A DNA stretch of 32,059 bases from an uncultured Bacteroidales bacterium. GTDB lineage: Bacteria; Bacteroidota; Bacteroidia; Bacteroidales; Muribaculaceae. Location of the stretch: assembly GCA_947072905.1 (NCBI GenBank), contig CAMTKF010000032.1, positions 1-32,059 of the forward strand, in the 5' to 3' direction. Within the stretch, counting starts at the first letter, position 1, and every line of letters starts with the position of its first letter. The notes under the pieces were generated by a model, which was not told the origin of the DNA, made no database searches, and saw only the letters and a list, made by a program, of their open reading frames with translations. The position numbers and the translations under genes were made by a program. This document shows, piece by piece, positions 1 to 32,059 of the stretch.

Positions 1-1
1 T

Positions 2-64
2 GTCTTCGGTCGTTTGCGGCAAGCAAACTCCCTCATCCTCACGACATCATCGCTCAACTACTGA
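2..64 (+). CDS. Possible 3' end of an upstream gene (partial)
   Basis: One open frame entering from the left edge reads 20 residues and stops with TGA at 62-64. Frames 1 and 3 are also open at the edge, so the choice of frame is weak. The predicted tail is rich in Ser, Thr and Leu and matches no motif I recognise. It would end 42 bases before the MlaE-like start, so the next gene could share a transcript or use its own promoter. Confidence 0.25.
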   Translation, partial: VFGRLRQANSLILTTSSLNY

Positions 65-77
65 CCGCCCTGTCGTT

Positions 78-85
78 TACATTTG
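78..85 (+). promoter_or_regulatory. Candidate Bacteroidota -7 box upstream of mlaE-like gene
   Basis: TACATTTG matches the Bacteroidota -7 consensus TAnnTTTG and lies 21 bases before the ATG at 107. No TTG sits 19-21 bases upstream, so the -33 half is missing or weak. If it is used, transcripts start roughly at 91-93 with a very short leader. Confidence 0.35.
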
Positions 86-106
86 TTATTAAACAAGCTC
101 TAACTC

Positions 107-853
107 ATGATAGTATCATCTTTGGCAACATTCGGCCGATATTGCTTATTTATACGAAGGGTATTTTCTTTGCCTGACAGGTGGCGCATATTCGGCAACC
201 GTACGGTGCAGGAAATAGGGAAACTCGGAATTGACTCAATTCCTCTTGTAATAATAATCTCTCTCTTCATTGGCGCAGTTATAGCCATACAGATGCAGCT
301 CAACATCGCATCGCCGCTCATCCCGTCTTACTCGGTGGGTTTGGCTACCCGTGATATTGTATTGCTTGAATTCTCCAATTCCATTCTGTGTCTGATACTC
401 GCCGGTAAGGTCGGTTCAAACATAGCGTCAGAAATCGGCACGATGCGTGTAACAGAACAGATAGATGCCTTGGAAATAATGGGTGTGAATTCAGCCAACT
501 TTCTCGTTATGCCTAAGATACTCGGTTTTGTGCTTTTTATGCCCGCGCTGGTTATAATATGTATGGCAACCTCACTCGTAGGTGGATGGCTTGTGGCTAT
601 CTTCACCGATTTGATAACCGTATCGCGCTATGTGTACGGCCTGCAGGCCATGTTCCAAGAGTGGTATGTGTGGTACGGATTGATAAAGAGTGTGGTATTC
701 GCATTCATAATAGCCTCTGTAGCGTCATTCTACGGTTATTACGTTAAAGGTGGTGCCCTTGATGTGGGTAAAGCGTCAACCAATGGCGTTGTTGCCTCAA
801 GTATTCTGATTCTGCTTTTTGATGTCATACTCACTAAACTCCTGCTGCAATGA
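107..853 (+). CDS. mlaE: MlaE-family ABC transporter permease
   Basis: Predicted inner-membrane permease of an Mla-type ABC system, which moves phospholipids between inner and outer membrane. At 248 residues it is close to the usual family length of about 260. The family signature EIGTMRVTEQIDAL lies at residues 109-122, and about five hydrophobic segments follow an amphipathic N-terminus (first strong segment about 44-64). Its stop overlaps the start of the ATPase gene in an ATGA (850-853), so the two are translationally coupled and presumably form one complex. No MlaD-type substrate-binding protein is seen in this window; it could be encoded elsewhere. Family assignment is firm; the phospholipid substrate is inferred from family. 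Confidence 0.93.
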   Translation: MIVSSLATFGRYCLFIRRVFSLPDRWRIFGNRTVQEIGKLGIDSIPLVIIISLFIGAVIAIQMQLNIASPLIPSYSVGLATRDIVLLEFSNSILCLILAGKVGSNIASEIGTMRVTEQIDALEIMGVNSANFLVMPKILGFVLFMPALVIICMATSLVGGWLVAIFTDLITVSRYVYGLQAMFQEWYVWYGLIKSVVFAFIIASVASFYGYYVKGGALDVGKASTNGVVASSILILLFDVILTKLLLQ

Positions 854-1626
854 TCGAGGTTAAGAATGTAGTAAAATCGTTTGAAGGCAAGACAGTGCTT
901 CACGATGTGAGCGCCCGTTTTGAGACAAGCAAAACAAACCTTATCATCGGCCAAAGCGGGTCCGGTAAAACCGTGCTTATGAAAAGCCTGGTGGGACTGC
1001 TGCGCCCCGACAGCGGCGAGATATTGTTTGACGGCCGGAATCTGCTCGATATGAACAATACCCAGGTGAAAGAGCTGCGCAAGGAAATAGGCATGCTGTT
1101 TCAGGGTTCGGCGTTGTTTGACTCGGAAACTGTGATGGGAAATGTAATGTTCCCACTCAGAATGTTCACCGACATGAGCTACGACGAAATACGCGAACGT
1201 GCCATGTTCTGTCTTGAACGAGTTAACCTTAAGGGCGCGGAAAATAAATATCCTTCCGAGATTTCGGGCGGTATGCAAAAACGTGTGGCCATTGCACGTG
1301 CCATAGCCCTCAACCCGAAGTATCTGTTCTGCGATGAACCCAACTCGGGTCTCGACCCCAAGACATCAATAGTGATTGATGAGCTGCTGAGCGATATCAC
1401 CCACGAGTATAACATCACCACAGTAATCAATACTCACGATATGAACTCGGTGCTCGGAATCGGCGAGAACATCATCTTCATCAATAAGGGCTACCGCGAA
1501 TGGGTGGGCGATATGAGCCAGATATATACCACCAGCAACGAGGCTTTGAACGACTTTGTGTTTGCCACCCGCCTGTTCCAAGAGGTACGCGAATATGTGG
1601 TCAGAAACGAGAAAAAACATCCATGA
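850..1626 (+). CDS. mlaF: MlaF-like ABC transporter ATP-binding protein
   Basis: Cytoplasmic ATPase that should drive the MlaE-like permease encoded just upstream. All ABC motifs are present: Walker A GQSGSGKT (34-41), Q-loop around MLFQGS (82-87), signature ISGGM (138-142), Walker B YLFCDEP (158-164) and the switch His in NTHDM (His196). The 258-residue length is normal. The signature begins ISGGM rather than LSGGQ, as is common in the Mla/Ttg2A subgroup. The start overlaps the mlaE stop by four bases, and its own stop overlaps the holB start (1623-1626), making a three-gene coupled operon that mixes envelope transport with replication. Confidence 0.94.
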   Translation: MIEVKNVVKSFEGKTVLHDVSARFETSKTNLIIGQSGSGKTVLMKSLVGLLRPDSGEILFDGRNLLDMNNTQVKELRKEIGMLFQGSALFDSETVMGNVMFPLRMFTDMSYDEIRERAMFCLERVNLKGAENKYPSEISGGMQKRVAIARAIALNPKYLFCDEPNSGLDPKTSIVIDELLSDITHEYNITTVINTHDMNSVLGIGENIIFINKGYREWVGDMSQIYTTSNEALNDFVFATRLFQEVREYVVRNEKKHP

Positions 1627-2762
1627 AGTTCTCAGATATTCCCGGGCACGAAGATGTAAAAAATCATCTGCGCGCGCTGGTAGACAATGACCGCATACCC
1701 CATGCATTATTGCTTGAAGGTCCGTCAGGCAGTGCAAAATTTGCTCTTGCCCGAGCCTTTGCCAACTATATCCATTGTACAGACAGGACACCCGAAGGCG
1801 ATTCGTGCGGTAAATGCCCGGCTTGTCTGCAACATGCCAAATTCAATCATATTGACACCTTCTATTCATATCCTGTTCTTAAAAAGAAAAGCGGTCAGGT
1901 AACAATCAGCGACGACTATGCGCCAGAGTGGCGGCAGTATCTGCACGACTCTCCATTTATGGACTTTGATTATTGGCTGTCGTTGCTGGGCAATCCAAAC
2001 GGCCAACCGGTGATATATGTGGATGAAGCGGCCGAACTGTTGCGCCGGCTCAACCTCACTGCTCGCCAATCAAAGTATAAGATTGTGCTGCTGTGGCTGC
2101 CCGAACGCCTGCAGGAAGCCGCCGCCAACAAACTGCTCAAGCTCATCGAGGAACCGCATTCCGACACATTGTTCATAATGAGTTCCGACAATCCCCGCTC
2201 TATCCTGCCAACAATATATTCGCGCACACAGCGAATATCAGTCCGCAGGTACAGCGATGATGAAATCAGCGACACACTGACCTCTAAATACGCTGTAAGC
2301 CCTGATGCAGCACTGAGCATAGCCACGCTTGCCGAAGGAAACATGTCGGCTGCCCTGCGTCTTATGGATTCAGGAAAACGAAATCAGAAATTTCTGGACC
2401 TATTTATGCAGCTTATGCGACTTGCATGGCTCAGAAAAGTGGGAGATCTGAGAAAATGGAGCGAGGAAATTGCAGATTTGGGACGAGAAGGCACCATACG
2501 ATTCTATGACTATTGCTCACACATGGTGCGCGAGAATTTCATTTTGAATATCGGCGATTGGAGATTGAACGCTCTGTCAAAAGAAGAAATGGAATTCAGT
2601 TCGCGGTTTTCGCCGTTCATCAATGTCGTGAATGTTGAAACAATTTCCGCAACTCTTGACTCAGCCCGCAACGATATGCTGCTAAACGGCAATGCCAAAA
2701 TCATAGCCTTCGACCTCGCCGTAAAAATGATACTCCTCATCAAACGCGGCCAGGAACAATAA
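1623..2762 (+). CDS. holB: DNA polymerase III delta' subunit (clamp loader)
   Basis: Clamp-loader subunit delta', which opens and loads the sliding clamp during replication. I start it at ATG 1623, overlapping the ATPase stop as ATGA; the frame is open further upstream but that would run deep inside mlaF. This gives 379 residues. The nucleotide-binding loop is degenerate: GPSGSAKF (33-40) in place of GxxGxGKT, consistent with delta' proteins that bind but do not hydrolyse ATP. Four cysteines (52, 62, 65, 68) form the zinc module of the family. The stretch KLLKLIEEP followed by the SRTQ element is also typical. Downstream, no T-rich terminator is visible on this strand. Confidence 0.9.
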   Translation: MKFSDIPGHEDVKNHLRALVDNDRIPHALLLEGPSGSAKFALARAFANYIHCTDRTPEGDSCGKCPACLQHAKFNHIDTFYSYPVLKKKSGQVTISDDYAPEWRQYLHDSPFMDFDYWLSLLGNPNGQPVIYVDEAAELLRRLNLTARQSKYKIVLLWLPERLQEAAANKLLKLIEEPHSDTLFIMSSDNPRSILPTIYSRTQRISVRRYSDDEISDTLTSKYAVSPDAALSIATLAEGNMSAALRLMDSGKRNQKFLDLFMQLMRLAWLRKVGDLRKWSEEIADLGREGTIRFYDYCSHMVRENFILNIGDWRLNALSKEEMEFSSRFSPFINVVNVETISATLDSARNDMLLNGNAKIIAFDLAVKMILLIKRGQEQ

Positions 2763-2787
2763 AAAGAGACAATCAGCTTGGATTGTC
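2758..2787 (-). terminator. Rho-independent terminator for the leftward two-gene operon
   Basis: GACAATC (2768-2774) and GATTGTC (2781-2787) form a perfect 7-bp stem with a 6-base loop. Read on the minus strand, the stem is followed by TCTTTTTATT, a good U-tract. It faces genes transcribed from 5752 towards 2848. The U-tract overlaps the holB stop codon, so the convergent operons meet here. On the plus strand the same hairpin is followed by C and A, so it is a poor terminator for holB. Confidence 0.6.
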
Positions 2788-2820
2788 CCCTTAAATGGTA
2801 TGTAATTCATGGATAATTAC

Positions 2821-2845
2821 AAACTATAGCTTTCAGCCATAGTTT
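2821..2845 (-). terminator. Hairpin directly after the stop codon of the 466-aa gene
   Basis: AAACTATAGCT (2821-2831), a 3-base loop and AGCCATAGTTT (2835-2845) make an 11-bp stem with one mismatch. It starts three bases beyond the minus-strand stop at 2848. The following bases on the minus strand are only moderately T-rich, so it may be a weak terminator or a 3'-end protecting stem ahead of the stronger hairpin at 2768-2787. Confidence 0.4.
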
Positions 2846-2847
2846 AG

Positions 2848-4248
2848 TCACAATTTGGATAACTCGTCTATGAGTGCGGGGCGGCGTGGTGTTCTTGACT
2901 TTTGTTCGATTACAATTTTGTCGGCCTCGGCTTTGCCTCCGTATTTTATCAGATTGCGCAGCAGCCCCACTCCTTCGCGATATGAGTCGCGGCCGGCGGC
3001 TCGCTGGAAAAATGCTTTCACTGCGGATGTATAAAGCTTGATAATTTCTTCCTTGTATAGTTCCTTGACATCTTGGGGTGCATCATCAATCTCATAAGTT
3101 GAAGGATCCTTACGGAGGCAGTCCATATACTTATCCCACATTTTTTCTTGAGTGTAGATATACAGCACACGGCCTGTATCACGTTTTCTTTGTGCCTCGC
3201 TGATCAATGTTTCGACATAGTTGCTCCATTCACTATTTGCAATAAGATCTTTCAATGTCGAATACATTGTTTCCATTGAGTACTCCTTTTCTCTCCATAG
3301 TCCTCCATCGAAAAAGAAATGACGAGCCAATAGAAGCATATTCACCTTGTCGTTGGTATCGCGATAGACTCTATATTCCCACTTACGCCAGTCGGAAACC
3401 AACCCTGCCAATCCCGCATCATGGTTAACACCGTCCTTGGCAAGCCGGAGCACTTCTTCGTAATCACTTTTATCCCATGCCATCTGCAAAAGACGCTTGC
3501 GGAAGTCAGGATTGGCGATATTTGCATACATGAATTTGTATTGCTCATCCGGGGTGCCGCAACGCGACATTAGTTCGAGCTTGTATTTCTGCGCAGTCTG
3601 CGCGTCATATTGAGCACTCCAATCGTCATCACTTGACTTGATTGCATCCAGAGCCTTAAAAATTCGATTCTGTCTTTCTTGTGTGTCTGCAAAATCAATA
3701 GCTATCTCCAACCAATCCCACCACCAATCCCAGCCTTTGAGATCTTTTTCGTTGAAACGAGCCAATGCCAGTTCAAATATTTCAGATTTGACGTGTTCCG
3801 GTAATGATTCCTCTTCACATAGTTGGTGCCACTTATGGAAGCATTCGTCAACGATACCGCCGAGTTCTCCGGCACTGTCATCGCCACTATTGAGGATGTC
3901 ATCACCGGCGGCGGCCACACCCGACAGCACAGCTATTGCGACCTCCCACTGCTGATTCGCCATCGCATCAGCAGCCTCATCAAGAATACGGCAAACCGCA
4001 CGATTGAAATCGAATGTAGCACGATATTGGATATAGCCATGTCGTCCGGCATAATCATGAATCAAATCCTCTACACGTGATGTATAAGTTTGGGTATCAG
4101 GTTTGAATAGAGTTCCAACGCCAAGCGCAAGAAAACGGTCTTGCAATTGTCCGTTGTTGGCACATTCCTTACGTATGAAGTCTGCGAGCTGCTTCTTGTC
4201 GAGTTTGGACAGAAGCAATTCCACGTTGTCTGTTTTATTATTTGTCAT
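2848..4248 (-). CDS. Conserved-looking helical protein of unknown function
   Basis: A 466-residue soluble protein that I do not recognise. There is no signal peptide or membrane segment. The sequence is rich in Trp, Asp and Glu and looks almost wholly alpha-helical, with repeated helix pairs from about residue 90 to the end, like TPR or HEAT-type solenoids. The first 40 residues (LLSKLDKKQLADFIRKEC) resemble the short helical lead found in SWIM-associated bacterial proteins, but no SWIM cysteines are present. Its start overlaps the end of the upstream COG2865 regulator by 11 bases (4238-4248), so the two are almost certainly co-translated. A role as a partner or scaffold of that regulator is inference. 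Confidence 0.8.
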   Translation of the reverse strand: MTNNKTDNVELLLSKLDKKQLADFIRKECANNGQLQDRFLALGVGTLFKPDTQTYTSRVEDLIHDYAGRHGYIQYRATFDFNRAVCRILDEAADAMANQQWEVAIAVLSGVAAAGDDILNSGDDSAGELGGIVDECFHKWHQLCEEESLPEHVKSEIFELALARFNEKDLKGWDWWWDWLEIAIDFADTQERQNRIFKALDAIKSSDDDWSAQYDAQTAQKYKLELMSRCGTPDEQYKFMYANIANPDFRKRLLQMAWDKSDYEEVLRLAKDGVNHDAGLAGLVSDWRKWEYRVYRDTNDKVNMLLLARHFFFDGGLWREKEYSMETMYSTLKDLIANSEWSNYVETLISEAQRKRDTGRVLYIYTQEKMWDKYMDCLRKDPSTYEIDDAPQDVKELYKEEIIKLYTSAVKAFFQRAAGRDSYREGVGLLRNLIKYGGKAEADKIVIEQKSRTPRRPALIDELSKL

Positions 4249-5752
4249 TGTCTTGTTGTTTTATGTCAGGAATAACCCAATGCCCGGTTTTGGGATGACC
4301 TTCCCAATAAATGCCTATTTTCGCAAGATATCTGCCTACTGTTTTAGAGGTGATATTTAATTTAGCAGCAATATCCTCTCTTGAAACTGTTGAATTGTCT
4401 CTGATGTATCCGATTATTTTATCTTGAAGCACCTCTTTTGTTTTTTGAGGGACATCATTGTCGTTTTGAGGGACATTTAGAGGGACATCATTGTCGTTTT
4501 GAGGGACATTTAGAGGGACATCACTGTCGTTTTGAGGGACATTTAGAGGGACATGATCCTCTAACGATGATTTTGTCGGACGTTTGAAGGTCACTGTGAT
4601 AAAACCGCCATCCCGTCGCCATGTTGGCTCTTCAACACCTTGTTCGCGACATGCCTCAATGATGCGCTTGGCACCTGTGCCCCAGTTCTCAAGCCAAGTA
4701 GTGCGATATAAAGCCTCTGCAATCTTGGGATTATACGGATATGAGTCATGCGGATTCTTGATGGTCTCAGGTGTTATCTCCGGAGGGAAAACTCCGGGAT
4801 TGCCTATCTCGATTCGGTCGTCATAGATGGCAATACTGTTGGTGAGATTATATCTCTCCCATTGGCGATGGCAAAGCGAATTAATCAATGCCTCTCGTAA
4901 GGCTTTGTATGGTACCTCAAGCCTCTCCTCACGTTGAAGGCTGTGATTCGTTATTCTGCCGCTGAGGTTAAGATGCTTGAAAAAGAACGCCATTCCTGCA
5001 TCCAACAAATCGAAGAAACTGCCCTCGGAGCGTTGGTTGTCAATGAATTCATCTTTATCTGTTCCAAGAAAACGTGCAAGTCTCAACTGAAAATTGGGAT
5101 ATTCATCCACCTTGTCAGAAAAAAGCATTGCTGCACCATTTGTCGGCACACCATTCTTCACAAGTTTCCACTTTGATAATGTCTCCTCAATAGGTGCTGT
5201 CAAAGCACTCGCCGGAATACGGCCACCCTCGACACCCATTCGGATGCAACCTTCAATGCGTTGCCTGTTGAGATCTGCCATGGCGACACCGTCAGCAGGT
5301 TGTAATTCCCATGCATATGACTTAGGTGTATATGCCCGAATACGCTCGTCATACATATCATGCGGCATAACCTTGGTTGTGCTCTCAACTTTGTAGTAAG
5401 GGCAACCGTGGAAAGTATGCGGACGTTCGCCCCATACCCAGCCATCGAAGTGTATGGCGATGACCTTATGCCCCGGATATTCCGGCACATCGACATACTC
5501 CACATGCACATCCACAGCCGGTTCCAATCCGGCGAGAGCCTGCGCAATCTCCTGCTGCGTCTTGTCGGTCACCTCCTGCCCGACAATCTTCAGCGACTTA
5601 GGCGCAACACCGAAAATCAGCCAGCCGCCCTCTGTATTCAGAAACGCACACGCCGAATGCATACCGTCCTTCAACTCGCCGGTGCTCTTCTTCAGCTCCA
5701 GAGTCCGCGACTCATCCGCCGCCACCAATACCCGTATATCGTCTATAGTCAT
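4238..5752 (-). CDS. COG2865-type regulator: AlbA_2 DNA-binding plus ATPase-like domain
   Basis: Putative transcriptional regulator or defence-type ATPase. I start at ATG 5752 (MTIDDIRVLVAADESRTLEL), because the longer open frame runs through the intergenic gap into the esterase gene; this gives 504 residues. Residues about 10-130 are an AlbA_2/Schlafen-like domain (ESRTLELKKS, then AFLNTEGGWLIFGV). The region around EALINSLCHRQWE, GNPGVFPPEI and ENWGTGAKRIIEA is a GHKL-type ATP-binding domain of the HATPase_c_4 kind. A repetitive linker of three VPLNVPQND units leads into a C-terminal winged helix (VSREDIAAKLNITSKTVGRYL). It overlaps the next gene by 11 bases. Target genes cannot be read from the sequence. 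Confidence 0.85.
   Translation of the reverse strand: MTIDDIRVLVAADESRTLELKKSTGELKDGMHSACAFLNTEGGWLIFGVAPKSLKIVGQEVTDKTQQEIAQALAGLEPAVDVHVEYVDVPEYPGHKVIAIHFDGWVWGERPHTFHGCPYYKVESTTKVMPHDMYDERIRAYTPKSYAWELQPADGVAMADLNRQRIEGCIRMGVEGGRIPASALTAPIEETLSKWKLVKNGVPTNGAAMLFSDKVDEYPNFQLRLARFLGTDKDEFIDNQRSEGSFFDLLDAGMAFFFKHLNLSGRITNHSLQREERLEVPYKALREALINSLCHRQWERYNLTNSIAIYDDRIEIGNPGVFPPEITPETIKNPHDSYPYNPKIAEALYRTTWLENWGTGAKRIIEACREQGVEEPTWRRDGGFITVTFKRPTKSSLEDHVPLNVPQNDSDVPLNVPQNDNDVPLNVPQNDNDVPQKTKEVLQDKIIGYIRDNSTVSREDIAAKLNITSKTVGRYLAKIGIYWEGHPKTGHWVIPDIKQQDNDK
4447..4555 (-). repeat. 33-bp tandem repeat inside the COG2865 gene
   Basis: About three copies of a 33-bp unit, nearly identical at the DNA level, encode VPLNVPQND followed by SD or ND. 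The repeat lies in the linker between the ATPase-like domain and the C-terminal winged helix. Multiples of 33 bp keep the frame, so copy number could vary between strains without breaking the protein. Confidence 0.85.
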
Positions 5753-5828
5753 AATATATAATATTACTTGTCTGCTAAACTTATAATTCTCTAAATAACA
5801 ACTTAATATCTTTAAAAAATCGTGTTTT

Positions 5829-7169
<1,341 letters not shown>

Positions 7170-7175
7170 CTACGT

Positions 7176-10100
7176 TTAGATTTGGAAATGAACAGCGTAC
7201 GGGCATACATCATTGCCCTCGTTGGCTTTATCAGAAACAATGAATGTCTCATATCCATAACCTCTTATCTGAACCATCTCCTCATGCGATAAAACAACTA
7301 TGTTGTTCACAAAGTTGGGGATAATGCACAAAAGCAATCTATGCCCATCCTCATTGCCGATATGGGTTTTTACACTTCGGTCGGGATACATAAGTGCGAG
7401 CAGAAGAGCCAGTTCTCCTTGTCCTGATTCATCCTCTACCAAGATTGGTGATTCATTAAATCGTTTTTCTATACTTGAAGCGCCTTGCGAATACATCTTC
7501 AACGCTTTTCTCGCGTTGCGCTCTATTCCGGCTCCTTTGTAACGATATTTGTCATATACAACCGGAACCAGATTAGCAACTGTATCTTGTGCATGACAAA
7601 TTTGTGTAAACCGTTTCTGGAAGAGGTGACGAAGCGACTGAGACTGTTCCATGACAGTTGAGCCCATTTTGGCAATTTTCTCGCGGGTTATAAGTTGCCC
7701 TACTTTTAATACAATTTCGCCTCCGTTAGACAATGCAGAACCTTTTGGCATGGCCTGAAGAATGCCATGAAGATAAACCGGCAGTATATCCAGCCCAAGT
7801 TCGTGAGAAAACTCTACAGCACCCTTATGGAATCTCTTAACCCGGTTGCTGATATTGGTCGGACGCTCACCTTCAGGGAAGATGCCCACACTATAGCCTT
7901 GCACAACATACGGGCGCAACATTTCAATCATTCCCTCAGCTCCTTGACCGATAGTTATAAAATCAAGCCATCTGAACATTCTGCCGGTAACAGGATTATG
8001 ACTTACGTGGTCGTTGGCTATAAGGATAATCTTTGGCGTTAAGGTCATAAGGTAAAAAGAATCAAGCATAGACTGATGATTGCTTATTACAATTACAGGC
8101 TTCTTGAAATCGAAATTTTCCGGATTCTCAAACCTGTATTTGATGCCCGGCATCCGCTTAACATCCCATCTGAAGACCGAGCAACAGAATCTGTGAAGTA
8201 TCATCTTCTTCTTCGGAGTCGGCTTTGTCAATACGAACATGAAGAATCCCATGACGTAAGCAATCATCAGTTGGCTCAGGAAAACACATGCGCAGTATCC
8301 GGTACACAGAATCTTTTTCAATGTTATCGGGCGGTATCTCTCCACGCCATTTTTCTTAACCAACCAGTTGAACACCAACGGCGGAAAGAAGTATGCCATA
8401 AGCACTACCGAGAGCATGCCAACCACAGTAACCTCGCCGAGCGACCGCATGGCAGGATGTTTGGCAAAAATCAAAGTACCTATGCCGATAAACATTATCA
8501 ATGCTGAAATGATTATACTGTTCTTGTATGAGGCAAGCAGTTTTTTTCTGTAGGCATACTCGTAAGAAAGTCCTTCGGTCATGAAGATTGTATAGTCATC
8601 TCCCTGTCCGAAAATGAAAGTTGCCAGAATAATATTTACGATATTGAACTTTATTCCGAGTAAACCCATAATACCCAAAATCCAAATCCAGCTGACAGCC
8701 ATAGGGAGGAATGAAACTATAGCCAACTCTATGCTGCCAAGTGACAGCCACAGGAATACAAACACAATGAATCCGCAGGCGATTCCGATATAATTGAAAT
8801 CATCTGACAGCGTATTTGTTATCGAACTGTTCATGCTCTTTACATCGAAAGCCATGCCATTAAACCCGTCAATCGAGTTAAGTCTGTCTTTAACTGCTTC
8901 AATATCCTCGGGTCTGACTTCAAGCACCTGCACTACCGACCTGCGGTTGTCCACGCTGTCTTCGCTGAGGTTGCCAATAAGGATTGTGTTATTTATATTC
9001 TCAAAAAATTCATGCGGTTTAACAGAGTTTTGGCCGTGCAGGATAGCATGGAAGTCAGAAAAAGCATCTTCACTAAATCCCAAAGACATCCCTTTGGATT
9101 TAGTTTCGGCCAACAGCATATCTCCATGAGCGTCAACAAATCTATTCCATCTTGAAAGTCTTTCATCTTGTTCTTTTTGAGAGGGCAAGAATGAGGTAAT
9201 ATCTTTTTTACGCGTTACAATACCTTGTTTTACAAGGTCTTCTACATGTGTATCAATAAACATGTTCTGAGACAAGGCTTCTTCCCAATTTTCACCATTT
9301 GCGACCACATACAGATTCTCGCTGCTGTCGTTCACTGCCTGCAGGTTTGAGAAATATTCGAGGTCGGCCCTTTGTTCGGGAGTCATAAAATTGATATTCC
9401 TCATATCCGCATCAAATTCAGTTTTGAAGCTGAAAAATGCGAAAAAGATTGTCAACGCAATTACACTCCAAACCACCCTCTTATTCTTTTCTACTGAAAT
9501 GTCGGCTAATTTTGAAATCAGTGTCGGCCCATTATTGGAGTCAGTATGCACACGAACCTTCACCACATGAGGCAAAAAGATCAGAACAAACAAGATTGTA
9601 CCTACCAATAGCAGAGAGCTAAACAGGCCCAAATCGTGAAGTGCAATGGAATTGAGCGGAACAAGGCATAAAAAAGCACCCACCGTGGTAACATTTCCTA
9701 CAACCAACGGCGAAATTATTTCTTTCAAAGCTTGCCGTTGATGGGAGCTATTTTGCAGATGGTCAATCAGATGCAATGGATAATTAACAGCGATACCCAA
9801 TATTACAGAAGCAATTCCAATAACAATGATTGAAATTGAATCATAAAATAGTGCGATACCACCCATTGCAAAAAGCCATCCCCATCCAACCGATACTAAA
9901 ATCAGTAAAATATTACGTGCGCTTCTGAAAACATATATCAAAAGTATCAAAATCAGAATGCCGGCGATTGCAACGGCAAGCACACTGTCTTTTTTAATCC
10001 GGTTGGCATTTGTAACGGCGATAGCCGGGCCGCCGATGATGTGGATGTCAAGGACAGGATTACTTGCTTCTACCTTAATCTTAGCCTCGTTTAATAAATT

Positions 10101-10799
10101 AATGAGTTTGGCATTGTTCTCCGATTCGTTGGCTCCAAATGAAGATGAGATAATAACGATGGCTTTCTTTTCATCGGGAGAAAGGATATAACTGTCGTAT
10201 GTTTCATACTCTATATCTACAGCACCTTGTTTGATTCGGGAAAGAACCGGAGTAAATAAATTCAGCGGATCGCGGGATATGTTACCGGTCAATAATGAGG
10301 ACGAAGGAAACTGGAGCATCTGCTTGTCTTCATCCAACTGCCGCTCTATAAAGTTTGGCGTGGCCAGCAGGCTGTCAATCCTCGCATAATCACTTTCAGT
10401 GAGGAAATATGGAACATCTTGATATACCGAAGCTGCGACATCCAATATTCTGTCTACATCTATTTCTTTGGTAATGCTACTGATGTATGCAAGTGAATCA
10501 GCTTCATCAATAACATTTACAAAAGATTCCACTCCGTCAACCAGCACTTGCGGGTCGATATTCAAGGTGTCTTTTGAAGATATAGTGACTATGATATTGT
10601 TAGCACCTGAAATATCCTGATATACAGCGAGGGCCGTATGATTAGTTTCGTCAAGAGGAAGAAAATCAGATATATCCTCCTTGTAATGAAGTGTCAGAAG
10701 CGATATTAGAAGCGCTCCGGTTACAACGATGAATGACACCCATGCAAGAGCCGGATGTTGCCTGAAATAATCAAACAGAGAGAGTATGGCCTTTGTCAT
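7176..10799 (-). CDS. MMPL/RND exporter fused to lysophospholipid acyltransferase and degenerate Rossmann-like tail
   Basis: A 1207-residue inner-membrane fusion expected to export the aryl polyene lipid and acylate it or its carrier. Residues 1-860 are an MMPL/RND exporter: a first helix (about 17-36), a periplasmic domain (about 40-270), a helix bundle (about 270-415), then the second half (about 440-460 and 665-815). The helix with GQGDDYTIF (731-739) carries the Asp-Tyr pair typical of MMPL proton relays; the matching site in the first half reads GIAVNYPLHL, with Asn for Asp. Residues 900-1015 are a PlsC-type acyltransferase with HX4D (His908, Asp913) and FPEGER (974-979). Residues about 1080-1165 resemble a worn methyltransferase-like fold. 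Similar Bacteroidota proteins are, as I recall, described as trifunctional. Confidence 0.92.
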   Translation of the reverse strand: MTKAILSLFDYFRQHPALAWVSFIVVTGALLISLLTLHYKEDISDFLPLDETNHTALAVYQDISGANNIIVTISSKDTLNIDPQVLVDGVESFVNVIDEADSLAYISSITKEIDVDRILDVAASVYQDVPYFLTESDYARIDSLLATPNFIERQLDEDKQMLQFPSSSLLTGNISRDPLNLFTPVLSRIKQGAVDIEYETYDSYILSPDEKKAIVIISSSFGANESENNAKLINLLNEAKIKVEASNPVLDIHIIGGPAIAVTNANRIKKDSVLAVAIAGILILILLIYVFRSARNILLILVSVGWGWLFAMGGIALFYDSISIIVIGIASVILGIAVNYPLHLIDHLQNSSHQRQALKEIISPLVVGNVTTVGAFLCLVPLNSIALHDLGLFSSLLLVGTILFVLIFLPHVVKVRVHTDSNNGPTLISKLADISVEKNKRVVWSVIALTIFFAFFSFKTEFDADMRNINFMTPEQRADLEYFSNLQAVNDSSENLYVVANGENWEEALSQNMFIDTHVEDLVKQGIVTRKKDITSFLPSQKEQDERLSRWNRFVDAHGDMLLAETKSKGMSLGFSEDAFSDFHAILHGQNSVKPHEFFENINNTILIGNLSEDSVDNRRSVVQVLEVRPEDIEAVKDRLNSIDGFNGMAFDVKSMNSSITNTLSDDFNYIGIACGFIVFVFLWLSLGSIELAIVSFLPMAVSWIWILGIMGLLGIKFNIVNIILATFIFGQGDDYTIFMTEGLSYEYAYRKKLLASYKNSIIISALIMFIGIGTLIFAKHPAMRSLGEVTVVGMLSVVLMAYFFPPLVFNWLVKKNGVERYRPITLKKILCTGYCACVFLSQLMIAYVMGFFMFVLTKPTPKKKMILHRFCCSVFRWDVKRMPGIKYRFENPENFDFKKPVIVISNHQSMLDSFYLMTLTPKIILIANDHVSHNPVTGRMFRWLDFITIGQGAEGMIEMLRPYVVQGYSVGIFPEGERPTNISNRVKRFHKGAVEFSHELGLDILPVYLHGILQAMPKGSALSNGGEIVLKVGQLITREKIAKMGSTVMEQSQSLRHLFQKRFTQICHAQDTVANLVPVVYDKYRYKGAGIERNARKALKMYSQGASSIEKRFNESPILVEDESGQGELALLLALMYPDRSVKTHIGNEDGHRLLLCIIPNFVNNIVVLSHEEMVQIRGYGYETFIVSDKANEGNDVCPYAVHFQI

Positions 10800-10819
10800 A
10801 TCGTTTCTTTTATTGGGAA

Positions 10820-12115
10820 TTATTTTCCCCGATTATCAATAAACTTAACAGGTTTACGATTATTAGCCGGATTATTCATTTTGTTTACATCCTCGGGCGA
10901 AAGGACTTCAACTATGGGAGCAACGCGTATTCTGGAACGGAAACGGTCTTTCAAATCCTTTATCACATCAAAGGGCTGATTCCGGCTTATGCCAACTTTC
11001 ACTACCACTTCATCTGTTCCGGCATAGCTGTTCTGAACCACTACAACGTAATTGATCACGTATGGGGTGTTGTCGAGTACATCATTGATTGCCGGAGGAT
11101 AGATAGTGGTTCCCTTCAACTTTATCATATTATTCTTTCGGCCAACAAGAGGTGTAAGTCTGTATGAATTGCGGCCACAGGCACATTGCTCAACCACTTT
11201 ACAGCTCATGTCACCCGTACGGAAGCGAAGCAATGGCATACCCTCCACTCCGAGCGTTGTCACCACCACTTCACCAACTTTGCCGTCCCTGACAGGCTTG
11301 TCATCATCACCGATAATTTCGACAATTATAAGCTCAGGATGCACGTGGCCGCCACAACCATACTGACATTCAGAGAAAGTAGCACTCATTTCAGTAGACG
11401 AATAAGTGGCAAACAGCTCTACATCCCATTTTTCCTTGATTCGGCTACCAAGAAGGTTCAATGAAAAATCCTGGTTGCGCAGACCTTCTCCTATACCTAT
11501 GATACGCCTGATACTTGAGTTTTTATAGTCTATTCCGTTTTGCTCTGCATAATCAATCAGTCGAAGGATGAACGACGGAACACACATAATGGTATCCGGT
11601 TTTATGCGTTTTATAGTATCCCATTGCAGTTCGGGCATGCCATTTCCAACCCTGATGATACTTGCCCCGAGTTTACGGATTCCAAGGAAATAAGCAAGAC
11701 CGGCCATGAATCGTTTGTCAAGAGTAGTCATCAACTGCACGATGTTGCCGGGTTTAAGACCGGCACAAGAGAATGATTTCATCTCATTATAAGCAAGACG
11801 TTCAAGGTCATTGTCGGTACAGCCAAAAGTAACGGGATCTCCCAATGTGCCGGATGTCGTGATATAATCAACAATCTTCTCAGGGGACACACAGAGGAAT
11901 TCTCTGTTATGCAACTGAAGATCTTTTTTCTCAGTAAAAGGAATCTTCTGCAGGTCGTTTACTGTCTTTATATCAGATGTGTTGATACCGTATTCCTTAA
12001 ACATCCTCTGATAAAAAGGAGAGTGTGTATGCAAATATGCGATTGCTTCCTGAAGTCGCTCATTTTGAAAGGCTTCAATCTCGCTGATGCTTTTATATTC
12101 TATATCTTGTGTCAT
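10820..12115 (-). CDS. PaaK-like adenylate-forming aryl acid ligase
   Basis: ANL-family enzyme of 431 residues, shaped like phenylacetate-CoA ligase. It should adenylate the cinnamate- or coumarate-type starter and load it onto CoA or an acyl carrier protein, as ApeH does in proteobacterial clusters. Visible motifs are TTSGTLGDPV (86-95), YSSTE (238-242), RFRTGD (297-302) and GRKNNMIKLKG (325-335) leading into the mobile C-terminal domain. Cys250, Cys254, Cys311 and Cys313, near His257 and His259, form a plausible zinc site as in PaaK relatives. It follows the hydrolase gene with a 7-base gap. The starter role is inferred from neighbours; the ligase family is clear. Confidence 0.9.
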   Translation of the reverse strand: MTQDIEYKSISEIEAFQNERLQEAIAYLHTHSPFYQRMFKEYGINTSDIKTVNDLQKIPFTEKKDLQLHNREFLCVSPEKIVDYITTSGTLGDPVTFGCTDNDLERLAYNEMKSFSCAGLKPGNIVQLMTTLDKRFMAGLAYFLGIRKLGASIIRVGNGMPELQWDTIKRIKPDTIMCVPSFILRLIDYAEQNGIDYKNSSIRRIIGIGEGLRNQDFSLNLLGSRIKEKWDVELFATYSSTEMSATFSECQYGCGGHVHPELIIVEIIGDDDKPVRDGKVGEVVVTTLGVEGMPLLRFRTGDMSCKVVEQCACGRNSYRLTPLVGRKNNMIKLKGTTIYPPAINDVLDNTPYVINYVVVVQNSYAGTDEVVVKVGISRNQPFDVIKDLKDRFRSRIRVAPIVEVLSPEDVNKMNNPANNRKPVKFIDNRGK

Positions 12116-12122
12116 GATTGCT

Positions 12123-13010
12123 CTAAAATAATGATTTCACCCAATTAAGGAATTCTTCACGCCATCCTATAGCCTCGTTTGTGGTTTTATGGGGTGTAGC
12201 GCCGAACCCATGTCCTCCGGTTTGGTATTGGATATATTTATGTGGCACACCCTTGGCTGTAAGTGCAGAATCCAGCAATTCGGAATTTCTGTACTTTACA
12301 ATTGGATCATCCACACAATTCATCAGAAATACCGGAGGCATGTCAGCCCTGACATGCTTTTCGAGAGATAAAGAATCCTTCATCACCCTACTTATAGAAT
12401 GCCCCTCGCCCAATATACCTCGGCGTGAACGCTTGTGAGTGGATTTGTCAACAAAAGAAACAACCGGATATATAGGTGCGATAAAGTCGGGACGAAGAGA
12501 AACCGCCGGTTTAATTCCGATTTGGGATAACACATCCGTATCAAAGAATTCGCCTGACATTCCTGCAAGATGACCGCCGGCTGAAAAGCCCATAACCCCT
12601 ACCCTTACGGGGTCGATGCCGTATTGCTCTGCATTTTCTCTGACTAACTGTAGCGAACGATGGACGTCCTGCAACATGTCGGGGAATCGGTTACCTCTTG
12701 AAATCAATCTATAATGTGTAATGAATGCCGGCACTCCACCTACACGGTATTCAAGGACAAATGCAGAAATGCCATTTGCCTGAAGCCACTCAGCCACACC
12801 AATGCCCTCAGTCTTTCTATCAAGCCAGAAATAGCTTCCTCCCGGACATACTATAACAGCTATATTATTATCGCCGGCAGCAAGATAGGGAGTGAGTTTT
12901 ACGTTTTTATCCAATTCTGTACCTGCCCAGATGTTCATAGACGACTGAGCAAATGCGCCAAGGCCCATAAGCACAAATATGGTGAGCAATAACAATTTAT
13001 TCAGTCTCAT
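12123..13010 (-). CDS. Exported alpha/beta hydrolase (BD-FAE/acetyl esterase type)
   Basis: A 295-residue hydrolase. I choose ATG 13010 because it begins a clean signal peptide (MRLNKLLLLTIFVLMGLG, cut near AFA-QSS); an in-frame ATG at 13034 would place eight residues before it. Visible are CPGGSYFWLD (oxyanion loop), nucleophile Ser143 in GFSAGG, Asp234 or Asp235 in NCVDDP and His267 in TGGHGFG. It overlaps the oxidoreductase gene by 14 bases and precedes the ligase by 7, so it is embedded in the operon. Its job may be to trim or transfer an acyl group on the exported lipid in the periplasm; this is inference, and homologues also act on carbohydrate acetyl or feruloyl esters. Confidence 0.87.
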   Translation of the reverse strand: MRLNKLLLLTIFVLMGLGAFAQSSMNIWAGTELDKNVKLTPYLAAGDNNIAVIVCPGGSYFWLDRKTEGIGVAEWLQANGISAFVLEYRVGGVPAFITHYRLISRGNRFPDMLQDVHRSLQLVRENAEQYGIDPVRVGVMGFSAGGHLAGMSGEFFDTDVLSQIGIKPAVSLRPDFIAPIYPVVSFVDKSTHKRSRRGILGEGHSISRVMKDSLSLEKHVRADMPPVFLMNCVDDPIVKYRNSELLDSALTAKGVPHKYIQYQTGGHGFGATPHKTTNEAIGWREEFLNWVKSLF

Positions 13011-14511
13011 AAGCGTTATTGATGGCCTTGACAAGTTGATTGTTTCCTAAAATTGCTTCGGCTGTATGAATGGCAGTCAAAGGCACACCACAGATGCCAT
13101 GCAGATTGACATTCTGACCGGTAAGAAGCAAGTTCTTCGCCTTAGTGTAGATCGGGAAGTGAGAAAGTATCATATTCTCACAATCCTTACTATACCCGAA
13201 CATAGCACCTTCTTTGGTATTGAAGAAGTCGCGTATGGTAAGGGGAGATGAAGTATGAATCTCATTTATCATATTCCTCAATTCAGGATATACGGACTCA
13301 AGTTGTGTGATAATACAATCGGCAATACTTCTCTTCCATTCCTGGTAATCTTTCCCGCGCTTGCCTACACAGGTATCACTCCATTGTCTTACCTCATCAA
13401 AATTCATAACAGAGTGAACTAATAATCGGGATGCGTATTTTCCTTGATCAATCTCAGGCGGAGTCATAAACATGAACGCCTTTTGAGAGCCGTTGGCATT
13501 CACCCTGTCTTGATTCCACATCATACCATAATCCTCTATAAAATAGCATGTATGGTCAATATACGGGAAAACACCCGGTTTCAGATCTATGTAGAGAGAG
13601 AAGGCTGAATATGAGTTGGGGATTTCATTCAATCGTTTAATGAATCCACGTCTGAATACGCCCGGTTGAATCAATCGACTCAAAATTGCAGGGTGAACGG
13701 ATGATATGTACCAATCGCCTACAATACATTCACCGTCGGCAGTTTTCACGCAGGAAATTAATTTATCCGCAACACCTAATTCAGAAACTTCTTTGTTGCA
13801 AAGAACTTGACCGCCATTTTGCTTTATGACTTTAACCAAGGCATCAGCCAGCTGCTGGCTGCCGCCTTCAAAACGTGATGCACCATTGATAAACAATACA
13901 TTTATCAGAGCGTGGATATAAGCCGGCGTATGGCCTTTAACGCCTGCATAAAGAGGATTGAGATAAGCCAATACTTCCCTTAGTCTCTCGTCAGCGACAA
14001 AGTGAGCTATAAATGTATCGGCAGACCAAGTAAACATTTCGGTATGCTCAGAAATGGTGCCTGTATTTTCTTGCAGATAAAACAAGGGCAGCTCTTCAGT
14101 CAACTTGAACATGCTATTGACATATCTCTCTATTCCGACCCGTTCTTCAGGGAAATAAGATGAAATACTTTCAATGAATTTATCCCTGCCCGAGGCAATT
14201 CGATATGTATCTCCATTTGAATTGAAAATAATTTCGTCCATGCACGAAGAAGGCACGTGCCTGATTTTCAAATCATCCAGGATGTTTAGATATGAGCATA
14301 TCTTTGTTAATATTCCATGCTCTTCAAATCCACCCATGATGTGCATACCGGTTTCAAAAAGCTTTCCTTTGCGCGAAAAGCATTGAAGACCGCCACCGTA
14401 TAAAGGATTCTTTTCCAACACGGTTACGGTCAGACCATTCTTTGCAAGAAAGGCTCCGGTAAATAATCCACCTACACCACCACCAATTATTACAGCACTT
14501 TGATGTTTCAT
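12997..14511 (-). CDS. FAD-dependent oxidoreductase, phytoene desaturase/carotenoid isomerase-like
   Basis: A 504-residue flavoprotein of the CrtI/CrtISO/retinol saturase superfamily. The N-terminal dinucleotide fold reads VIIGGGVGGL (7-16). A C-terminal FAD-contact motif, LLTGQNVNLHGICGVPLTA, lies near residues 463-481. No membrane span is obvious, and the protein may sit on the inner face of the membrane. In aryl polyene and flexirubin-type clusters such an enzyme could desaturate, isomerise or hydroxylate the polyene or its aryl head; the sequence does not say which. Its start overlaps the GT/acyltransferase stop as ATGA (14508-14511), and its end overlaps the hydrolase start. Confidence 0.9.
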   Translation of the reverse strand: MKHQSAVIIGGGVGGLFTGAFLAKNGLTVTVLEKNPLYGGGLQCFSRKGKLFETGMHIMGGFEEHGILTKICSYLNILDDLKIRHVPSSCMDEIIFNSNGDTYRIASGRDKFIESISSYFPEERVGIERYVNSMFKLTEELPLFYLQENTGTISEHTEMFTWSADTFIAHFVADERLREVLAYLNPLYAGVKGHTPAYIHALINVLFINGASRFEGGSQQLADALVKVIKQNGGQVLCNKEVSELGVADKLISCVKTADGECIVGDWYISSVHPAILSRLIQPGVFRRGFIKRLNEIPNSYSAFSLYIDLKPGVFPYIDHTCYFIEDYGMMWNQDRVNANGSQKAFMFMTPPEIDQGKYASRLLVHSVMNFDEVRQWSDTCVGKRGKDYQEWKRSIADCIITQLESVYPELRNMINEIHTSSPLTIRDFFNTKEGAMFGYSKDCENMILSHFPIYTKAKNLLLTGQNVNLHGICGVPLTAIHTAEAILGNNQLVKAINNAYETE

Positions 14512-16475
14512 GAGACGAGTGGTACTTTAACCAAATTTGTTTCTGAACATACTTTCATACATCCTTCTAAAGAGATTGTCTTATCAAAAGAAAGGTCTTC
14601 ATACGATTCATTAAAGACAGAATGAATAAAGTGAAGATTCTTCGGGATATTGGAAGTCGCGATTGCTATCTTGTATTTGTCTATGTCTTCTTCGTAAGCA
14701 TATATTTCAGCGGACTTATTGACATAAGCATACAGCAACGCAAATACTCCATATCCACTGTTGATGATGCGGATCTTTTTCTCTTCTTGTTTATCAATAA
14801 ACTTTGCCAAATCATTAAATGAAAGCACTTTCTTACATACGGAAACAACTTTCCATCCCCGATAATCGTACTTATATGCCACAAGACTTTTGAAATAATC
14901 GCTATTCTCTGTCAAAGATACGATGTTATCATATTCAGTACGTATGATCTGCCTTAAACGGGAGGCTTGTTTTCTAAGCGGCAGCTCGGCCAAGTCTGTA
15001 CGTTTCACTACCGGAAGCCCTGCCAGTTCAATATCGCCCTTACGGAACAAAGCATCATTCTTTCTGAGATAATAACCGGCGCCATGGAGCACCAATGGCT
15101 TTATATCCAAATTCAGTTCCTGAGCAAGATAAAAAGCCCCCTGATGAAAACGTTGGATAGAGTCGTCCTCCGACCGAGTACCTTCAGGGAATACTACGAT
15201 TGAATAACCGCGCGATTTTAAATTTTGCAGTTTCGGCATTATTTCCTCTATACCTGCAGAAACCGGTAAGAATTCCGCCTCATGCACGATTTTACCAAAG
15301 AATTTATTATTCCGCATCCGGTCGTTAGTCAGAAAGACCATTTTGGGGCTGAGCGACATTATTACAGGCAAATCAATGTGTGACTGATGGTTGCTGACTA
15401 TCAGTTTGGGTTCATTGAAATCATCCTTATCAATACCGCTGATTTTTATATGGGTTGCAGGAAGCGCCCTGACAATTCTTTTGGAAATCCACTGCAACAT
15501 TCTATGAAGCCCGTATTTGGCTTTTTCATTATTTCGGCCGAAATTACGGACATAGAAGACGTAAGGCGTGAATAAAAAGCACGACCAGAACAGAAAAAAC
15601 ATCAAGCCGTAAATTGATCTGAATAAACGACCAATTGTAATTGACGCATCTCTTTGCTTGCCTTTACTTCTCGTAAACCGCTTAAATTCGCCGGAGAAAA
15701 ATCTTTTATCCCGAAATCCGCTCCACAATCGGGCCGGTATTCCGTATATGATTGCAGCAAAACACAATATAGTGTTGAGGATACTGATTCTCGTGAAGTC
15801 GAGAGCCGGTTTAAAATGTGACACACGTTCTAATTGTGGCGGATAATACACCTGTATGGGAACCGATACAATCTTCACTCCATTCCAAGCGGCAAAAACA
15901 AGCAGCTCCAGTTCGGCTTCATATCGGCTTGTCAATATTGATAGTCCATACAACTTTTTCAGCGGATATACCCTATAACCGGTCTGAGTATCTTTGAGCC
16001 TTTTACCGGTCTGAACGGTGAACCAAAAATTGGAAAATTTATTGGCGAATGAGCTTTTGCCGTTAATATCGACCTTAGACAAATCGCGCTCTCCTACAAC
16101 AAGGCTTCCCGGATTTTCAATGATTGCTTTAACCATGACCGGTATATCCGAGGCGTAGTGCTGTCCGTCAGAGTCCATGGTGACTGCGTATTCAAAACCC
16201 TTTGAGATTGCATATTTGAACCCTTCTTTGAGCGCACCGCCTTTACCTTTGTTTTTCGCATAGCTCACGACATGTATTTTACCTTTGAACCGGTCTAATA
16301 TATCGGCAGTGTTATCTGTACTCCCGTCGTTAACCACAATTACGTTGGAAGTATATTTGAGAACATCAGAGAGGACACAAGACAAAGTTCCGGCATTGTT
16401 GTATGTCGGAATCAAAACGCATATTCCATGATTTTGAATTGCTGTCTTTACCTTATCCTCTTCAATGTTATTCAT
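14508..16475 (-). CDS. GT2 glycosyltransferase fused to lysophospholipid acyltransferase and Rossmann-like tail
   Basis: A 655-residue bifunctional fusion, the counterpart of ApeJ-type proteins. Residues 17-245 are a GT2 domain of the DPM1/dolichyl-phosphate hexosyltransferase kind: IPTYNNAGTL, VVNDGSTDNT and metal-binding DSDG (101-104). A membrane segment follows at about 285-309. Residues 355-470 are a PlsC-like acyltransferase with HX4D (His363, Asp368) and FPEGTR (429-434). Residues about 530-630 form a degenerate methyltransferase-like Rossmann segment (IRIINSGYGVFALLYA) that resembles the tail of the MMPL fusion. It overlaps the upstream dehydratase by 8 bases. It probably adds a sugar and an acyl chain to anchor the polyene; donor and acceptor are unknown. 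Confidence 0.92.
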   Translation of the reverse strand: MNNIEEDKVKTAIQNHGICVLIPTYNNAGTLSCVLSDVLKYTSNVIVVNDGSTDNTADILDRFKGKIHVVSYAKNKGKGGALKEGFKYAISKGFEYAVTMDSDGQHYASDIPVMVKAIIENPGSLVVGERDLSKVDINGKSSFANKFSNFWFTVQTGKRLKDTQTGYRVYPLKKLYGLSILTSRYEAELELLVFAAWNGVKIVSVPIQVYYPPQLERVSHFKPALDFTRISILNTILCFAAIIYGIPARLWSGFRDKRFFSGEFKRFTRSKGKQRDASITIGRLFRSIYGLMFFLFWSCFLFTPYVFYVRNFGRNNEKAKYGLHRMLQWISKRIVRALPATHIKISGIDKDDFNEPKLIVSNHQSHIDLPVIMSLSPKMVFLTNDRMRNNKFFGKIVHEAEFLPVSAGIEEIMPKLQNLKSRGYSIVVFPEGTRSEDDSIQRFHQGAFYLAQELNLDIKPLVLHGAGYYLRKNDALFRKGDIELAGLPVVKRTDLAELPLRKQASRLRQIIRTEYDNIVSLTENSDYFKSLVAYKYDYRGWKVVSVCKKVLSFNDLAKFIDKQEEKKIRIINSGYGVFALLYAYVNKSAEIYAYEEDIDKYKIAIATSNIPKNLHFIHSVFNESYEDLSFDKTISLEGCMKVCSETNLVKVPLVS

Positions 16476-16839
16476 ATTTCGCGTATATTAATGACAGTTT
16501 TGCATACACGGTCGATTCGTCAGAAAAGATAGCCGAAACCTTAATCCTGTCCTCCGGCAATTCAGTAAGTTTTTGGAATTGACAGCTGCAAGAAATCGTA
16601 TTGACAGGATTAATGACAGAGAGGAATTTTGCATTTACAAGCTCCTTAAGAGAGAGAGGTAAATCCAAAATCTCTTTCAATAACTCTGTAGCAATTTGAA
16701 TTATGCACACTCCCGGGGTAATAGGTTGCTCGGGAAAGTGCGCCTTGTAAATTGCACACTCTCTCAGCAACTCAATCTGAGCAATTTGGGAATCTCGATT
16801 GATTCCGATGATTTTATATAAACTATTCTTCAGTTCCAT
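16468..16839 (-). CDS. FabZ/ApeP-like hot-dog dehydratase with His but no acidic partner
   Basis: Small hot-dog protein (123 residues) of the 3-hydroxyacyl-ACP dehydratase family, expected to remove water in each polyene extension cycle. The FabZ motif is clear: HFPEQPITPGV, with catalytic His34. The acidic residue that FabZ carries 14 positions later is Gln48 here (CIIQIATEL in place of LIIEAMAQ). FabZ sites form across a dimer, His from one chain and Glu/Asp from the other, so this chain may need a partner; the second hot-dog protein at 22821-23261 has the Glu and lacks the His. It overlaps the secreted protein upstream by 17 bases and the GT fusion downstream by 8. Confidence 0.85.
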   Translation of the reverse strand: MELKNSLYKIIGINRDSQIAQIELLRECAIYKAHFPEQPITPGVCIIQIATELLKEILDLPLSLKELVNAKFLSVINPVNTISCSCQFQKLTELPEDRIKVSAIFSDESTVYAKLSLIYAKYE

Positions 16840-17290
16840 TTTGCTCTTGTATATGCGAGAATGAATAGGTAATCTTTCTTTTGGAATTAGTTACAGTCAC
16901 GTTTCCGTCAGACATGGAAACAATGTAGTTTTTATCATCTTTTGCCGGCACATCATACAGGATATGAAGGCAATATCTGATATCTTGTTTCAACACTCGT
17001 TTGATATACCACTTATTCAGGAATCCTATGACATTTTCAAGCTTGATCTTATGTGAATGCTTATCGTAAATGAATGATATTGCAGTTATACCGAATTCAT
17101 TTACCATTGTTCCTAAGATTGCATCATCCATGTCTTTTGTTATGAAAATGCCCGAGAGATGTCCTTTTTCCATGGCAATATCAAACATACATCTCTCGGT
17201 CAGAGGTGTTTCCACTTCCGACATCCCGTTTTGGGCGTTAACGCCGATGAATGACAGTAATAAGCTAAGGAATAGCAAACAAATTCGCAT
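16823..17290 (-). CDS. Small secreted protein of the polyene cluster, possibly DUF3261-like
   Basis: A 155-residue protein with a signal peptide (MRICLLFLSLLLSFIGVNA, then QNG). No lipobox Cys follows the signal, so it is likely periplasmic rather than a lipoprotein. The middle (GIFITKDMDDAILGTMVNEFG, then AISFIYD) alternates like beta strands and is reminiscent of the DUF3261 proteins found beside LolA-like carriers in proteobacterial aryl polyene clusters; I cannot prove homology by eye. It lies between LolA-like and dehydratase genes and overlaps both (26 and 17 bases). A role in carrying or receiving the lipid in the periplasm is inferred from position. Confidence 0.78.
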   Translation of the reverse strand: MRICLLFLSLLLSFIGVNAQNGMSEVETPLTERCMFDIAMEKGHLSGIFITKDMDDAILGTMVNEFGITAISFIYDKHSHKIKLENVIGFLNKWYIKRVLKQDIRYCLHILYDVPAKDDKNYIVSMSDGNVTVTNSKRKITYSFSHIQEQNGTEE

Positions 17291-17903
17291 TGAGAGTCTT
17301 ATTGGTTGAGATGTCTGAGAATTTTATATTGGTCTTGTCCTTGTTCTTTTCTACTATGTTTAGCTCCGAAATCATATTATTATTCTTGTTGAAAAACATT
17401 TCGATTTTAGCAAACATCTGTTTCAATTCCTTTTTCTTCGGAACAAGAGTTATCAGCCATGAAGTCTGAGCATCCTCGACATTTACAGTAAAATCAGATG
17501 TATTAGACAAGGCCTTGCCAGTCACTGTATTCATCATGATACGGGCAACCTCTTTGAAAACCTTGTTGGTGTTGGTATCTATTACATCCTTCTTTGAATT
17601 GTTGCCGACATACACCTTGGTTCCGTTGAAAATAAACAGGTACTTATAAGGTGAGGTATATTCCCATCTCAATTTGCCCGGTTGGGAATAATACATATTC
17701 CCTTCAGAGACCATTTTGTCGCTCAGCAAGGATATATGTTTTGTCTGTACGAATGAACAGCTCATGGATTTGAGCCCTGAGGCCGTTGCGTTTATTTTTT
17801 TTATGACATCCTGCTTTTGTGCCGGAGTCAATGAATAAGCCGGCAAAGCTGTCAAGCAGCATAGCAAAAGGCTCATCATTATAGTGCATATTGATTTCTT
17901 CAT
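17265..17903 (-). CDS. LolA-like periplasmic carrier
   Basis: Outer-membrane lipoprotein carrier family, 212 residues. I place the start at ATG 17903, two bases after the stop of the small membrane protein; it begins a signal peptide (MKKSICTIMMSLLLCCL, cut after PAYS). The mature part shows the LolA pattern: a Phe-Gln start to strand one (SMSCSFVQTKHISLL), then GKLRWEYTSPYKYLFIFNG, a common hallmark of the family. Aryl polyene clusters often carry their own LolA homologue, thought to ferry the polyene lipid to the outer membrane. No LolB partner is seen; the small secreted protein encoded next, overlapping by 26 bases, could take that place. Confidence 0.9.
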   Translation of the reverse strand: MKKSICTIMMSLLLCCLTALPAYSLTPAQKQDVIKKINATASGLKSMSCSFVQTKHISLLSDKMVSEGNMYYSQPGKLRWEYTSPYKYLFIFNGTKVYVGNNSKKDVIDTNTNKVFKEVARIMMNTVTGKALSNTSDFTVNVEDAQTSWLITLVPKKKELKQMFAKIEMFFNKNNNMISELNIVEKNKDKTNIKFSDISTNKTLNANLFAIP

Positions 17904-17905
17904 AT

Positions 17906-18259
17906 TTATTTCGCTACAAATACACAACCTAACATTATTAAAGCCACTCCAAACCATCTGTTCCATGCAACGGTTTCGTGCAGGAAAACGACGGCAAAAA
18001 CCAGAGCAAATACATAAGCAAGGCTCGCCATAGGGCAGGCCATACTCAAGGGAAAATGCTTTAAGATGTACATCCATAAGATGGATGCTCCACCAAAAAG
18101 TATTCCGCATAGCAGAAACCACCAATTGGTGAGTAAGTCCAGCCAAAAGGCTGAGGTCCATGAAAACACGGGCATTTTTGCAAGAGCCAACTTAAGTGTA
18201 AGCTGACCTGTTGAAAGCAATATGCTCTGTATTATGGAAAGTCCTAATAACTGCCACAT
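17906..18259 (-). CDS. Four-helix SMR/EamA-type membrane protein (ArnE/ArnF size)
   Basis: A 117-residue integral membrane protein with four hydrophobic segments (about 3-24, 37-62, 70-92 and 98-116). The layout matches small drug/metabolite transporter proteins that work as dimers, such as SMR pumps and the ArnE/ArnF flippase for undecaprenyl-linked aminoarabinose. The motif LSMACPMASLAYVFALVFA and the following HETVAWNRWFGVALIMLG are typical of the superfamily. It sits between the chain-length-factor-like gene (1-base gap) and the LolA gene (2-base gap). A flippase for a polyene or lipid-sugar intermediate is a reasonable guess; the substrate is not visible. Confidence 0.85.
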   Translation of the reverse strand: MWQLLGLSIIQSILLSTGQLTLKLALAKMPVFSWTSAFWLDLLTNWWFLLCGILFGGASILWMYILKHFPLSMACPMASLAYVFALVFAVVFLHETVAWNRWFGVALIMLGCVFVAK

Positions 18260-18260
18260 A

Positions 18261-19265
18261 TCAAACTGCTTTTAGACGAATTATTGTCCAAGTGGAATCC
18301 TCCGTCTGGTTAACAATGGTGAGTCCGCTTATTTTATCAGTGAGATTATCATTACCCCTCCATAGCATAAAAGGCGGAATCGTTTGACGCTCAATGATTC
18401 TCGCTGCCGCATAAAATCCGGCTGCCGATGATGAGAAGTTATCACCGAATATATTCTTGTATTGCAGGCAAACGGGTTTAAAACTTAATTCTGCCAACAA
18501 TTCAAGATATGTATTATCATTGATTTCAACATCGTTGACACCCAGCAAAATCATCTTGTCTTCGTTCGCGTTGAGCTTGGATGCCACTTCATCTATATCA
18601 GCGCCGTGAAGAATACAGACCGATGCAACTTCACAAATTGCGTTGGAGGAGTCAGACGTTATAACAGCCGACATGGAGGTTTCAGTCAACACGCGATACT
18701 CAGGGTGAATACGTTCAAACATTAGTGCCGAAAATGGTGTATTCTCATCGTGTGAGCCAATCAGGGCATTTCTGATTGCACCTAATTTCAATTGAACGAA
18801 ACCATCAAGCAAAGCCGACTCAAAAGATATCCCTTCATGCGAATACGTATTGTTGTATCCATGACATTTCAGCACTATACCAATCAGTGAACCGATTGTG
18901 TTGTGAGTGGATTGCATGAACAGTGATGGCTTCAGGCAATTCTCACCATAAGTTGCCATGTCAATAAGGAACTTTTCCGAATTCTCCATACACCCCATAC
19001 CGGTACCGGTGATTATGGCATTGGGATCGTGAATACCGGCCTCGTTCAGAGCTGTCAATGACGTGCAGACCGTACGTTTGAGTATTCTACTCATTCGTCT
19101 GGCCTCGGAAGGAACTATAAATTCTTTGCTATTGGGTTCTTGTGCACGGACGTATGCAGATTCAAACGGGCATGGTTCAGCCATCCACTCATCAGAGAGC
19201 GGCTTCTGGCATGACACCAGTGCCATTGACCTGACATAGCATTTTTTATCCGATGGTTCCTTCAT
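18261..19265 (-). CDS. Cys-less ketosynthase partner (chain-length-factor-like, ApeC type)
   Basis: Thiolase-fold protein of 334 residues in the beta-ketoacyl synthase family that lacks the active-site cysteine. The nucleophile region reads YSHEGISFESALLDG (141-155) where active enzymes have TACSSSAN, and the two catalytic histidine motifs are not recognisable. The preceding segment QSTHNTIGSLIGIVL is typical of these short partners. It overlaps the intact ketosynthase gene by 20 bases (19246-19265), which fits an obligate KS/CLF heterodimer of the ApeO:ApeC kind that sets polyene length. The C-terminal half is shorter and more divergent than in FabF. Confidence 0.87.
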   Translation of the reverse strand: MKEPSDKKCYVRSMALVSCQKPLSDEWMAEPCPFESAYVRAQEPNSKEFIVPSEARRMSRILKRTVCTSLTALNEAGIHDPNAIITGTGMGCMENSEKFLIDMATYGENCLKPSLFMQSTHNTIGSLIGIVLKCHGYNNTYSHEGISFESALLDGFVQLKLGAIRNALIGSHDENTPFSALMFERIHPEYRVLTETSMSAVITSDSSNAICEVASVCILHGADIDEVASKLNANEDKMILLGVNDVEINDNTYLELLAELSFKPVCLQYKNIFGDNFSSSAAGFYAAARIIERQTIPPFMLWRGNDNLTDKISGLTIVNQTEDSTWTIIRLKAV

Positions 19266-20463
19266 GTTCTGAAAATATTAAGGATGAGTCGTTTCCGCCA
19301 AAGCCAAAAGAGTTATTCATGACATTTTTGGTTGAGCAATCTCTTTTCGTTTCAGTCAATGGAGCTATATCGTCTTTTAGAGACATGCTTACTCCTATAC
19401 TTTTGGGTCTTACACCATTAGCGATAGAAAGAAGGCAAATCACCGTCTCTATTGAACCGGAAGCACTTGTAGTATGCCCCGTGAATGGCTTGGTGGAAGA
19501 AAAGTCGGGCAACTCAGCACCCCATACACGTTCCATTGCGGCAAGTTCGCAGATATCGTTGTTGGGAGTCCCGGTGCCATGAGTATTCACATAGTCAATT
19601 TCATCCGGACTCAGGTGCGCCATATCCAAGGCTTTACGCATTGCAAGATAGGCTCCGTCACCATTTTCGGATGTAGCAGTCTGATGGAATGCGTCGCATG
19701 AATTGCCGTAGCCGATTAATTCGGCCAAAACCCTCGCTCCGCGACTCTTTACAGAATCGGCACTTTCCAATACAATGTAGGCCGCTCCCTCGCCCAAATT
19801 TATACCGGCTCTATCCCGGTCAAAGGGGCGACAAGTCGCCTTATCGAGTATCATGAGTGAGTTAAACCCATTAAGATGGAACTTGGACAAGGCTTCTGAA
19901 CCACCGACAACGGCGATATCAACAATACCGGCCTTGATTAAGTTGGCACCTAAGATAATGGCATTTGCGGCTGATGAACATGCAGTGGAAGGTGTGGTCA
20001 CGATCTGAAATTTGCCGAGACTGTCGGCTATCAGATTTGAAGAGTATCCGCAATCGTTATATTTAAGTTCTATACAATCCGGAGTATCAGCTTTAGCATC
20101 AAACACCGACTTGAAGTGGCGTTCAGTTTTATCCATACCTCCCACAGTAGTTCCGCTTATAAAAGCGGCCTTACGGTAGTCTGACTCTTTTAACTGCGCA
20201 TCTTCGACAGCTTCTTTAGCTGCAAAGATGCCAAGCAGCACAGTCCTTAATTCACTTACAGGATATGAGACGCCAAGAGCATGAGACATATCGGCATTGC
20301 TCATTTTAACTTCTCCCACAGGCAGGTAAGAATGCTCTGACTCCAAATAAGCAATGGGCATGACTCCACTTTCTTCGTTCATAATAGAACGAAGAGTGGC
20401 TTCTGTTCCAACTCCTATGGCCGAAATAATGCCGGCACCTGTCACATACACCTTTTGCCTCAT
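19246..20463 (-). CDS. Beta-ketoacyl-ACP synthase (ApeO-like, condensing partner)
   Basis: Elongating ketosynthase of 405 residues, FabF-like. The full triad is present: Cys162 in STACSSAAN, His295 in NTHGTGTP and His330 in KPFTGHTTSASG. A C-terminal NSFGFGGNDSSLIF motif completes the fold. It should condense malonyl-ACP onto the growing aryl polyene chain. It is encoded one base after the ACP gene and overlaps the Cys-less partner by 20 bases, suggesting co-assembly of the heterodimer during translation. Which of the three intact ketosynthases does the first condensation on the aryl starter cannot be told from sequence. Confidence 0.93.
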   Translation of the reverse strand: MRQKVYVTGAGIISAIGVGTEATLRSIMNEESGVMPIAYLESEHSYLPVGEVKMSNADMSHALGVSYPVSELRTVLLGIFAAKEAVEDAQLKESDYRKAAFISGTTVGGMDKTERHFKSVFDAKADTPDCIELKYNDCGYSSNLIADSLGKFQIVTTPSTACSSAANAIILGANLIKAGIVDIAVVGGSEALSKFHLNGFNSLMILDKATCRPFDRDRAGINLGEGAAYIVLESADSVKSRGARVLAELIGYGNSCDAFHQTATSENGDGAYLAMRKALDMAHLSPDEIDYVNTHGTGTPNNDICELAAMERVWGAELPDFSSTKPFTGHTTSASGSIETVICLLSIANGVRPKSIGVSMSLKDDIAPLTETKRDCSTKNVMNNSFGFGGNDSSLIFSEHEGTIG

Positions 20464-20464
20464 A

Positions 20465-20722
20465 CTATTTCTTCCGGTTTTTGGAAACGTAATCGGCTAT
20501 TGATGATACAGACTTGAAGATAGCTTTGCCCTCGGCCGGATTGGTTAACTTTATGCCGTATTCACGCTCAAGCAGAACGATGAGTTCCAAAGCATCAATA
20601 GAGTCAAGGCCAAGGCCCTCACCAAACAGAGGTGCATCAGTATCAATGTCGCTCACAGTCATGTCCTCAAGGTTCAAAACCTCGATGATTTGTTTTTTCA
20701 GTTGGTCAATAAGGTTGTCCAT
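20465..20722 (-). CDS. Acyl carrier protein (first of two)
   Basis: ACP of 85 residues with the phosphopantetheine site at Ser41 in GLDSIDALEL. It carries the growing chain as a thioester. The helix II sequence DALELIVLLEREYGIKL is acidic as expected for docking to ketosynthases. It lies immediately upstream of the intact KS and 16 bases after the half-ketosynthase gene. The second ACP of the cluster (24166-24411) has a different surface, so the two may divide starter loading and elongation as proposed for ApeE and ApeF. No phosphopantetheinyl transferase is encoded in the window. Confidence 0.94.
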   Translation of the reverse strand: MDNLIDQLKKQIIEVLNLEDMTVSDIDTDAPLFGEGLGLDSIDALELIVLLEREYGIKLTNPAEGKAIFKSVSSIADYVSKNRKK

Positions 20723-20738
20723 ATTGTTTTCTTGTTAT

Positions 20739-21269
20739 TTAATTTTTCATCAGTTTAAAAGAGGCAAGATAGTCATTCTCAGTCTTATAGTCCACCCATC
20801 CATACAGAATCATCGAAGGCGATGAAGTAAGGACAGTGTTGCGGACAATGGATTCCATATAACTTTCGTCGTATTCATCCGTAACATAAAACGACGTCTC
20901 ACCAAATATCTTGTGTCGTATTGCTATTTCTCCGGTGACAATGTTTGCCAATGTATATACAAACAATGCCGGACTGGGAAAGTAGTTTTCCGGATCTATG
21001 ATGGTATTCTCATAATTTCGGTCTGTTATCAGGGAGCTGCTCTCATTGAAAAGCACTATGGCGCAATCTTCCTTTTCTTCAATAGAGAAATCACGTAGCA
21101 GCAATTCCGCAGCTATAAAACCAAGTTTGCAGAGAGAATCCATCTTGAAAAATTTGGGATAATTCCCAACATATTCCCGATACAGCTCCGTGATACCCTT
21201 GCTTGAAATCAAAGTTCCATTTAAAAATACGGATTCAGGCGATATTTTTATTTCAGATATTATATTCAT
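20739..21269 (-). CDS. Stand-alone half ketosynthase (N-terminal thiolase-fold fragment)
   Basis: A 176-residue protein resembling only the N-terminal half of a beta-ketoacyl synthase. The segment PSPALFVYTLANIVTGEIAIRH followed by KIFGETSFYV matches the strand-helix region just before the nucleophile of KS proteins, but the chain ends without the Cys or either His motif. It is not a frameshifted remnant: start (ATGA overlap at 21266-21269) and stop are clean, and no remaining KS half follows in another frame before the ACP gene. It may be a scaffolding or gating partner of one of the ketosynthases. No enzyme activity can be assigned. Confidence 0.8.
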   Translation of the reverse strand: MNIISEIKISPESVFLNGTLISSKGITELYREYVGNYPKFFKMDSLCKLGFIAAELLLRDFSIEEKEDCAIVLFNESSSLITDRNYENTIIDPENYFPSPALFVYTLANIVTGEIAIRHKIFGETSFYVTDEYDESYMESIVRNTVLTSSPSMILYGWVDYKTENDYLASFKLMKN

Positions 21270-22402
21270 TCAATACCTCCTTTCCTGTAAGCTATACCGG
21301 CATTAGAACCTCCAAAACCCGATAGGATTTTAATAAAGGCTTTCTTTACGGTTTCTTTCTTTTGGTTAGAGAGTTTAAGAGTATAGGTGGTCCCCTGCAC
21401 CTCATATCCACGAGTCGGCAGAACCACTGAATTGTCAACGGCTTTCATCGACAATATTGTTTCAATGATTCCGGCGGCTCCAAGAGTATGTCCGTAGAAA
21501 CCTTTTAATCCATTTACGGGTGTTTCATCGAGTTCTGCCCTATGAATCGCAATCGACTCCATTTCATCATTGTATGCGGTGGCGGTTCCATGCGCGTTAA
21601 TAAAAGCAAGTTCTGATCTGTCAACTGATTTAAGAAGGTCAATTAAGACTCGATAAGAACCTTCGCCAGTCCTTGACGGCCCGGATATATGATTGGCATC
21701 ATTATGTATGGAACTTCCTGCATACTGCCACGCTTCGGATATGGGATTCTCGGTACGTTCAAGAATTATGGTGCCGGCCGCTTCGCCAAGGTTAAGCCCC
21801 GAACGGTTCTTGTCGTATGGCTTGCATGCGTCTGCACTCAAAGCCTTGAATGATTGGAACCCGGAAACGATAAATTTGGAAAGAACGTCGCAGCCTATGA
21901 CAATGGCATATCTGTATCTGCCGCTCAATAATTCTCTCACGGCTGCTATCTGAGCGCATACGCCGGAAATGCAGGCATTTGAAACAACAACAGGTTTATT
22001 GGGGTTGGCAAAATATCGAGATATTCTATTTGCTGAATAAGCGAGATAACTGCGCTTATCCATTCTGTCTTCCGAAAGATACTCCACGTTTCCTTTTGTG
22101 GTAGAGATTACAAAAATCACATCCGGATTGGCCGGATTGATTCCTGTATTTTCTAAAGCTTGTAAGGCTGAATAAACACAGAGTTGCTCAAGAAAAGATA
22201 AATCCGCGGAATCAGTGATGCTTTCAGCAAGTATTTTTGATAATCTTTCGCGGTCAAATAAAGAGCCACAAAATGCTTTCGGCAAACCAAAAACATTTTG
22301 GTGAACAGCAAGCTTGGACTCACCGGCAAGAATGGAGTTGAAGTTCTCGTCAGTAGTAAGCCCAAGAGGGGAAAGGATATTGTCGGCTATCTTAACAATC
22401 AT
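21266..22402 (-). CDS. Beta-ketoacyl synthase (short, ApeR-like)
   Basis: Ketosynthase of 378 residues. I start at ATG 22402 (MIVKIADNILSPLG), which overlaps the thioesterase stop as ATGA; a longer frame would intrude into that gene. The triad is intact: Cys144 in SNACISGV, His271 in NAHGTATAYND and His305 in KGFYGHTLGAAG. The N-terminus is shorter than FabF and lacks the usual VVxTGxG opening, as in the divergent KS of aryl polyene clusters. Together with the half ketosynthase whose start overlaps its stop, it may form a second condensing unit, for example for the first extension of the aryl starter. Confidence 0.9.
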   Translation of the reverse strand: MIVKIADNILSPLGLTTDENFNSILAGESKLAVHQNVFGLPKAFCGSLFDRERLSKILAESITDSADLSFLEQLCVYSALQALENTGINPANPDVIFVISTTKGNVEYLSEDRMDKRSYLAYSANRISRYFANPNKPVVVSNACISGVCAQIAAVRELLSGRYRYAIVIGCDVLSKFIVSGFQSFKALSADACKPYDKNRSGLNLGEAAGTIILERTENPISEAWQYAGSSIHNDANHISGPSRTGEGSYRVLIDLLKSVDRSELAFINAHGTATAYNDEMESIAIHRAELDETPVNGLKGFYGHTLGAAGIIETILSMKAVDNSVVLPTRGYEVQGTTYTLKLSNQKKETVKKAFIKILSGFGGSNAGIAYRKGGIE

Positions 22403-22824
22403 AATACCTCCCATTGTTTTTTCCAATTCTGATAGAACTCCGGGTTCTCCCATACCAGCTGATAATTCTTATCCATAAAGACTTGTACAGATTTACCCTC
22501 GGCATACACCGTTCCGTCTTTCTCGTCAATGATTTTGTATTCAAAAACTATCTTGGCCGATTCAGTAGGAATGTATGTTATGACTATCACCGGACTCATT
22601 TCATAGACAAGCGGTTTCTTGTACTTAAACGACAGCTCAACCAACGGGGCGTAATAACCATTGGAGCATATAGTCATATATCCGAGTCCATATTCCTTGC
22701 CGAACTCTTCACGCGCATCCTCGAAATAAAGCGGGTATGAGCCATGCCATACGACATTCATCGAGTCAACTTCGCTGAATCGTATCTCCAACTTCTTTTT
22801 TGCTGTCAGTTTTTTCATGCTCAT
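22399..22824 (-). CDS. Hot-dog thioesterase, 4-hydroxybenzoyl-CoA thioesterase type
   Basis: Acyl-CoA/ACP thioesterase of 141 residues. The 4HBT motif reads RFSEVDSMNVVWHGSYPLYF; Asp20 is the expected catalytic residue and WHGSY matches the usual YHANY. It could release finished chains or clear stalled thioesters, the role proposed for ApeK-type proteins. It overlaps the neighbours on both sides by four bases (22821-22824 and 22399-22402). An in-frame ATG at 22818 is an alternative start that removes two residues only. Confidence 0.92.
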   Translation of the reverse strand: MSMKKLTAKKKLEIRFSEVDSMNVVWHGSYPLYFEDAREEFGKEYGLGYMTICSNGYYAPLVELSFKYKKPLVYEMSPVIVITYIPTESAKIVFEYKIIDEKDGTVYAEGKSVQVFMDKNYQLVWENPEFYQNWKKQWEVL

Positions 22825-23261
22825 TCCTTTTTAGATTCAAGTTCGCTCAGCGCAATCTTCATTTCCGCCTCCGCAATTATTTCATCTCCAATACATACCG
22901 TAGCTTTTACCAATGTCATTCCGAAAATTTCTTCGATGGTGAGAATTGTAGTTTGAACAGTTTCTCCGACTCTTGGACAACGATATATTTTCAGTCCTTT
23001 GACAGCACCTATAAAGCCTAACTGAATTCCCTTTTTCAGAATGTACTTGTTTATATACCCTATTCTTGCGGCACAAGTCTGGGCGATGTTCTCAATCACA
23101 CCTGCCGGTGTGAAAAATCCATCCTCAGAGAAAATATTGTCTGAGACCACCGGGGTTTCGGTAACAGTCTTTTCCATGTCAAAATGGATAAGCTTACCCA
23201 CCATGACAAATGGCTCCTGCTGGGGGAGCAGATCGTGTATGTTGATTTCAGTCAATTCCAT
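22821..23261 (-). CDS. FabZ/ApeI-like hot-dog dehydratase with Glu but no catalytic His
   Basis: Hot-dog protein of 146 residues. I start at ATG 23261, one base after the stop of the acyltransferase gene; the longer frame only reads back through that gene. The opening LLPQQEPFVMVGKL is the FabZ-like substrate-lid region. The central helix keeps the acidic residue (Glu57 in VIENIAQT), but the HFPxxPxxPG motif is lost: the equivalent stretch is NIFSEDGFFTPAG, with no His. This is the mirror image of the dehydratase at 16468-16839. A heterodimer of the two would have one complete active site. It could alternatively use a different base; sequence alone cannot tell. Confidence 0.87.
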   Translation of the reverse strand: MELTEINIHDLLPQQEPFVMVGKLIHFDMEKTVTETPVVSDNIFSEDGFFTPAGVIENIAQTCAARIGYINKYILKKGIQLGFIGAVKGLKIYRCPRVGETVQTTILTIEEIFGMTLVKATVCIGDEIIAEAEMKIALSELESKKE

Positions 23262-23262
23262 A

Positions 23263-24153
23263 TCAAGACCAAAAGTCAAAATAATTATACCACTGTTTGG
23301 GATATTCCCTGACAATACATTCAAGATTCCTCACATAGTCCCTGGCCATTGCAAGCGCACGAGCCTTGGTATTTGATTCGGTTGGCTTCACGATTTTTCT
23401 GATAACAATATGGTAGGACTTGGCAGATGATTTCATTACGGCGACAAAGAGCATGGGAACATCTCTTACAGCGGCCATTATGAACGGCCCTTGTGGGAAA
23501 TGAGCTTCTTTACCAAGAAAGTCAATGGCAAAGCATTTTTCTGAACCGAAAAGTCTATCGGCCGGCATACTCAATATTTCACCGTCAGAGAGTGCTGAAT
23601 TAAGCAAAAAAACGTGAGACATGTCGGGTTGCATTGCTATCATTCTGATGTTTTTGTCGCCAAACATTTTCTCTCTGTTTTTCATCACCGATTCCTTCTC
23701 ACCACCGAAGACAAGAGCATTTAATCGCTTGTCTTTTGCGACTAAGGAATAACCTGCAATCTCATAGTTCCCGATGTGAGAACTTAGCTGAACAAAGCCG
23801 TCAGAGGCTTTTGATAATTCCTCAAAAGCCTCATATCCATCAATAGTAATCTTGTATCTCTTGCCGGCGTACATGGCAAACTTATCAATTACAACCTGTG
23901 CGAAAGCGCAGTGATTGAGATATGTAAGCCAGCATGATTTACTGCGGCTATGGCCATGTCGTTCCCGGAAATATTTGTAGATTGCTTTTCTTTCCTTCTT
24001 CTGAACTATCATTGTTGGAGGCACGACAAAAACAGACGAAAAGGCATAAAGAATCCTTACATCAATGACTCTGAGCATTTTTATAAGCCAGCGATGCATC
24101 CAATTATTTCCATAGGTCGTTCCGACCCAATTGTCATGCTTCAGTTCAGCCAC
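23263..24153 (-). CDS. LpxL/HtrB-like acyltransferase
   Basis: Membrane-associated acyltransferase of 296 residues in the lipid A late acyltransferase family. It keeps the HX4E motif (His126, Glu131 in SSHIGNYE) and the family ending PKQWYNYFDFW. A hydrophobic N-terminal stretch (about 29-50) should anchor it in the inner membrane. Aryl polyene clusters usually encode such an enzyme, which is thought to attach the polyene or a fatty acid to a lipid carrier. It is encoded 12 bases after the second ACP gene and one base before the dehydratase. It is distinct from the two PlsC-type domains in the fusion proteins, giving three acyltransferases in all. Confidence 0.92.
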   Translation of the reverse strand: MAELKHDNWVGTTYGNNWMHRWLIKMLRVIDVRILYAFSSVFVVPPTMIVQKKERKAIYKYFRERHGHSRSKSCWLTYLNHCAFAQVVIDKFAMYAGKRYKITIDGYEAFEELSKASDGFVQLSSHIGNYEIAGYSLVAKDKRLNALVFGGEKESVMKNREKMFGDKNIRMIAMQPDMSHVFLLNSALSDGEILSMPADRLFGSEKCFAIDFLGKEAHFPQGPFIMAAVRDVPMLFVAVMKSSAKSYHIVIRKIVKPTESNTKARALAMARDYVRNLECIVREYPKQWYNYFDFWS

Positions 24154-24165
24154 AGGATAAGACTG

Positions 24166-24411
24166 TTATTTGTTTACTTTTGATTGTATGTAGTCATAGA
24201 AGTCATTGAGAGTCACAACTCCGGCCATCTCTTCGGGCTTGATTTTAAATCCGAAGTTTTTCTCAACAATTACTACTATATCAACGAAGTCGAGGCTGTC
24301 GATTCCTACATCTTCTTTCAATCGAGCCTCGGGAGCAATTTTTTCCTCATCAACTTCCAGATCATCAATAAGGAAGTCGCGTACTTTATCTTCTATTTCT
24401 TTGCGTTCCAT
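24166..24411 (-). CDS. Acyl carrier protein (second of two)
   Basis: ACP of 81 residues with the attachment site Ser39 in GIDSLDFVDI. It is strongly acidic in helices I and II. It lies between the methyltransferase (30-base gap upstream) and the LpxL-like acyltransferase (12 bases downstream), so it may present the acyl group to one of them. Compared with the 85-residue ACP at 20465-20722 it has GIDSLD in place of GLDSID and a different third helix, supporting separate duties. Confidence 0.94.
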   Translation of the reverse strand: MERKEIEDKVRDFLIDDLEVDEEKIAPEARLKEDVGIDSLDFVDIVVIVEKNFGFKIKPEEMAGVVTLNDFYDYIQSKVNK

Positions 24412-24441
24412 TTTTTGTGATAACGTTGTTTTATTTTATTA

Positions 24442-25542
24442 CTATTTTATTAGTTTGCAGACCAATATGCTGTGTCCTTGACCCAGATTATCGTGGATGG
24501 TTTCTATTACTAATCCAGCCTCATTGACCAGGCGTACCATGTCTTCTGAATGGTACATCTTGCTATTCCCATTGGCAATAGCGGTGAAGTAAAGACTCGT
24601 AAGTGTTAAACATAAGGCTGCCGGTTCAAATTTTTGCCTGTCCCAAAGGGTTTCCATGATAAACAGACGTGATTCATCATTCATCACTTTGGCAGCCCTT
24701 TTGAGGATATTTACAATTTGTTCCTCGCTGAAGCAATCAAGAAATTGGCTCATCCATATCGCTTCAAATGTACGGTCGGACGGCATTTCAACCGATTCGT
24801 CAAGAAGGTTGACACCCAGACCGTCGATTCTTTCTTCCCCGCAGTTGCCCTTGATGTTTTCCTTCATCATAGCTATTTGCTGGGGTAAGTCAAGAATAGT
24901 TACATTCACATCCTTGTCGTAATCTACGCAACGAAGTGCCCAACGGCCGGTATTGCCGCCTACATCAAGAAGCGTTTTCGGTCTGTTTTTGAAAACAATT
25001 TCAAGGGCCTGGTCAAAAGAGTTGTCAGAATAGAAATGGTCAAAATCAAACCAACTCTTCTGTATATGTTTCGGAAGAGATGAAAGACCTTCATAAACCG
25101 TAGGCCAATCTCCCAGAGATTTCAACCCTTCAGGCTTACCTTCTTTCAAAGATTCCTCAAGATTGAACCAACCGAGATAATTGACATCGTGGTTGAAGTT
25201 TACATTGACTCTGGTTGCAGGGTCGTTGATCAAAAACCAACCGGTCTTTGATATCGTAAACTTATCTGTCTCAGGATTTACAAGTACCAAACCAATGGTA
25301 AGAGAGGCTTCCAAGAGACATTTAGACGCATACTCCGAAATTCCTGTTGCCTTGGCAACCTCTTGAATCGTCAACCCGTTATCTGAATCACGGAGTAAAT
25401 CCATTATCCCCCATTTCAGCATGATACGTGCAGTCTGGAAAATAACGGGACCAAAAGCAATAAACTCTGCAAGGCGCTGAGCCTCACGAGCATTAATATT
25501 GTCCTTGGTATATCTTCTTTGTAAATCGCGAGATAAGTTCAT
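24442..25542 (-). CDS. SAM-dependent methyltransferase with winged-helix dimerisation domain
   Basis: Class I methyltransferase of 366 residues, built like acetylserotonin O-methyltransferases. Residues about 20-110 are the winged-helix dimerisation domain (LTIQEVAKATGISEYASKCLL). The SAM-binding motif is LLDVGGNTG (191-199). The usual catalytic His of the O-methyltransferases (LHDW) is replaced: the motif reads FLDCFSEEQ, with Asp269 in its place. That fits C-methylation of an activated phenol ring, and aryl polyene heads are known to carry a ring methyl next to a hydroxyl in E. coli; for this organism it is inference. It follows the secreted 171-residue protein by 7 bases. Confidence 0.9.
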   Translation of the reverse strand: MNLSRDLQRRYTKDNINAREAQRLAEFIAFGPVIFQTARIMLKWGIMDLLRDSDNGLTIQEVAKATGISEYASKCLLEASLTIGLVLVNPETDKFTISKTGWFLINDPATRVNVNFNHDVNYLGWFNLEESLKEGKPEGLKSLGDWPTVYEGLSSLPKHIQKSWFDFDHFYSDNSFDQALEIVFKNRPKTLLDVGGNTGRWALRCVDYDKDVNVTILDLPQQIAMMKENIKGNCGEERIDGLGVNLLDESVEMPSDRTFEAIWMSQFLDCFSEEQIVNILKRAAKVMNDESRLFIMETLWDRQKFEPAALCLTLTSLYFTAIANGNSKMYHSEDMVRLVNEAGLVIETIHDNLGQGHSILVCKLIK

Positions 25543-25549
25543 TCTTGTT

Positions 25550-26065
25550 TTATTTGCAATTGAGTTGCTTAACTATGAGTTTACCAAGACTTTGTCCGAT
25601 AGACTTGAACTGATCACGGAAAGCAATCTTGTCATTGTTGTCAGCATCATCTGATTTGAAAGACAGAATCGCTACAGGGTCTTCCTGACCTTTTTTCTTA
25701 AGAAGAATCTCGCCCGTAATGTCGCCACCTTTTGAAATGGTAGCTACTTCCATTTCAAAGTAGTATTCAGAGTCTGTATTGGTGTCTTTGTCGGAAAGAC
25801 GAACTCCGTATTCACCGGTGCGGGAATTTACCTTCTGGATGAGATAGTTGAGAGATTCTCTTTCCCAATCGTTGTTTCTCACGGCTTTGTCAAGGAAATC
25901 GACAAGGGTTCCGGCCTTGCTGTAAACAGCATTGTCCCAATTTACAATAAACGGAACTGTCTTTCCTCCCTTGAGGTCTGCAAGAGAACCTGTCACGAGC
26001 TTGGTTCCTGCGAATGCAGGTATTGCCATAATGGCAATTAAAAGTGATAAAATCAGTTTTTTCAT
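25550..26065 (-). CDS. Small secreted protein of unknown function
   Basis: A 171-residue exported protein I do not recognise. It has a textbook signal peptide (MKKLILSLLIAIMAIPAFA, cut before GTK) and no lipobox. The mature part is predominantly polar and strand-like, with EYYFEMEVATISKGGDITGEILLKK resembling a beta-rich domain, and it ends in a Cys two residues from the C-terminus. It overlaps the ketosynthase stop by ATGA (26062-26065), so it belongs to the operon. A periplasmic role in handling the polyene lipid is suggested only by location. Confidence 0.8.
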   Translation of the reverse strand: MKKLILSLLIAIMAIPAFAGTKLVTGSLADLKGGKTVPFIVNWDNAVYSKAGTLVDFLDKAVRNNDWERESLNYLIQKVNSRTGEYGVRLSDKDTNTDSEYYFEMEVATISKGGDITGEILLKKKGQEDPVAILSFKSDDADNNDKIAFRDQFKSIGQSLGKLIVKQLNCK

Positions 26066-27303
26066 ACTTTGTATGTATTTGGTTTTTTAATAACGAGGGC
26101 ACTGTTTGTTCCACCAAAACCAAAGGAATTGGAGAGAGCAATCTCAATAGGCATATCAACAGTTGTTTTAGCCAGATTGAGATTTGCAGCATGTTCGCTC
26201 GGCTCATCAAGATTGATATTCGGAGCCACAAAGTTGTTCTGCATCATCAAGATACTGTAAACAGCTTCGCTTGCTCCGGCCATCCAACACTCATGGCCGG
26301 TCATGGATTTTGTCGAGCTTATAAGGGCTTTCTTGCCTGAGAAAAGTCTGTTTAAAGCAATAGCCTCATAATCATCGCCCTGGGGTGTGGAGGTTGCATG
26401 AGCATTTACATAGTCTACGTCGTCAGCTGAAATACCGGCATCGGCAAGCGCACGTTTCATAGCTCTTTCAGATCCTTCATCACTTGGCTGAGATATGCCG
26501 CCTCCATTTGATGAAAATCCATATCCTATAACTTCTGCGAGTATGTTTGCACCTCTGGCTACTGCATGTTCATAGTCTTCAAGCACTAATGCTGCGGCAC
26601 CTCCGCTGGGAATCAAGCCATCTCTGTCTTTATCAAATGGGCGGGATGCTTTGGTCGGTTCATCCATTCGTGTTGAGAATGTGCCAAGGGCATCAAATGA
26701 TGACATGGAATAGTAATTGGTTTCTTGTGCTCCGCCAACCAATACCATATCCTGAAGCCCTTGTTTAATCATCATATATCCAAGGCCGATAGAATGGGAA
26801 CCGCTTGCACAGGCAGCACTTATTGTCATGTTGATGCCCTTCAGGTGGAAAATTGTGCTGAGGTTCATATTGACCGTTGAGTTCATTGACTGAAAAATGG
26901 AGCCGGAACCAACCAACGCTGAATCCTTTTTTTCTTTCATGATCTCATGGGCTTCGATAACAGCCTTGGCCGAAGAGTCGTTACCGAAAATGATACCGAC
27001 TTCATTATCTTTCAGATATTCTTCTGTCACACAGGCCTCATCAAAAGCCTCTTTGGCAGCCATGAAAGCATATTCGGCTTCTTCTGACATGCCAACCCGC
27101 TGACGCCGGTCAAGTACGCCCTTAAGCTTTGGCCTTTCCACTATACCTGTCAGCGCTGACTGATAACCGTAGTCAAGGCGGGCTTGTTCAACTCCGATAC
27201 CTGACTTACCGTTGTATAAGGAGTCCTTGACTTCTTCTTTATTCTTTCCGATGCATGACCAAATGCCCATGCCGGTTACTACTACTCGTCTACTCATATC
27301 CAT
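26062..27303 (-). CDS. Beta-ketoacyl-ACP synthase, FabB/FabF type
   Basis: Ketosynthase of 413 residues, the most FabB/F-like of the cluster. The triad is Cys165 in SAACASGSH, His302 in NAHATSTPQGD and His337 in KSMTGHECW. NSFGFGGTNSALVI closes the fold. In-frame ATGs at 27303 and 27297 both fit; the first adds Met-Asp. It lies 20 bases after the ketoreductase gene. It could extend the polyene or supply fatty acyl chains for the acyltransferases; family membership does not decide this. Confidence 0.93.
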   Translation of the reverse strand: MDMSRRVVVTGMGIWSCIGKNKEEVKDSLYNGKSGIGVEQARLDYGYQSALTGIVERPKLKGVLDRRQRVGMSEEAEYAFMAAKEAFDEACVTEEYLKDNEVGIIFGNDSSAKAVIEAHEIMKEKKDSALVGSGSIFQSMNSTVNMNLSTIFHLKGINMTISAACASGSHSIGLGYMMIKQGLQDMVLVGGAQETNYYSMSSFDALGTFSTRMDEPTKASRPFDKDRDGLIPSGGAAALVLEDYEHAVARGANILAEVIGYGFSSNGGGISQPSDEGSERAMKRALADAGISADDVDYVNAHATSTPQGDDYEAIALNRLFSGKKALISSTKSMTGHECWMAGASEAVYSILMMQNNFVAPNINLDEPSEHAANLNLAKTTVDMPIEIALSNSFGFGGTNSALVIKKPNTYKV

Positions 27304-27323
27304 TTAATAATAAAGCATGGCAT

Positions 27324-28052
27324 TCATGAATAAAGGCCTCCGTTTATTGAAATGACTTCTCCGGTTATATAGGATGCGTCTTTAGAGGCGAGGAAAGCGA
27401 CCAAAGCAGCCACTTCTTCCGGCTCTCCGAATCGACCGAGCGGAACTGTCTTCTTCAGACTGTCTTCATCCAGATCCTTTGTCATGTCGGACTTGATAAA
27501 GCCCGGAGCCACAGCATTTACCGTAACCTTTCGCGGAGCCACCTCTTGTGCAAGAGCTTTTGTAGCGCCAATCAACGCGGCTTTTGCTGCAGAATAGTTG
27601 GCCTGCCCCGGCAATCCTTTGAGTCCTGAGAGCGAAGCAATGTTAATCACACGACCGAAACGCTTTGTCAACATTCCCTTCAGAACACGACGGGTAACGT
27701 AGAAGAACCCATCGAGAGTTGTATTTATGACTTTATGCCATTGTTCTGTCTGCATAAAAATGAGAAGCGCATCATCTCTGATTCCTGCATTATTTACAAG
27801 AACCGTTATCCTGTCGTCAGGATGAGCATCCTCCCATTGTTCCAATGCAGAGTCAACAGATTCTTCGTAACCTACATCAAAAGGAAGAAGTTCGGCAATG
27901 CCGCCATTGGCACGAATTTCTTCCGCCACACTTTTTGCGGCTTCTTCATTTGATCGGAAATTGATGATTATTCCAAGTTCAGGCGAAGCCAATCTTTTGC
28001 AAATAGCGGCACCCAAACCACGCGAGCCGCCTGTAACCAATGCGTAGTTCAT
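27324..28052 (-). CDS. fabG: 3-oxoacyl-ACP reductase (FabG type)
   Basis: Short-chain dehydrogenase of 242 residues that reduces the 3-keto group after each condensation, using NADPH. Cofactor motif TGGSRGLG (7-14), NNAG (87-90) and catalytic Ser140, Tyr153 and Lys157 (YSAAK) are all present, as is the PGFIKSDM segment. It is the only ketoreductase in the cluster, so it would act in every cycle, the role of ApeQ. Its start overlaps the ammonia-lyase stop as ATGA (28049-28052). The gene symbol marks the family; the housekeeping fatty acid FabG is probably elsewhere. Confidence 0.93.
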   Translation of the reverse strand: MNYALVTGGSRGLGAAICKRLASPELGIIINFRSNEEAAKSVAEEIRANGGIAELLPFDVGYEESVDSALEQWEDAHPDDRITVLVNNAGIRDDALLIFMQTEQWHKVINTTLDGFFYVTRRVLKGMLTKRFGRVINIASLSGLKGLPGQANYSAAKAALIGATKALAQEVAPRKVTVNAVAPGFIKSDMTKDLDEDSLKKTVPLGRFGEPEEVAALVAFLASKDASYITGEVISINGGLYS

Positions 28053-29572
28053 GCGTTCAAATAATTTATGATATTAGTACGAAGATATTTTTCAGTCGCT
28101 GCAACCTCCTCATAGAACGGACTGTCTTCAATAAAAACAGGGCATATAGAGCGTATTGCATCGTACTGCTCCTTGGTCTTCGGAGAAAGTTTGTCGGCGA
28201 TTTTCAGACAGTCGGTAGCCTGAGCAAGAGCAATATAAAGGATAGACATTACTTGATAAGCATTGTCAATAACCTTTTTGCACAGCAAAGCGCTGTTGGT
28301 GCCCATGCTCACGATATCCTGGTTATCGTTGTTGTTTGGAATACTGTGTACATAGTTAGGCATAGCCATAGTCTGGCATTCTGCAGTTGTGGATGTCGCA
28401 GTAAACTGACAAGCCTGCATACCATAGTTCAGCCCCAGAGTTCCCATATTGAGGAATGGTGGCAAGATACCGTTGATACGGTCATGGAAAAGATAATTAA
28501 GCTGACGTTCGGCAGTCATGGCTAATCTGACCATGGCAATTTTCACTTTGTCGGCTTCCAAAGAAATATAATCGCCATGGAAGTTACCTCCATGATATAT
28601 ATTCTTGGATTTGTAATCTACAATAGGATTATCGCAAGCTGAGTTAACCTCATTTTGGAGTATTTCAGAAGCGTTTTTAAGAGTATCGTAGATTGGTCCG
28701 TAAATCTGAGGGATGCAACGCAGGGAATAATATGCCTGAACCTTATGTTCAAAGTAGGTATCCTTGTTCTTGGCCGGATCATACAATTCGTGCTCACGCT
28801 TCTGAAGATGCTTGCTGCCTTTGCTTACCTCTCTCAACCAGCGAGCTATCACCTGTTGTCCGGGCTGGCGGCGGCATTCGTTCTCTTCTACTGACATATA
28901 GTCATCAAAAGAATCGGCAATCTCATTAATCCATGCACCGGCTATAGTCGCGTATTTAAGCAGATTCTCTGCATAATACTGATTGACAATTGACACACCG
29001 GTCATTACCGAAGTACCGTTAGTTACCGACAAGCCCTCGCGAACAAAAATACCCATAGGGGTAAGATGTTCCTCTTCCATTACATCAGCAGTAGGCCTCC
29101 ATTCACCCTTGAAGTGAACTTTGCCTTCTCCTATAAGGCAAAGAGCTATGTGAGCAAGTTGAACAAGGTCGCCGCTTGCGCCCACGCTTCCATGTTGAGG
29201 AATAAAGGGATATATGCCGCGGTTTACAAATTCTTGCAAAAGCAAGATTACCGACGGATGGATTCCGGAACGAGCCTGTAGAAATGTGCCAATACGAGCA
29301 ATCATAGCCGACTTCACTTCTATATCAGAGAGTGGCTCGCCCACGCCGGTAGCATGACTCCGGATGATGTTATATTGAAGTTCCTTCAAATGATCATCTC
29401 TCACCCGCCATTGAGCCATCGGACCAAAGCCCGTATTGATGCCATATATTACTTTGTCCTTTACAAACTCTTTAAGGAAGTCATGGCACAAGGCTACATT
29501 AACCATTTCTTCCTCGGGAATGGATAATGACTCACCTTTATATAATATGTCATAAATGACTGATAATTCCAT
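28049..29572 (-). CDS. Aromatic amino acid ammonia-lyase (MIO enzyme, HAL/TAL/PAL family)
   Basis: MIO-dependent lyase of 507 residues that removes ammonia from an aromatic amino acid, giving the aryl acrylic acid starter of the polyene. The MIO triad Ala132-Ser133-Gly134 lies in HGSVGASGD, and the lid Tyr43 in YGINTGFG. Specificity signals are mixed. Residues Ser72-His73 match the S-H pair of histidine ammonia-lyases, while the Glu of HutH (NQEDHVSM) is Gln418 here (DNQDIVSMG), as in phenylalanine and tyrosine enzymes. With no urocanase or other hut genes nearby and fabG overlapping, a tyrosine or phenylalanine substrate is favoured. It is the first gene of the operon. Confidence 0.9.
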   Translation of the reverse strand: MELSVIYDILYKGESLSIPEEEMVNVALCHDFLKEFVKDKVIYGINTGFGPMAQWRVRDDHLKELQYNIIRSHATGVGEPLSDIEVKSAMIARIGTFLQARSGIHPSVILLLQEFVNRGIYPFIPQHGSVGASGDLVQLAHIALCLIGEGKVHFKGEWRPTADVMEEEHLTPMGIFVREGLSVTNGTSVMTGVSIVNQYYAENLLKYATIAGAWINEIADSFDDYMSVEENECRRQPGQQVIARWLREVSKGSKHLQKREHELYDPAKNKDTYFEHKVQAYYSLRCIPQIYGPIYDTLKNASEILQNEVNSACDNPIVDYKSKNIYHGGNFHGDYISLEADKVKIAMVRLAMTAERQLNYLFHDRINGILPPFLNMGTLGLNYGMQACQFTATSTTAECQTMAMPNYVHSIPNNNDNQDIVSMGTNSALLCKKVIDNAYQVMSILYIALAQATDCLKIADKLSPKTKEQYDAIRSICPVFIEDSPFYEEVAATEKYLRTNIINYLNA

Positions 29573-29579
29573 AGATAAA

Positions 29580-29623
29580 CAATTGCATAGATAAGCTCCA
29601 TATTAGAGCGTAGCATGCAATTG
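29580..29623. promoter_or_regulatory. Inverted repeat over the operon start (candidate operator)
   Basis: CAATTGCAT (29580-29588) and ATGCAATTG (29615-29623) are perfect 9-bp inverted copies separated by 26 bases. One copy abuts the -7 box of the polyene promoter and covers the likely start of transcription; the other lies 7 bases before the ammonia-lyase ATG. A nested GCTC/GAGC pair (29595-29598, 29606-29609) lies between. This could be a paired operator for a dimeric regulator or a leader stem-loop. Confidence 0.5.
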
Positions 29624-29658
29624 CAAAAATACAAAAAAAATCCCATACTTAAAAACAA
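29624..29658 (-). promoter_or_regulatory. Promoter of the 24-gene polyene operon
   Basis: On the minus strand TATTTTTG (29631-29624) matches the Bacteroidota -7 box exactly. A TTG lies at 29658-29656, but the spacer is 24 bases rather than the usual 19-21; the spacer contains a run of eight T. Transcription would begin near 29617, giving a leader of about 45 bases before the ammonia-lyase ATG at 29572. No other good promoter is seen in the dense gene run downstream. Confidence 0.55.
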
Positions 29659-29689
29659 ATTTTTCGGACATTTCGGACTATAAATTTCA

Positions 29690-29719
29690 TTGTCAATCCG
29701 ATTGGAATAGCTATTTTTG
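29690..29719 (+). promoter_or_regulatory. Promoter of the divergent WG-repeat-like gene
   Basis: TTG (29690-29692), 19 bases, then TATTTTTG (29712-29719): a full match to the Bacteroidota TTG-N19-TAnnTTTG promoter. The ATG at 29749 follows 29 bases after the -7 box. Its -7 box is identical to that of the polyene operon, with the two promoters back to back. Confidence 0.72.
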
Positions 29720-29748
29720 CCCCATCAATATATTCTAAATAGTTACTA

Positions 29749-30540
29749 ATGGCTACAATACCTAATCATGCACATCAATTCACTTCCGAAGAAGAAATGA
29801 AGAGCTATTATGATCACCTTCGGTATTGGCGTACTTGTGTTGTCAATACTAATGAGGTTATTGTGCCGACCCAAGAGGAAGCCAAGGAATACCTCGTTAT
29901 GCTTCTGGATAAGAATTTTAACCGATTCGGGTCAAAGGCGTTCAGAAAATATGAGGAGCGGTATGATTGGCGCCCTCAGAAGTTTGAAGAAGATGGATGT
30001 GTAGGGCTGAGGACACCAACAGGCGAAGTGTTGCTGCCGCCAATATTTTCTGATGCGTTCAACCAATTCCGGGCAGTACCAAGCGTGCCCGACTTTATAC
30101 CTGTATACAATGGTAAAGCGTGGGCGCTCGCATCAACCGGCGAACGCCCTGTAATTGTGACCGATTTTTGTTATAGATGCATAATGCCGGAGCGATGGGA
30201 CGGAATAATATACTTTGTTCAGGATGCCGATACCGGCAAATGGGGTGCACTCAGCAGCATTGTGCCAATTACTAATAATAGGCAACCTTTGAGAAGCCGA
30301 GAAGCAATAAGTGTGACTGAATTACTTCCTCCGGTTGCTGATTCTATATACGAAGATCACCTCTACACTGACTGCGCTCCGACAACATTCTGGATAACAC
30401 GTAAGGGCGATAAGATAGGATTGCTGACGCCCTTCACAGCGACTGAAATAATATATAACAGTTATAAGTGCGACCCTGACGAAGTTTGGATAGACTTAAC
30501 CACCGACGATGGCAAAACATGCCGTGTCACAGAATTTTGA
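29749..30540 (+). CDS. WG-repeat-like protein of unknown function
   Basis: A cytoplasmic-looking protein of 263 residues with no signal peptide. After a helical N-terminal part (about 1-80), four short strand-turn units recur: GLRTPTGEVLLPPIFSDAF, GKAWALASTGERPVIVTDF, GKWGALSSIVPI and GDKIGLLTPFTATEIIYNSY. These resemble the WG/KWG beta repeats common in Bacteroidota proteins of unknown function. It has its own promoter, divergent from the polyene operon. A regulatory link to that operon is possible through the shared intergenic region but nothing in the protein suggests DNA binding. Confidence 0.82.
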   Translation: MATIPNHAHQFTSEEEMKSYYDHLRYWRTCVVNTNEVIVPTQEEAKEYLVMLLDKNFNRFGSKAFRKYEERYDWRPQKFEEDGCVGLRTPTGEVLLPPIFSDAFNQFRAVPSVPDFIPVYNGKAWALASTGERPVIVTDFCYRCIMPERWDGIIYFVQDADTGKWGALSSIVPITNNRQPLRSREAISVTELLPPVADSIYEDHLYTDCAPTTFWITRKGDKIGLLTPFTATEIIYNSYKCDPDEVWIDLTTDDGKTCRVTEF

Positions 30541-30562
30541 CAAATATTTTCAACTGCGCAGC

Positions 30563-30580
30563 TAAGTAAGCAGTTACTTA
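30563..30580. other. Small A/T-rich hairpin between two genes
   Basis: TAAGTAA (30563-30569), loop GCAG, TTACTTA (30574-30580): a perfect 7-bp stem 22 bases after the WG-repeat gene. No T-tract follows, so terminator function is doubtful. Confidence 0.3.
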
Positions 30581-30609
30581 CAAACTCTAATTCCACTCTA
30601 TATCATAAA

Positions 30610-31122
30610 ATGAAAGATATCAAATGTCCGAATTGTGGAACAATGTTCCAAGTAGATGACTCCATCTACGCCGCTATTCTTGAACAAGTACGCAGCATTG
30701 AGTTCAATAACGAAGTTGACCGCCGCATGGCTGAACTTCGTGAGCAGTTCAAAACCAAGGAGGAAGCTGTGCGCACCTCGGCCGAGAAAGACTACGAGAA
30801 ACAGCTGTCTCAGAAAGATATCGAAATGGGCCGGCTTGAAACTGAGCTTGCCCGTCTTAAAGGTATTATCAACAACTACGAAGCCACTAAAAAATCAGAG
30901 ATAAGCGAACTTGAAAACGCCAAGGCAAAAGAGATATTTGATGTCATAAGTGCTAAAGACAAACTGATAGCCGAATTGGAATCACAGATTTCAAACAGTG
31001 CAGAAGCACATAAGGTTGCCATCCTTGAAGAACGCAACTCAATGGCGGCAGATGTACAGCAGAAGGAAAAACGCATCATAGAGCTTGAATCGAAACTCGA
31101 ATCTGATAAACTTGCAATGTGA
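30610..31122 (+). pseudogene. DUF2130-family gene, truncated after 170 codons
   Basis: N-terminal part of a DUF2130 protein. Residues 1-25 hold the zinc-ribbon-like start (IKCPNCGTMFQVDDSIYAAI), followed by a long coiled coil (about 30-168). Family members, as I recall, run to more than 400 residues with a conserved C-terminal domain containing a YYKDLKTRMSTKM-like segment. Here the frame stops two residues after SDKLA (TGA at 31120-31122), and none of the frames downstream resumes the family sequence, so this is not a simple frameshift. The DNA after the stop changes character, suggesting an insertion. The remaining half is probably beyond the right edge of the window. Confidence 0.75.
31106..31115 (+). 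other. Candidate integrase core site at the DUF2130 break
   Basis: ATAAACTTGC matches GTAnnTTTGC, the attachment core of CTnDOT-type Bacteroidota elements, at six of the eight fixed positions. It lies exactly where the DUF2130 protein departs from its family. A second core-like sequence, CTACTTTTGC on the minus strand (31267-31258), matches at seven of eight. Either could be the true junction. Confidence 0.4.
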
Positions 31123-31337
31123 AGTTACGAAAAGAGTGTAATTTATTGGAAATGAGCGTAGGTTAATTGCTCTTGATAGTAATAGGTTACGATTTAGTTA
31201 GTTATCTACTGCATTATCCTTCTGCGCGTTGCGTAACCTTCAAAGAACTCTTCGTATGCAAAAGTAGCTATTTAATTCGAGATTTTGATATAAACTCCCG
31301 TTTTTTATCCCCTCATTCATAAGAATTTTCCGTAAAA

Positions 31338-31403
31338 GCGGTATTGTCCGTCGGCACACCATTGCCCAAAACGAGTTTGGAACAAACGTGTGCCGACTAC
31401 CGC
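31338..31403. repeat. Long hairpin 1
   Basis: GTCGGCACAC (31350-31359) pairs perfectly with GTGTGCCGAC (31388-31397). GCGGTA (31338-31343) and TACCGC (31398-31403) extend the stem across a 6-base bulge. An inner CCAAA/TTTGG pair (about 31366-31380) caps it. Sixteen outer base pairs in an A/T-rich region are far beyond chance. Confidence 0.8.
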
Positions 31404-31414
31404 ATAGCTGGAGA

Positions 31415-31470
31415 AAAGGGCATTGCCTCACGCCTAAACGATGTTTAGACAGATGAAGCAATGCCCCTTT
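31415..31470. repeat. Long hairpin 2
   Basis: GGGCATTGC (31418-31426) pairs with GCAATGCCC (31458-31466); A/T pairs extend it after one mismatch. Inside, CTAAAC (31434-31439) pairs with GTTTAG (31443-31448). On the plus strand it is followed by TTTCTTTT, so it could end a rightward transcript. Confidence 0.75.
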
Positions 31471-31570
31471 CTTTTGCGCCTATGCCAAGAGGTGCTTTTA
31501 CGGGTTTTCAAATGATTTTTCTTTTTTCGCTGTCTCTTTTGCCGGAAGCGGAAAGTGAATGCAGAGTGTG

Positions 31571-31834
31571 TCAGCCTGCCCCATGAATGAAACAGGCGCC
31601 CACACACAGCCGGACAAACCGGGAAGAATGATTGTTGCCACCCGGCTGAACAAGTTCCGTCGGATCGGAAACAATCATACTTCCTTTGTTGTGGTTTGCC
31701 CTTTTCACGCTTCCGGTGATGTCTTTTTCCTTTTGGTGATTCTTTTTTTTACGGATTTTCCCCTGAAGTTTTTTTCTACACAATCTGCCTCTGTTTTCGT
31801 TTACCTCCATTTTGCGCCTTTCAGTAAGCCGCAT
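31571..31834 (-). CDS. Possible small basic protein (uncertain)
   Basis: An 87-codon frame, very Lys/Arg-rich in its first half, with no recognised motif. In its favour, a TACCTTTG box (31867-31860, minus strand) lies 25 bases before the ATG, as expected for a Bacteroidota promoter, with a TTG 22 bases further upstream. Against it, the frame crosses a strong inverted repeat (31628-31678) and the C-terminal half looks non-coding. It may be chance. Confidence 0.25.
   Translation of the reverse strand: MRLTERRKMEVNENRGRLCRKKLQGKIRKKKNHQKEKDITGSVKRANHNKGSMIVSDPTELVQPGGNNHSSRFVRLCVGACFIHGAG
31628..31678. repeat. Inverted repeat 3
   Basis: ATGATTGTT (31628-31636) and AACAATCAT (31670-31678) are perfect 9-bp inverted copies 33 bases apart. 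Confidence 0.65.
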
Positions 31835-31872
31835 CAGTCAGTCATTTTCGTTCTGGGCGCAAAGGTAATTCC

Positions 31873-31973
31873 GGGATTGGACGGGAAAGCAAGGTCAAGC
31901 CTCCTGTTTTCGGTAAAAATCTCCAGCCCTGCGGGTAGTATTTTGACCGAAAAACCTTGCATTCCCTAATCCC
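31873..31973. repeat. About 100-base imperfect palindrome near the right edge
   Basis: Five arms pair in order: GGGATT (31873) with AATCCC (31968), GGGA (31883) with TCCC (31963), GCAAGGT (31889) with ACCTTGC (31954), TTTTCGGT (31907) with ACCGAAAA (31946), and AAAAT (31916) with ATTTT (31940). The inner loop holds CCCTGCGGG. An 11-base bulge (31896-31906) interrupts one side. This could be a transfer origin, a recombination site or a folded leader. Confidence 0.8.
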
Positions 31974-32032
31974 TACCTTTTCAAGCACCCGAAACGAAAA
32001 CGACCGATGCGACAGAAAGACGCATAAAAAAA

Positions 32033-32059
32033 ATGTCGGATAAACGAGAGGCAGATAAG
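32033..32059 (+). CDS. Possible start of a rightward gene (partial)
   Basis: ATG at 32033 follows an A-rich leader (CATAAAAAAA) typical of Bacteroidota translation starts and stays open to the edge for nine residues (MSDKREADK). Too short to identify. If real, it would be the first gene of the integrative element, downstream of the large palindrome. Confidence 0.3.

Follow-up and report, generated by a model that had tools for sequence, protein, structure and literature searches.

How does a biosynthetic cluster form double bonds if each of its two dehydratase-like proteins retains a different part of a FabZ-type active site? The question arises from a 32,059-nucleotide stretch of DNA (the window; contig CAMTKF010000032.1) from an uncultured Bacteroidales bacterium of the Muribaculaceae. 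The window carries a minus-strand cluster for a flexirubin-type aryl polyene, with FlxA- and FlxJ-type proteins that score above the NCBIfam cut-offs (Table 1). LolA-like and MMPL-like genes, named from sequence, are also in the cluster, and the flexirubin LolB2 has a weak match in the window, under its cut-off. The window shares its gene order with Muribaculum caecicola (L066), with FlxA 88% and DH2 75% identical, so its source is probably related to that species. Two more proteins of the window, at 20739-21269 (176 amino acids) and 25550-26065 (171 amino acids), have no Pfam match and only weak NCBIfam matches, below cut-off; the former is 64% identical to its counterpart in M. caecicola.

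Table 1. Genes of the flexirubin-type cluster in the window
Feature	Position	Strand	Remarks
FlxA-type tyrosine ammonia-lyase	28049..29572	-	NF053541 over cut-off; first gene of the cluster
FabG-like ketoreductase	27324..28052	-	named from sequence; conserved in L066, L052, L093 and L055
Ketosynthase	26062..27303	-	named from sequence; conserved in related clusters
FlxJ-family methyltransferase	24442..25542	-	NF053543 over cut-off
Acyl carrier protein	24166..24411	-	named from sequence
DH2, FabZ/ApeP-like hotdog protein, 146 aa	22821..23261	-	Glu57 and Gln61 (ExxxQ) kept, without the catalytic His
4HBT hotdog thioesterase	22399..22824	-	third, separate hotdog protein; start overlaps DH2 stop
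Ketosynthase-like protein	21266..22453	-	Pfam search
Second acyl carrier protein	20465..20722	-	named from sequence
Ketosynthase	19246..20463	-	Pfam search
Shortened ketosynthase-like protein, candidate chain-length factor	18261..19265	-	Pfam search
DH1, ApeI-like hotdog protein, 123 aa	16468..16839	-	His34 kept; Gln48 at the acid position, then conserved Glu52

The first-pass annotation described DH1 as having the FabZ histidine but a glutamine in place of the acid, and DH2 as having the acid but no histidine. Both descriptions are correct. In DH1, His34 lies in HFPEQPITPGV, and Gln48 (codon CAA) follows 14 positions later, where FabZ has Glu. In DH2, whose length is counted from the ATG at 23261, Glu57 lies in VIENIAQT and the NIFSEDGFF stretch has no His; when aligned by eye, Asp47 occupies the position of the FabZ His. 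Homomeric FabZ has His and Glu together on one chain, and this combination is absent from the window's DH1 and from DH2. The genome also encodes, at another locus, a FabZ-like sequence (L002, a 465-aa frame) in which both residues are in order, HFPQEPVMPGVLMVEAMAQ.

Counting each distinct sequence once, we found His34 in 148/148 DH1 proteins and both Glu57 and Gln61 in 173/173 DH2 proteins; the rows from family f3 in these counts (27 DH1 and 30 DH2) were read by a motif that contains the catalytic residue, and none of them failed the motif. Because the catalytic residues are invariant across 148 and 173 distinct proteins, neither chance nor sequencing error can explain the pattern. In 26 of the 173 DH2 sequences, the loop that precedes Glu57 does contain a His, but its place is not fixed. 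Position 48 of DH1 is Gln in 120 sequences, Glu in 17, Gly in 3, Lys in 3, Ala in 2, Arg in 2, and Leu in 1, which leaves 131 of 148 without an acid there. One helical turn past position 48, Glu52 (window 16684-16686) is found in 142 of the 148, so that DH1 reads QxxxE where FabZ reads ExxxQ. Seven further DH1 proteins outside the 148 (L188-L194) also keep the His motif and have Gln at the acid position. In six f3 genomes (L189-L194), DH1 is fused to the downstream glycosyltransferase.

DH1 has a weak likeness to ApeI and DH2 a weak likeness to FabZ, and both fall short of the family cut-offs. Against the FabZ models TIGR01750 and NF000582 (cut-offs 155.15 and 113 bits), DH1 scores 20.2 and 20.1 bits, and DH2 scores 27 and 32.5 bits (E = 7e-8 for NF000582); DH2 has no match in Pfam. 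The DH2 profile reaches FabZ chains as well as the ApeP chain, and matches the FabZ chains better. The predicted structure of the window's DH1 (pLDDT 95.6, pTM 0.89) has FabZ chains as its best solved matches among those listed (1u1z_C, E = 1.3e-6).

We ran profiles built from 15 DH1 sequences (A1) and 15 DH2 sequences (A2) over 395 Bacteroidota genomes. The scores split into two groups (at least 84 bits or at most 47 for DH1; at least 114 or at most 48 for DH2), and strong matches to both proteins were found in the same 36 genomes, with no genome having one alone. FlxA is over its cut-off in 33 of these 36. Similarly, 8 of 59 genomes from the window's own family have both proteins and none has only one; as genome G000 is common to both sets, the two surveys together hold 43 genomes with the pair. 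We also scanned for loci through DH2. Among the best 80 of 561 loci, nearly all are from Bacteroidales, DH1 lies inside the locus in 71, and for the other 9 a strong match to DH1 is present in the genome; two of the 80 (L113 and L121) seem to be repeats of survey genomes G407 and G427. L083 and L102 come from one genome bin with two DH2 and a single strong DH1, which leaves the DH2 of L102 with no DH1 partner to itself. In family f3, 73 of 123 genomes match a DH2-DH1 query. A recheck for DH1 that covered eight f3 genomes, seven of them picked because they had a single match to the DH2 half, gave a strong match in 7 of the 8, and the exception is a 60% complete genome. Co-occurrence is necessary for a joint enzyme but not sufficient, because membership in the same cluster would produce it on its own.

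Some loci have additional dehydratase-like genes. In L043, L047, L051, and others (families f6 and f7), a single DH1 is accompanied by two DH2 paralogues in tandem, one of a PQ type and one of a PHR type, both lacking the His; such tandem paralogues are present in 24 of the 43 survey genomes that bear the pair. Locus L021 encodes, in addition to a split pair, an ordinary FabZ-like dehydratase (L021:4361-4822) that has the His as well as the Glu.

In some genomes the two genes are retained in a reduced setting. In Prevotella lacticifex, the DH2 and DH1 genes persist as an overlapping pair (L129:9959-10797); the other genes of the window are absent within 10 kb and FlxA is absent from the genome, so this is an orphan pair. 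Another Prevotella cluster (L112) lacks the genes that separate DH2 and DH1 in the window. That genome has a second DH2-like gene on another contig, and a search of it for FlxA found none.

Furthermore, a DH2-DH1 fusion occurs naturally in one genome bin (L177). The predicted structure of this protein (pTM 0.88) can be aligned along both of its halves with the double hotdogs of polyketide-synthase dehydratases, at 7-13% identity among the matches listed; structural matches include the inactive mutants CurJ H978F and CurK D1169N. Only in this fusion are two hotdogs predicted side by side on one chain, as the window's proteins are separate. PDB 6qsr is absent from the 50 matches listed for each fold search, which says nothing either way.

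The first-pass annotation proposed that the two proteins are obligate partners in a heterodimer, in which one site works and the other is dead and which might tie dehydration to a single face of the polyene-making complex; independent losses among homologues were to count against it. The pairing and the single working site are favored by the comparative evidence and by the solved precedent of ApeI/ApeP, but the losses do not always go together: 17 of 148 distinct DH1 proteins retain Glu48, which rules out a strict joint loss of the DH2 His and the DH1 acid and speaks in part against the proposal. Most of these exceptions are from f3, where the genes for DH2 and DH1 are often neighbors. We read the best 30 f3 loci and found DH1 in 27 of the 30 short stretches. 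In these 27 proteins, position 48 is Glu in 13, Gln in 11, Arg in 2, and Gly in 1, with His in all 27, and DH2 has its Glu in 30/30. In a quick and poorly resolved tree of DH1 (150 rows), position 48 switches to or from an acid at least 7 times, and well-supported branches force two of these switches. An acid that comes and goes in DH1 while the Glu of DH2 stays constant is what a dead second site predicts. As far as the sequences tell, the Glu48 exceptions fit an order of events in which the DH2 His was lost and the redundant DH1 acid then drifted, so that one composite site remains.

The best reading of these data is that DH1 and DH2 very probably form a heterodimer with one composite site. 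Comparative and modeling evidence supports this well: the two proteins co-occur, their catalytic residues are conserved, the pair is kept even in clusters that are reduced or otherwise lost, the genes can overlap, and a natural fusion exists whose model is confident. As a heterodimeric double hotdog, DH1 and DH2 would dehydrate 3-hydroxyacyl-ACP and in this way introduce the double bonds of the flexirubin-type aryl polyene. The working site would combine His34 of DH1 with Glu57 of DH2 (with Gln61) across the dimer interface. At the second, pseudo-equivalent site, Gln48 and Glu52 of DH1 would face the region of DH2 around Asp/Asn47; without a catalytic pair, this site should be dead. Glu52 may help to shape either this dead site or the dimer as such. 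We infer the physical pairing in this organism, the dehydratase activity, and the roles of the residues, the latter by analogy to FabA/FabZ and ApeI/ApeP. The data suggest that dehydration in flexirubin-type clusters needs both proteins.

We considered whether DH1 could instead be a self-sufficient homodimer whose acid now lies a helical turn further on, at Glu52 and no longer at position 48, with QxxxE replacing ExxxQ and DH2 acting elsewhere. Although the conservation of Glu52 (142 of 148) is in keeping with this idea, three DH1 proteins that retain the His (G118_L027, Q..Q; L131, Q..G; and L134, Q..Q) have no acid at either position, so Glu52 is not required everywhere and we rule it out as DH1's own general acid. 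A homodimer also sits poorly with the invariance of Glu57 and Gln61 in DH2, with the two surveys, in which any genome that has one of the proteins has both, and with the natural DH2-DH1 fusion, and we consider it very unlikely. It is also very unlikely that DH2 is a hotdog thioesterase, using Glu alone as 4HBT-type enzymes do, or a non-catalytic scaffold, with DH1 dehydrating alone or while scaffolded (as in HadAB). DH2 matches FabZ models (though below cut-off), the matches of its profile include FabZ chains and the ApeP chain, a separate 4HBT thioesterase adjoins it, and 131 of 148 DH1 proteins have no acid at position 48. These observations outweigh, in our view, the hints in the other direction: some classes of hotdog thioesterases have a single catalytic Asp or Glu at the position of the FabZ Glu (PMC2698920), one subunit of HadAB supplies both catalytic residues (PMC4491049), and acyl thioesterases are also among the best structural matches of the fusion.

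Finally, both proteins could be dead relics or regulators, with a housekeeping FabZ dehydrating the polyene intermediates. The FabZ-like sequence in the 465-aa frame of this genome does have both residues, but His34 never varies among the 148 DH1 proteins, nor do Glu57 and Gln61 among the 173 DH2 proteins, whereas the positions around them do. Because relics would not retain exactly the catalytic residues, we regard this explanation as extremely unlikely.

Returning to the composite-site heterodimer, its history was probably that of a reciprocally split enzyme. From an ApeI/ApeP-like heterodimer whose one chain was already His-less, the useless acid of the other chain would have been lost repeatedly in different lineages, so that neither chain would work alone. 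If so, family f3 documents how a heteromer becomes locked for good, the process led in one case to a fusion that resembles the double hotdogs of type I synthases, and the P. lacticifex pair is a two-gene unit that outlived its cluster. The switching between Glu and Gln in f3 would also supply natural variants for asking how and when a heteromer becomes obligatory after one of its sites dies.

Dehydratase candidates for flexirubin, FlxF and FlxS, have been named before (PMC3992019); the passages on these candidates do not state that they form one joint enzyme or a heterodimer. In the open-access literature, which leaves out most subscription papers, we found no paper on a heterodimeric dehydratase for flexirubin. 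Two subunits contribute residues to each active site of FabA, and dimers of FabZ superpose (PMC2698920). FabZ and FabA share the hotdog fold and the catalytic positions with DH1 and DH2, but they are homo-oligomers with two complete sites per dimer. In mycobacterial HadAB, two different subunits make up a double hotdog that has a single active site; both catalytic residues are on HadB, and HadA binds the chain (PMC4491049). In contrast, the catalytic residues of the flexirubin pair are split between DH1 and DH2; also, HadAB and HadBC are of the hydratase-2 type, not the FabZ type. The dehydratase domains of type I polyketide and fatty acid synthases are pseudo-dimeric double hotdogs on one chain, whereas DH1 and DH2 are separate and only the L177 fusion aligns over both halves. 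Those domains have the His in the first half and the Asp in the second, and the order of the halves in the fusion is the reverse. The fusion connects heterodimers of free-standing proteins with the single-chain dehydratase domains of type I synthases.

The closest comparison is to ApeI and ApeP of Proteobacterial aryl-polyene clusters, which are described as a heterodimer with a single active site (PMC8041823). In both systems, two unequal hotdog proteins belong to an aryl-polyene-type type II polyketide synthase cluster; the His is on the ApeI or DH1 side, and the ApeP or DH2 side has Glu with no His 14 residues before it. By profile comparison, PDB 6qsr contains one ApeI-like chain, which our DH1 profile A1 matches (6qsr_A, E = 3.6e-9), and one ApeP-like chain. 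The structure of an ApeI:ApeP complex was reportedly described in a 2019 paper. We assigned E. coli ApeI and ApeP by gene order in L065 and from the gene table of PMC8253772. The Glu of E. coli ApeP sits in a FabZ-like stretch, ELMAQ, and the preceding loop contains no His. The Glu is also present in 6qsr_B, where the loop does include a His, 8 residues ahead of the Glu, that is missing from E. coli ApeP. Fusion partners differ as well: DH2 is fused to DH1 in one genome, and ApeI is fused to ApeH in A. baumannii (PMC8041823). Because DH1 scores just 20.4 bits against the Pfam model for the ApeI dehydratase (PF22818, cut-off 28.5), we view the pair as a flexirubin counterpart that would work like ApeI/ApeP and not DH1 as a member of the Pfam family. 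In all three ApeI-type sequences that we compared (E. coli, 6qsr_A, and 3esi_A), the His is followed 14 residues later by Asp, so in ApeI/ApeP only ApeP is degenerate, whereas in the flexirubin pair the acid of DH1 has also been lost in 131 of 148 proteins. Thus, a heterodimer with one site was already known, and the loss of the second, unused acid is what distinguishes the flexirubin-type pair.
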